45,666 nucleotides of DNA, taken from Acidobacteria bacterium RIFCSPLOWO2_12_FULL_68_19. Lineage in GTDB: Bacteria > Acidobacteriota > Vicinamibacteria > Vicinamibacterales > UBA2999. A model generated the notes under the pieces. That model was not told where the DNA came from. It did no database searches and saw nothing but the letters and a program-made list of their open reading frames with translations. Within the stretch, counting starts at the first letter, position 1. Every line of letters starts with the position of its first letter. The stretch is from NCBI GenBank assembly GCA_001767525.1, contig MELF01000001.1:49346-95011 (forward strand), written 5' to 3'. A program made the translations under genes and the position numbers. Of the stretch, positions 1-45,666 are shown one piece after another.

Positions 1-66
1 GGCAGCGGCGAGCAGGAGCCAGCCGAGCGTGGCGACCGACCGAAAGCCCGAGAGCGCAGGACCCAA
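1..66 (-). CDS. Possible N-terminus of a secreted protein, cut by the window edge
   Basis: A minus-strand frame opens with TTG at 64-66 and reads a short basic start followed by a hydrophobic run (VATLGWLLLAAA) that resembles a signal peptide before leaving the window. It would lie just downstream of the FG-GAP gene on the same strand. There is no clear ribosome binding site and only about 22 residues are visible, so the call rests on hydrophobicity alone. Confidence 0.25.
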   Translation of the reverse strand, partial: MGPALSGFRSVATLGWLLLAAA

Positions 67-82
67 GGAACGAACGCGACCG

Positions 83-1687
83 TTATCTGGCAAACACGTA
101 CACGGCGCCGGCTTCGTCCATCGAGTTGTCGCCCTGGGTGCCGTTGACGCCGCGCGCGGCGCTGTCTTCGCCGCGGGCGCCCGCGACGAGCGTGCCGCCG
201 TTCCGGCTCACCGCCACCGCGCCGCCGAATTCGTCGTACGCCTCGGTGTTCGAGCCCTTGACGTACGCCTGCTGGCTCCACATCGTCCCGCTGCGGGTGA
301 ACACATAGACCGCGCCCGCTTCAGGCGCGGACTCGTCGTTCTGGGGTCCGTTGATGCCGCGCGCCGCGCTGTCCTCGTTCTGCGCGCTGACGAGGAGCGT
401 GTTGCCGTCGCCGCTCAGCGCGAGACGGACGCCGAACCAGTCGGCTTCGCCCTGGTTCGACGGCTTCACGTACGCCTGCTGCGTCCACATGGCGCCGCTC
501 CGGACGAAGATCGCCGCGGCGCCGGCCGATCGATCCGCCTTCTGGTCCGTGGCGCCCACCTCGGACGGCGAGTGCACGACTCCAGCGCAGAGGCAATCCT
601 CGTCGAGGGATCCGACCGCCAGCGTGTTGCCATCATCGCTCAATCCGACCGACACGCCCCAGGAATCGCCTCCCTCGGCGTTCCACGTCTTCAGGTACGC
701 CTCCTTGCTCCAGGCCACGCCGGCGCGGCGAAAGACGTAGACGGCGCCCGAGCCGTTCCGATTCGTGTCGATCGGCGCGTTGACCGTCCTGCCCGATCCC
801 GCCTCGTCATAGACGCCGACGGCGAGCGTGGAGCCGCCGCCGTCGAGCGCGACGGAGTAGCCGAACTGGTCGCCGAGGGTGAAGTTGGTGGGGGTATCGG
901 ATTTCAGGTAGGCCTGCTGTGCCCAGGTGCCGCCGGTGCGGCCGTAGACGTACACGGCGCCGGCCGAGCTCGCCGAATCGTCACGCTGGTTGCCGCCAAT
1001 GCCGCCGGCGTTGCTGTCCTCGCTCGGCGCGCCCACCGCGAGGATGGTGCCGTCGCCGCCGAGCGCCACCGAGAAGCCGAACTGATCGCCCTCGCCCGGC
1101 GTGTCCCCCTCGCCGGCGCGGCCGGTGTTCGACGCCTTGACGTAGGCCTGCTGCGCCCAGGCGCCGCCGCTGCGCGTGAACACGTACACCGCGCCCGCCT
1201 GCGGGATGGAGTTGTCGGCCTGGTTGCCGTTGACGCCGGTTGCGCCGCTCGACTCCCAGAACGCCGCCACCGCCAGCGTGTTGCCGTCCGCGCTGAGCGC
1301 CACGGCGTTGCCGAAGTGGTCGCCGCTGCCGGCGTTCGACGCCTTCAGGTACGCCTGCTGCACCCAGGTGTCCCCCTTGCGGACGTACACGTACACGGCG
1401 CCGGCGTTGTAGGCCGACTCGTCGTTCTGGTTGCCGCCGACCCCGCGGGCGCCGCTGCTCTCGTGCTGGGCGCCGACGGCGATGGTGGTGCCGTCGGCGC
1501 TCACCGCCACGGCGTTGCCGATGTGGCCGTCGAGCGCGCCACCCTCGCCGAAATGGTCGTACATCCCCGGGTTCGATGCCTTGAGATAGGCGACCTGTTT
1601 CCATCCGCCTGCCTGCCGCGCGTGCAGCGTCGCAGCGGCCAGCAGCCCTGCACAGACGACGAGCGTACCCAGGAGCCTCGGGCTCAT
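83..1687 (-). CDS. Secreted seven-bladed FG-GAP (integrin-like) beta-propeller protein
   Basis: The protein is about 534 residues. A signal peptide is visible (hydrophobic stretch LLGTLVVCAGLLAAATL), followed by seven repeats of about 70-80 residues. Each repeat has the pattern D-x-FG-x-x-VALS-x-DG-x-TLAVGA, then GAVYVF and W-x-QQAYLK. This is the FG-GAP/integrin-alpha propeller pattern, and seven units would close one propeller. Blade 4 and blade 5 are the most divergent. The ATG at 1687 is chosen because GGAGG lies 8 nt upstream and the signal peptide begins there; an upstream in-frame ATG lacks this. No enzymatic motif is seen, so an extracellular adhesion or scaffold role is an inference. 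It is followed on the same strand by a possible second secreted protein at the window edge. Confidence 0.85.
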   Translation of the reverse strand: MSPRLLGTLVVCAGLLAAATLHARQAGGWKQVAYLKASNPGMYDHFGEGGALDGHIGNAVAVSADGTTIAVGAQHESSGARGVGGNQNDESAYNAGAVYVYVRKGDTWVQQAYLKASNAGSGDHFGNAVALSADGNTLAVAAFWESSGATGVNGNQADNSIPQAGAVYVFTRSGGAWAQQAYVKASNTGRAGEGDTPGEGDQFGFSVALGGDGTILAVGAPSEDSNAGGIGGNQRDDSASSAGAVYVYGRTGGTWAQQAYLKSDTPTNFTLGDQFGYSVALDGGGSTLAVGVYDEAGSGRTVNAPIDTNRNGSGAVYVFRRAGVAWSKEAYLKTWNAEGGDSWGVSVGLSDDGNTLAVGSLDEDCLCAGVVHSPSEVGATDQKADRSAGAAAIFVRSGAMWTQQAYVKPSNQGEADWFGVRLALSGDGNTLLVSAQNEDSAARGINGPQNDESAPEAGAVYVFTRSGTMWSQQAYVKGSNTEAYDEFGGAVAVSRNGGTLVAGARGEDSAARGVNGTQGDNSMDEAGAVYVFAR

Positions 1688-1782
1688 AGATGAAGCCTCC
1701 AATGGATCAACGAATGCCAACCGAGGACATGACCGTGACGACCGGGTGGGACGTCAGGCGGCGCGCGCGCCGCGTCGACTCC

Positions 1783-1846
1783 GGCGCCGGGACTTCAGGC
1801 TCTGGCGCCCAGGGCCTGGCGCCCAGAGCCTGACGCCAGGAGCCTA
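1783..1846. repeat. GGCGCCCAGAGCCT-type intergenic repeat
   Basis: Imperfect direct and inverted copies of a GGCGCCCAGRGCCTG unit fill the gap between the FG-GAP gene and the DUF6152-like gene (GGCTCTGGCGCCCAGG against GGCGCCCAGAGCC). It could fold as a strong hairpin and act as a terminator for the gene at 1844-2257. It belongs to the same style of short intergenic repeats as those at 5594-5649 and 37715-37741. Confidence 0.5.
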
Positions 1847-2257
1847 CTGCGCCTGCGGCGCCTGACCGTAGTTGGCGGTCTGGAGCACGACCTTGCCCGA
1901 ATCGGCCAAGATGACGCGGGCGCGCTCGGTCAGGTTCATGTAGGGCGCGCCGCTCTTCAGCCGGCGGCCGGTGAGCGTGACCTTCACGCCTGGTTTGACG
2001 TCGGTGACCCAGCCGCTGCGAATCAACTGCTGCGCCCCGCCCATTTCGGCCTGCCAGCGGACGGTCTTGCCGTCGCCGGCCACGTCGACCACGAGAATGG
2101 AGTGCGGATTGATCAACTGCGTCTCGACGACGACGCCGCTGATGTCCACGATGTCTTCGATGTACCGCCCGGCATCGCCATGATGCGCCCACGCGACACC
2201 CGAGAGCACGATCGCGCCGATGGCGGCGCATGTTCCGACGAGTGCAATCTTCTTCAC
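1844..2257 (-). CDS. DUF6152-like small periplasmic protein
   Basis: This encodes 137 residues. A signal peptide (KKIALVGTCAAIGAIVLSGVAWA) ends before a mature N-terminus beginning HHGDAGRY. A small beta-rich domain follows, with NPHSILVVDV and the motif LTGRRLKSGAPYMNL. The His-His mature start, the size and the pattern match the DUF6152 family of exported proteins of unknown function. The GTG at 2257 is chosen because GGAGGAATTGCCTC precedes it; the frame runs open further upstream but that part is antisense to coding sequence. It lies 68 bp downstream of the cytochrome gene at 2326-3477 on the same strand and may be co-transcribed, so a role linked to periplasmic redox or metal chemistry is possible but not shown. 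Confidence 0.75.
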   Translation of the reverse strand: MKKIALVGTCAAIGAIVLSGVAWAHHGDAGRYIEDIVDISGVVVETQLINPHSILVVDVAGDGKTVRWQAEMGGAQQLIRSGWVTDVKPGVKVTLTGRRLKSGAPYMNLTERARVILADSGKVVLQTANYGQAPQAQ

Positions 2258-2325
2258 GAGGCAATTCCTCCAGTCGGATTTGGTTGAAGATCCACTATAC
2301 TCCGCGCCTCTTCCGGCGGGCAATT

Positions 2326-3477
2326 TCAGTACGGCTTCGGCGGACCCGGCCGGGCGAACCTGGCCGCGTCGATGGCGGCGTTCGGCTGCACCGAGCTCAA
2401 CTCGAAGTTCGACCGGCCGTCGAGCCACGTCGTCGTCCACTTGAAGGGGAGCTTTACGCCCTCCACCTCCCGGTAGTCCGAGTAGTCGGTCCGGATCGGC
2501 AGGCGCCCGACGACCGACGGCGTCGACCGCACCAGCCGCGTCAGCAGTCCCGTCTCCTCGTCGAAGTACATCGTGACGAGCGCATTCCCCTTGGTCCCCT
2601 GCACGGCGAGGACCGGGCGGTCGTTGATGAAATCGGTGCTGCTGCGCGCGTTGGCCAGCGCCTGCTTCACGTTGGCCGGGAAGGCCAGCTCGGCGTCGGC
2701 GCGGACCGAGTCGAGCTCGGCGCCGTGGAACTCCATGACGTCGATTGGCTTGAAGGGCGCCGACAGCCATCCGGTCTGCCCATCGAACACGGTGGCGTTG
2801 TCGCCCGACGCCGAATCGCGGACGACGACCGCCTTCTGGTTCGGCGCCTTCGCGTAGATCTCGACCGGGCGCGGGAATCCTTCCGGTCCGTACCCGGCAT
2901 AGGTCCCCTTGGCGAGGACGCTCGTGAGACCGGTCGCCCGCGCGCCGCCGACGGCCTGCAGGTGCTTGTCCAGAATCTGGGCCGCCGAGGGCGTCCCTGG
3001 GGGCGCCGGCGGCAGCAGGACGTCGAGCTCGTCGGGCGGCGGCGTGCCGTAGAGCAGCGTCAGGCTCGGCGTCACCTTCGGCCGGTTGGCGCCGCGATGG
3101 CACGAGAAGCAGGTGACGACCTGGCGGCCGCCGAAGTACTGCTTGTTGATCTCCGCCATCATGCCGACCATCCGCCGCGCCGTCTGCTTGCGGGGGCTGA
3201 CGTCCTCGGCGTAGCGGGCCCAGTTGTTCGATCCGCCCGTGTGGCAGTCCTCGCACGAGAACCCGAGGGACGCCGAGAAGACGCCCATCGTGCCCATGAA
3301 CTCATCGACGGAGATGCCGCCGAGCGCGGTGACGTTCTTGAAGACGTTCTCGGCCAGCACCTCGCGCGGCAGCTCGGCGCGCGCCGCGCCCTGGCCGCTC
3401 GCGAGCGCGACGGCGGTGATCCACAGAGACGCGGTTCCCGCAACGGCCCACCCGGCGTGCCTCCACTCTCGTGTCAT
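2326..3477 (-). CDS. Di-haem PSRC-type cytochrome c family protein
   Basis: The protein has 383 residues: an N-terminal export signal (about 10-34), then two c-type haem motifs, CEDCH (75-79) and CFSCH (123-127). The surrounding sequence (VDEFMGTMGVFSASLGFSC and MMAEINKQYF) resembles the photosynthetic reaction centre cytochrome c subunit domain that is common in non-phototrophic Acidobacteriota. The C-terminal 200 residues form a separate beta-rich domain of the outer-membrane-lipoprotein-sorting/DUF type (VMEFHGAELDSVRA, YFDEETGLLTRLVR). Only two of the four haems of true PSRC cytochromes are present. The start is supported by GGAGGAGCAC before the ATG. It is divergent from the cytochrome c gene at 3621, suggesting a shared control region and linked electron-transfer roles. 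Confidence 0.8.
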   Translation of the reverse strand: MTREWRHAGWAVAGTASLWITAVALASGQGAARAELPREVLAENVFKNVTALGGISVDEFMGTMGVFSASLGFSCEDCHTGGSNNWARYAEDVSPRKQTARRMVGMMAEINKQYFGGRQVVTCFSCHRGANRPKVTPSLTLLYGTPPPDELDVLLPPAPPGTPSAAQILDKHLQAVGGARATGLTSVLAKGTYAGYGPEGFPRPVEIYAKAPNQKAVVVRDSASGDNATVFDGQTGWLSAPFKPIDVMEFHGAELDSVRADAELAFPANVKQALANARSSTDFINDRPVLAVQGTKGNALVTMYFDEETGLLTRLVRSTPSVVGRLPIRTDYSDYREVEGVKLPFKWTTTWLDGRSNFELSSVQPNAAIDAARFARPGPPKPY

Positions 3478-3620
3478 GTGCTCCTCCGCTCCTCCCTCCC
3501 AAGGTCCAGCGCGGCGAACCGCGCGGAAAAGATCACAGTGTAGCTCGTTTGCGCCATTTCCTCCTCGTCTCGTGTGTTCTATGATCGCGAAACGTTCGTC
3601 AGGAGATCCGCGGAGGTTCT
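3478..3620. promoter_or_regulatory. Divergent intergenic region with promoters for the two cytochrome genes
   Basis: This 143-bp gap separates the divergently oriented cytochrome genes, so both 5' control regions must lie in it. Strong Shine-Dalgarno sequences flank it on each side (GGAGGAGC for the minus gene, GCGGAGG for the plus gene). No confident -35/-10 pair was identified. Confidence 0.5.
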
Positions 3621-4574
3621 ATGCGAAGAGTCGTGTGGATGCTGGTCGTTGCCGTCGTTTCCACCGTGTCGGTCGGCCTCGTGTCGCAGGAAGCGACGGG
3701 GCTGCACCCGGACAAGCCATGGGCGTTTCCGTCGCGCATCGAGAAGCCGTTTCCCGAAGACGATGCGCCGAAGACGCTTCCCGGCAGCATGCGCACGTAC
3801 ACGATGGCGCAGATCGACGATCTGTCGAATCCGCCCGACTGGTATCCCGACCAGCACCCGACCCCGCCGCCGATCGTCGTCAAGGGGCATGGCGGCGCGA
3901 TGGCGTGCGGCGCGTGCCACCTGATGTCGGGCCTCGGGCATCCGGAGTCGTCCGATCTGACGGGGCTCAGCGCCGAGTACATCGTCCAGCAGATGGCCGA
4001 CTTCAAGAGCGGCGCGCGGAAGGATCCGACGGGCAAGCGGATGAACGGCATCGCCGTCGAGGCGACCGACGAGGACGTGCGCCAGGCGGCCCAGTACATC
4101 GCGGCGCTGCCGCGGCGCGCGTTCCAGAAGGTGACCGAGGCCGACATGGCGCCGCGCACGGCGCTGCGCAACGGCCGCATGCGCTACCTCGCCGAGGAGG
4201 GCGGCACCGAGCCGATCGGCGGCCGCATCATCACGGTGCCCGAGGACCCGGCGCGGGCGCGGCTCCGCGATCCGAATTCCGGGTTCGTGTCGTACGTGCC
4301 GCGCGGAAGCCTGGCGAGAGGCAAGGCGATCGTCGAGACCGGCGGCGGCCGGACCGTGATGTGCACCGTCTGCCACGGAAACGACCTGAAGGGGCTCGGC
4401 AAGGTTCCGCGGCTCGCGGGGATGCATCCGATCTACACCGTGCGGCAGCTCCACTGGTTCAAGGACGGCACGCGCAACGGCGCCGACGCCGCCCAGATGA
4501 AGCCGGTCGCCGACCCGCTCACCGACGAGGACATCGTCGCCGTCAGCGCGTACCTGGGATCGCTCGCGCCATGA
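3621..4574 (+). CDS. Di-haem cytochrome c, exported
   Basis: The protein has 317 residues with a signal peptide at about 1-21. Two class-I-like cytochrome domains carry the haem motifs CGACH (96-100) and CTVCH (248-252). Each motif is followed by the LAG/LTGLSAEY-x-x-x-QM-x-DFKSG-x-R pattern that carries the distal Met ligand (KRMNGIA and AAQMKPVA). The arrangement resembles c4-like di-haem cytochromes that hand electrons to terminal oxidases or periplasmic dehydrogenases. GGAGG lies just upstream of the ATG. The stop codon overlaps the start of the next gene (ATGA), so the hydrolase is translationally coupled. Confidence 0.85.
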   Translation: MRRVVWMLVVAVVSTVSVGLVSQEATGLHPDKPWAFPSRIEKPFPEDDAPKTLPGSMRTYTMAQIDDLSNPPDWYPDQHPTPPPIVVKGHGGAMACGACHLMSGLGHPESSDLTGLSAEYIVQQMADFKSGARKDPTGKRMNGIAVEATDEDVRQAAQYIAALPRRAFQKVTEADMAPRTALRNGRMRYLAEEGGTEPIGGRIITVPEDPARARLRDPNSGFVSYVPRGSLARGKAIVETGGGRTVMCTVCHGNDLKGLGKVPRLAGMHPIYTVRQLHWFKDGTRNGADAAQMKPVADPLTDEDIVAVSAYLGSLAP

Positions 4575-5593
4575 AGGCGCCGGCGGTCCTGCTCGCGCTG
4601 TGCGTCCTGACGCTGCCGCCGGTGGCGGCCGCGCAGGCGCCGCCGAAGAACTACACCATCGATCCGTGGCACATCTTCGTCCCCAAGCCGGTTCCGAATC
4701 CGGTGACGCGCGTCGTCGAGCCGATTCCGGAGTCGAATCTCACGGCGGAGATCGTCTTCGTCGAGATGAACGACGGCGTATACTCGCCGATCGCGGTGAT
4801 GAAGCCGGCTGGAAACGGCCCGTTTCCGATCGTGCTGCTGGCGCACATGAACGGCGGCCGGGGCACCCAGTGGCTGCGCGAGTGGCTCCATTACGGCAAC
4901 TGGACGCCCGAGCAGTTGCTGAAGGCCGGCTATGCCGTCGCCTGGATGCGCTACCGCGCGGAGGTCAACAACGTCTACGGGCCGCCGCTCCGCGAGAGCA
5001 CCCGCCAGGGGCGCCAGCTCTTCAACCGCGGTCCGTTCGAGTACGACGACGCGATCTCGATCGTCAAGTTCGTGAAGACGCTCCCGTACGTCGACGGCAA
5101 CCGCGTCGGGTATCTGGGACTCAGCCACGGCGGCGAGATGGCGTTCAAGATCACCTCGGAGTACCAGGGGCTGCGCTGTGCCATTGCCGTGGAGCCGGCT
5201 GCCGGCGAGTACCTCGGCGTCGGCCGCCGCCCGCCCGGGTCGCCGGAGATCCCCGAGACCCGCATGGAGGTGACCGAGGAGATGCTGCTAGGCGAGAAGG
5301 AGGAGACGCGCGGCCGCATCGACATGGCCGTGGCGATGCCGCGGGTCAACGCGATCCAGACGCCGATCCTCGTCATGGGCCGGACCAACGACGACAACAT
5401 GCCGGTGTTCAGGCTCAGCTACGAGCTGGCGCGCGAGGCGGGCAAGCAGGTCGAGTGGAAGACGTACGAGCACCGGGAGCACGGGTTCGTCTTCGTCCGG
5501 CGCAACGAGAAAGGGGTTTACGCCCCGGACCCCGTCCAGAGCCAGAGCGTCAAGGACGCGATCGCCTATTTCGACCGCTGCCTGAAGAAGTAA
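4571..5593 (+). CDS. Secreted alpha/beta hydrolase (dienelactone hydrolase/S9-like)
   Basis: The protein has 340 residues with a signal peptide (1-21, cleavage after AAAQA). The alpha/beta-hydrolase core shows a strand and oxyanion region (PIVLLAHMNGGRG), the nucleophile elbow GLSHGGEM with Ser185, a candidate acid Asp275/276 in MGRTNDDN, and catalytic His304 in HREHGF. The substrate cannot be read from sequence; dienelactone hydrolase-like and prolyl-oligopeptidase-like esterases share this pattern. It overlaps the upstream cytochrome gene by 4 nt, so the two form an operon. The physiological link between them is not evident. Confidence 0.8.
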   Translation: MKAPAVLLALCVLTLPPVAAAQAPPKNYTIDPWHIFVPKPVPNPVTRVVEPIPESNLTAEIVFVEMNDGVYSPIAVMKPAGNGPFPIVLLAHMNGGRGTQWLREWLHYGNWTPEQLLKAGYAVAWMRYRAEVNNVYGPPLRESTRQGRQLFNRGPFEYDDAISIVKFVKTLPYVDGNRVGYLGLSHGGEMAFKITSEYQGLRCAIAVEPAAGEYLGVGRRPPGSPEIPETRMEVTEEMLLGEKEETRGRIDMAVAMPRVNAIQTPILVMGRTNDDNMPVFRLSYELAREAGKQVEWKTYEHREHGFVFVRRNEKGVYAPDPVQSQSVKDAIAYFDRCLKK

Positions 5594-5649
5594 GCCGGTA
5601 GGTGGTAGCCGGTAGGCGGTAGTAGCCGGTAGCCGGTAGGTAGCCGGTC
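5594..5649. repeat. GTAGCCGGTAGG tandem intergenic repeat
   Basis: Degenerate tandem copies of a GGTAGCCGGTAGGYGGTA unit follow the hydrolase stop codon directly. The array ends where the IS91 transposase remnant begins, so it marks the breakpoint that removed the rest of the transposase gene. Confidence 0.7.
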
Positions 5650-5820
5650 TACAGGGATCGTCTCGACCTGATCGCGCTCATCGAAGACCCGAAGGCTATC
5701 CGGCGCATCCTGAGTCATCTTGGCGTCCCCACCGAGGTGCCCGCCGCCTGTCCGGCACGGCCGCCGCCGCTCCCGGTCGGACCATCAGATCCCTGGTATG
5801 AGGACACTGCGGCCCCCTGA
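5650..5820 (+). pseudogene. IS91-family transposase, C-terminal remnant
   Basis: The frame ending in TGA at 5818-5820 reads YRDRLDLIALIEDP, then IRRILSHLGVPTEVPAA, a proline-rich stretch and a final DPWYEDTAAP. This matches the characteristic end of IS91-family (HUH, rolling-circle) transposases: a DLLALIEDP-x-x-I-x-RIL-x-HLGLPTE-like block, a Pro/Ala-rich linker and a short acidic tail. Only about 55 residues remain; the N-terminus with the zinc domain and catalytic HUH/Tyr motifs is missing, and the frame begins at the tandem repeat. About 120 bp downstream lies repeat copy A, which would be the transposase-distal end of the element. Family recognition is from memory of the consensus. Confidence 0.75.
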
Positions 5821-5940
5821 AGCCCAGACGACCAGACTCATGTGACGGCCTGCGCGTGGCTCGGGCAGGGGCGCTGAGGAGAGGTGCGCCCTCGGACACG
5901 TCGTTTGAGAGCCGTGTTCGTCGGGCGCCATGATCTGCAC

Positions 5941-6077
5941 TGTGGCCGTCGGCCAATGGGCGCTGTGCGCGGGGTGATGCGGGCTGAGCATTCTGGCATC
6001 GTGGGCCCTTCGGTCGCACAAGCGGTCTTCGGTCAAGCTCGGACCGGACGGAAACGGCACTAATAGTTCCTATCGTC
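5941..6077 (+). repeat. Junction repeat, copy A (long divergent form; putative IS91-like element end)
   Basis: It starts with TGTGGCCGTCGGCCAATGGG (a 5-bp-stem hairpin, TGGCC-GTC-GGCCA) shared with copies B and C. It continues through a diverged GGTCGCACAAGCGGTCTTCGG and ends GTTCCTATCGTC, the end shared by the family. It follows the transposase remnant by about 120 bp and is directly followed by a COX2 coding fragment. Confidence 0.6.
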
Positions 6078-6216
6078 TCCGGAGTTCGAGTACGAGATCG
6101 CCTGCGCCCAGCTGTGTGGGTTGGGTCATGCCCGGATGCGTGGAATAGTCACCGTTCAGACCACCGAGTCACGGATCAAAGAGGCAGCCGAAGCGGGGAC
6201 GACCCCCTTCCTGTAA
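6078..6216 (+). pseudogene. Cytochrome c oxidase subunit II (CuA domain), C-terminal fragment
   Basis: Directly after the repeat end, an open frame reads PEFEYEIACAQLCGLGHARM, then RGIVTVQ and a tail ending in TAA at 6214-6216. C-x3-C-x3-H-x2-M is the CuA-binding motif of cytochrome oxidase subunit II. The rest of the gene is absent, so this is a C-terminal scrap fused to the repeat. It has no start codon or promoter of its own. Confidence 0.75.
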
Positions 6217-6343
6217 TCGGCCGACGGCTACTCGACGACTTTCGGCGAATTCCGGCGTTCCCGCCTTTGGCGCGGCCGCTGTGTCTGTGCCGCACGCCTC
6301 GATTGCAGATGCGTAATTCATTCGCAATTCTCGAACATGACGC

Positions 6344-6372
6344 TTGAGCACGATCGGACTGTGGGATAGGAT
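6344..6372 (+). promoter_or_regulatory. Candidate sigma-70-type promoter
   Basis: TTGAGC (6344-6349), a 17-bp spacer and TAGGAT (6367-6372) lie about 105 bp upstream of the small secreted protein gene at 6476. Each hexamer matches the consensus at four of six positions. The rest of 6217-6475 holds no recognisable gene. Confidence 0.35.
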
Positions 6373-6475
6373 CTGCGCGAATCGGGCCACATCTCGACCA
6401 CATGTCGGGCGAGTGTCACCTGTCGGACGCTTCATCCCCCGAACGTCAGATGCAGGATCAACAGGAGGCATCCCC

Positions 6476-6856
6476 ATGCGCAGAACGGGTTTCTATGTAT
6501 TCGGTGCTGCGTTGCTGCTCGCCGGAGTCACGGCGGTTGGGGCGCAGGCCCAGAGCAACAGCAAGAGGCCACCGAAGCAGACGCCGGATCGCGGCATCGA
6601 CGACGCCGACGGGCTGCCGCCGGGCCAGAAGAAGAAGCTCGGCGAGCGAAATACGAAGGCGGTGACCGTGACCACGCTGCCGAGCGGCGCCATCATGGCG
6701 CAGCTCGACGAGTCGTTCGAGGACGCCCTCGTGGTGACGCGGGACGCCGACGGAAAGATTCGCTACACGTGCCTGCATGGCTTGCCCGTGGCGGGACAAG
6801 CCGCCATCGCGGCGCCGCAGCCCGAGTCGATGGCACCGGCGCTGGAGGAGCAGTAG
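6476..6856 (+). CDS. Small secreted protein of unknown function
   Basis: The protein has 126 residues: a signal peptide (1-24, VGAQA), a basic Pro/Lys-rich segment with DADGLPPGQKKKLGERNTK, then a compact region ending with RYTCLHGLP and a disordered tail. AGGAGG lies 7 nt before the ATG. The metalloprotease gene starts 2 nt after this stop codon, so the pair is an operon. A role as accessory or inhibitor of that protease is an inference from position only. No family was recognised. Confidence 0.7.
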   Translation: MRRTGFYVFGAALLLAGVTAVGAQAQSNSKRPPKQTPDRGIDDADGLPPGQKKKLGERNTKAVTVTTLPSGAIMAQLDESFEDALVVTRDADGKIRYTCLHGLPVAGQAAIAAPQPESMAPALEEQ

Positions 6857-6858
6857 CG

Positions 6859-8580
6859 ATGGGCGCGGCGATTCTTCGGGCCGCGCGTCGCGCGGCGTGC
6901 CTCCTGGCCGCGCTCGTGCTGTCGGCGTCTCCGGCGGCCGCCGACGCCAACATCGTGATCGTCAACAACAACGCCCCGGGCGTCGGTTTCAACGATCCGA
7001 CCCCGGCCGTCCCGGTCGGCGGCAATCCCGGAACGACGGTCGGGCAGCAGCGGCTCATCGCGTTTCAGCATGCGGCGGCCCTGTGGGGCGCGACCCTTGA
7101 CAGCCGGGTCGAGATTCGGGTGCTGTCGTCGTTCGAGCCGTTGGCGTGCACGGCGTCCACCGCGGTGCTCGGTTCGGCGGGCAGCATCTTCATCTTCAGC
7201 GACTTTGGCAGCGTCGGCTCGTTCCCCGGGCCCCTCCTTCCGAACGTCTGGCACCCTTCGGCGCTGGCCGACAAGCGCGCGGGTGTCGAGCTGAATCCCG
7301 GGGAGTCCGACATCCGGGCGAGGTTCAACAGCAAGCTCGGCCAGCCCGGCTGTCTGGACGGGACTACCTGGTACTACGGACTCGACACGAATGAGGCGGT
7401 GAACCAGATCGACCTCGTGGCCATGCTCCTGCACGAATTCGCCCACGGCCTGGGGTTTTCACAGTTTGCCAGTCTGACGAATGGCACGCGGATCCTGGAT
7501 CGGGGGGACGTCTACGGCGCGAATCTGCTCGATACCTCGACGTTCAAATACTGGAACGAGATGTCCGACGCCGAGCGCGCCGCCTCGGCGATCAACGCGC
7601 GGCGCGTCGTGTGGGATGGCGCGGGTGTGCACGCGGCGGTTCCCGCGGTCCTGGCGCCTGGAACGCCGATCCTCACTGTGAACTCGCCACTTTCGATTGC
7701 CGGGATCTACGCGGTTGGCGCCGCGAGCTTCGGGCCGCCATTGTCGTCGCCTGGTGTCAACGGGGAGATCGTTCAGGCGATCGACGGCGGGGCGTCGACG
7801 AGTGACGCCTGCTCGGAGGTGACCAACCCGGCCGTCGTGGCCGGCCGGATCGCTCTGGTCGATCGCGGCACCTGCGCGTTCGTGGTCAAGGCGAAGAACG
7901 TGCAGGCAGCCGGGGCCATCGCGATGATCGTCGCCGACAACGCGGCTGGCGCTCCGCCGGCTGGACTCGGCGGCGTGGACCCGACGATCACGATACCGTC
8001 GGTGCGGATCACCCAGACTGACGGCAATACGATCAAGGCGCAGCTCGCCATCGGCGTGTCGGCGACGCTGGGTATCGATCTGGCGCTGCGGTCGGGCGCC
8101 GACCAGCAGGGCCGCGTCTATGTGAACGCCACCAACCCCGTTCAACCCGCGTTTTCGATCTCGCACTGGGATTCGCTGAGTGCTCCCAGTCAGCTGATGG
8201 AACCGGTGATCAACGCGGACCTGACGCATTCCCTGCAGCCGCCGGACGATCTGACAGTGCCGCTCCTGCGCGATGTCGGCTGGTTTCCCGATGCCGACAA
8301 CGACGGGCGGGCGGACGACCATGACGCCTGCGCCACGTCCGACGTGAGCCCGACGGTGGTGATCGGTGGCGAGGACACCGGTGTGACGAACGTCATGCTC
8401 GACACCGGCTGCACGCTCGCCGACTACATCGCGGCCGCCGGGGCCGACGCCGCCAACCACGGCGGTTTCGTGAGCGCCGTCGCCCACCTCGCCACCACCT
8501 GGCGCGACGCCGGCCTCATCACGGGCGCGGCCAGGGGCCAGATCCAGAGTGCGGCGGCGCACTCGAGCATCGGCGACTGA
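6859..8580 (+). CDS. Secreted zincin metalloprotease with PA domain
   Basis: The protein has 573 residues. A signal peptide is followed by a zincin domain with HEFAHGLGF (192-200), in which His192, Glu193 and His196 are zinc-site residues. A protease-associated (PA) domain follows at about 320-400 (GRIALVDRGTCAFVVKAKN, the usual CxF-x-x-K segment). A single calcium-binding DADNDGRADDHDAC segment of the thrombospondin-3 type lies near 480, and the C-terminal region of about 70 residues is helical. Secreted proteases with an inserted PA domain and annual-plant-like HExxH motifs are common in soil bacteria. It is coupled to the gene at 6476. A strong hairpin lies 14 nt after the stop. Confidence 0.85.
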   Translation: MGAAILRAARRAACLLAALVLSASPAAADANIVIVNNNAPGVGFNDPTPAVPVGGNPGTTVGQQRLIAFQHAAALWGATLDSRVEIRVLSSFEPLACTASTAVLGSAGSIFIFSDFGSVGSFPGPLLPNVWHPSALADKRAGVELNPGESDIRARFNSKLGQPGCLDGTTWYYGLDTNEAVNQIDLVAMLLHEFAHGLGFSQFASLTNGTRILDRGDVYGANLLDTSTFKYWNEMSDAERAASAINARRVVWDGAGVHAAVPAVLAPGTPILTVNSPLSIAGIYAVGAASFGPPLSSPGVNGEIVQAIDGGASTSDACSEVTNPAVVAGRIALVDRGTCAFVVKAKNVQAAGAIAMIVADNAAGAPPAGLGGVDPTITIPSVRITQTDGNTIKAQLAIGVSATLGIDLALRSGADQQGRVYVNATNPVQPAFSISHWDSLSAPSQLMEPVINADLTHSLQPPDDLTVPLLRDVGWFPDADNDGRADDHDACATSDVSPTVVIGGEDTGVTNVMLDTGCTLADYIAAAGADAANHGGFVSAVAHLATTWRDAGLITGAARGQIQSAAAHSSIGD

Positions 8581-8593
8581 TCGGGACTCTTGA

Positions 8594-8624
8594 CAGCCGG
8601 GCGGAAGAGCTGTCCGCCCGGCTG
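8594..8624 (+). terminator. Hairpin terminator downstream of the metalloprotease operon
   Basis: CAGCCGGGCGG and CCGCCCGGCTG form a perfect 11-bp stem with a 9-nt loop. There is no U-tract, so termination is likely but not of the textbook intrinsic type. Confidence 0.6.
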
Positions 8625-8640
8625 GGCTCCGCGTCTCTCG

Positions 8641-8890
8641 TCACGGCGGCGGGACCTGCCCGAAGATCTTCGGGGTCGGCACCCGGGCGCGGGTCCGTTC
8701 GCGTTCCTCGACGGTCACGCGATCGAGGCCGTTCTTGCGGCAGGACTCCTCAACCGCCCTGACCACCATCCCGCGGACGAACGCGGGGATCCGCTTCATG
8801 CGTGCGGCGGCCGCGTCGTCCCACGCGATCGTTGTCCGCGATTCCGGGCCGTACTCGACGGTCCGAGCCCCGGGCGTCCCTGATGCGGCA
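8641..8890 (-). pseudogene. PCP_red (protochlorophyllide-reductase-like) domain fragment
   Basis: The minus frame ending in TGA at 8641 reads AWDDAAAARMKRIPAFVRGM, then VVRAVEESCRKNGLDRVTVE. This matches the small PCP_red domain pattern (W-x-x-A-x-x-x-x-x-RIP-x-FVR-x-x-x-x-x-x-VE). Upstream the frame runs into PIN-domain coding sequence in another register and has no credible start, so this is the C-terminal part of a gene joined to a PIN toxin fragment. It need not imply photosynthesis: the domain occurs as a short stand-alone module in non-phototrophs. Confidence 0.5.
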
Positions 8891-9172
8891 GCGCCCTGCA
8901 GGGCGCGCGGTCGCAAGTGCGATGGCCGCGCGTTCGCCGGGGTCCAACTCGGCGGTGACCGCGTCGATCTGCTCGCGTGTCACCGGCCTTACCATCGCCC
9001 ATGATGGCGGGCTCGAAGTCCAGGTCCGCGCGGATGATGGCGATGTGGTCGCGCGAAGTTCGGTGGCGACGGCATCTGGAATGACGACTTCGTCGTAGAA
9101 GGATTGAAGAAGTTCGACTTGCTCGATCGGAACGAGGTACAGAATCGGCGACGTGTCGGCAACGACGATCAT
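8891..9172 (-). pseudogene. PIN-domain (DUF3368/VapC-like) toxin, C-terminally truncated
   Basis: The start is ATG at 9172. The N-terminus MIVVADTSPILYL contains the first PIN acidic residue (D6), followed by FYDEVVIPDAVATEL and, near residue 85, LDPGERAAIALA with the central acidic residue (DxGE). After about residue 93 the sequence loses PIN character (no final D-x-x-G-R block) and overlaps the PCP_red fragment in another frame. The start codon overlaps the antitoxin stop (ATGA), the usual toxin-antitoxin arrangement. Loss of the last active-site residues suggests it is inactive. Confidence 0.65.
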
Positions 9173-9273
9173 CGCCTCGGCAGAATTCCGAGTTGGTGAT
9201 GCGCTTCAACATCAGCTTCGACGTCCGCCACCGTAATCTGCAAGGGTACGCCGTGCTTCTTCAGAAGAGCACG
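9169..9273 (-). pseudogene. UPF0175-like antitoxin, C-terminal fragment
   Basis: In the frame just upstream of the PIN gene the sequence reads RALLKKHGVPLQITVADVEA, then DVEAHHQLGILPRR and a stop overlapping the PIN start. This looks like the end of UPF0175-type antitoxins (K-x-x-G-x-x-x-x-x-x-x-x-L-x-x-D). A stop lies just before it and no start codon is available, so the N-terminal DNA-binding part was lost at a junction near 9270. Confidence 0.5.
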
Positions 9274-9386
9274 GCCGCGTCATCGCCATTCGGGCGCAGC
9301 AGGAGGGCTCGGTCGGGATGGCTGCACATCTGGTCCTCGTGCAGAACTGGTTCGAGGAGCTGACGCGGGTGGTGGGGGAAAGATGA
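9270..9386 (+). pseudogene. C-terminal fragment, probably of a kinase/PD40-repeat protein
   Basis: The plus frame reads HGRVIAIRAQQEGSVGMAAH, then LVLVQNWFEELTRVVGER and TGA at 9384-9386. A final V-x-NWFEEL-x-R segment is typical of the extreme C-terminus of acidobacterial Ser/Thr kinase-PD40 (TolB-like) proteins. The 5' end coincides with the end of the antitoxin fragment on the other strand, so two truncated genes meet tail to head here. Confidence 0.45.
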
Positions 9387-9432
9387 CGCCGTTCACGCTT
9401 CCCGGTTCTCGCTGCTCGGTTCGTGTGTAGGT

Positions 9433-9882
9433 TCACGGCAGATGTTCGAGATCGGCGAGGTCCTGATGCCGGCCGGCGGCGCGTTTGTTCCGTTTCAAAT
9501 CGTCGAGCCCGATGATCGACACCTCGACGCCCCCCAGGGTGGTGCGGATCGCTCGGGGATAGCACTCGTCAAATTGCACCCCGGCGATCGTCGTGAGGAG
9601 TTCAATCCTGACAGGTGGCACGCCGAGTCGAATGATCTGGTCGGGGCGCAGGAAGAGATCGGCGGACAAGTCCGGCACGTCGAAGCCGAATTCGTGGAGC
9701 GCGTTCACGAGTCGCGTCGCGGCAGTGGTGTCCATGGGGACCCAGATGTCGATGTCGGCCGTGGCCCTCGGGTGCCCGTGGTAGCCGACGGCGTAGCCGC
9801 CGACGATCACGTACCTAACTGCGTGGGCGTTGAGCAACCTCAAGAACGCGCTGAAGTCGGGCGGCAGCGTGGGGTCGGCCAT
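9433..9882 (-). CDS. MNT/AbiEii-type nucleotidyltransferase
   Basis: The protein has 149 residues. The nucleotidyltransferase signature is intact: VGGYAVGYHGHPR (GG at 28-29) followed by TADIDIW with Asp43 and Asp45 as metal ligands, then a helical half ending SIIGLDDLKRNKRAAGR. The IIGLDDLxxxKxAAGRxQDxADLExL pattern is typical of small toxin-antitoxin-like nucleotidyltransferases. The ATG at 9882 is chosen because the homologous N-terminus starts there. The upstream partner gene overlaps it by about 68 bp, a typical co-expressed pair. Targets (tRNA or partner protein) are unknown. Confidence 0.8.
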   Translation of the reverse strand: MADPTLPPDFSAFLRLLNAHAVRYVIVGGYAVGYHGHPRATADIDIWVPMDTTAATRLVNALHEFGFDVPDLSADLFLRPDQIIRLGVPPVRIELLTTIAGVQFDECYPRAIRTTLGGVEVSIIGLDDLKRNKRAAGRHQDLADLEHLP

Positions 9883-10048
9883 AGACGATCTGCCTTTGCA
9901 GTTCGATGGCGGCGAGCCGGTCGTCGGCCGAGCAGGCCAGCCAGAAGGCGAGGTCCCCGGTCGATTCGACTCGTCCGGCCACGGAAAACGCACGCCGATC
10001 CACCCGCGGCGGCTCCGGTCGCACGGTGCGGGATGACATGGTAACCAT
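9815..10048 (-). CDS. Small partner protein of the nucleotidyltransferase
   Basis: About 77 residues (74 if the second ATG at 10039 is used). The body reads VDRRAFSVAGRVESTGDLAF, then WLACSADDRLAAIELQRQIV and ends ARLQRVLEVAQRPRS. The pattern of a W-x-x-x-(T/S)-x-x-x-R-L-x-A-x-E-x-x-R segment followed by Y-G and ARLQRV is a recurrent small protein encoded directly upstream of MNT-like nucleotidyltransferases. The 3' end overlaps the nucleotidyltransferase start, supporting translational coupling. Its role as antitoxin is inferred from arrangement only. Confidence 0.6.
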   Translation of the reverse strand: MVTMSSRTVRPEPPRVDRRAFSVAGRVESTGDLAFWLACSADDRLAAIELQRQIVYGRPHAAARLQRVLEVAQRPRS

Positions 10049-10119
10049 GGTAGGCGCAGTCATCGGCCGGTGCAATGCGCGATCGAAGGCGCGACCGGGG
10101 CAGGGGGAGCTGTCGTGAG

Positions 10120-10255
10120 CTGTGGCCCTCGGCCAATGGGCGCTGATACGTGTGTGTTCGGCAGTAATCCGCAGCTGTGCTGTGCCACGGGGGGAAGGGG
10201 TGGGGGTCACATAACCGATCTTCCGAAGACCGCCTTCATCGTTCCTTCTATCGTC
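10120..10255 (+). repeat. Junction repeat, copy B (long form)
   Basis: It begins TGTGGCCCTCGGCCAATGGG. The TGGCC/GGCCA stem is kept although the loop changed from GTC to CTC. It runs through TTCGGCAGTAATCCGCAGCT and GGGTCACATAACCGATCTTC and ends ACCGCCTTCATCG-TTCCTTCTATCGTC. It is close to copy C over about 120 bp. Its sharp end lies 4 nt from the stop codon of the convergent oxidase gene. Confidence 0.8.
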
Positions 10256-10259
10256 CCGG

Positions 10260-11444
10260 CTAGGCGCGCACGACGCGCGCCGCCGTGATGTCCTTGACGG
10301 TCGGTGTGCCCATCTGCCTCATCGTCATCGTGAGCTCGGCGCGCAGGATCTCGAGCACCCGCTCGATGCCTTCCTGGCCGAACGCCGACAGGCCCCAGAT
10401 GTAGGGACGTCCGATGCCGACGCCGCGGGCTCCGGACGCGAGCGCCTTGTAGATGTCGGTGCCGTGGCGGACTCCGCCGTCGAGGAACACCGGGATGCGT
10501 CCCCCGACCGCCTGGACCACTTCAGGCAGGCAGTCGATCGTCCCGCGCAGGGTTTCGGTCGCGCGCCCGCCGTGATTGGAGACGACGAGGCCGTCGACGC
10601 CGTGGCGCACCGCGAGCTGCGCATCCTCGGCGCTGTCGATCCCCTTCAGGACGACCTTCATGCGCGTCAGCGCCTTCAGCCGCTCGAAGGTCGCCCACGT
10701 GGCATCGGGCGGGTTGAAGCGGCCTTCAAGGCCGTCGTACATCGGCCGGTGCATCGGCCTGCCCGGGCCGTTGACGTGGCAGGCGACGCAGTTGCGCGTG
10801 TCCTCGCGGGCGAAGCGCGTCATCGTCGGCGTATTGCGCCCCGCGAGCAGATCGACCGTCCACACGAGCACCGGGCAGCCGGCATCCTCGATGCGCTTCA
10901 CCATCTTCTCGGTCTCGTCCCATTTCAGCGGCATGTAGAGCTGCTGCCAGGGCGGCGTCCCGAGCGTCTTCGCCACCTCCTCGACCGAATAGGTCGTCAC
11001 GTTCGACAGGATCAGCGTGTGCCGCTTCGCCTTCGCGGCGCGCGCCGTCGCCAGTTCGCCGTCGGCATGAAACGCCCGCTGTCCGCCGACGGGACAGATG
11101 AAGAGCGGTGTCTCCCACCGGACGCCGAACACCTCCGTGCTCAGATCCGCCTTCGAGACGTCCACGAGCCGCCGCGGCTTCATCTGAATGTGCCTGAACG
11201 CCTCGACGTTCGCCTTGAGCGTGAGGTCGTCGTCCACGCCGCTCGCCATGTAGCCCCAGTGCGCGGGGGCCAGCGCGCGCCTGGCGGCCGCCTCGAAGTC
11301 CATCACCTGTAACGCGTCCGCGGCGCGCATCAGCACCGCGGGTTCGTGCGACACGGCCAGCTGCTGCGCCCACGCGCGAACCGACGGCGTGAGCACGGTG
11401 CTGGCGGCGAGGAACTGGAAGAATTCGCGGCGGCTGCTATCCAT
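10260..11444 (-). CDS. Tat-exported FMN-dependent alpha-hydroxy-acid oxidase/dehydrogenase with a CxxCH insertion
   Basis: The protein has 394 residues. The N-terminus SRREFFQF plus a hydrophobic stretch looks like a Tat signal, in line with export of a folded flavoprotein. The FMN TIM-barrel follows: PLFICPVGGQ, VVLKGIDSAEDA (FMN lysine), SNHGGRATET with the catalytic His291, and a phosphate-binding VFLDGGVRHGTD/GVGIGRPYIWG end. Between about residues 203 and 240 an insertion contains CVACH (219-223), a c-haem-type motif, where loop 4 of this family lies. The substrate could be lactate, glycolate, mandelate or another hydroxy acid. The stop lies next to junction repeat B, but the C-terminus looks natural. 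Confidence 0.85.
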   Translation of the reverse strand: MDSSRREFFQFLAASTVLTPSVRAWAQQLAVSHEPAVLMRAADALQVMDFEAAARRALAPAHWGYMASGVDDDLTLKANVEAFRHIQMKPRRLVDVSKADLSTEVFGVRWETPLFICPVGGQRAFHADGELATARAAKAKRHTLILSNVTTYSVEEVAKTLGTPPWQQLYMPLKWDETEKMVKRIEDAGCPVLVWTVDLLAGRNTPTMTRFAREDTRNCVACHVNGPGRPMHRPMYDGLEGRFNPPDATWATFERLKALTRMKVVLKGIDSAEDAQLAVRHGVDGLVVSNHGGRATETLRGTIDCLPEVVQAVGGRIPVFLDGGVRHGTDIYKALASGARGVGIGRPYIWGLSAFGQEGIERVLEILRAELTMTMRQMGTPTVKDITAARVVRA

Positions 11445-11539
11445 GCGGCGGACGCTACTCCGCTTCCGCGGCGCCGGTCAAGACGAGTCCGGCGCGGCAG
11501 GAGAGGCGCGCCACGGGCACAATAGTGTGAAGGTGAACG

Positions 11540-11713
11540 ATGAATCTGAATGAGGCGACCGCGTTCGTGACAGGCGGATCGAACGGCATCGGCTTCGCCA
11601 TTGCGAAGAGACTGATTGAGGCTGGCGCAAGAGTCGCGATAACCGGCCGCGACGAACGGCGGCCGGTCGAGTGCTGGCGCGCTGGGCTGCGGCAGGTCAA
11701 CATTCGCGTGATG
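11540..11713 (+). pseudogene. Short-chain dehydrogenase/reductase, N-terminal fragment
   Basis: ATG at 11540 is preceded by GAAGGTGAACG. The sequence reads MNLNEATAFVTGGSNGIGFA, then IAKRLIEAGARVAITGRDE. TGGSNGIG is the SDR cofactor-binding glycine motif and the following strand ends in the usual TGR. After about residue 42 SDR similarity is lost and the frame runs into junction repeat C, so the catalytic YxxxK half is missing. Confidence 0.75.
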
Positions 11714-11834
11714 CTGTGGCCGTCGGCCAATGGGTGCTGTTCGGCAGCAATCCGCAGCTGTGTTGTGCCACGGGGGAAAGGGGTGGGGGTCACATAACCT
11801 TCCGAAAACCGCCTTCATCGTTCCTTCTGTCGTC
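11714..11834 (+). repeat. Junction repeat, copy C (long form)
   Basis: It begins CTGTGGCCGTCGGCCAATGG, continues TTCGGCAGCAATCCGCAGCT and GGGTCACATAACCTTCCGAA and ends CGTTCCTTCTGTCGTC. It lacks the four bases CGAT present in copy B after CATAAC. It terminates the SDR fragment. Confidence 0.8.
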
Positions 11835-11888
11835 CTACCGACCAGATGCCAGGCGCTTCTCGGTTGGCGGCAGCGCGTCCCCCGTGAA

Positions 11889-12151
11889 TCAGCCGTCGGG
11901 CGAAACCGCGTCGGCCAAGGCGCGATCCAGAAGATCAGTGACGCCCAGCGGCGCGGCCCAATGCCGGAGGTAGGCGCGATCGACAGCCGGGGTGACCCTC
12001 ACCACGCCGACGACGTCCCACCACTGTCGCTCGGACGTTTCTCCGCCGAGGCGGAACCATTCAAGCTTCGCGAGCACCGTGTCCTCAGGTGAGGCCACGG
12101 GGAAACGGGGAGCGTCCGGGGCCTCGTCGATGGCCTGGGCGCGGGCCCGCG
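11889..12151 (-). pseudogene. Nucleotidyltransferase-like protein, C-terminal fragment
   Basis: The minus frame ends in TGA at 11889 and reads FPVASPEDTVLAKLEWFRLG, then GETSERQWWDVVGVVRV and YLRHWAAPLGVTDLLDRAL. VASPEDxxLxKLEWxRLGGExSERQWxDVxGV is a recurrent C-terminal half of toxin-antitoxin-associated nucleotidyltransferase-fold proteins. Coding character extends upstream without a start codon to exactly the end of junction repeat D, which is oriented the same way. The N-terminal catalytic GG/DxD part is missing. Confidence 0.7.
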
Positions 12152-12225
12152 GACGATAGGAACGATGAAGGCGGTTCTCGGAAGATCCGTTGTGTGACCG
12201 CCTCGCCCCTTCGCCTCGGCACAGC
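12152..12225 (-). repeat. Junction repeat, copy D (short form, inverted)
   Basis: Read on the minus strand it starts GCTGTGCCGAGGCGAAGGGG, continues GGTCACACAACGGATCTTCC and ends CGTTCCTATCGTC at 12152. Its constant end abuts the nucleotidyltransferase tail. Its other end abuts the AT-richer DNA-methyltransferase segment. Confidence 0.85.
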
Positions 12226-12444
12226 CAACATCACGACAACAAGCCGCTATCTTGCTACAACGCGGGTCCGACTTCAGCACGTACGAAAGAACTTCGAGGA
12301 GCGTCGCAACGCAACTGCACAGCCGGACACTTCTCATGCCCCGAAGAGATCCGACTTGAACACGTTAGGAACGGGTCTTTCCTGAGGCGATTCAAAGTCT
12401 CAAACGCTGGCCGCGTTTCACCAGAAAGTGGTACCCTACCGCGG

Positions 12445-13719
12445 ATGGGGACCCGCAGAGACAGCCTCGCTCTGCCGTTCGACGAGTGCGCCTGCGATAC
12501 CTTTGACGAGTTCCTTCGTCATTTCGAGTGGCGGGGCGCCAGAACAGCCGTCGGCACTATTCAGGTGCCTTCGACCGACGGCGTTGTCAGCGTCGATACA
12601 TTCTCGAATGAGTTCTGGACCGCCAAACAAAGGGCCGCGCACAGCCTCCACGAGATCTCTTACCGTGCATGCTTCAAGCCGCAGCTTCCACGGTTCTTCA
12701 TCGACCGTCTGACACAGCCGGGCGATGTCGTGTACGACCCGTTTCTCGGGCGCGGGACCACGCTCATTGAGGCGACGCTAATGGGGCGTTGCGCCTGGGG
12801 ATGCGACGTAAATCCAATTAGTCGAATCCTGTGCGAGCCGCGGTTGAATCCTCCCACTGTGGTGGAGGTCGAGCACGCAATCACCGACGTCGACTTTGCC
12901 AATGCGGACGAGCTACCGGAAGAACTGCTCGTCTTTTACCACCCGGACACCCTGCGGCAGATCTGCGCCCTGAGGGAACATCTGCTAAGGAGACAAGCCG
13001 ACGGGACCCTGACATCTGTCGATCGGTGGCTGCGCATGGTGGCGGTCAATAGGCTGACCGGACATTCGGCGGGCTTCTTTAGCGTGTATACGCTGCCGCC
13101 CAATCAGGCGGTGTCGGTGCGGTCGCAAACGAAGATCAACGACAGGCTCAAGCAGACACCGTCGTACCGCGACGTGCCGGGCATCATGCTCCAGAAGACC
13201 CGGTCCCTGTTGCGCGATTGCACGCCAGCGGGCCGCGCACAGCTCGAAGCCCTCGCGTCTCGCTCGCGCATCGTCGTCGGAGCGGCATCCATGACTCCTG
13301 AGCTCAAGGCGGATTCGGTCGCCCTTGCCGTGACGTCGCCCCCGTTTCTCGACGTGGTCGACTACAAGACCGACAACTGGTTGCGCTGCTGGTTCTGCGG
13401 AATCGACGCGGCGTCCGTCCCAGTGACCATGTGCAAGCAACTCGACGGCTGGAGGCAGTTCGTCACGGAAGTGCTTCAGGAGGTGCGGCGCGTACTACGG
13501 CCCGGTGGCCATGTCGCCTTCGAGGTTGGCGAGGTGAAGGGAGGCGCTATTCGCCTTGAAGAGACGGTCATTCCTGCCGGCATGGCCGCCGGCCTGCGTC
13601 CGGAGCTTGTCCTGGTGAACGCCCAGCGCTTCACAAAGACCGCGAATTGCTGGGGTGTCGCCAACAATAGCAAAGGCACCAACACAAACCGGATCGTCCT
13701 GTTCAGAAAGACCGGTTGA
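12445..13719 (+). CDS. DNA methyltransferase (N4-cytosine/N6-adenine, beta-like class)
   Basis: The protein has 424 residues. VVYDPFLGRGTTLIEA (motif I-like, DPFxGxGTT at 98-106) and TSPPFLDVVDY (motif IV, 297-307) identify an N-4/N-6 DNA methylase; the D-P-F-x-G-x-G-T-T block lies N-terminal to a central region of about 190 residues and the TSPP block. LRPGGHVAFEVGEVKG (about 350) is the usual following strand. ATG at 12445 is chosen because coding character starts there; the open frame upstream lacks it. It lies within a segment of visibly lower GC, bounded by junction repeats D and E, with two small genes downstream. No restriction endonuclease is visible, so it is either an orphan methylase or a remnant of a modification system. 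Confidence 0.8.
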   Translation: MGTRRDSLALPFDECACDTFDEFLRHFEWRGARTAVGTIQVPSTDGVVSVDTFSNEFWTAKQRAAHSLHEISYRACFKPQLPRFFIDRLTQPGDVVYDPFLGRGTTLIEATLMGRCAWGCDVNPISRILCEPRLNPPTVVEVEHAITDVDFANADELPEELLVFYHPDTLRQICALREHLLRRQADGTLTSVDRWLRMVAVNRLTGHSAGFFSVYTLPPNQAVSVRSQTKINDRLKQTPSYRDVPGIMLQKTRSLLRDCTPAGRAQLEALASRSRIVVGAASMTPELKADSVALAVTSPPFLDVVDYKTDNWLRCWFCGIDAASVPVTMCKQLDGWRQFVTEVLQEVRRVLRPGGHVAFEVGEVKGGAIRLEETVIPAGMAAGLRPELVLVNAQRFTKTANCWGVANNSKGTNTNRIVLFRKTG

Positions 13720-13736
13720 ACGACTGGGAGGTTTGA

Positions 13737-14006
13737 GTGACTACAGTCCGCATCACTCTCGGGCCCAAAGCGCTGGAGGTACTGGGGCGACCGGTCGTCG
13801 GCCAGGGCGGTTTTCAGACGCTGCTGCGCCAGATGCAGGCGGCCGTGCAGGGTCGGGACTTGTCGCTGACGCCTGACCAGGTGGCCAAGGTTGTGCGGTA
13901 CGTCGAAAAGTACGGTCAAGGGGGTTTCCAGGGACGCCTGGACACCGTCCTCGCTGAGTTGCGCAGGCTCGCGAGCGTCCTGAGGCCTTTGACCGAGCTC
14001 AGGTAG
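13737..14006 (+). CDS. Small protein of unknown function downstream of the methyltransferase
   Basis: The protein has 89 residues, starting at GTG 13737 with GGGAGG upstream. It is helical: VRITLGPKALEVLGRPVVGQ, then FQTLLRQMQAAVQG, a short strand and LTPDQVAKVVRYVEKYGQGG followed by FQGRLDTVLAELRRL. No family was recognised. It starts 17 nt after the methyltransferase stop and is likely in the same operon, so it may be an accessory or regulatory protein of the modification system. Confidence 0.6.
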   Translation: MTTVRITLGPKALEVLGRPVVGQGGFQTLLRQMQAAVQGRDLSLTPDQVAKVVRYVEKYGQGGFQGRLDTVLAELRRLASVLRPLTELR

Positions 14007-14043
14007 TCGCTCCCGGCCTTGGGGTCCTGGGAGGGTGGTGTCC

Positions 14044-14412
14044 ATGTCTTTTCTGCCCGCAGTTCAACGGGAGATCGGTTCCCGGCAGCCACAGGATCCT
14101 ATCCGAGTAACGCTCGAGTACTTGCTGCAGCATGCCGTAGGGCGCTCGAAAGCGGTCCCGCTCCAAACGATCGTCTCGTACCTTCACTCGCGCGGCTTCG
14201 GTCTTACGGAAACGGGGTTCCAGCAGACAATCCTGGCAGAATCAAGAGCTGGAGACTACTTCATCGGTTCTGGTCCGCGCGGGTATTTTCTCATTGACGT
14301 GCGCAGTGACGCTGAAGCGATGAGAGATTTCTACGAGAATCGCATAAGAGCCGAAGAGCAGAATCTAGCGAACCTCCGGAGGCAAGCTGCGGCTGTTGGC
14401 TGGAACATCTGA
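14044..14412 (+). CDS. Winged-helix-like small protein, third gene of the methyltransferase cassette
   Basis: The protein has 122 residues. ATG at 14044 is preceded by GGGAGG. VTLEYLLQHAVGRSKAVPLQ, then TIVSYLHSRGFGLTETGFQQ and a strand pair with SGPRGYFLID resemble a winged-helix fold. A C-terminal helix (MRDFYENRIRAEEQNLANLR) could form a coiled coil. This suggests DNA binding or a specificity/control function for the methyltransferase. It ends about 110 bp before junction repeat E. Family not recognised; fold assignment is by eye. Confidence 0.55.
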   Translation: MSFLPAVQREIGSRQPQDPIRVTLEYLLQHAVGRSKAVPLQTIVSYLHSRGFGLTETGFQQTILAESRAGDYFIGSGPRGYFLIDVRSDAEAMRDFYENRIRAEEQNLANLRRQAAAVGWNI

Positions 14413-14524
14413 ATCATCCTAAGGCACACCCCTCCCAACCACAGCGGCCACCTGCCCTCGAGATGGCCGGTGCCGACCGACTGATTTCAGGCAGTGCTTC
14501 ATTCTGAGCGTCGCAACCGTACCG

Positions 14525-14601
14525 GCTGTGCCGAGGCGAAGGGGCGAGGCGGTCACATAACGGATCGTCCGAAAACCGCCTTCATCGTTCCTTCTATCGT
14601 C
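14525..14601 (+). repeat. Junction repeat, copy E (short form)
   Basis: It starts GCTGTGCCGAGGCGAAGGGG, continues GGTCACATAACGGATCGTCC and ends CGTTCCTTCTATCGTC. CGGA-TCG-TCCG in the middle keeps a 4-bp hairpin. It is followed at once by the CoxG fragment. Confidence 0.85.
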
Positions 14602-14783
14602 TGCGCTGGCAGGCCGACGTGACCATCTCGGGCAAGCTGGCCGCGTTCGGCCCGCAGGGGCTGCTCGACCGGATCGCGCGGAAGAATGTCGACAGCTTCA
14701 TCGAGGGGATCAAAGACGGCCTGTGCAGCGCGGGTCGCCCTGGGGCCGCGTCGCAGCAGGGTACGTCCGGCTCGCCGGACTGA
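14602..14783 (+). pseudogene. CoxG-like (carbon monoxide dehydrogenase subunit G, SRPBCC) C-terminal fragment
   Basis: Beginning directly after repeat E, the frame reads RWQADVTISGKLAAFGPQGL, then LDRIARKNVDSFIEGIKDGL and a Ser/Gly/Pro-rich tail to TGA at 14781-14783. V-x-I-x-G-x-LAA-x-G-x-x-L-x-D-x-x-A-x-K-x-x-D-x-F is the C-terminal end of CoxG-type SRPBCC proteins, which help mature Mo-hydroxylases. The N-terminal two thirds are missing and there is no start codon. Confidence 0.7.
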
Positions 14784-14831
14784 GTCCGTTTGACGGTAGA
14801 ATCGCCGCGTCACCGGTCCCCGCGGGATGTC

Positions 14832-15341
14832 ATGGAAGCAGGCAGCGTCGAAACGATCGTCAGGGTGTTCAATGCGAACGGGATTCGATACCTCATCGCC
14901 GGTGGCCTTGCTGTCGTCGCACACGGCTACGTCCGTTTTACCGCGGACGTGGACGTCATCATCGATCTCGAGCCCGCCAATCTCAGCCAGGCCATCAGCG
15001 CCCTGGCGCAGCTCGAGTACCGTCCCCGGGCGCCGGTTGGCCTGGACGAGTTTGTCGATCCGGAACGGCGGTTGCGGTGGGTGCGGGAGAAGGGATTGAC
15101 GGTGTTCTCGCTCTACAGCTCGCGACATCCCGCCACGGAGATCAACCTGTTCGTGGAGATGCCGCTCGATTTCGAGCGTGCCTATCAGGCCGCCGCGCGA
15201 ATGGAAGTCGCCCCTGGCGTGCCTGCGACCTTCATCGGACTGGAAGACCTGTTGCGGTTGAAGCGGCAAGCCGGGCGGCCCCAGGATCGATTGGACATTG
15301 AGAAGCTGACGGCGTTACGGCGCGGGGCCACCGATGCGTAA
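14832..15341 (+). CDS. MNT/AbiEii-type nucleotidyltransferase
   Basis: The protein has 169 residues. LIAGGLAVVAHGYVRFTADV followed by DVIIDLEPAN gives the GG motif (24-25) and D-x-D (39, 41). The end reads FIGLEDLLRLKRQAGRPQDR, the typical C-terminal helix of this family. ATG at 14832 fits the family N-terminus; an upstream GTG or ATG would add 14 poorly conserved residues. It overlaps the next small gene by 8 nt. It resembles, but is not a close copy of, the nucleotidyltransferase at 9433-9882. Confidence 0.8.
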   Translation: MEAGSVETIVRVFNANGIRYLIAGGLAVVAHGYVRFTADVDVIIDLEPANLSQAISALAQLEYRPRAPVGLDEFVDPERRLRWVREKGLTVFSLYSSRHPATEINLFVEMPLDFERAYQAAARMEVAPGVPATFIGLEDLLRLKRQAGRPQDRLDIEKLTALRRGATDA

Positions 15342-15519
15342 CAACCCCCAGGAGCGCGTCTGGGATCGGGGCTGGGACGCTCACGATGCGCAGCAGCTTC
15401 GCCGCCTGGCTGCGTTGCCGCTGGCCGAGAAGCTGCGATGGCTCGAAGAGGCGCAGCGGCTCGTGCGACACCTGTCCGCCGCAACGACGCCACCCGGAGC
15501 CGCGAAGGTGCCTCGATGA
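15334..15519 (+). CDS. Small partner protein of the nucleotidyltransferase
   Basis: The protein has 61 residues: WDRGWDAHDAQQLRRLAALP, then LAEKLRWLEEAQRLVRHL. The pattern WDxGWxxHxxxQLxRLAxLPLxEKLxWLEEA is a recurrent short helical protein paired with this class of nucleotidyltransferase. It overlaps the upstream gene by 8 nt and the downstream kinase start by 4 nt (ATGA), though the latter may be fortuitous since the kinase gene is broken. Antitoxin function is an inference. Confidence 0.65.
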   Translation: MRNNPQERVWDRGWDAHDAQQLRRLAALPLAEKLRWLEEAQRLVRHLSAATTPPGAAKVPR

Positions 15520-16680
15520 TCGCGTCGGGATCCCGTCTCGGCCCGTTTGAGATCCAATCCGCCCTCGGGGCCGGCGGCATGGGGAGGTGTATCGGGCGTG
15601 CGAGCCGCGCCTCGGGCGTGACGTCGCGGTCAAGGTCCTGTCGGCCGCGTTCAGCGCCGATCCCGAGCGGCTCCGGCGCTTCGAGCAGGAGGCACGCGCG
15701 GCGGCAGCGCTCAACCATCCACACATTCTGGCCGTCTACGACATCGGCACGCACGAGGGCTCGCCGTACATCGTGTCGGAGCTGCTGGAGGGCGGCACGC
15801 TGCGTGCGTCGATCGGTGGCGGCCTGCCGGTGCGGAAAGCCATCGACTACGCCGTTCAGGTGGGCCATGGCCTCGCCGCGGCGCACGAGAAGGGCATCGT
15901 CCATCGCGACCTGAAGCCTGACAACGTGTTTGCCACGGCGACGGGGCACGTCAAGATTCTCGACTTCGGGCTGGCCAAGCTGACAGAGTCCCACGGGTCC
16001 GCGACAGGACTCGGCGCCGCGCGCCCGGCGTCCGACGTCGAGCCGACGCAGGCCGGCCTGGGTACGGAGACCGGCCTGGTGCTCGGGACGATCGGCTACA
16101 TGGCGCCCGAGCAGCTGCGAGGGCACACGGTCGATCACCGCGCCGATCTGTTTGGTCTCGGTGCGGTGCTCTACGAGATGCTCTCGGGCCCGCGCGCGTT
16201 CGGCGGCGCGACGGGGGCCGACACGATCGGCGCGATCCTGGACAGGGAACCGCCGGACCTTCCGGTGGCGGAACGAAAGATCCCTCCCGGACTGGTGCGC
16301 ATCGTGGACCGCTGCCTGGAGAAGAACCCGGCCGCTCGCTTTCAGACGGCCGCGGATCTGGCCTTTGCGCTCGAGGCCATGTCCGGCTCGTCCACGTCGA
16401 GCGACACGGTGGTGCCCGCAGCCGCTCGCTGGGACGGAAGGGGCGAACTATCCGTTCTGGGCGCCGGATAGTCGCGCCGTGGGCTTCTTTGCGGATGGCA
16501 GGCTCACACGCCTGGAGCTGAGCGGCGGTGCGCCGCAGGTCCTTGCCAACGCACCGGGAGGGCGGGGCGGCACCTGGAACCAGAACGGCGTGATCGTGTT
16601 TTCGCCCAACACCGTCGGTGGGCTGATGCGAGTCGGGGCCACGGGAGGGTCGCCCGAAGCCGTGACGCAGCTCAGCTCGG
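15516..16680 (+). pseudogene. PknB-type Ser/Thr kinase with PD40 repeats, frameshifted, internally deleted and 3'-truncated
   Basis: The start MIASGSRLGPFEIQSALGAG is the normal N-terminus with the glycine-rich loop. At about 15587 the run that should read GGGGAG has lost one G (GGMGEVYRA expected), which shifts the frame. The kinase core continues in the next frame: VAVKVL (ATP lysine), HRDLKPDN, ILDFGLAKL and GYMAPEQLRG. Near 16420 the frame changes again from SSTSSDTVV to PQPLAGTEGANYPFWAPDSR, so the transmembrane linker and the first PD40 units are deleted. The PD40 part is then cut at 16680 by junction repeat F. Without the deletions it would be a membrane signalling kinase of roughly 850-900 residues. 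Confidence 0.8.
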
Positions 16681-16754
16681 GCTGTGCCGAGGCGAAGGGG
16701 CGAGGCGGTCACATAACGGATCTTCCGAAAACCGCCTTCATCGTTCCTATCGTC
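16681..16754 (+). repeat. Junction repeat, copy F (short form)
   Basis: GCTGTGCCGAGGCGAAGGGG through GGTCACATAACGGATCTTCC to CGTTCCTATCGTC. It joins the 3'-truncated kinase (plus strand) to the 3'-truncated TrmFO gene (minus strand), so neither side continues on the other. Confidence 0.85.
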
Positions 16755-17285
16755 AGATCTGGCCGGCGAAGAAGAGATCGAAGCGCACGCGCGTCTGCCA
16801 CGTCTCGCGCAGCACCCGCGGGGCGTTGATGTACGTGTTCCGGTGCACCATCCCGAAACGCACGAACTCGGCCTGCTCGAGGCCGGGAATCATCCGCAGG
16901 ACCCGCGCCTGCTCGCCCCACTTCAGCTGCGTCTGAAACCCGACGAGGCTGTAGTGGTCGCCGGCCAGGTTGTCCTGACGGAGCTGCACCACTGCGTACG
17001 GCGTCCGTCCGGTACGGGGATCGACGAGCCCCACCGGCTTCATCGGCCCGAACCGCAGCGTGTCGCGGCCGCGGTGCGCCATCACTTCGATCGGCAAACA
17101 CCCTTCGAAGAACGGAAGGAATTCGAGCAGACGAGCTCGGCGAGACGGTCGGTCTTGTGCACGGCGGTGGCACGCACGGGCCGCATCTCGTGGATCACGA
17201 CCGGCACGCCGAGCGCCGCCGCCTGCCACGCGGCCTCGGATCCGGCGAGCCCGCCGCCGATGACGTGGACCATAGGCGTCTTCAT
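16755..17285 (-). pseudogene. trmFO: TrmFO (tRNA m5U54 methyltransferase) with internal deletion and lost C-terminus
   Basis: ATG at 17285. The N-terminus carries the FAD motif [14 protein letters not shown] and then [20 protein letters not shown] and LVCSNSF, all diagnostic of TrmFO. The sequence then jumps with a frame change to [29 protein letters not shown] and [11 protein letters not shown], omitting about 150-170 residues. The other end stops at [10 protein letters not shown], the position where TGVEGY normally follows, exactly at repeat F. Both losses make the gene non-functional. An intact trmFO or trmA elsewhere would be expected if the modification is retained. Confidence 0.85.
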
Positions 17286-17319
17286 AGTTTACGGCGTCCC
17301 CGCGTGGCTGACGGCTCGA

Positions 17320-17727
17320 CTACCAGAGCGTGCGTACCGCTCCACTCTTCCGAATCGGCCGGTCCGACGTGATGAGTGTCAGGTTGTGCACGCGTGCGGT
17401 CGCGGCAATCAGGCGGTCGGCCGGGTCGGGCGGAAACGACGGGCCCAGTTGTTCCGATTCGACGGCGACGTCGACCGTGAGCGGGACCACCTCGAGATGA
17501 GGCGACGAGGCCGCAGCGCGCAGCCACAGCGGCCAGGGCCCGAATGCCTCGTCCACGACGACGCGTCCATGGGCGAGGTGCCATGACGCCTCTTTCAACG
17601 AGATGGCGACGGTGCCGATACGCTCGTGCGGCGGCACGCCGCGGAGCGCCGAGCGCGCACGGCGGCTCAGTCGAAGGTCGTCCAGTACGGACCAGAACCA
17701 CGCTTGGGTGTCGAGGAGATACTTTAC
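17320..17727 (-). CDS. VapC-like PIN-domain toxin
   Basis: About 135 residues counted from VKYLLDTQAWFWSV. The PIN pattern is complete: D in LLDTQAW, Glu in SLKEASWHLA, and DPADRLIAATA followed by LITSDRPI supply the other acidic residues. The predicted role is ribonuclease toxin. The reading frame for the essential first Asp begins with GTA at 17725-17727, next to the antitoxin stop TAA, and no ATG, GTG or TTG is found close upstream in frame; the first ATG at 17637 would be too late to give a working PIN domain. Either an unusual start is used or the start codon has mutated. Genes overlap as usual for vapBC. Confidence 0.65.
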   Translation of the reverse strand, partial: VKYLLDTQAWFWSVLDDLRLSRRARSALRGVPPHERIGTVAISLKEASWHLAHGRVVVDEAFGPWPLWLRAAASSPHLEVVPLTVDVAVESEQLGPSFPPDPADRLIAATARVHNLTLITSDRPIRKSGAVRTLW

Positions 17728-17963
17728 ACAGGCCGGAACCAGGCCTCGGGCGGTACGATGGGTGACTCGATGTCGCCACGCACGCTCGCGGTGCCGGCAA
17801 GGCAGCCGATCAGGCCGCGGGCGCGATCGGTCTTCTCCCGAACCGGCACGATCTTCGCGACTTCACGGTCGCGGTGGAGGATCACGATTGTTTCTCCACC
17901 CGCCGCGCGGCGAATGAGCTCGCTCGCCCGGTCCCGGAACTGCCCGATCTTGACGCGCTTCAC
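17724..17963 (-). CDS. Phd/YefM-type antitoxin
   Basis: About 79 residues from GTG at 17963. VKIGQFRDRASELIRRAAGG, then ETIVILHRDREVAKIVPV is the Phd/YefM fold (A-x-x-x-x-x-x-L-x-x-x-x-x-GE-x-x-x-I-x-x-x-G/D-x-x-V-A-x-I-x-P). The C-terminal region ends IVPPEAWFRPV and would bind the toxin. TTGACA at 17995-18000 (minus strand) may be a -35 element, but no good -10 was seen. The stop overlaps the toxin frame by 4 nt. Confidence 0.75.
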   Translation of the reverse strand: MKRVKIGQFRDRASELIRRAAGGETIVILHRDREVAKIVPVREKTDRARGLIGCLAGTASVRGDIESPIVPPEAWFRPV

Positions 17964-18091
17964 CACAGACAACGAAGCCAGAATATTTGGCCATGTCAAC
18001 CCTGCGCGCGACGGCCCGCCAGACACGCCGCAGGCGAATTCCGCGGTGCGTCCGCGTCTTTCCCTCGGCTGTCCGGTGCCCTTCCCTGCCC

Positions 18092-20749
18092 TTACAGGCC
18101 AGTCACGATCCCGTTCGCGTCGGCAATGAGCCCGGCCACGACCTCTTCCGACAGGACCCCGCGCCGCTGCAACGCCTCGACCTGCCTGACAAAGGCGCCG
18201 AGCTGCGCTTCGGCCGCGGCGGTGTTGCCGCTGTCAATTGCCCGGTTCACATTCGTCAACGTCGTTGTGAGCAGCCGCTCGGAAGCGGCGGCCAGATCGA
18301 GCGCCGTGATCTCGGTTTCCAGGTTCGTAACCGCATCGGTCGCGGAACACCCGTTGGCCGGACCCGGCACGAGCGGACAGCCGTCAACGATGTCGAAGAA
18401 GCCATCGTTGTCGTCATCGGGGTCCGCGTTGTCGCCCGTCCCGTCGTCGTCTGCATCGTTCCACTCGCTGGCGTCGAGCGGGAAGCGATCCGCGGCATCG
18501 CTGACGCCGTCGGCATCGTCATCCGTGTCTGCGTTGTTGCCCGTGCCGTCGCCGTCCGTGTCGGTCGTCTCTGCGGCATCCAGCGGGAAGGCATCCGAGG
18601 CGTCCGGCGTGCCGTCGCCGTCATCGTCGGTGTCGGCATTGTTTCCGGTGCCATCGCCGTCCGTGTCGGTCGTCTCCGACGCATCGAACGGAAACGCGTC
18701 CCCCTCATCCGGCGTCCCGTCGTTGTCGTCATCCGGATCGTCGGCATCGGGCTGTCCGTCGCCGTCGGCATCCGGCAGCGCAGGAGCCAATGCGGGTGCC
18801 CAGGACGGCTGGGAGTCTTCGCCTGGGCTGAACGTCAGACGCGTCTGGCCGGTGCCATCCGCATTCATCACGTAGACTTCCCAGTTGCCGTCGCGCAGAC
18901 TGGCAAAGGCGATCTTCGTCCCGTCGGGCGACCACGTTGCATACGAGTCGTCTCCACCGCTGACGGTCAGACGCGTCGGGCTGCTGCCGTCCGCGTTCAT
19001 GACATAGATTTCGTTGTTGCCATGCCTGTCGCTGTGGAACGCGACCTGCGTTCCGTCGGGAGACCACGCCGGATAGAGGTCGGTCGACGGATGATTGGTG
19101 ATCCTCGTCTGTCCGGTTCCGTCCGGATTCATGACGTAGATCTCCCAATTCCCGTCGCGAGTGCTCGCAAAGGCGATACGAGCCCCGTCAGGGGACCACA
19201 CCGGGCCGAGATCATGGCCGCCCGTGTTCGTCAGACGCGTCTGGGCACTCCCGTCCGCGTTCATGACGTAGATCTGGTAATTCCCAGTGTCGCGTGTGTC
19301 CGAAAAGGCGATCCGCGTCCCGTCGGGTGACCACGACGGCTCCGCCTGGCCACCCGCGGCGAGGAGCTGGGTCCGACCCGAGCCGTCAGCGTTCATCACA
19401 TGGATGTCGCTCCCCACGCCGCTCGAAAAAGCGATCCTCGTTCCATCCACCGACCACGACTGATGTTGCTCGTTCGAGCCAGGCATGTTGGACAGGTTGA
19501 CCTGTCCCGAGCCGTCGGGATTCATGGCGTAAACTTCATGGTTGCCGTCACGCGTGCTGTTGAAGGCAATCCGTCCGTTCACGGCTTCGACGGGGTCGCA
19601 TGCGGTTCCGACCCCATCTCCGTCGGCGTCGGCCTGATCGTTCGCCACTGCAGGACAGTTATCCGACACATCGGCGATGCCGTCGCCGTCGTCGTCGGTG
19701 TCGGCGTGGTTGCCGATGCCGTCGCCGTCGGTGTCGCTCGTCTCGGTGGCATCGAGCGGGAACGCATCGGTGGCATCCGGCGTCTCGTCGTTGTCGTCGT
19801 CAGGATCTGTATCATCGCCCGTGCCGTCGCCGTCGGTGTCGAGAATCGGTTTCCACGCCGGATAGCCGTCGCGCGCGGGGTGATTCGAAATGTTCGTTTG
19901 ATTCGTCCCGTCCGCGTTCATGACGTAGATTTCGTCGTTGCCGTCCCGATTGCTCGAAAAAGCGATCAGGGTGCCGTCCGGCGACCAGGTCGGCTCGTGC
20001 TCGTGCGCGCCGCTGGTGGCAGTGAGATTCGTCTGTCCGCTGCCGTCGGGGTTCATGACGTAAATGTCCCAGTCGCCGTCGAACCGCTTGAACGCGATAC
20101 TGGTGCCGTCGGGCGACCACTCGGGCGCCGCGTCGTGCAGCCCGGTGTTGGTCAGGCGGACCTGTCCTGTACCGTCGGCGTTCATCACATAGATGTGCGA
20201 AATCCCACCATCCCGTTTGCTGGCGAAGACGATCCTCGTGCCATCCAGAGACCAGTCGGGGTCGTAGTCGTCCGAAGGATTGTTCACCAGCCGCGTCTGT
20301 CCGGTGCCATCGGCATTCATCACATAGATCTCGCCGTGCCCGTCGCGGAAGCTGGTGAAGGCGATCTTCGTGCCGTCAGGCGACCACGAAGGCTCGGAGT
20401 CATGGTGGTTGACGCCGGTGGTCAGCTGGACGTGTCCCGTGCCGTCGGCGTTGACGACATGGATGTGAAAGTCGGGATCCGCGCTCTGGAACGCGACCCG
20501 GCTGCCGTCGGGCGACCAGGCCGGGTTCCGCTCCTCGCGCGGGTCGAATGTGATGGGCGTTGGCCCCGTCCCGTCGGCATTCATCACGTACACGTCGTCG
20601 TGGACGCCGGTGTCGCGGTTGGTGGCGAAGGCAATCTGGCCCGTCACGGGCGGCGCCTGCGCACCGACGTCGGTGGCGATGGCGAGCCACAGCAGGGCGC
20701 CGGCCAGAACGAAATACCGGACGATGGGTCGACGGGTGGACGCTGTCAC
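18092..20749 (-). CDS. Large secreted PD40 (TolB-like) propeller protein with thrombospondin type-3 calcium repeats
   Basis: The protein has 885 residues. A signal peptide lies at about 10-31. PD40 blades with the unit W-x-PDGT-x-IAF-x-S-x-RDGN-x-EIYVMNADG-x-G-x-T-x-L occupy about 35-300 and again about 395-680. Each propeller half is followed by an acidic DTDGDGTGNNADTDDDGDG-like thrombospondin type-3 region (about 308-392 and 688-795). A helical C-terminal domain of about 80 residues (ITALDLAAASERLLTTTLTN) follows and resembles the FIVAR-like ends of such proteins. GTG at 20749 is the start, preceded by GGAGGTTCGCC. A calcium-stabilised surface or extracellular protein is inferred; no catalytic motif is seen. 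Confidence 0.8.
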   Translation of the reverse strand: MTASTRRPIVRYFVLAGALLWLAIATDVGAQAPPVTGQIAFATNRDTGVHDDVYVMNADGTGPTPITFDPREERNPAWSPDGSRVAFQSADPDFHIHVVNADGTGHVQLTTGVNHHDSEPSWSPDGTKIAFTSFRDGHGEIYVMNADGTGQTRLVNNPSDDYDPDWSLDGTRIVFASKRDGGISHIYVMNADGTGQVRLTNTGLHDAAPEWSPDGTSIAFKRFDGDWDIYVMNPDGSGQTNLTATSGAHEHEPTWSPDGTLIAFSSNRDGNDEIYVMNADGTNQTNISNHPARDGYPAWKPILDTDGDGTGDDTDPDDDNDETPDATDAFPLDATETSDTDGDGIGNHADTDDDGDGIADVSDNCPAVANDQADADGDGVGTACDPVEAVNGRIAFNSTRDGNHEVYAMNPDGSGQVNLSNMPGSNEQHQSWSVDGTRIAFSSGVGSDIHVMNADGSGRTQLLAAGGQAEPSWSPDGTRIAFSDTRDTGNYQIYVMNADGSAQTRLTNTGGHDLGPVWSPDGARIAFASTRDGNWEIYVMNPDGTGQTRITNHPSTDLYPAWSPDGTQVAFHSDRHGNNEIYVMNADGSSPTRLTVSGGDDSYATWSPDGTKIAFASLRDGNWEVYVMNADGTGQTRLTFSPGEDSQPSWAPALAPALPDADGDGQPDADDPDDDNDGTPDEGDAFPFDASETTDTDGDGTGNNADTDDDGDGTPDASDAFPLDAAETTDTDGDGTGNNADTDDDADGVSDAADRFPLDASEWNDADDDGTGDNADPDDDNDGFFDIVDGCPLVPGPANGCSATDAVTNLETEITALDLAAASERLLTTTLTNVNRAIDSGNTAAAEAQLGAFVRQVEALQRRGVLSEEVVAGLIADANGIVTGL

Positions 20750-20976
20750 GGCGAACCTCCAGCGCGCGGCAGTCAGAGCCGAAGCTCCAAGAGGTGGTTT
20801 GGGCTTGAGGGGAGCCGCGCGCGTGTACTCCTACTGGCCGCGGCACCACCGGGCAACTGGTCGGATATGTCTTTAGATGACGGGCCGGCGGTCGATTACA
20901 AACTTCGTCATCGCACCCCTCGCCAGCTGTGGTACCGTCTCGCCAGCCAAACTCGATCACCCGGCACGGACACTCG

Positions 20977-22311
20977 ATGTCTAGTCGACCGCGACTCGAT
21001 TCGTGGAAGGAAATCGCGGCCTATCTGGGACGCGATATCCGGACGGTGATTCGCTGGGAGGAGCGCCGCGGGCTCCCCGTCTATCGCCTTCCCGGGGGGC
21101 CGCGGCCGCGCGTCTTCGCCTACCCTGACGAACTCGATCGCTGGCTGGAGCAGCGAGGCACCGCCAACGAGGCGCCGGAGGCCGGCACCGCGATGCCGAA
21201 CGGTCCCGCCATCCCGCAGTCGGCGGGCAGCCACGGACGGTACTTCAAGTTGATTGCCCTGAGTGGTCTGGGGCTGGTGCTGGTGGTAACCGCCGCGCTG
21301 TCCATACTTCCGCGCGCGGCCGGGTCCCCGCGGGCGCTGACGATCGCCGGAAAGGAGCTGCTCGCGCTCGATGCGTCGGGCGCCCCCCTCTGGCGATACC
21401 CGTTCGACGCCGCGGGGTTCGGCGACCCGCCCAAGCCCTGGTATCACATCGGCGACTTCGACGCCGACGGCCGCGACGAGGCGCTCGCCTCGCTCGAGGT
21501 GACGCCGCCCGGAGCGGCAAACCAGCACCACGGCGAGCTCGTCAGCTTCAACGGCCGCGGCGTGCCGCGGTGGTCGGTCGTGCCCGACGACCGCATCGCC
21601 TTTCGCGAAGGTGACTACGGGCCGCCGTGGGCACCCGCCGATCTCCAGACCTACGCCGTGGACGGTGAGGCCCGGTTCGCGTGGAGCGTGCATCACTTCA
21701 CGTGGTGGCCTGGACTGCTCATCACGCTGGATGCCGCAGGGAACCGCCTCGGTAGCTTCGTCAATTCGGGCTGGATTCGAAGGACATGGTCGTCGCCCGA
21801 CGGGCGGCACCTGTTCATCGTGGGGGTCAGTCATAGTCGGGAGGCGTATGTGCTCGGCGTGCTCGACGCCGCCAATCCTTCGGGACGCTCGCCCGAGTTG
21901 CCGGACAGCCCGACCGAGTGCGTGCACTGTCCTGAGGGGAGCCCGCTTCAGTACGTCGTCTTCCCGCGAACCGATGTCAGCCGCCAGCAGCCGTTTCCCG
22001 ACCACTACCCGACGGTGGTGACGTTCGACGACGGCGCCGTGCAGGTGCAGGTGATGGAAAGCGGGGCGCCCGACGTCGCCGCAACGCTCTACGAGCTCGC
22101 GTCGGCCGCCGGCAGCACGGACCCGTCAGGCCCGCCCTATGAGCTGCGCGAGGCGCGTTTCAGCGACTCGTACTGGAATTGGCATCGGCGGCTGGAAGCG
22201 GACGGAAGACTGAATCACGCCGCGGTGGATTGTCCGGAGCGCCTGGGGCTCGACGTGCAGGAGTGGATCCCTGGCCGCGGATGGACGCTGCGCCGCGTCG
22301 CGGTACGCTGA
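20977..22311 (+). CDS. Membrane-anchored protein with N-terminal excisionase-like HTH and an extracytoplasmic domain
   Basis: The protein has 444 residues. LDSWKEIAAYLGRDIRTVIR followed by WEERRGLPVYRLPGG and VFAYPDELDRWLE is a MerR/excisionase-like winged helix (residues 8-58), as used at the start of acidobacterial membrane regulators. A single transmembrane segment lies at about 90-111 (FKLIALSGLGLVLVVTAALS). The remainder is an exported FG-GAP/PQQ-like sequence, with IGDFDADGRDEALAS near 155 as the clearest FG-GAP motif. It is divergent from the PD40 protein gene at 18092-20749, with about 227 bp between starts. A one-component sensor function is an inference. ATG at 20977 is chosen because the SWKEIA motif starts 8 residues later. 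Confidence 0.7.
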   Translation: MSSRPRLDSWKEIAAYLGRDIRTVIRWEERRGLPVYRLPGGPRPRVFAYPDELDRWLEQRGTANEAPEAGTAMPNGPAIPQSAGSHGRYFKLIALSGLGLVLVVTAALSILPRAAGSPRALTIAGKELLALDASGAPLWRYPFDAAGFGDPPKPWYHIGDFDADGRDEALASLEVTPPGAANQHHGELVSFNGRGVPRWSVVPDDRIAFREGDYGPPWAPADLQTYAVDGEARFAWSVHHFTWWPGLLITLDAAGNRLGSFVNSGWIRRTWSSPDGRHLFIVGVSHSREAYVLGVLDAANPSGRSPELPDSPTECVHCPEGSPLQYVVFPRTDVSRQQPFPDHYPTVVTFDDGAVQVQVMESGAPDVAATLYELASAAGSTDPSGPPYELREARFSDSYWNWHRRLEADGRLNHAAVDCPERLGLDVQEWIPGRGWTLRRVAVR

Positions 22312-22320
22312 CCGATCGGC

Positions 22321-22883
22321 TTACGCGCCCGCCGCTTTCGCGCGCGCGCCCCGGGCGGACGCACGCGGCGCGCCGCGGCGACCGCCGGCGCGACGTGGCA
22401 TCGGCATCGCGTTGCGGCGCGCCTCGAGCAGCTCGACCGCCTGCTCGAAAGTCACCGCCTCCGGGTTCGATCCGCGCGGAATCGATGCATTGATGCGTCC
22501 GTCGGTCACGTACGGGCCGAACCGGCCGAAGCTGGTCACCACCGACTCGTTGTCGTCCGGATGAAGGCCCACCACGCGCGGCAGCGACAGCAGCTTCAGT
22601 GCCTCGTCCAGCGTCACGGTCGACTCGGTCATCCCGGCCTGCAGCGACGCGCGCTTCGGCTTCTCCACCTTTTGACCTTTGACTTTCGACTTTTGACTTC
22701 CGTTGGGCGTCTCGCCCAGCTGCACGTAGGCGCCGTATCGTCCGTTCATCACGTAGACGTTGAGGCCCGTGGCCGGATCGACGCCGAGCGACCGCGGCCC
22801 CTCGGCCTTGACGCGCACGAGCTCGAGCGCCTTCTCGAGCGTCAGGTCCGCGGGCGCGATGTCGTCCGGCAGCGACGCGGTCC
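22321..22883 (-). pseudogene. topA: DNA topoisomerase I, C-terminal fragment
   Basis: The frame ending in TAA at 22321 carries repeated topoisomerase C-terminal modules: LEKALELVRVKAEGPRSLGV, then NVYVMNGRYGAYVQLGE, and again VTLDEALKLLSLPRVVGLHP followed by VVTSFGRFGPYVTDGRINAS and a basic tail. The Toprim and active-site Tyr regions are missing. Upstream, the coding frame runs without a start codon up to exactly 22883, where junction repeat G begins. An insertion of TTTGAC-type heptamers lies inside the frame at 22669-22700. An intact topA must exist elsewhere. Confidence 0.8.
22669..22700. repeat. TTTGACTTTTGAC-type heptamer repeat within coding sequence
   Basis: Four near-copies of a TTTGACY/TTCGACT heptamer lie in tandem. 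On the coding strand they are translated in frame as SQKSKVKGQKVEK within a linker of the TopA fragment. Such heptamers are normally intergenic. Confidence 0.6.
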
Positions 22884-22960
22884 GCTGTACCGAGGCGACG
22901 GGGCGAGGCGGTCACACAACCGATCTTCCGAAAACCGCCTTCATCGTTCCTTCTATCGTC
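22884..22960 (+). repeat. Junction repeat, copy G (short form)
   Basis: GCTGTACCGAGGCGACGGGG through GGTCACACAACCGATCTTCC to CGTTCCTTCTATCGTC. It joins the truncated topA fragment (minus strand, to the left) to an orphan coding fragment (plus strand, to the right). Confidence 0.85.
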
Positions 22961-23233
22961 TTCGGCCTGCCGTGGCTGAAGCGACGCGACATCGCGTTGC
23001 TGGTCTAGGAGACGGCCGGGTACGTCCCGCAGCCCGCGGGGGATCCGACCAGGAACGCGGTCCACAATTTCATCCAGGCGATCCTGGGAATCCACGTGCT
23101 CGACCGCGCCGACCTGGAGGCAGTGAGCGAAGCAACCGCGTTCCGCAAGCGCTGGGAGTTCATGTTGACGGTCACCCCGCCGGCGCTCCCCAATGCCACC
23201 GGGTCGCCGGTCAATCCGATGGCGATGTTCTGA
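22961..23233 (+). pseudogene. Orphan C-terminal coding fragment, family unknown
   Basis: Starting at the first base after repeat G, the frame reads FGLPWLKRRDIALLV, an in-frame TAG, then ETAGYVPQPAGDPTRNAVHN, FIQAILGIHVLDRADLEAVS and a tail ending TGA at 23231-23233. Codon use looks coding throughout, so it is a gene fragment with a nonsense mutation. No family was recognised. Confidence 0.5.
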
Positions 23234-23357
23234 ACGCTCTCGTCTGGGCGGGAAGGTCGGCGTCGCCCGCGCGCGAGGCTCGCGGCCGCCGATGAGAGCC
23301 GCCAGCACACAGGCCAGCGCCGCAAGCGGCCGCGTCGAGATGAGCAGCTCATCTCCC

Positions 23358-23550
23358 TTTCCGGTCGCGAGTCTCGAGGATGTGCTGCAAGGCAAGGTGT
23401 GGGCCGCTCAAGACGTCTCTCGGCGTCCTCTACGTGGCGGACAGCCAGAACCATCGGATCAGATTTACTTTCGCCCAAGCATCGCGTTCCGCCACTATCG
23501 ACCAAGAGCCTCAGCTCACAAGAGCCTCGGCTCAGTTGACAGGGAACTGA
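23358..23550 (+). pseudogene. Two fused gene scraps: nucleotidyltransferase tail and NHL-repeat segment
   Basis: At 23358-23429 the frame reads FPVASLEDVLQGKVWAAQDV followed by SRRPL, which matches the C-terminal region of small nucleotidyltransferases (LEDVLQGKxWAAxDxxRRxSKRxKD). From about 23422 a different frame reads GVLYVADSQNHRIR, an NHL-repeat motif, and runs to TGA at 23550. The two overlap by a few codons at the joint. The downstream part also holds short direct repeats (AAGAGCCTCRGCTCA twice) and a CTCAGTT/AACTGAG hairpin. Confidence 0.45.
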
Positions 23551-23783
23551 GTCGATAGTACGATTACTTCGTCAGTTGATCGACCCGCGCGAAGTCGCTT
23601 CCAACATCATATCCGCCCGCACCGCGCTGGCGCCCTCACGTCTTCGGAAATCTCGGTCGCGGCATCTTCTGACGTAGCAGCCTCGTCCGCGCCACGCACT
23701 CCCACCCGCGCCAGTCGTCGACCGGAGGTTCTCCGCGCGTGTGTGTGGCCTGATGCGTACACACGCGCCGTTGCCATCGATCG

Positions 23784-23828
23784 GTGGGGTTCGGCAGATT
23801 CGAACCCGCCGCGCCTGTGGCACAGGCA
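23784..23828 (-). other. tRNA 3'-half-like sequence (degenerate)
   Basis: On the minus strand, GCCTGTGCCACAGGC (6-bp hairpin, like a class-II variable arm) is followed by GGCGGGTTCGAATCTGCC and GAACCCCACC. This resembles a T-arm plus 3' acceptor strand. The T stem pairs only if one missing C is allowed, and no matching 5' acceptor (GGGGTTC) is found within about 100 nt. It is at best a tRNA remnant, possibly an old attachment site. Elsewhere in 23551-23856 no gene is seen. Confidence 0.2.
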
Positions 23829-23856
23829 CTCGCTCCGGCTTACGAGAGGAGCCCTT

Positions 23857-24924
23857 ATGGACACAGACGAACGATACGAGAGATACATCGCCGAGATGGA
23901 CCAATGGCGGATCCGCGCCGCCCGCGCAGGAGGTGCGCTCATGGGTTCGGGCCGCACGATCGCTGGGATTGTCGCGGGCGCGCTGGTCCTGCTGACGGTC
24001 TTCAGCACGCTCTACCAGGTGCAGCCCGAGGAAGTTGGCGTGGTGCTCCGCTTCAGCCGGTACGTCCGCACCACCGAGCCCGGGTTGCGCATGAAGATTC
24101 CGTTCGTCGAAGCAGTGCAGAAGGTCCAGGTGCAGCGGCAGCTCAAGGAGGAGTTCGGGTTCCGCACCGAGGAGTCGGCCGTACGCTCGACCTTCAGCCG
24201 CTCGGACTTCGCCTCCGAGGCCGTGATGCTGACCGGCGACCTCAACGTCGCGGTCGTCGAGTGGATTGTCCAATACCGCGTGTCCGATCCGTACCGGTAC
24301 TTGTTCAAGGTGCGCAACCTGACCGACACGTTCCGGGCGATGAACGAGGCCGTCATGCGCGAAGTCGTGGGGGATCGCACCGTGACCGAAGTGCTGACGG
24401 TCGGACGCCAGGGCATCGAGACGCGCGTCGAGGCGCGCCTGCGGGAGCTCACGCAGCAGTACGAGATGGGCATCACGATCGAGCAGGTCGTGCTGCAGGA
24501 CGTCAATCCGCCCGATTCGGTGAAGCCGTCGTGGGACGAGGTCAACCAGGCGCAGCAGCAGCGCGACCGCATGATCAACGACGCGCGCGCCGAGTACAAC
24601 AAGGTGATTCCCCGTGCCAGCGGCGAAGCGCAGCAGGCGATCCTCGAGGCCGAGGGCTACGCGCTCAATCGCGTGAACCGTGCGCAGGGGGAAGGCGCGC
24701 GCTTCAGGTCGGTGCATCAAGCCTATAGCCGGGCGCCCGAGGTCACCCGCCGCCGCCTCTACCTGGAAACGATGGAACGGGTCATTCCGGCTACGGGAGG
24801 CAGGCTGTTCGTCGACAAGGACGCCACAGGGATTCTCCCCATGCTGTCCCTCGATCGATTCAGGGCGGCTCCGGCACCCGAGGCCCCGGTGCAACCGGCC
24901 GCGGCGACTGGAGGAAGCCGATGA
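23857..24924 (+). CDS. hflK: HflK, membrane SPFH/prohibitin-family regulator of FtsH
   Basis: The protein has 355 residues. A cytoplasmic N-terminus is followed by one transmembrane segment (about 32-53, IAGIVAGALVLLTVFSTLYQ) and a periplasmic SPFH domain: VQPEEVGVVLRFSRYVRTTE, then PGLRMKIPFVEAVQKVQVQR and GDLNVAVVEWIVQYRVSDP. The DVNPPDSVKPSWDEVNQAQQ segment and the following long coiled coil are diagnostic of HflK. ATG at 23857 has AGAGGAG upstream. It forms an operon with hflC (ATGA overlap). The complex surrounds and modulates the FtsH protease. Confidence 0.92.
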   Translation: MDTDERYERYIAEMDQWRIRAARAGGALMGSGRTIAGIVAGALVLLTVFSTLYQVQPEEVGVVLRFSRYVRTTEPGLRMKIPFVEAVQKVQVQRQLKEEFGFRTEESAVRSTFSRSDFASEAVMLTGDLNVAVVEWIVQYRVSDPYRYLFKVRNLTDTFRAMNEAVMREVVGDRTVTEVLTVGRQGIETRVEARLRELTQQYEMGITIEQVVLQDVNPPDSVKPSWDEVNQAQQQRDRMINDARAEYNKVIPRASGEAQQAILEAEGYALNRVNRAQGEGARFRSVHQAYSRAPEVTRRRLYLETMERVIPATGGRLFVDKDATGILPMLSLDRFRAAPAPEAPVQPAAATGGSR

Positions 24925-25853
24925 ACGTCAGACACATCATTTCGATCGGAGTGCTGCTGGCCGCGTTCGTCGCCGCGTTCGGCGCGACGTACCAAGTGGG
25001 CGAAAGCGAGCAGGCGATCATCACGCAGTTCGGCGATCCGGTGGGCGCTCCCGTGACCGAGCCGGGACTGCATTTCAAGGTGCCCTTCGTGCAGAGGGTC
25101 AACACCTTCGAGAAGCGCTTCCTCGAGTGGGACGGCAATCCCAACCAGGTCCCCACCCGCGACAAGCGGTTCATCTGGGTCGAGACCTATGCCCGCTGGC
25201 GGATCGTCGATCCACTGCTGTTCTTCCAGCGGCTGCGCGACGAGCGCGGGGCGCAGTCGAGGCTCGACGACATCCTGGACGGCGAGATGAGAAATGCCGT
25301 GGCGCGCTACAATCTCATCGAGCTGGTGCGCAGCACCAACCGCGAGGCCGACGACGTCCTGGTGGAGGGGGAGGAGGAAGAGGCGATCCTCAACGTCATC
25401 GAGAAGGGACGCGAACAGATCTCGGGCGAGATCCTCGCGCGGGCGTCCACCCGCACGGCCGACCTGGGTATCGAGCTCCTCGACCTGCGTATCAAACGCA
25501 TCATCTACGTGGACGAGGTCCAGCAGGACGTCTTCGCGCGGATGATTGCCGAGCGCCGGCGGATTGCCGCGCTGTTTCGCTCGGAAGGCGAGGGAGAGGC
25601 TGCGCGCATCCAGGGTGAACGGGCGCGAGAGCTCCAGCGCATCCAGTCCGAGGCCTTCAGAACGGCCGAGGAGCTGCGGGGCAACGCAGACGCGAAGGCC
25701 ACCGACATCTATGCGGGTGCCTACGGCCGCGACGCGGACTTCTACGCGTTCACCCGGTCGCTCGAGAGCTACGAGAAGGTGATGGACGCCGAGACGATGT
25801 TCATCCTCGGCACCGATAGTGAGTTTCTGAAATACCTGGAGAGAGTGCGGTGA
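24921..25853 (+). CDS. hflC: HflC, partner of HflK
   Basis: The protein has 310 residues: an N-terminal transmembrane anchor (5-24), then the SPFH domain YQVGESEQAIITQFGDPVGA, TEPGLHFKVPFVQRVNTFEK and RFIWVETYARWRIVDPLLFF. LGIELLDLRIKRIIYVDEVQ and ERRRIAALFRSEGEGEAARI are the typical HflC end of the SPFH domain and start of the coiled coil. The C-terminus ends FILGTDSEFLKYLERVR, as in characterised HflC. Its start overlaps the hflK stop, and stoichiometric expression is expected. Confidence 0.92.
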   Translation: MNVRHIISIGVLLAAFVAAFGATYQVGESEQAIITQFGDPVGAPVTEPGLHFKVPFVQRVNTFEKRFLEWDGNPNQVPTRDKRFIWVETYARWRIVDPLLFFQRLRDERGAQSRLDDILDGEMRNAVARYNLIELVRSTNREADDVLVEGEEEEAILNVIEKGREQISGEILARASTRTADLGIELLDLRIKRIIYVDEVQQDVFARMIAERRRIAALFRSEGEGEAARIQGERARELQRIQSEAFRTAEELRGNADAKATDIYAGAYGRDADFYAFTRSLESYEKVMDAETMFILGTDSEFLKYLERVR

Positions 25854-26194
25854 GGGGAGGGGGACGCGTGGGCGTCCCCCGGGCTCCCGGCACGGACCAG
25901 TCACCCACGTCGCACATCACACGCTCAGGCTGCGCAGCGCAGCGGCCGCCGCGCGGAGCGCAGCCTCGACGTCGGTCGCCCGCCTTCCCGATCGGGTGCG
26001 CGTCGGCAAAGTCCGTTTCCAGATCTTGACGAAGGAAGCATTGCGGTCAGTGGCCGCGCTACGCGGCGCCGGTTCGGCTCCCCATTCCCTGTTGAATCGC
26101 CTCGATGATGGTTTGGGTTACTGGGCCTCGAACGCCATGCGTCGCCTCGGCGAGCGCCTCCGGAATCGAAAAACCGAGGGCAAGGAACTCAGCA
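25854..26194. other. Gene-poor gap with weak coding remnants
   Basis: No intact gene is supported. On the minus strand a frame ending at 26059 reads LGFSIPEALAEATHGVRGPV, then TQTIIEAIQQGMGSRTGAA, which looks like a C-terminal coding scrap. It has no start of its own and overlaps the small gene to its right. Family not recognised. Confidence 0.35.
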
Positions 26195-26545
26195 TCAGCC
26201 GATGTCTGCGCGGTCCGGACACGGAGTCGAACGGCGTGGTTCGACCGCGTGGACGACGGATATAGGAGAAGCGCAGCCGGGCGTACGGCTCCGGCGATCG
26301 AGGTCCTTCCGGAGGCCGGCCGCCACATCCGCGCCGTAGTGCAGATCGACGAACCGCAGATCCCGGTCCTGGGGCGAATCGTGGGGTTGCGCCCGTCCGA
26401 TCGCCCGGCGCGGGGCGCCAATGACGGTGGCCGTCAGTTGCAGCGCAAGATGGAGGCGGCGGGCGACGGGCGCCGCCCGCAGTAGATCAATCTGGACGCG
26501 TTCGGCGTCGGGTGTGGTGTCGGCCGATCGTGGGGAAATCGGCAT
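26195..26545 (-). CDS. Small helical protein of the nucleotidyltransferase-partner type, possibly 3'-altered
   Basis: Up to 116 residues from ATG at 26545. TTPDAERVQIDLLRAAPVAR, then RLHLALQLTATVIGAPRRAI and PQDRDLRFVDLHYGADVAAG resemble short helical proteins commonly encoded beside MNT-like nucleotidyltransferases (S-P-x-x-x-L-x-x-x-x-x-L-x-x-x-V-x-x-x-x-R-x-x-I and E-R-DLRFV-x-LHYG). After about residue 85 the sequence becomes unlike the family, and no nucleotidyltransferase follows, so the module is probably a remnant. Confidence 0.4.
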   Translation of the reverse strand: MPISPRSADTTPDAERVQIDLLRAAPVARRLHLALQLTATVIGAPRRAIGRAQPHDSPQDRDLRFVDLHYGADVAAGLRKDLDRRSRTPGCASPISVVHAVEPRRSTPCPDRADIG

Positions 26546-26576
26546 CCGCGGCTCCGACTCATGGTACAGCCGCAAT

Positions 26577-26624
26577 GGACCGGCGCGTCCCGGCGACGCC
26601 GGGCCGGTCCGGCTGCAGCCGGAC
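26577..26624. repeat. Palindromic intergenic repeat, VRLQPD-encoding type
   Basis: GGACCGGC/GCCGGTCC flank an inner GGCGACGCC hairpin, directly followed by a perfect 18-bp palindrome GTCCGGCTGCAGCCGGAC at 26607-26624. Translated, the latter reads VRLQPDTT in one frame. It lies downstream of the amidase stop codon and may terminate transcription from that side. Confidence 0.6.
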
Positions 26625-26701
26625 ACGACGCACGAACAAACCGCCTCGGTGCCTGGGTGTTCCGTGATCACGTTCACCATCCGGATCCGCCCGACGGGCT
26701 C

Positions 26702-29131
26702 TCAGCGTCGAACGCTTGTTCCGGCGCGCAGCGGCCCGAACCGCGGCGGCGGAATGCGGCGCTTCGACGCCGCCTCGTAGGCCGACGCCACCCGGAGGAT
26801 CCGGTCCTCCGCTCCGGGCTCGGCGCGGAACACCAGCGAGAACGGCAGCCCCGGCGCCGGCAGCACGGCCGGTGTCTCGGTGTTCGCCGGGACGTAGTCC
26901 CTGCGGTTCGGGCCGAGCACGAACCGAGCGTCGTACACCTCCCGGACGTAGCCGGCGGGAATCAGCACCTCGGTCTCGCCGGCGTTCGGCCCCATCGGCA
27001 TGTCGCTGCGGATGTCGCCGGGCGGGTTCGGCCACGGCGCGAGCCCGATCTTCCCGGGCGGGAGCGAGGTGTGCAGCCGGACGACGACGTCGAGGCGGTT
27101 TTCCTGGATGACCTTCATCTCCACGCGGCGGAGCAGCTCGCGCAGCATGATGCGCTCGGCGGTGCCGTCGCGCTCGCCGGCCGGGCTGATGTGCCGGTCG
27201 GCCTCCTGCCAGTTCAGCCAGGAGGCGCGCTGCTGATCGCTCCAGAACTTGGAGCGCGCGTTGAGCGCCGGCCAGTCGGCGAGCGTCTCCTTCTGGCCGC
27301 GGGCGGCCCAGTCGGCGGCCCGGCGCGTCAGGTACTGGGCGATGTGGAAGCGGAAGAGCCGCTCGGCGGCGAGCCCCTGGACCGTCCGGATGTTCAGGTT
27401 GCGCGGCGGCGCGACCTTCCCTTCCGCGAGCGCCACCATGTAGTCGGCCGGCGCCATCGTCCCGGTGCCGAAGGTGCGCCCCGGCGCGAACTCCGTCGGC
27501 CGGATGGCCGCAGCGAACTCGGGGAAGAGCGGCTGCCCCTGGTTGTTCAGCCGGAACAGGATGTGCGGGAAGAAGACCGGCACGAGCTCGGCGAGCGCCC
27601 GCGTGTAGCTCGTCTGCATGTTCTCGATGTCCGGATCGTCGGGCCAGAGCGGATCGACCGACTCGACGAGCGTGGCGCCGAGCCGTCCGCCGAGCACCTC
27701 CTCGATCTCGCGGGCCGCGGCCGTGGCGATCGGGACGTCGGCCTTGATGCCCGGGAACGTCACCATCGACTCGCGGATCACGCCGATCCGGACGCCCTTG
27801 AGCGTGCCGGGCGTGCCGGGCTGGACGGCGTTCGATGCGTACCCGGTCGAGACCACGGCCGACCGCGGGATCGTCGTGAAGACGTCGCGCGGATCGTAAT
27901 AGCCGTTCACCGGATCCTTCAGCGCATCGAGCACCCTGGCCGCGTCGGTCACGCTTCGGCAGTGGATGCCGGCGCGGTCGTTGTAGATGTCGGCGCCGAT
28001 GGCGTTGCCGAGAAACGAGATGAGCGCCTTCTGCGGCAGGATGAGCGCCACGGCGTTGTGATTGGCGGGCCCGCGGCACGACATCCGCGTCTCCTCGCAG
28101 ATGCTGCACATCACGAGGTTGGTGCTCACCGAGACGCCCGATCCCGAGCTCGAGCCGAGCGATGCCGCGCGCGACTGGTCGTACGCGTTGGCCGGGTTCC
28201 CCGACCAACTGCTGCGCTGGTAGCCGAGGTTCGACAGCAGCACCCGGTCGGGCTGGTGCCGGCCGCCCGGCGGCGGCGCCGGGATGCCGTTGTACTCCGT
28301 GTTCAGCGCCTTGGCGTAGATGATGGCGCCCTTCTCGCGCAACTGGGCGACGAGCGTGTGATCCCGGGCCGGGAAGTCGATGTCGAACCGCGCGTCGGCC
28401 GCGCCGGTCGACCGCATGTCCTTCGTCTCGTACGGATCCTTGAACGAAAACGGGATGCAGTACATCGGCAGCGTCGCCAGATCCGGGTTCCGGCCGTACT
28501 GCGCGTCGAGCTCGGAGGCGCGTTCGAGCGCGTCGGGCTGCCGGCGGAACTCCTCGCAGACTCCCGGCGCGCCCGCCGGCAGCGGAGCGTCCGACCGAGG
28601 CCGGTCGCGGTCGCCCTTGCAGGTGACAGAGCGTTCACCCCGGAGGTTCAGCGTGGCGATCGTGTTCACCTGGCCCGAGTTCGGCGTGCCGACGGTCATG
28701 CCGTACTGCTGCCGCACCTCCGGGTCGGAGGAGGTCGGTTCCAGCCGGCCGAAGTCGAACGGCGGGCCGGCATACCTGCCGTAGTCGGGCAGCAGCGACG
28801 AGATCGCGACCGTTTCGGTGGGGAAGTCGACGGCCGATCCGGCGAGCACCTTGCCCTGCGCCGGAGGGATCGGCTTGCCGTCGGCGGTCACGAGGCGATC
28901 GCTCGGGCTGCTGTAGGCGCGGGCCCGGGCGATGTAGGCCTCGACCAGGCCGCGGCAGGTGATCTGCCCCTGCTGAATCGCGCGATGGACGTCGGCGATG
29001 GTCGCTTCGACGAGCTCGAACCGGAATGACTGCGACTGGCTCTCCTGCGGCCGTCCGAGCTGCAGCCCGGCGAGCGCGAGGACTAGAAGCGCCGGCGGCA
29101 GGATGAAGAGCGTGCGCTTGCCGATCGACAT
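26702..29131 (-). CDS. Secreted amidase-signature hydrolase, unusually long
   Basis: The protein has 809 residues against about 450-550 for typical family members. A signal peptide or anchor is visible at about 6-24. The amidase core shows the catalytic lysine in PMYCIPFSFKDPYETKDM (Lys231), the cis-serine loop LGSSSGSG (about 325-332) and the nucleophile position in CEETRMSCRGPA (Ser351), which replaces the common GTDTGGSIR. NTEYNGIPAPPPGGRHQPD lies between. The extra length comes from insertions (about 85-215) and an extended C-terminal half. GGGAGG precedes the ATG at 29131. It would hydrolyse an amide outside the cytoplasm; the substrate is unknown. It is followed upstream by an MBL-fold hydrolase on the same strand. 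Confidence 0.8.
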   Translation of the reverse strand: MSIGKRTLFILPPALLVLALAGLQLGRPQESQSQSFRFELVEATIADVHRAIQQGQITCRGLVEAYIARARAYSSPSDRLVTADGKPIPPAQGKVLAGSAVDFPTETVAISSLLPDYGRYAGPPFDFGRLEPTSSDPEVRQQYGMTVGTPNSGQVNTIATLNLRGERSVTCKGDRDRPRSDAPLPAGAPGVCEEFRRQPDALERASELDAQYGRNPDLATLPMYCIPFSFKDPYETKDMRSTGAADARFDIDFPARDHTLVAQLREKGAIIYAKALNTEYNGIPAPPPGGRHQPDRVLLSNLGYQRSSWSGNPANAYDQSRAASLGSSSGSGVSVSTNLVMCSICEETRMSCRGPANHNAVALILPQKALISFLGNAIGADIYNDRAGIHCRSVTDAARVLDALKDPVNGYYDPRDVFTTIPRSAVVSTGYASNAVQPGTPGTLKGVRIGVIRESMVTFPGIKADVPIATAAAREIEEVLGGRLGATLVESVDPLWPDDPDIENMQTSYTRALAELVPVFFPHILFRLNNQGQPLFPEFAAAIRPTEFAPGRTFGTGTMAPADYMVALAEGKVAPPRNLNIRTVQGLAAERLFRFHIAQYLTRRAADWAARGQKETLADWPALNARSKFWSDQQRASWLNWQEADRHISPAGERDGTAERIMLRELLRRVEMKVIQENRLDVVVRLHTSLPPGKIGLAPWPNPPGDIRSDMPMGPNAGETEVLIPAGYVREVYDARFVLGPNRRDYVPANTETPAVLPAPGLPFSLVFRAEPGAEDRILRVASAYEAASKRRIPPPRFGPLRAGTSVRR

Positions 29132-29270
29132 CGGAGCCTCCCCGGAAACACGTCAGGCGGGGCGCCCGTGCAGGGCGCTCCCGCCTGGGGACAGGACCTC
29201 GGGCGGGTTCCGCACCCGTCGACGCGCTCGGCACGTCCCGAGCGCGCCGAGGGAGACAGCAGACCCGCCG

Positions 29271-30194
29271 TTACTTCGTCTCGTTGAAGACCAGTTGCGT
29301 GTTCGAGCGGACGCGGGCGGCCTGTGCCGTGTAGCCGGCCGGCGGCTTCCAGCTGTTGGCCACCTCGTCCACGGTCCTGCCGGCCTTCTTGGCGGCCTGC
29401 ACCTCGCTCACGTACCCGCGAATGAACTGGATGTAGTCCTTCAGATCCGCGTTCGTGGTCGTCGTGGCATTGTGGCCGTTGACCAGCACGTCGGCGTTCT
29501 TCTCGGCGAACGCCAGCGCCTTGGTCAGCGTGTCCGCGTAGCCGACCGCCGTGCCGCCGTTGTTGCCGTCCATGATCGGCAGTTCCCTGCCCGGGAAGGC
29601 GTCAGCCGCGTGCAGCACGCGGTGCACCGGGAAGTAGACGAACGCGTCGCCGTTGGTGTGCGCGGGTCCGAAGTAGCGCAGTTCGATCCGCTCGTTGCCG
29701 CTCCCGATCGTCATCGTGTCGCGGAACGTGCGCTTGGCGAGCCCCTTGCCGTTGTTCTCCTTGAAGATGTTCCGCGGATTCGGCGTCGGTGGCGCGGAGG
29801 AGTTCGGCCGCATCTCCTTCATGTTGGCGGCGGTGTTCTCGTGGGTCACGATGTCGACCTCGGCCGGGAATTCCACGTTGCCGCTGACGTGGTCGCCGTG
29901 GGTGTGCGTGTTGACGATCATTGTCACCGGCCGATCGGTCACCTTCCGGATCGCGTCGAGCAACGGCTTTCCCCATCCGGGGTTCTTCGTGTCGACGACG
30001 ACCACACCCGTCTGGGTGATGAAGACGGAGCTGTTGCCGCCGCCGCCCTTCATGACGTACAGGTTGTCCTTCAGCTTGTCGATTTCGACGACCATCGGCG
30101 CCTGCTGTCCGGCCGGCGGCTGCTGGAACGCCGCGACGGTGAGCGACAGAGCGCCGGCCGCCAGCAGGACGCCCAGCACGATCCCTCTCCTCAT
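29271..30194 (-). CDS. Secreted MBL-fold metallo-hydrolase
   Basis: The protein has 307 residues with a signal peptide at 1-22. The metal site is clear: VNTHTHGDHVSGN (H97, H99, D101, H102), with further ligands in FGPAHTNGD and VNGHNATTT. SSVFITQTGVVVVDTKNPGW is the usual N-terminal strand pair. The sequence around PGRELPIMDGNNGGTAVGYA suggests a quinoprotein relay-like or beta-lactamase-like hydrolase, not a true class B lactamase. ATG at 30194 has CAGGAGG upstream. It lies 139 bp upstream of the amidase and probably shares its transcript. Confidence 0.85.
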   Translation of the reverse strand: MRRGIVLGVLLAAGALSLTVAAFQQPPAGQQAPMVVEIDKLKDNLYVMKGGGGNSSVFITQTGVVVVDTKNPGWGKPLLDAIRKVTDRPVTMIVNTHTHGDHVSGNVEFPAEVDIVTHENTAANMKEMRPNSSAPPTPNPRNIFKENNGKGLAKRTFRDTMTIGSGNERIELRYFGPAHTNGDAFVYFPVHRVLHAADAFPGRELPIMDGNNGGTAVGYADTLTKALAFAEKNADVLVNGHNATTTTNADLKDYIQFIRGYVSEVQAAKKAGRTVDEVANSWKPPAGYTAQAARVRSNTQLVFNETK

Positions 30195-30532
30195 GAGTGC
30201 CTCCTGTAGGGCCCCTACTCTACCACCGACGCTCTCGTTCGTGGCCGAGTTCACTCCCACGGAGTTGCGGCTCCGGATCGGCAGGACCGAATACCCCGGG
30301 ATGCCTCTCGTCGAAGAAATCCCCGGGTTCTGCCGACGAGCACACGCCTCGTGTGGCACCGCTCGAGGGGATTATGCGAAACTGGCCCATCCGCGCGAGG
30401 TCGTCAAGGCGCCGGCGTCGGCGAAACCCTCGAGAGGACCGCGTGGTTCGACTTGCTTGTGGGGAGACGACAGTGTCGCCGCGCCAGAGGTGGCGGTCAA
30501 CATCGGCGGCCACGTCCAGAATGGGGAACGTT
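30195..30532. other. Divergent gap between the MBL gene and the Tat hydrolase gene
   Basis: This 338-bp stretch should contain the promoters of both divergent genes. One plus frame reads FTPTELRLRIGRTEYPGMPL then VEEIPGFCRRAHASC, which has coding-like composition but neither start nor recognised family, so it may be a remnant. No other feature is seen. Confidence 0.35.
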
Positions 30533-31798
30533 ATGAGCAGCGTGTCACGTGTGAGTCGCAGGCGGTTGATGCAGTGGGGCGCCCTGTCGGCCGGCGCGAC
30601 GGCCATGGGGAAGGTCCTCGGCGCGACGGCGTTCGCCCAGGACTTCGGGCCCGGAACCGGCAGTATCGGGGTCATCGGCGGGCGCGACGAGAGGGCGCTC
30701 TTTCCCGGTCCCGACCTGCCGGGCGGCGGCCAGCTCGAGATCCGGATGGTGCAGTCGATGCACACCTCCGACGGCGACGAGCTCGAAGTCGCCCAGCGCG
30801 CCAAGCCGTTCGACCCCGAGTCGTGGATGAGCGAGTGGACCCGCGTGGCCGAGAAGAACGAGCAGCTCGCCGAGGAGTACGCGGCCGCCGGCTTCAAGCA
30901 GACCGCACACGAGTACTACCGGCGCGCCCAGGACTTCTGGTCGAACGCGACGGTGTACGCCGCCGAGCACCACCCGAAGCAGCTCCCCACTTACAGGAAG
31001 ATGCGCGAGACGTTCGACAAGGCGTGGCAGTTGGCGCGCCCGCCCTTCGAGCGCGTCAAGGTGCCCTACGAGGGGAAGATGCTCGAGGGCTACTTCCGCA
31101 AACCCGGCGGCGGAACCGGAACACGCTATCCGGCGGTGATTGCCTTCCAGGGCGCCGACTCGATGGCCGAGAACACCATCATGGGCGGCGGTTCGTATGC
31201 GTCCCGGGGCATGGCGTATCTGGTCGTCGACCTTCCGGGCCAGGGCTCGGCCATGCGCCTGCAGGGTCTGGCGCTGCCGCCCGACACCGAGCGGGTCGTC
31301 AAGGCGCTGGTCGACTATCTCGCCACCCGGCCCGACGTCGACACCAGCCGGCTCGGCATGCAGGGGATCAGCATGGGCGGTTGGAGCGTGCCGAGGGCCG
31401 TCACGGCGGAGAAGCGCATCAAGGCGGTCTGGATGGCGAGCGGCGCGCTGAGCCTGGCGACGGACCTGTTCGACTACTATCCGCCGATTCAGGACCGCGT
31501 GCGGTGGATCATCGGCGCGAAGGATCTGGCCGAGGCCAGGAAGAAGGTGCGCGAGTACACGACCGAAGGACGTGCGCACCTCATCGAGTGCACGATGCTC
31601 ATCGGCTACGGCGCCGACGATCGCATCATGGACTCGCAGGGCGCCTTCCGCCTCTATCAGGCGGCGGTCAACGCCAAGCGCGACATGATCGCCGGCCTCG
31701 GGCACCCGCACCACAGCGCCAAGGCGGGCGGCCCGCGCGCCGATCGCCCGCTGACGCTGCAGGACTGGGCGATGCGCCAGTTGCGGGCGGAAACCTAA
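30533..31798 (+). CDS. Tat-exported alpha/beta hydrolase (FrsA/dihydroxypseudooxynicotine-hydrolase-like)
   Basis: The protein has 421 residues. SRRRLMQWGALSAGATAMG is a twin-arginine signal. A helical cap precedes the core (YYRRAQDFWSNATVYAAEHH), as in 2,6-dihydroxypseudooxynicotine hydrolase and FrsA-like enzymes. The core has the strand YPAVIAFQGADS, nucleophile elbow GISMGGW (Ser280), acid in YGADDRIMD (Asp362/363) and a His in GLGHPHHS (391-394). This suggests C-C bond hydrolysis or esterase action outside the cytoplasm. ATG at 30533 is chosen from the Tat motif; an alternative ATG lies 12 nt upstream. The amidohydrolase genes follow convergently. Confidence 0.8.
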   Translation: MSSVSRVSRRRLMQWGALSAGATAMGKVLGATAFAQDFGPGTGSIGVIGGRDERALFPGPDLPGGGQLEIRMVQSMHTSDGDELEVAQRAKPFDPESWMSEWTRVAEKNEQLAEEYAAAGFKQTAHEYYRRAQDFWSNATVYAAEHHPKQLPTYRKMRETFDKAWQLARPPFERVKVPYEGKMLEGYFRKPGGGTGTRYPAVIAFQGADSMAENTIMGGGSYASRGMAYLVVDLPGQGSAMRLQGLALPPDTERVVKALVDYLATRPDVDTSRLGMQGISMGGWSVPRAVTAEKRIKAVWMASGALSLATDLFDYYPPIQDRVRWIIGAKDLAEARKKVREYTTEGRAHLIECTMLIGYGADDRIMDSQGAFRLYQAAVNAKRDMIAGLGHPHHSAKAGGPRADRPLTLQDWAMRQLRAET

Positions 31799-31837
31799 CC
31801 CCAGAGCTCCGGGCTTCCGAGATCGGCCCGACCGACT

Positions 31838-32911
31838 TCACGACGGAATCCGCAAGAGCTTCGTCAGGTTGCCGCCGAGGATCGCCTCCTTGTCGGCGCT
31901 GCTCAGCCACGACGCGTCGAGCACCAGGTCCACCGTGACCGGCCAGTTCAGCGGGTTGTCGGTCCCGTACACGACCTGGCTCACGCCCATCTCGCTCACC
32001 AGGTGGCGGAGCCCTTCGTCCGAGAAGACCATCGTGTCGACCAGGACCTGCGACCGCAGATACTCCTTCGGGCGCTTCTTGTTGGCGCAGTTGGCGTTGG
32101 TGCGCACGTCGCAGGCCACCTCGGTCCGCATCACGTACGACGGCAGGTAGCCGCCGGCGTGCGCCGCGCCGACCCGCAGGCCCGGAAAGCGGTCGAACGT
32201 CCCGTCGAAGATGAGCCGAGACAGGAAATAGGTCGTCTCGAGCGGGTTGCCGATGATGTTCCCCAGATCGCCCCGGCCGCGGAGCGCCCCGCCGGTCACG
32301 ATATTGTCGGCGCCGCCGGGGTGCATGAAGACGACCACCCCCAGCTCGGCGGCTTTGGCCCAGAAGGGGTCGAACTTCGGCAGCGACAGGTCCTCGCCGT
32401 TCACGTGCCCGCCGATGGCGGCGGCGCGCAGCCCAAGGCGCTTGACCCCGTCTTCCAGCTGTGCGGCTGCCACGTCCGGGAACTGCAGCGACGTGGATGC
32501 CATCGCCACGAACCGGTCGGGATACTGGGCCACGAAGCGGGCTAGTCCCTCGTTCTGGGCGCGCACGATCCGGTCGGCCAGGCTGCGATCCTTGACTTCC
32601 CACCACCAGAAGCCGTTGATGCTGAGGACTTGGACGTCGATCCCTTGCTTGTCGATGAGCGCGATGCGGTCGGGCCCGAGCGGACGGCCTCCCCCCTGCC
32701 GCTCGTACTCGGTCCCCTTGATGACCGGCTCGACCTCGCGCACCGTCGCATGCGCGTGGATGTCGATGACCCGCACGCGTCTGCCGCCGACCGTCACCTG
32801 GCGCCGCGCCGGTGTCGCTTGCCGCGCGGCGGCGTCGCCGGTCGGTCCGGCCACGCACGCGCCCGCCGTGGCTCCGGCGATCGTTCTCAGGAAGCTCCTG
32901 CGACTTGACAT
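31838..32911 (-). CDS. Tat-exported amidohydrolase, ACMSD-like family (paralogue 1)
   Basis: The protein has 357 residues. SSRRSFLRT plus an alanine-rich stretch forms a Tat signal. The PF04909-type metal site is visible: VIDIHAHATV (H52, H54), IGGHVNGEDLSLPKFDPFWA with a following His in VFMHPGG, AAHAGGYLPSY, and the final Asp in VYGTDNPLNWP. Members of this family are decarboxylases or hydrolases of aromatic acids (ACMSD, gamma-resorcylate decarboxylase). It is the last of three tandem paralogues on the minus strand, which share long blocks such as GRGDLGNIIGNPLETTYFLS. ATG at 32911 is chosen from the Tat motif. Confidence 0.85.
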   Translation of the reverse strand: MSSRRSFLRTIAGATAGACVAGPTGDAAARQATPARRQVTVGGRRVRVIDIHAHATVREVEPVIKGTEYERQGGGRPLGPDRIALIDKQGIDVQVLSINGFWWWEVKDRSLADRIVRAQNEGLARFVAQYPDRFVAMASTSLQFPDVAAAQLEDGVKRLGLRAAAIGGHVNGEDLSLPKFDPFWAKAAELGVVVFMHPGGADNIVTGGALRGRGDLGNIIGNPLETTYFLSRLIFDGTFDRFPGLRVGAAHAGGYLPSYVMRTEVACDVRTNANCANKKRPKEYLRSQVLVDTMVFSDEGLRHLVSEMGVSQVVYGTDNPLNWPVTVDLVLDASWLSSADKEAILGGNLTKLLRIPS

Positions 32912-32935
32912 GTGTGAACTCCGATGGGTGATTGG

Positions 32936-33000
32936 GAGTCCTACGTTACTCCCAACTCCCAATCTCCAACTCCCGACTTCCAACGACCAACTCCCAACGA
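32936..33000. repeat. CCAACTCCCAA tandem/inverted intergenic repeat
   Basis: GATTGGGAGT faces several copies of ACTCCCAAYT-like units in the 90-bp gap between amidohydrolase paralogues 1 and 2. The same unit forms the 18-bp inverted repeat at 42510-42602, and one copy (GGTGGTTGGGAGTCCACC) lies at about 34079-34096 between paralogues 2 and 3. Confidence 0.65.
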
Positions 33001-33001
33001 G

Positions 33002-34057
33002 TCATCCCGTGATGCGGAGCAGCTTCGCCAGGTTCCCGCCGAGGATCGCTTCCTTGTCCGCGTTGCTCAGCGCCGGGTGATCGACGATGTAATCGACGTG
33101 CACCGGCCACCCAAAAGGAATGTCGGTGCCGAAGACGACCTGGCCGGCGCCCATTTCAGCGACCAGGTGCCGCAGGCCGTCGGGCGTGAAGACCATCGTG
33201 TCGGCGAGGATCTGCGATCGCATGTACTCGCTCGGCTTCTTCTTGATGATGCACTTCTGGTTCGGCCGCCCGCACGCCACCTCGGTCCGCCCGAGGTACG
33301 ACGGCAGGTAGCCCCCGCCGTGCGCGCCGCAGACCTTGAGCGCCGGGAACTTGTCGAACGTGCCGTCGAAGATGAGCCGAGACAGGAAGACCGTTGTTTC
33401 GAGCGGGTTGCCGACGATATTGCCCAGGCCCCCGCGGCCGGCCAGCGCGCCTTCCTTCAGGAGGTTCTGCGAGCCGTTCGGGTGCATGAAGACGAGCTCG
33501 CCCATCTCGGCGGCTTTCGCCCAGAACGGGTCGAACTTCGGGAGCGACAGGCTCTCGCCGCCAACGTGCCCGCCGACGGTGACGCCCCGCGCCCCGTGTC
33601 TGGTCACCGCTTCCTGCAGCATCTCGGCCGCCAGGTCGGGAAACTGGAGCGGCACCGACGCCATGCCGACGATGCGGTCCGGATGGGCGCGATGCCACGT
33701 GGCGAGTGTCTCGTTGTGGTGGCTGCAGATCGCCCGGGCCAACCCGCGATCCTTCGCCTCCCACCACCAGAAGTCGTTGACGCTGACGGCCGCAACGTCG
33801 ATCCCCATCTTGTCGAGCGTCGGGACGCGATCGTCGAAGGAGGCCCCTTTCGTGTACTCCTCGAACGGCGTGCCCTTGACGATCTCGGCCGGGACCGGCA
33901 TGTCCCAGTGGTTGTGGACGTCGATGACGCGCACGCGCCGGCCCGCAATACTCAACTGGCGGCGTCCCGGCGCCTGTGCCGCGAGGCCGCCTCCGATCGC
34001 GCACGCTCCCGCGGCGGCGCCGGCAAGGGTCTTCAGAAAGCGTCTGCGATTCGGCAT
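33002..34057 (-). CDS. Tat-exported amidohydrolase, ACMSD-like family (paralogue 2)
   Basis: The protein has 351 residues with Tat motif NRRRFLKTL. It has the same architecture as its neighbours but diverged at the metal-site entrance (VIDVHNHWD instead of HAHA/HAHT) and in the cysteine loop (ACGRPNQKCIIKKKPSEYMR instead of ACDVR-x-NANCANKKRP). Conserved are VGGHVGGESLSLPKFDPFWA, VFMHPNGS, GAHGGGYLPSY and VFGTDIPFGWP. Active-site changes suggest a different substrate from paralogues 1 and 3. The start is chosen at the Tat motif (34057). Confidence 0.85.
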   Translation of the reverse strand: MPNRRRFLKTLAGAAAGACAIGGGLAAQAPGRRQLSIAGRRVRVIDVHNHWDMPVPAEIVKGTPFEEYTKGASFDDRVPTLDKMGIDVAAVSVNDFWWWEAKDRGLARAICSHHNETLATWHRAHPDRIVGMASVPLQFPDLAAEMLQEAVTRHGARGVTVGGHVGGESLSLPKFDPFWAKAAEMGELVFMHPNGSQNLLKEGALAGRGGLGNIVGNPLETTVFLSRLIFDGTFDKFPALKVCGAHGGGYLPSYLGRTEVACGRPNQKCIIKKKPSEYMRSQILADTMVFTPDGLRHLVAEMGAGQVVFGTDIPFGWPVHVDYIVDHPALSNADKEAILGGNLAKLLRITG

Positions 34058-34108
34058 GTGTCGCTCCACAGTCGTCGGTGGTTGGGAGTCCACCAACTAC
34101 CGCCTGAT

Positions 34109-35176
34109 TCACGAGGTAATGCGCAGCAGTTTCGCCAGGTTGCCGTTCAGGATCTGCTCCTTCTCCGCGTTGTTCAGGAAGGGCGCGTTCAGCACGAGAT
34201 CGACGGTCACGGGCCAGTTGAAAGGGTTGTCGGTGCCGTAGACGATCTGGCCGACGCCGACTTCCGCCACCAGGTGCCGCAGCCCCTCCTCGGAGAACAC
34301 CATCGTGTCGATGAGCACCTGTGACCGCAGGTACTCTTTCGGCCGCTTCTTGTTGGCGCAGTTCGCGTTGTTGCGTACGTCGCAGGCGACTTCGGTGCGC
34401 ATCACGTAGGAGGGGAGGTATCCGCCCGCATGGGCGCCGCACACCCGCAGCCGGGGATGCCGGTCGAAGACGCCGTCGAAGATCAGCCGCGAGAGGAAGT
34501 AGGTGGTTTCGAGCGGGTTGCCGATGATGTTGCCCAGGTCCCCGCGCCCGCGCCAGGCGCTGTCCCGGATGATGTTGTCGGCGCCGCCGGGGTGCATGAA
34601 GACGAGTTCGCCCATCTCGGCCGCCTTCGCCCAGAACGGGTCGAACTTCGGGAGCGACAGATCCTCGCCGCCGACGTGCCCGCCCAGCGTCACCCCACGT
34701 GCGCCGAGCCGCGTGACCGCGTCCTGCAGGATCTCCGCGGCCAGGTCGGGGAACTGCAGCGGCACCGAGGCCATCGCCACGAACCGGTCCGGGTACTTCT
34801 TCACCCACTGGGCCAGTCCTTCGTTGTGGGCGGTGCAGATGGCGCGGGCGAGGCCGCGATCCTGGGCCGCGTACCACCAGAAGCCGTTGATGCTCAGCGC
34901 CTGCAGGTCGACTCCCTGCTTGTCCATCGCGACGAGCCGCTGCTCCAGGCCCGGGGTGCCGGCGGCCTGCTTTTCGAACGGCGTCCCCTTGACCACGTCG
35001 CCGAGCGGGATGTTGGTATGGGCGTGCACGTCGATGACGCGGATGCGCCTGCCGGCGATCGAAACCTGCCGCCGCGCGGGGGCCTGCGCCTCGGCCGGCC
35101 CGCGCTCGCGGGTCAGCAAATACGCGCCCGCGGATCCCGCGGCGACACGCTTGAGAAAGTCCCTGCGATTCGGCAT
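34109..35176 (-). CDS. Tat-exported amidohydrolase, ACMSD-like family (paralogue 3)
   Basis: The protein has 355 residues. The Tat signal is NRRDFLKRVAAGSAGAYLL. Metal-site motifs are VIDVHAHTN, LGGHVGGEDLSLPKFDPFWA, VFMHPGGAD, GAHAGGYLPSY and VYGTDNPFNWP. It is closest to paralogue 1, sharing ACDVR-x-NANCANKKRPKEYL and RGDLGNIIGNPLETTYFLSR. GGAGGAGCAGTG precedes the ATG at 35176. It is the promoter-proximal gene of the three-gene tandem and is divergent from the tandem hydrolase gene at 35379. Confidence 0.87.
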   Translation of the reverse strand: MPNRRDFLKRVAAGSAGAYLLTRERGPAEAQAPARRQVSIAGRRIRVIDVHAHTNIPLGDVVKGTPFEKQAAGTPGLEQRLVAMDKQGVDLQALSINGFWWYAAQDRGLARAICTAHNEGLAQWVKKYPDRFVAMASVPLQFPDLAAEILQDAVTRLGARGVTLGGHVGGEDLSLPKFDPFWAKAAEMGELVFMHPGGADNIIRDSAWRGRGDLGNIIGNPLETTYFLSRLIFDGVFDRHPRLRVCGAHAGGYLPSYVMRTEVACDVRNNANCANKKRPKEYLRSQVLIDTMVFSEEGLRHLVAEVGVGQIVYGTDNPFNWPVTVDLVLNAPFLNNAEKEQILNGNLAKLLRITS

Positions 35177-35317
35177 CACTGCTCCTCCCCGGGTGTGGGG
35201 CCAGACTCTATACTCGTTCCGCAGGCGATTCAATCGGTTGTCGGCCCTGCACGTGGGCTGGGGTACCTATTGACTTCGCTGCGGCTTCGACCTACAAACC
35301 GGTTGTTGGACATTTTC

Positions 35318-35363
35318 GGGGTCAGACCCCGGTGATGCCGTCGCATCACCGGGGTCTGACCCC
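35318..35363. repeat. Perfect 21-bp inverted repeat (GGGGTCAGACCCC type)
   Basis: The left arm GGGGTCAGACCCCGGTGATGC (35318-35338), a 4-nt loop and a fully complementary right arm (35343-35363) form a perfect hairpin that ends 15 nt before the start codon of the tandem hydrolase gene. Each arm itself contains the palindrome GGGGTCAGACCCC or GGGGTCTGACCCC. GGGTCAGACCC-type palindromes are common dispersed elements in environmental genomes and may be mobilised by REP-associated (RAYT) transposases. Confidence 0.85.
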
Positions 35364-35378
35364 TTGAAAGGAACACGT

Positions 35379-37709
35379 ATGAAGTTCTGCAGGATGATGC
35401 TGGCGGCGCTGGTGCTGTCCGCCGCGCTCGGGACCGACGCCCTCGCCCAGACGGCGGCTGCCAAGGCGGCGCCCCCACCCGGCATTCCGACCGTGTCGCT
35501 CGCCAACGTCGCCCGTCAGGGATTCTGGTTCGCCGGCGGGAAGTACGTCGGCGAGCTCGGCGAGGACAAGGAAGCCACCATGGGCGGCGCCATGTACGTC
35601 GAGGTAATGGTGCCGAAGCAGATCCGGTCGCCGTATCCGATCGTGCTCTTCCACGGCGCGGGGCAGACCGGCGTCGACTGGCTGCAGACGCCGGACGGTC
35701 GCCCCGGCTGGGCCTACAACTTCCTCGACATGGGGTACGTCGTCTACATGACGGATTTCCCGGCGCGCGGCCGCTCGCAGTACGTGCCGGGCGTCGACGG
35801 AAACCTGACGATCCGGACCTCGGACAACCTCGAGGAGATCTTCACGGCCGCCGCCGCCCGGGGCAACTTCCCGCAGGCGAAGCAGCACACGGCGTGGCCG
35901 GGCACCGGGCGCATCGGCGACAAGATCTTCGACGACTTCGCGAAGACGCAGGTGCAGTTCCTCCAGGGCAACCGGCAGGAGACGCTGACGCGCGACGCCT
36001 ACATCGCGCTGCTCGATGCGATCAACACGCCGGTCATCCTGCTGACGCACTCCCAGGGCGGCGCCTTCGGCTGGCTCGTCGCCGACGCGCGGCCGAACCT
36101 CGTCAAGGCGATCGCCACGCTCGAACCGGCGGCGCCGCCGATCCGCGGCGTCGACAACGCCAAGGTCGCCTACCAGCAGGGCGGGGGCCTGAGCTGGGGG
36201 GTGGCGAACAGCCCGATTACCTACGAGCCGGCCGTCAGCGATCCGAAGGAGCTGCAGACGGTGCTCGAGGCGCAGGCGCCCGCCGCCGACAAGGTGCCGT
36301 GCTACGTGCAGCAGGAGCCGGCGCGGAAGCTCAAGAACCTGCAGAACATTCCGGTGATGCTGATGGTCGGCGAGGGGAGCTACCACCGCATCTACGACCA
36401 CTGCCTCGCGAAGTGGCTCACCCAGGCCGGCGTCAAGACCGAGTACGTCGAGATGGAGAGCGTCGGCCTGCGGGGCAACGGCCACATGATGATGCTCGAG
36501 CGGAACAGCGCGGACATCGCCAAGTTCATCGGCGGCTGGCTGAGCCGCACTGCCCGGCCGGGGCGCGGCGAGAACGCGTCGCGGGCGACGCCGCCGAAGT
36601 CGATCCCGACGTTCCCGGTGGAGAACATCGCACGGAAGGGATTCTTCTACGCCGGCGGCAGCCACTGGGGCGAGCCCGGCCGCCGGGTGATGCGCGGCGC
36701 GATGTACACGGAAGTGCTGGTGCCGCGGCAGATCCGCCATCCGAACCCGGTCGTACTGTTCCACGGCAACGGCCAGACCGGCGTCGACTGGCTGCAGACG
36801 CCGGACGGGCGCGCCGGCTGGGCCTACCGCCTGGTCGACGAGGGCTTCGTCGTCTACATGGTGGATTACCCGGCGCGCGGCCGCTCGACGTACGTCCCGC
36901 TCCCCGGCGCCGACGGCAAGGCGCCCGTCGACGGCAACATCGGGATCCGCACGGCGCTCGAGATCGAGCGGATCTGGACCAACGCGCGCGAGCGCGGCGA
37001 CTTCCCGCTGAAGATGAACCACACGCAGTGGCCCGGCAGCGGCAAGATGGGCGATCCGGTCTTCGACTTTTTCATGAAGACGCAGGTCCAGTTCGCCGGC
37101 GCGACGGGGCAGCTCGTACGGCCGGCCGGAATCGCGCTGCTCGAGACGATCGGCACCCCGGTGATTTTCTTCACGCATTCCCAGGGCGGCGGCTTCGGCT
37201 TCGACATCACCGAGGCGCGCCCGCATCTGGTGCGCGCGCTGATCACGGCCGAGCCGGGCGGCCCGCAGTTCGGCAACGTCGACACCGCGAAGGTGACGAC
37301 CGGTCCGCGCAACCCGAACTCGTGGGGGCTCACCAACAACCGGTACGAGTACGACCCGCCGGCGAACGCGCCCGGCGAGATCGACGTGGTGCTCGAAGAG
37401 AGATCGGAACACCCGGACGAGGCGCGCTGCTGGATGCAGAAGGAGCCGGCGCGCAAGCTCGTCCGGTGGCAGAACATCCCGGTCGTGGCGCTCTCGGCCA
37501 ACGGCACGTATCACCGGGTGTACGACCCGTGCATCCCGAAGTTCCTCAAGCAGGCGGGGGTGCGGGCCGAGTTCATCCGGCTCGAGGAGGTCGGGATCAG
37601 GGGCAACAGCCACATGATGATGTCCGAGCGGAACAGCGACGAGGTCATCAAGTGGGTAATCGGCTGGATCCGGAAGAACGCGCCCGCGACGGTGACGAGC
37701 ACGCGGTAG
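35379..37709 (+). CDS. Secreted protein with two tandem alpha/beta-hydrolase domains
   Basis: The protein has 776 residues, about twice the size of one domain. A signal peptide (1-24) is followed by two homologous halves, about 37-390 and 405-770. Each contains VLFHG-x-GQTGVDWLQTPDGR, VVYM-x-D-x-PARGRS-x-YVP and a nucleophile elbow THSQGG (Ser225 and Ser601). Each half ends with RGN-x-HMMM-x-ERNS (His369 and about His745). Both nucleophiles and both histidines are kept, so both halves could be active. The arrangement implies internal duplication and fusion. AAAGGA lies before the ATG. The gene follows the 21-bp inverted repeat and ends in a strong hairpin. Esterase activity is inferred. Confidence 0.85.
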   Translation: MKFCRMMLAALVLSAALGTDALAQTAAAKAAPPPGIPTVSLANVARQGFWFAGGKYVGELGEDKEATMGGAMYVEVMVPKQIRSPYPIVLFHGAGQTGVDWLQTPDGRPGWAYNFLDMGYVVYMTDFPARGRSQYVPGVDGNLTIRTSDNLEEIFTAAAARGNFPQAKQHTAWPGTGRIGDKIFDDFAKTQVQFLQGNRQETLTRDAYIALLDAINTPVILLTHSQGGAFGWLVADARPNLVKAIATLEPAAPPIRGVDNAKVAYQQGGGLSWGVANSPITYEPAVSDPKELQTVLEAQAPAADKVPCYVQQEPARKLKNLQNIPVMLMVGEGSYHRIYDHCLAKWLTQAGVKTEYVEMESVGLRGNGHMMMLERNSADIAKFIGGWLSRTARPGRGENASRATPPKSIPTFPVENIARKGFFYAGGSHWGEPGRRVMRGAMYTEVLVPRQIRHPNPVVLFHGNGQTGVDWLQTPDGRAGWAYRLVDEGFVVYMVDYPARGRSTYVPLPGADGKAPVDGNIGIRTALEIERIWTNARERGDFPLKMNHTQWPGSGKMGDPVFDFFMKTQVQFAGATGQLVRPAGIALLETIGTPVIFFTHSQGGGFGFDITEARPHLVRALITAEPGGPQFGNVDTAKVTTGPRNPNSWGLTNNRYEYDPPANAPGEIDVVLEERSEHPDEARCWMQKEPARKLVRWQNIPVVALSANGTYHRVYDPCIPKFLKQAGVRAEFIRLEEVGIRGNSHMMMSERNSDEVIKWVIGWIRKNAPATVTSTR

Positions 37710-37714
37710 GCGTT

Positions 37715-37741
37715 GGGCCCCGGGCCTCAGGCCTGGGGCCC
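37715..37741 (+). terminator. Strong GC hairpin after the tandem hydrolase
   Basis: GGGCCCCGGGCC-TCA-GGCCTGGGGCCC forms a 12-bp stem with one G-T pair and a 3-nt loop, 5 nt after the stop codon. No U-tract follows. It also belongs to the family of palindromic intergenic repeats of this genome. Confidence 0.55.
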
Positions 37742-37781
37742 GCGGGCTTCAATGGACGTGCTAGGATTTCCGTAGGTCGAC

Positions 37782-37988
37782 ATGCCTGCGAAGCCGTTCC
37801 GCATAGTCGAGACACCACCGGGTCTGCCGTCCGCCGAGGAGCTTGCCCGAAGCTATCACCTGACTCCGCGCGAGACGGCGTCTATTAGGAGATTCGTCGC
37901 CTCAGTACGCCGGGGCCGGCGGACTGGCACGTCCGTGAGCGTCGCTCGTTTCCGTTCACGCGAGCGGGTGGGCGCGCGTAAGAAGTAG
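37782..37988 (+). CDS. Small basic protein upstream of the TIR-like gene
   Basis: The protein has 68 residues: FRIVETPPGLPSAEELARSY, then HLTPRETASIRRFVASVRRG and a basic C-terminus. It resembles short helical accessory or antitoxin-like proteins, but no family was recognised. Its TAG stop is immediately followed by the TTG start of the next gene, so the two genes are translationally linked and probably form a module. Confidence 0.5.
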   Translation: MPAKPFRIVETPPGLPSAEELARSYHLTPRETASIRRFVASVRRGRRTGTSVSVARFRSRERVGARKK

Positions 37989-38582
37989 TTGGCTGTTGCC
38001 AAGCGGCCGGACGAGGTCTTCCTCAACATCCCGTTCGCGGAATCTCACGAATTCCTGTACCTCGCACTGATCTCGGGCCTCGTGGCGCTGCGCCTCAAGC
38101 CCCGCAGCGTTCTGGAGATCCCGCCTCAACAGTACCGCCTTCAGCGCCTCTACCAGTTGATCGTGTCGTGTCCCTACTCAATCCACGATCTGTCCCACGT
38201 CACCCTCTCGAACGCCGGACACCGAGTCCCGCGTTTCAATATGCCGTTCGAACTGGGCATCGCGGTGGCCATCGCGCTCGCCCAGCAGCGCGTGAAGACG
38301 CACCAATTCCGAATCTTCGAGAGGGAGCCGCACCGCCTGCAGCAGTCGCTCAGTGATGTCCTGGGACACGATCCCTACATCCACAGAGGCTGTGCGCAGG
38401 GGGTGCTGGAGTGTCTGCTGGATGTGTTTCCCGATCTGCCGGCCGCACCCGATCTGTCGGAAATGCGAAGACTGTGTAAAGATCTTCGCCGCTTCCGAAG
38501 GGAAAGGCTTGGTGAGAACGTCTTCACGCCGAGGGCGTTTTCGACTCTCGTCGTGACCGCGCGCAAGCTGATTGAGGCATGA
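37989..38582 (+). CDS. TIR/nucleoside-2-deoxyribosyltransferase-like protein
   Basis: The protein has 197 residues and starts at TTG directly after the previous stop. VFLNIPFAESHEFLYLALIS opens the fold; LYQLIVSCPYSIHDLSHVTL and RFNMPFELGIAVAIA follow. The V-F-x-N-x-P-F, Y-x-IHD-x-S and NMP-x-E-LG elements match a family of small bacterial proteins related in fold to TIR and deoxyribosyltransferase domains, in which the Glu of the ELG motif (Glu88) would be catalytic. Such proteins often lie in defence islands. The gene is convergent with the HsdR-HsdM fusion (20 bp apart). An NAD- or nucleotide-cleaving effector role is an inference. Confidence 0.6.
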   Translation: MAVAKRPDEVFLNIPFAESHEFLYLALISGLVALRLKPRSVLEIPPQQYRLQRLYQLIVSCPYSIHDLSHVTLSNAGHRVPRFNMPFELGIAVAIALAQQRVKTHQFRIFEREPHRLQQSLSDVLGHDPYIHRGCAQGVLECLLDVFPDLPAAPDLSEMRRLCKDLRRFRRERLGENVFTPRAFSTLVVTARKLIEA

Positions 38583-38601
38583 ACCGACCCCACACGAGCC
38601 A

Positions 38602-41136
38602 CTATGGACCGGCTTTGCCGACCCCCGTTGCTCGAAGCCGGGCCGCGATCTTCGTGAACTGCTCGAGCGCGGCTTCCAGGTCATCGGCAATCTCCGTGGC
38701 CAGGACGTCGGGCGGCGGCAGCGAGTCCGTATCCGTCAGGCTCTTGTCCCTGATCCAGAATAGATCCAGGCTCAGCTTGTCGCGCTTCACCAACTCTTCG
38801 TACGCGTAGGACCGCCAGCGGCCTTCCGGGTTCGACTCACTCCAGGTATCGGCGCGCTCGTGCAGCCGGCCCGGCTTGTAGCAGGCAACGAAGTCGTCGA
38901 AGTCCTTCCGCTGAATCGGGGACTGCTTCAGCGTGAAGTGCATATTGGTTCGAAGGTCGTACACCCACAGGCGATCGGTCCACGGCTCGGCGCGCCCTTC
39001 CTTCTTGTCGAAGAAGATCACGTTCGCCTTGACGCCCGGCGAGTACCAGATGCCGGTGGGGAGTCGCAGCAGCGTGTGCACGCGGCACTTCTGCAGGAGG
39101 TTGCGCCGCACCTTTTCGCCCGCGCCGCCCTCGAAGAGCACGTTGTCGGGGACCACCACCCCCGCACGCCCGTCGATTCTCAGCAGGGTGAAAATGTGCT
39201 GGACGAAATTGAGCTGCTTGTTGCTCGTCGACGTCCAGAAGTCTTCGCGAAAGACCTGCGCCTCCTCCTTGTCCAGCTCGCCTTCTTCGTTCACGAATAG
39301 AACGCTCTGGCTCTTGCCGAAGGGCGGGTTCGTCAGGACCATCGAGAATTCGTCCGCCCATGGCGCGAGCAGGCTATCGTGGCCGGTGTGCACGACCACT
39401 TTCGACTCTCCACCGATGCCATGGAGGTACAGGTTCATGGCGCACATCCGGCCGACCTTGGTGGAGATTTCCATCCCCTCGACCAGATCGGTCTGGAGCG
39501 CGCGCTTCTGGTCGGCGTCGAGCTCGCCGCCGAACCGATCGAGGACGTGCTGGTAGGCGTTGAACAGGAAGCCCCCGGTGCCGGCGGCGGGATCGCAGAT
39601 GCGATCGGCCGGCGTCGGCTGCATCACGTCGCAGATGGCCTGGATGACCGCTCTTGTCGTGAAGTACTGACCCGCGCCCTTGGTCGATTCGGCGGCGGAT
39701 CGCTGAAGGAGCTCTTCGTAGATGACGCCTTTCACGTCGACGGGAAGGCTGGTCCAGTCTTCCTTGTCGATCAGGTTGACGATCAACTGCTTCAGCAGCG
39801 CAGGATTCCGGATCTCGCACCGGGCGTTCTTGAAGATGACGCCGAGCATGCCGGCTCTGGCGCCGAGCCGGTCGAGGATCTTCTGGTACTGCACTTCGAG
39901 CGCGGGACCATCGAGTGTCAGCAGCGTCTTCCAGCCCAGTTCCGCGGGGACGATCGGCGCGCGGCTGTACGGCGGCTCGGTGACCTGTGTCCGAATACGG
40001 TAGACGTCGAAGTCGACGTTGACCCCGTCGGCGACCGCCTCGTCGTGGCCGTATTGCATCACGAGGTTCTGGTTGAAGAACCCGACCGTCTTTCCGGCGG
40101 GCGTCGCGGTCAGACCAATCAGGAATGCATCGAAGTAGAGGAGCACCTGACTCCACAGTTCGTAGATGGAACGGTGGCATTCGTCGACGATGATGAAGTC
40201 GAAGAACTCGGGCGGGATGCCAGGGTTGTACACGACTTCCGGCGGTGCGCCCTGCCAGGGTCTGGCCGAGTCAAAACTCGATCCTTCCTCGTCTTCCGCC
40301 TGGAAATCGGCTTCGCCCTTCAGCATGGAGTACAGCCGCTGGATCGTCGTGATGACCACCTTGGCTGCCGGGTTGATCGAATTGGTCTTGAGCCGCTGAA
40401 CCGTGTACAGCGTCGGGAACTTCCGCGGGTCGTCCGGTGGTTCGAAGTTCGCGAACTCGTCTTCGGTCTGTTTGCCGAGATTGCCACGGTCCACGAGGAA
40501 CAGGATTCGCTTGACCCCGGCGAACTCGAGCAGGCGGTAGGCAACGTTGACCGCCGTGAATGTCTTGCCCGATCCAGTCGCCATCTGCACGAGCGCCCGG
40601 GCGTCGCCCCGGGCCAGCGACGCTTCGAGGTTCCTGACGGCCTGAACCTGCACGCTCCACAAGCGCGTTTCGTCGAGCGCCGGCAGGGTCCGCAGGCGCC
40701 CGCGAAGCTGCTGATCCTGGGCGAGCCACTCCGCCAGCGTCTCCACTCGTGGAAAGCTGAACACCTGGCGGCTCCTGGGCGTCGGATCGAGGCCATTCGT
40801 GAAGTAGGTGACCGATCCATTGGTCTCGAACAGGAAAGGCAGGGGACGTGTGTGTGCCGGGAGATTCTCTGGGAGTCCCGCCGCGTACTTCGCGGACTGT
40901 GCTTCGACGCCGGTCAGCGTGCCGTGCGCCTTCGCCTCGACCGCGCCGATTGCCTTCCGGTCCACATAGAGCAGGTAATCGGCGAAGCCGAAACCCGGCT
41001 TCATCTGAAACTCACGCACGGCGATGCCCCGACCGGCGGTCAGGTCCAGCTCGTCGCGGCTCTGTACCATCCATCCCGCAGCGGAGAGGTCGGCGTCGAT
41101 TGCCCGGCGGGCCTTCTGTTCGGGAGTCTCGGGCAC
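38602..41136 (-). CDS. In-frame fusion of truncated type I HsdR and HsdM
   Basis: The protein has 844 residues from GTG at 41136. Residues 1-400 are HsdR: nuclease site GFGFADYLLYVD (Asp53) with GAVEAKA (Glu67, Lys69), Walker A ATGSGKT (186-192), DECH (318-321) and GLTATP (341-346). At about 400-416 the sequence switches to HsdM: LGARAGMLGVIFKNA, WTSLPVDVKGVIYEELLQRS, GAGQYFTTRAVI (FTPR usual), SAM site DPAAGTGG (515-522) and catalytic NPPFG (603-607). The second RecA helicase domain and C-terminus of HsdR and the N-terminal part of HsdM are missing, and no hsdS is in the window. The uninterrupted frame argues for a precise deletion. It could be a relic or a methylase with a tethered nuclease. 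Confidence 0.85.
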   Translation of the reverse strand: MPETPEQKARRAIDADLSAAGWMVQSRDELDLTAGRGIAVREFQMKPGFGFADYLLYVDRKAIGAVEAKAHGTLTGVEAQSAKYAAGLPENLPAHTRPLPFLFETNGSVTYFTNGLDPTPRSRQVFSFPRVETLAEWLAQDQQLRGRLRTLPALDETRLWSVQVQAVRNLEASLARGDARALVQMATGSGKTFTAVNVAYRLLEFAGVKRILFLVDRGNLGKQTEDEFANFEPPDDPRKFPTLYTVQRLKTNSINPAAKVVITTIQRLYSMLKGEADFQAEDEEGSSFDSARPWQGAPPEVVYNPGIPPEFFDFIIVDECHRSIYELWSQVLLYFDAFLIGLTATPAGKTVGFFNQNLVMQYGHDEAVADGVNVDFDVYRIRTQVTEPPYSRAPIVPAELGWKTLLTLDGPALEVQYQKILDRLGARAGMLGVIFKNARCEIRNPALLKQLIVNLIDKEDWTSLPVDVKGVIYEELLQRSAAESTKGAGQYFTTRAVIQAICDVMQPTPADRICDPAAGTGGFLFNAYQHVLDRFGGELDADQKRALQTDLVEGMEISTKVGRMCAMNLYLHGIGGESKVVVHTGHDSLLAPWADEFSMVLTNPPFGKSQSVLFVNEEGELDKEEAQVFREDFWTSTSNKQLNFVQHIFTLLRIDGRAGVVVPDNVLFEGGAGEKVRRNLLQKCRVHTLLRLPTGIWYSPGVKANVIFFDKKEGRAEPWTDRLWVYDLRTNMHFTLKQSPIQRKDFDDFVACYKPGRLHERADTWSESNPEGRWRSYAYEELVKRDKLSLDLFWIRDKSLTDTDSLPPPDVLATEIADDLEAALEQFTKIAARLRATGVGKAGP

Positions 41137-41221
41137 GCGGGGATATTCTTCACCATGACGCTTGACCCCTCAACCGTCAGCCGCATACAGTCTCGAATTG
41201 GCAATGGACGGAGGTACAAAT

Positions 41222-42505
41222 ATGGGTAAGCGTGCGTCATTGTTCGCTCTCGCCGCCGCCGTGCTGGTCGCCGGCTTCGTGGTCGGCTCGCAGGTGATAC
41301 CGGTCGAGGGGCAGGGGCAGGCCATCACCACGGCGGCCGTGCCGAGTGAGAAGGGCGGCCAGGACATCTTCGGCGGGTACGCCGCCGCCAACTGGCCGAA
41401 GCCGTTGACGGCGCTGCCGGGCCACGGCGACTGGACGTGGGGCGCCGGCCAGGGCGTCTTCGCCGAGAGCCCGAACCGCGTGTTGGTGCTGCAGCGGGGC
41501 GAGCTGCCGCAGATTCAGAAGCGGCCGGCGACGATCAAAGTCGCCCCGAGCATCGAATTCCCGATCGGGCGGCTGCCGGTGCGCGATGCCACCTCGGCGA
41601 GCCCGCCGGGAGCGCTCTTCAAGCCGGGCACGCGCGAGCCGGGCGACGATCTCGACACCGGCCAGCCCGGCGTCGACTGGCGCTGGGAGCACATCGTGAC
41701 CGTCTTCAACGCCCAGGGCGACCTCATCGAGGACTGGACGCAGTGGGACAAGATGTTCCGACGCCCCCACGCCATCTACATCAGTCCCTACGATCCGCAG
41801 AAGAACATCTGGATCGTGGACGATTACCGGCACGCGATCTTCAAGTTCTCGAACGACGGCAAGCGCCTGCTGCAGACGCTCGGCGAACCGAACGTGCCCG
41901 GAGACGATGACAAGCACTTCTTCCGGCCGACGTTCATCGCATGGCTGCCGAGCGGCGAGTTTTTCGTGGCCGACGGCTACACGAACACGCGCGTCGTGAA
42001 GTTCGACAAGGACGGCAAGTTCCTGATGACCTGGGGCCAGAAGGGAACGCCGCCGGAGAAGCGCCCCGGCTACTTCAACAACGTGCACGGGGTCGCCGTC
42101 GATCCCCAGACGCGCCGCGTGTTCGTCAACGACCGCCAGAACAACCGGGTGCAGGTCTTCGACGAGAACGGGAAGTACCTCGATGAGTGGTCGTTCGGGC
42201 AGCGGGGCATCTCGGACATCCATCTCTTCATCATCACGAGCGATCGCGCCCTGTGGGCGTTCGACCGCGGGACCTCGAAGATGCTGAAGTACAGCCTGGA
42301 CGGCAAGTTCCAGTACTCCTGGGGCACGTGGGGCGATTTTCCGGGCGCCTTCTGGGGCGTGCATGGTATGGCAGTCGATCGGGACGGGAACTTCTACACG
42401 GCCGCCGTCGACAGCGGCGGCGTGCAGAAGTTCACGCCGCGCCCGGGCGCCAACCCGGCGTTCCTCCTCGGCAAGCAGGTGACCCCGGGGTGGGGGACGA
42501 ACTAA
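41222..42505 (+). CDS. Secreted NHL-repeat (six-bladed propeller) protein
   Basis: The protein has 427 residues. A signal peptide is visible (ASLFALAAAVLVAGFVVGSQ). NHL-type repeats follow: PHAIYISPYDPQKNIWIVDD, YRHAIFKFSNDGKRLLQTLG, TNTRVVKFDKDGKFLMTWGQ, NNRVQVFDENGKYLDEWSFG and a final VHGMAVDRDGNFYTAAVDSG. The pattern resembles peptidylglycine alpha-amidating-lyase-like and other NHL propellers; catalytic residues for a lyase cannot be assigned with confidence. ATG at 41222 is chosen for GGAGG at 41209-41213. The first ATG, 18 nt earlier, lacks one. It is divergent from the HsdR-HsdM gene (85 bp apart). Confidence 0.8.
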   Translation: MGKRASLFALAAAVLVAGFVVGSQVIPVEGQGQAITTAAVPSEKGGQDIFGGYAAANWPKPLTALPGHGDWTWGAGQGVFAESPNRVLVLQRGELPQIQKRPATIKVAPSIEFPIGRLPVRDATSASPPGALFKPGTREPGDDLDTGQPGVDWRWEHIVTVFNAQGDLIEDWTQWDKMFRRPHAIYISPYDPQKNIWIVDDYRHAIFKFSNDGKRLLQTLGEPNVPGDDDKHFFRPTFIAWLPSGEFFVADGYTNTRVVKFDKDGKFLMTWGQKGTPPEKRPGYFNNVHGVAVDPQTRRVFVNDRQNNRVQVFDENGKYLDEWSFGQRGISDIHLFIITSDRALWAFDRGTSKMLKYSLDGKFQYSWGTWGDFPGAFWGVHGMAVDRDGNFYTAAVDSGGVQKFTPRPGANPAFLLGKQVTPGWGTN

Positions 42506-42509
42506 ACTG

Positions 42510-42602
42510 CCAACTCCCAACTCCCAACCCCCAACTCCCAAGACCCAAGACCCAACTTCCAACTCCCCCGGCAGCATGAGCCGGTTGGGAGTTGGGAGTT
42601 GG
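42510..42602. repeat. 18-bp inverted repeat of the TTGGGAG family
   Basis: CCAACTCCCAACTCCCAA (42510-42527) is perfectly complementary to TTGGGAGTTGGGAGTTGG (42585-42602). Between them lie further CCCAACTYCCAA units. The structure starts 5 nt after the NHL gene stop and ends 3 nt before the TTG start of the next gene. The right arm contains GGGAG, the only Shine-Dalgarno-like sequence for that gene. Confidence 0.85.
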
Positions 42603-42605
42603 TGA

Positions 42606-45600
42606 TTGGGAGTTTGTTTGGTTTACCTCCTCTTCTTCCTCTCGGGCCTGAGCGGCCTCGTCTACCAGGTCGTCTGGGTCCGGGTGTTCGGCAACGTCTT
42701 CGGCAACACCATCCATTCCGCGTCGATCGTCATCGCGGTCTTCATGCTGGGGCTGGGCGTCGGCAGCTACCTCGTCGGCGCCTGGGCCGATCGCCGGTAC
42801 CTCGAGCGGCCGGAGTCGCTGCTTCGCGCCTACGGCCATGTGGAGGTGGCGATTGCGGCAATGGGATTCGGTCTCGCCACGGCGCTGCCGCATCTGGGCG
42901 CGCTCTCCGCGATGGTGTCGTCCTACGTGCGCGAACCGTCCGGATGGTACGCGCTGTCAACCGGCTCGTACCTGGCGCGCGGGGGGATCGCCATCGGGCT
43001 GCTGACGCCGATCACACTGCTGATGGGCGGCACGCTGACGCTGCTCATCCGGCATCTGGTGCGGAGCGATCTCGGCATCGGCGGGTGGCGCATCGCGGAG
43101 CTGTACGGCATCAACACCGTCGGCGCCGCGGCGGGGGCGATGCTGACCGATTTCGTCCTCGTGCCGGCGTGGGGCCTCTGGTCGACGCAGATGATCGCCG
43201 TCGGGTTCAACGTGCTGGCCGGCGCAGGCGCCTGGTATCTCGCGCGCGGTGCTTCTACGGCTGCCGGGCCGGGCCTCACGCCTCGCCCGGCGGGCCGTAA
43301 AGGCCCGCCCCACAGAGGCCATGTTGCCGCGGGCCTCGATCCGGAATTCATCGCCACGAACGGCGGCCGCGCCGTCGCCCTGACGAGCCTGGCGCTCGCC
43401 ATGTCCGGCCTGGCGGCCCTTGGCATGGAGATTCTCTGGTTCCGCCATTTCACGATCCTGCTCGGCGGCTTCCGTGCCGTGTTCGCGCTGCTGCTGGCGC
43501 TCATCCTGCTCGGCATCGGCGCCGGCTCGCTCGTCGGAGGCGCCGTGTACCGCCGAACGGGACGAGCCGCCGAATGGCTCATGCTGTCGCAGGCGCTCTT
43601 CGTGGCATCGACGCTGCTCGGCTTTGCGGCCGCCGACGTCGAGCCGATCAACACCGGTATCGTGGCGGGCACGGGCGCCCTCGCCGAGCTCTGGTTCAAC
43701 GCGGGGCCGATGCTGTCGGAGGTGGCGCTTCCGGCGCTGCTCATGGGGTTTGCGTTTCCCCTCGCCAACGCGGTCATCCAGCGAACCGAGACGCGGGTGG
43801 GCCGGCGCGCCGGCACCCTCTACCTCGCCAACACCGCGGGCGCCGTGGCGGGGAGCCTGGCGGCCGGATTCCTCCTGCTGCCGGCGGCGGGCCTTCAGCT
43901 CAGCACGACGATCCTGATGGTCGTCTCGACGCTGTCGATCGTGCCGCTGTACGGTGCGGCCCGTTCTCTCGGCGGGCCACCTAGAGACGGAGACACCGAC
44001 ACCGGCGGGGCCAATCCCCGGGCCTCCACCTGGTCCGTGTCGAGGGCGCTCGCCGCCTCGCTGGTGGTCGCCTGCGCCGCGCTCGGCCTCTGGCTGCGGC
44101 TTCCCTCCGACCACGTCACCCTGCGCGCGCTCGGAACGCCGGCGGAGGACGAACGGCGGCTCGTGGTGAGCGACGGGCTGACCGAGCTCATCGCGGTGAC
44201 CGAGGCGTCCGGGAAGGGACGGACGCTCTATACGAACGGCCACGCCATGTCGTCGACGCTGCCGCTGTCGCAGCGCTACATGCGCGCGCTAGCGCACGTA
44301 CCGCTCGTCGCCATGGAGCGCCCGGAGGAGGTGCTCGTCATCGGCTTCGGCGTCGGCAACACGACCCACGCGGCCACGCTGCATCCGTCGGTGCGCCGCG
44401 TCGAGCTGGCGGACCTGTCGCGCGACATCCTGACGCATGCGTCGTATTTCAAGGACGCCAACGGCGGAGTGCTGGCCGATCCGAAGGTGGCGGTGCACAT
44501 CAACGACGGCCGGCAGCATCTGCAGATGCGGGCGCCGGGCACCTACGACCTCGTCGTGCTGGAGCCGCCCCCGATCGCGTACGCCGGTGTCGGCGCGCTC
44601 TATTCCCGCGAGTTCTACGCGCTGGCGCGCACGCGCCTCAAGCCGAACGGCTACCTCAGCCAGTGGCTGCCCGCCTATCAGGTGCCGCCCCAGACGACGC
44701 TGTCGATGGTCCGCGCCTTCGTCGACGTGTTTCCCGAGGCGGTGCTGCTCTCGGGGGCCGCCTCCGACCTGGTGCTGCTCGGCGCCGCCGGACGGATCGC
44801 CCTCGAGCCCGAACGCGTGGCCGCCGCACTGCTGGCCGCGCCGGAGGTGCGCGGCGATCTCGAGCGGGTGAGCCTCGGGCGCCTGCACGAGGTCGTCGGC
44901 ATGTTCGTCGGATCCGCGCGGACCCTGGACGAGGCGACCCGCGGCGTTCCGCCCGTCGTCGACGACCGGCCGCTGCAGGAGTACGGCGTCAGGTCGATGC
45001 TGAGCATCGGCTTCGGCGTGCCCGAGGGGATCGTCGACCTCGAGCGCGTCGCGGAGTGGTGCCCTCGCTGCTTCAGCGGAGGCCGCGCGGTGCCGGCGCT
45101 CGAGCCGCTGGATCTCTACTTCAGGCTGCTCGCGCTGGCCTACGACGCGCCGCCGGCGGAAGTGGCCGAGGCGCGCCGGCTGGCCGAGACCGCAGGGCGT
45201 CTGGTGGCGGGCAGCGCCTATCTTGGGGCGATCGTTCCCGAATCGGCCGAGACGCACAACGTGCTCGGCGTCGCGCTGGCGGAACGGGGGGAGCTCGACG
45301 CCGCCATCGCGGAGTTCCGCCGGGGGCTCGCGCTCGACGCGAGCAACGCGGCCGCGCACTGGCATCTTGGTGCGGCGCTCGCCTCGCGCGGCGACGCCGG
45401 CGAGGCGACCTCGCACCTGGCGCGGGCGGTGGAACTCGACCCGTCCAACAGCCAGGCGCACAGCGATCTCGGGCTGGTGCTCGCCGTGCAGGGGAGATTC
45501 GAGGAGGCCGTCGATCATCTGGAGCGGGCGCTCGCGCTCGATCCGCAGTCGGAGGAGGCCCGCCGCACCCTCGACGCCGTGCGGCGCCGCGCCGGCCGAC

Positions 45601-45620
45601 CCGTGTCGAGCCATAAGTAA
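42606..45620 (+). CDS. Membrane spermidine-synthase-like protein with TPR tail
   Basis: The protein has about 1004 residues. Two groups of membrane segments occupy about 1-230 and 270-520 (for example FFLSGLSGLVYQVVWVRVFG and LPALLMGFAFPLANAVIQRT), as in the fused MFS-like/spermidine synthase family. A cytoplasmic or periplasmic SAM-type domain follows at about 560-770 (VLVIGFGVGNTTHAA and HINDGRQHL, then DLVVLEPPP). TPR units occupy the last 110 residues (HNVLGVALAERGELDAAIAE, AHSDLGLVLAVQGRFEEAVD). EPPP near 670 replaces the D-P/N-P signature common in synthases. The frame opens at TTG 42606; a stop lies immediately upstream. The family N-terminus usually has a few more residues, so the 5' end may have been shortened by the inverted repeat. 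Function is unknown. Confidence 0.75.
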   Translation: MGVCLVYLLFFLSGLSGLVYQVVWVRVFGNVFGNTIHSASIVIAVFMLGLGVGSYLVGAWADRRYLERPESLLRAYGHVEVAIAAMGFGLATALPHLGALSAMVSSYVREPSGWYALSTGSYLARGGIAIGLLTPITLLMGGTLTLLIRHLVRSDLGIGGWRIAELYGINTVGAAAGAMLTDFVLVPAWGLWSTQMIAVGFNVLAGAGAWYLARGASTAAGPGLTPRPAGRKGPPHRGHVAAGLDPEFIATNGGRAVALTSLALAMSGLAALGMEILWFRHFTILLGGFRAVFALLLALILLGIGAGSLVGGAVYRRTGRAAEWLMLSQALFVASTLLGFAAADVEPINTGIVAGTGALAELWFNAGPMLSEVALPALLMGFAFPLANAVIQRTETRVGRRAGTLYLANTAGAVAGSLAAGFLLLPAAGLQLSTTILMVVSTLSIVPLYGAARSLGGPPRDGDTDTGGANPRASTWSVSRALAASLVVACAALGLWLRLPSDHVTLRALGTPAEDERRLVVSDGLTELIAVTEASGKGRTLYTNGHAMSSTLPLSQRYMRALAHVPLVAMERPEEVLVIGFGVGNTTHAATLHPSVRRVELADLSRDILTHASYFKDANGGVLADPKVAVHINDGRQHLQMRAPGTYDLVVLEPPPIAYAGVGALYSREFYALARTRLKPNGYLSQWLPAYQVPPQTTLSMVRAFVDVFPEAVLLSGAASDLVLLGAAGRIALEPERVAAALLAAPEVRGDLERVSLGRLHEVVGMFVGSARTLDEATRGVPPVVDDRPLQEYGVRSMLSIGFGVPEGIVDLERVAEWCPRCFSGGRAVPALEPLDLYFRLLALAYDAPPAEVAEARRLAETAGRLVAGSAYLGAIVPESAETHNVLGVALAERGELDAAIAEFRRGLALDASNAAAHWHLGAALASRGDAGEATSHLARAVELDPSNSQAHSDLGLVLAVQGRFEEAVDHLERALALDPQSEEARRTLDAVRRRAGRPVSSHK

Positions 45621-45665
45621 GTGTTACCGAGCGGCGCATCGTCGCGCCATTAATGGTGTTACCGA
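45621..45665 (+). repeat. Short direct repeat at the window edge
   Basis: GTGTTACCGA occurs at 45621-45630 and again at 45656-45665, giving a 35-bp period. A GGCGC/GCGCC hairpin lies between. The window ends here, so it cannot be decided whether this begins a longer array. Confidence 0.4.
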
Positions 45666-45666
45666 A

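Follow-up and report, generated by a model that had tools for sequence, protein, structure and literature searches.

The window, the 45,666-nucleotide stretch of DNA analysed here, carries at 38602..41136 on the minus strand a GTG-initiated frame of 844 codons in which a type I hsdR gene passes directly into hsdM. Is this a new single-chain restriction enzyme, or what a deletion has left of an ordinary operon? The preliminary description had reported an in-frame HsdR-HsdM chimera with an uninterrupted 844-residue frame in which the nuclease, RecA1, SAM and NPPF motifs are complete; in these respects it was correct: no stop occurs within the frame and all four sets of motifs are present. The joint, which it had placed between residues 400 and 416, lies instead at residues 385–388.

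Codons 1–387 (39976..41136, minus strand) derive from hsdR, and their product matches an intact HsdR of 932 residues from a relative (G083) at 87% identity over the first 387 residues of that protein. This part contains the nuclease motif (D53...E67-A-K69) and the RecA1 motifs Walker A (GSGKT, 188–192), DECH (318–321) and TATP (343–346); Pfam ResIII and SWI2_SNF2 match at about residues 159–376, and the NCBIfam profile NF046051 (EcoAI-type HsdR) matches residues 10–388 with positions 8–358 of its 768. Codons 388–844 (38602..39975, minus strand) encode the HsdM-derived part, about 81% identical to the HsdM of locus L027, with SAM motif I (DPAAGTGGF, 515–523) and NPPF (603–606). Here Pfam N6_Mtase covers residues 467–760 and the PADLOC type I methyltransferase profile residues 392–837 (profile positions 46–480 of 487). 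The HsdM segment (residues 388–837) begins at about HsdM residue 47, and residues 47/49 to 508/510 of EcoKI M can be aligned with it. The SAM and NPPF motifs had been described as complete, which is true, but about 46 residues are also lost at the N-terminus of HsdM. Profile searches returned neither PF08463 nor Helicase_C in the chimera, both of which are present in the intact operon L030, and Pfam matched neither Helicase_C nor Methylase_S anywhere in the 844-residue chain. Together with the lack of an hsdS gene at the locus, this bears out the earlier statement that RecA2 and HsdS are missing. The chain is thus neither a full type I HsdR, which has two RecA domains and a C-terminal assembly domain besides the nuclease, nor a complete HsdM, and no HsdS subunit accompanies it. 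A chance frame is ruled out because all columns invariant among relatives are kept, 54/54 in the HsdR-derived part and 93/93 in the HsdM-derived part; GC3 of the fusion is 0.84.

How did the two genes come to be joined? Intact relatives (L028, L030, L033, L045 and G424) have the order hsdR-hsdS-hsdM on the same strand, and in two of them, L030 and L045, the middle gene matches Methylase_S. Of the intact operons found, that of G424 is closest, being 82% and 81% identical to the chimera at the two ends. Because the genes follow each other in this order on one strand, the parts missing from the chimera are contiguous and one deletion explains the loss of all of them. The ancestor would have been a complete type I restriction-modification operon of this order, and a single deletion of about 3.3 kb, beginning late in RecA1, crossing hsdS and ending shortly inside hsdM, would have taken out RecA2, the second helicase domain, with the C-terminal end of HsdR, the entire hsdS and the first ~46 residues of HsdM, leaving the start of hsdR in frame with the remainder of hsdM. 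The size corresponds to the distance between the retained HsdR end and the retained HsdM start in L028, calculated from coordinates.

The joint itself coincides with a 9-base word, TCACCGAGC (39975..39983, minus strand), which has matching places in both hsdR and hsdM of relatives. Across the joint the fusion reads ACA CAG GTC ACC GAG CCG CCG TAC, where G083 hsdR has AGG GTC ACC GAG CAG and L027 hsdM has CAG CTC ACC GAG CCC; the relatives' versions around the word are GTCACCGAGCAG in hsdR and CTCACCGAGCCC in hsdM. In G083 hsdR and L027 hsdM the word stands in identical phase and encodes T-E in both, while the hsdM copy in G424 differs; the direct repeat is one read from relatives and not from the parental operon of this species. 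The deletion most likely would have taken place between two copies of this short direct repeat, by replication slippage or another RecA-independent event, although we infer both the slippage mechanism and the exact deletion length from sequence comparison.

That such a deletion should leave an open frame may seem to call for selection, and the uninterrupted frame had been read as a sign of selection or a recent event. We counted, in seven operons (L118, L028, L029, L030, L033, L041 and L045), how often words common to hsdR and hsdM lie in the same phase. Pooled, 67% of 8-base and 69% of 9-base words are in phase, with a per-operon share of 48–79% at 8–9 bases. Codon-shuffled controls give 66% and 71%, respectively, and base-shuffled ones 34%, so the in-phase excess stems from codon composition. 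By this calculation, which is based on word matches and assumes that deletions use such repeats, some two-thirds of deletions between shared words should yield a fused frame, and the open chimeric frame therefore needs no selection. Of the earlier reading the recent event is supported; the in-frame joint, with about two-thirds of shared words in phase anyway, no longer counts as evidence for selection. Selection was also considered as the cause of in-frame joints more generally. In a non-systematic sample of hsd joins seven are in frame (G000, which is the genome of the window, G001, G124, G037, G222, G451 and G472) and two out of frame (L037 and L031), a ratio that looks unusual against one third but is already predicted by an in-phase share of ~0.67, and we rejected this explanation.

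The other six genomes with in-frame joins, all of the same phylum, likewise carry internal deletions that link distant hsd segments; their joints differ from that of the chimera, and each looks like a separate event. The G222 locus (C63, L117, 1986-3335, minus strand) joins HsdR residues 1–407, with nuclease and RecA1, in frame to the HsdM C-terminus, giving a 449-codon fusion to which HsdM contributes its last ~47 residues. Its joint lies at a KRDK/KRHK-coding stretch, and HsdR is broken just past RecA1, as it is in the window. An HsdR-HsdM join is also seen in G124 (L113), in frame and with an internal TAG, and G037 (L108) has an in-frame join within HsdM. In the numbering of the G424 frames, HsdR 179 is connected in frame to HsdS 481 in G451 (L120, 590-1219, minus strand) and HsdM 163 to 492, also in frame, in G472 (L122, 2545-2931).

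The fusion found in the window was not recovered among the other relatives, GTDB loci and viral contigs searched. No unbroken match over the joint exists in the 148 other relatives searched (149 genomes including this one), and a scan of the GTDB contig collection gave 77 loci, with HsdR pieces or HsdM pieces but not the joint; a few alignments of that scan start at query residues 339–365, at loci that carry ordinary HsdM. Among viral contigs there was no fusion, and the one contig that matched did so over query residues 661–838 only. Plasmids gave 3319 matching records, 49 of them with a query coverage of 80% or more, and the best 15 of the 3319 consist of two or three pieces spread over ~4 kb, with hsdR and methylase annotated as distinct genes in most; the fusion may still occur on other plasmids. 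Among the titles and abstracts listed in literature searches there was no report of a natural HsdR-HsdM fusion. The earlier proposal to look for the same fusion in other genomes thus led to none among relatives and GTDB loci, and the sister species carries another deletion. Of the two observations that had been named as pointing to a plain deletion relic, no homologous fusion and no expression, the first therefore holds in the genomes searched.

This sister, G001, is the only other species of the genus in the comparison set and has the locus at the same synteny, with both flanks syntenic and 78–88% identical over the main aligned blocks. Here residues 1–56 are joined in frame to 728–837, leaving 169 codons; this is a different and larger deletion than in G000, and the rest of the G001 genome yielded no intact copy. 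Over the 164 codons common to both species dN/dS is 0.064 at a dS of 0.53, and three neighbouring genes show dS of 0.39, 0.63 and 0.52 with dN/dS of 0.15–0.33. Since dS of the locus falls within the range of its flanks, the locus descended vertically, and a dN/dS this low at such a dS shows that the operon was selected until recently and stood under constraint for most of the G000-G001 divergence. The two species differ at ten amino acids. Of the changes that can be polarised, which are few, the larger share belongs to G001 (K at hydrophobic site 23, S at 770 and N at 781 among them) and the smaller to G000 (R at 796). Synonymous sites are near or at saturation in more distant relatives, which precludes a branch test of the fusion. 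The dN/dS check advised in the preliminary description therefore speaks for past constraint but does not separate recency from continued selection: the value of 0.064 and the lack of invariant loss fit a deletion that took place very recently in G000, but would also fit a fusion kept by selection.

In our view the chimera is best read as the relic of a type I restriction-modification operon, hsdR-hsdS-hsdM, that has suffered a recent deletion, with a probability of roughly 0.85. What speaks against a relic is the open frame of 844 codons, its full set of invariant residues and a dN/dS that betrays no neutral decay. Could the fusion be older, predating the split of the genus and then trimmed further in G001? 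The G001 deletion (57–727) does span the G000 joint, as this would require, but a dN/dS of 0.064 over a dS of 0.53 would demand strong selection on the fusion in both lineages, which makes an ancestral fusion unlikely. An assembly error at the hsdR-hsdM junction is harder still to credit. What allows for it is a draft genome of 52 contigs; against this, the common word is just 9 bases long, shorter than the word lengths usual in assemblers, the locus sits inside a contig of 95 kb and is syntenic with G001 on both sides, and a separate collapse of the same locus is seen in that species.

The remaining possibility is a working single-chain nuclease-ATPase-methylase under selection, which would receive HsdS from elsewhere via the intact C-terminal part of HsdM. 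The retention of all inspected catalytic motifs and invariant columns is in its favour, and so is the behaviour of the engineered RM_EB series, nuclease-HsdM fusions from a staphylococcal system in which HsdR segments of 171–285 residues were fused to hsdM at its 5' end: given HsdS, these modified phage DNA, but they gave no restriction (Bower et al., 2018; PMC6158711). The chimera resembles them in having an N-terminal HsdR segment and HsdM in one chain, and differs in its longer HsdR segment, truncated HsdM and absent HsdS. The absence of ~46 HsdM residues and of RecA2 weighs against function, as does the reduction of the same locus to 169 codons in G001. A supply of HsdS in trans was examined, following the earlier advice to look for hsdS beyond the window. 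Three HsdS loci were found in the genome, none of them close to the HsdS of this operon family; identity is ~21–36% over most aligned stretches, with higher matches in short conserved pieces of 23–35 residues, and we discarded this source. We thus regard a functional enzyme of this kind as highly improbable, and give as little credence to the wider idea of a fusion that is expressed and maintained as a functional single chain, be it a methylase that takes its HsdS in trans or, for instance, a natural step from type I towards single-chain restriction enzymes.

Among known systems, the nearest kin is a type I operon with EcoAI/EcoEI-like HsdR (NF046051, with PF08463 in intact relatives) and EcoKI-like HsdM, of which residues 1–387 and 388–837 of the chimera are direct and highly conserved descendants; unlike in such an operon, two proteins are merged, HsdR has lost RecA2 and its C-terminal parts, hsdS is gone and HsdM lacks its start. 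Mimicry of type ISP enzymes had been suggested, and the nuclease-ATPase-methylase order in a single chain is indeed alike. However, the chimera has no RecA2, target-recognition domain or HsdS and would have arisen by deletion inside a type I operon; membership of type ISP is ruled out by the lack of the first two. In the known type I mechanism there is no translocation without RecA2. The chimera should therefore not translocate DNA. HsdM without HsdS has no target either, and since the chimera comes with no specificity subunit, neither restriction nor methylation of specific sites is expected of it. In all likelihood it is an inactive relic, a lack of activity that we infer from domain content, and an ordinary remnant of a defence system rather than a novel single-chain enzyme.

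The slot adjoining the fusion is occupied by two small frames on the plus strand, convergent with it (37782..38582; 68 and 197 codons), which we mention as context only. The 68-codon frame (37782-37988) precedes the 197-codon one (37989-38582), which has no Pfam, NCBIfam, PADLOC or PHROGs match; its relatives, at 37–50% identity, occur in 4 of 118 other genomes, with none found in G001, where a DUF3800 gene takes the slot of the small frames. At 35364-37709 (plus strand) a 781-codon frame contains two alpha/beta hydrolase stretches in one chain and aligns along its length with its counterpart in G001 (dN/dS 0.33).

One apparent new enzyme architecture can thus be struck from the list of candidates. 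The result also carries a caution: in GC-rich coding DNA, deletions between short repeats within an operon should yield in-frame fusions in far more than a third of cases, and an open chimeric frame alone is no evidence of selection. At the same time, the in-frame collapses seen here show how chimeric hsd genes can arise, as possible raw material for single-chain restriction enzymes.
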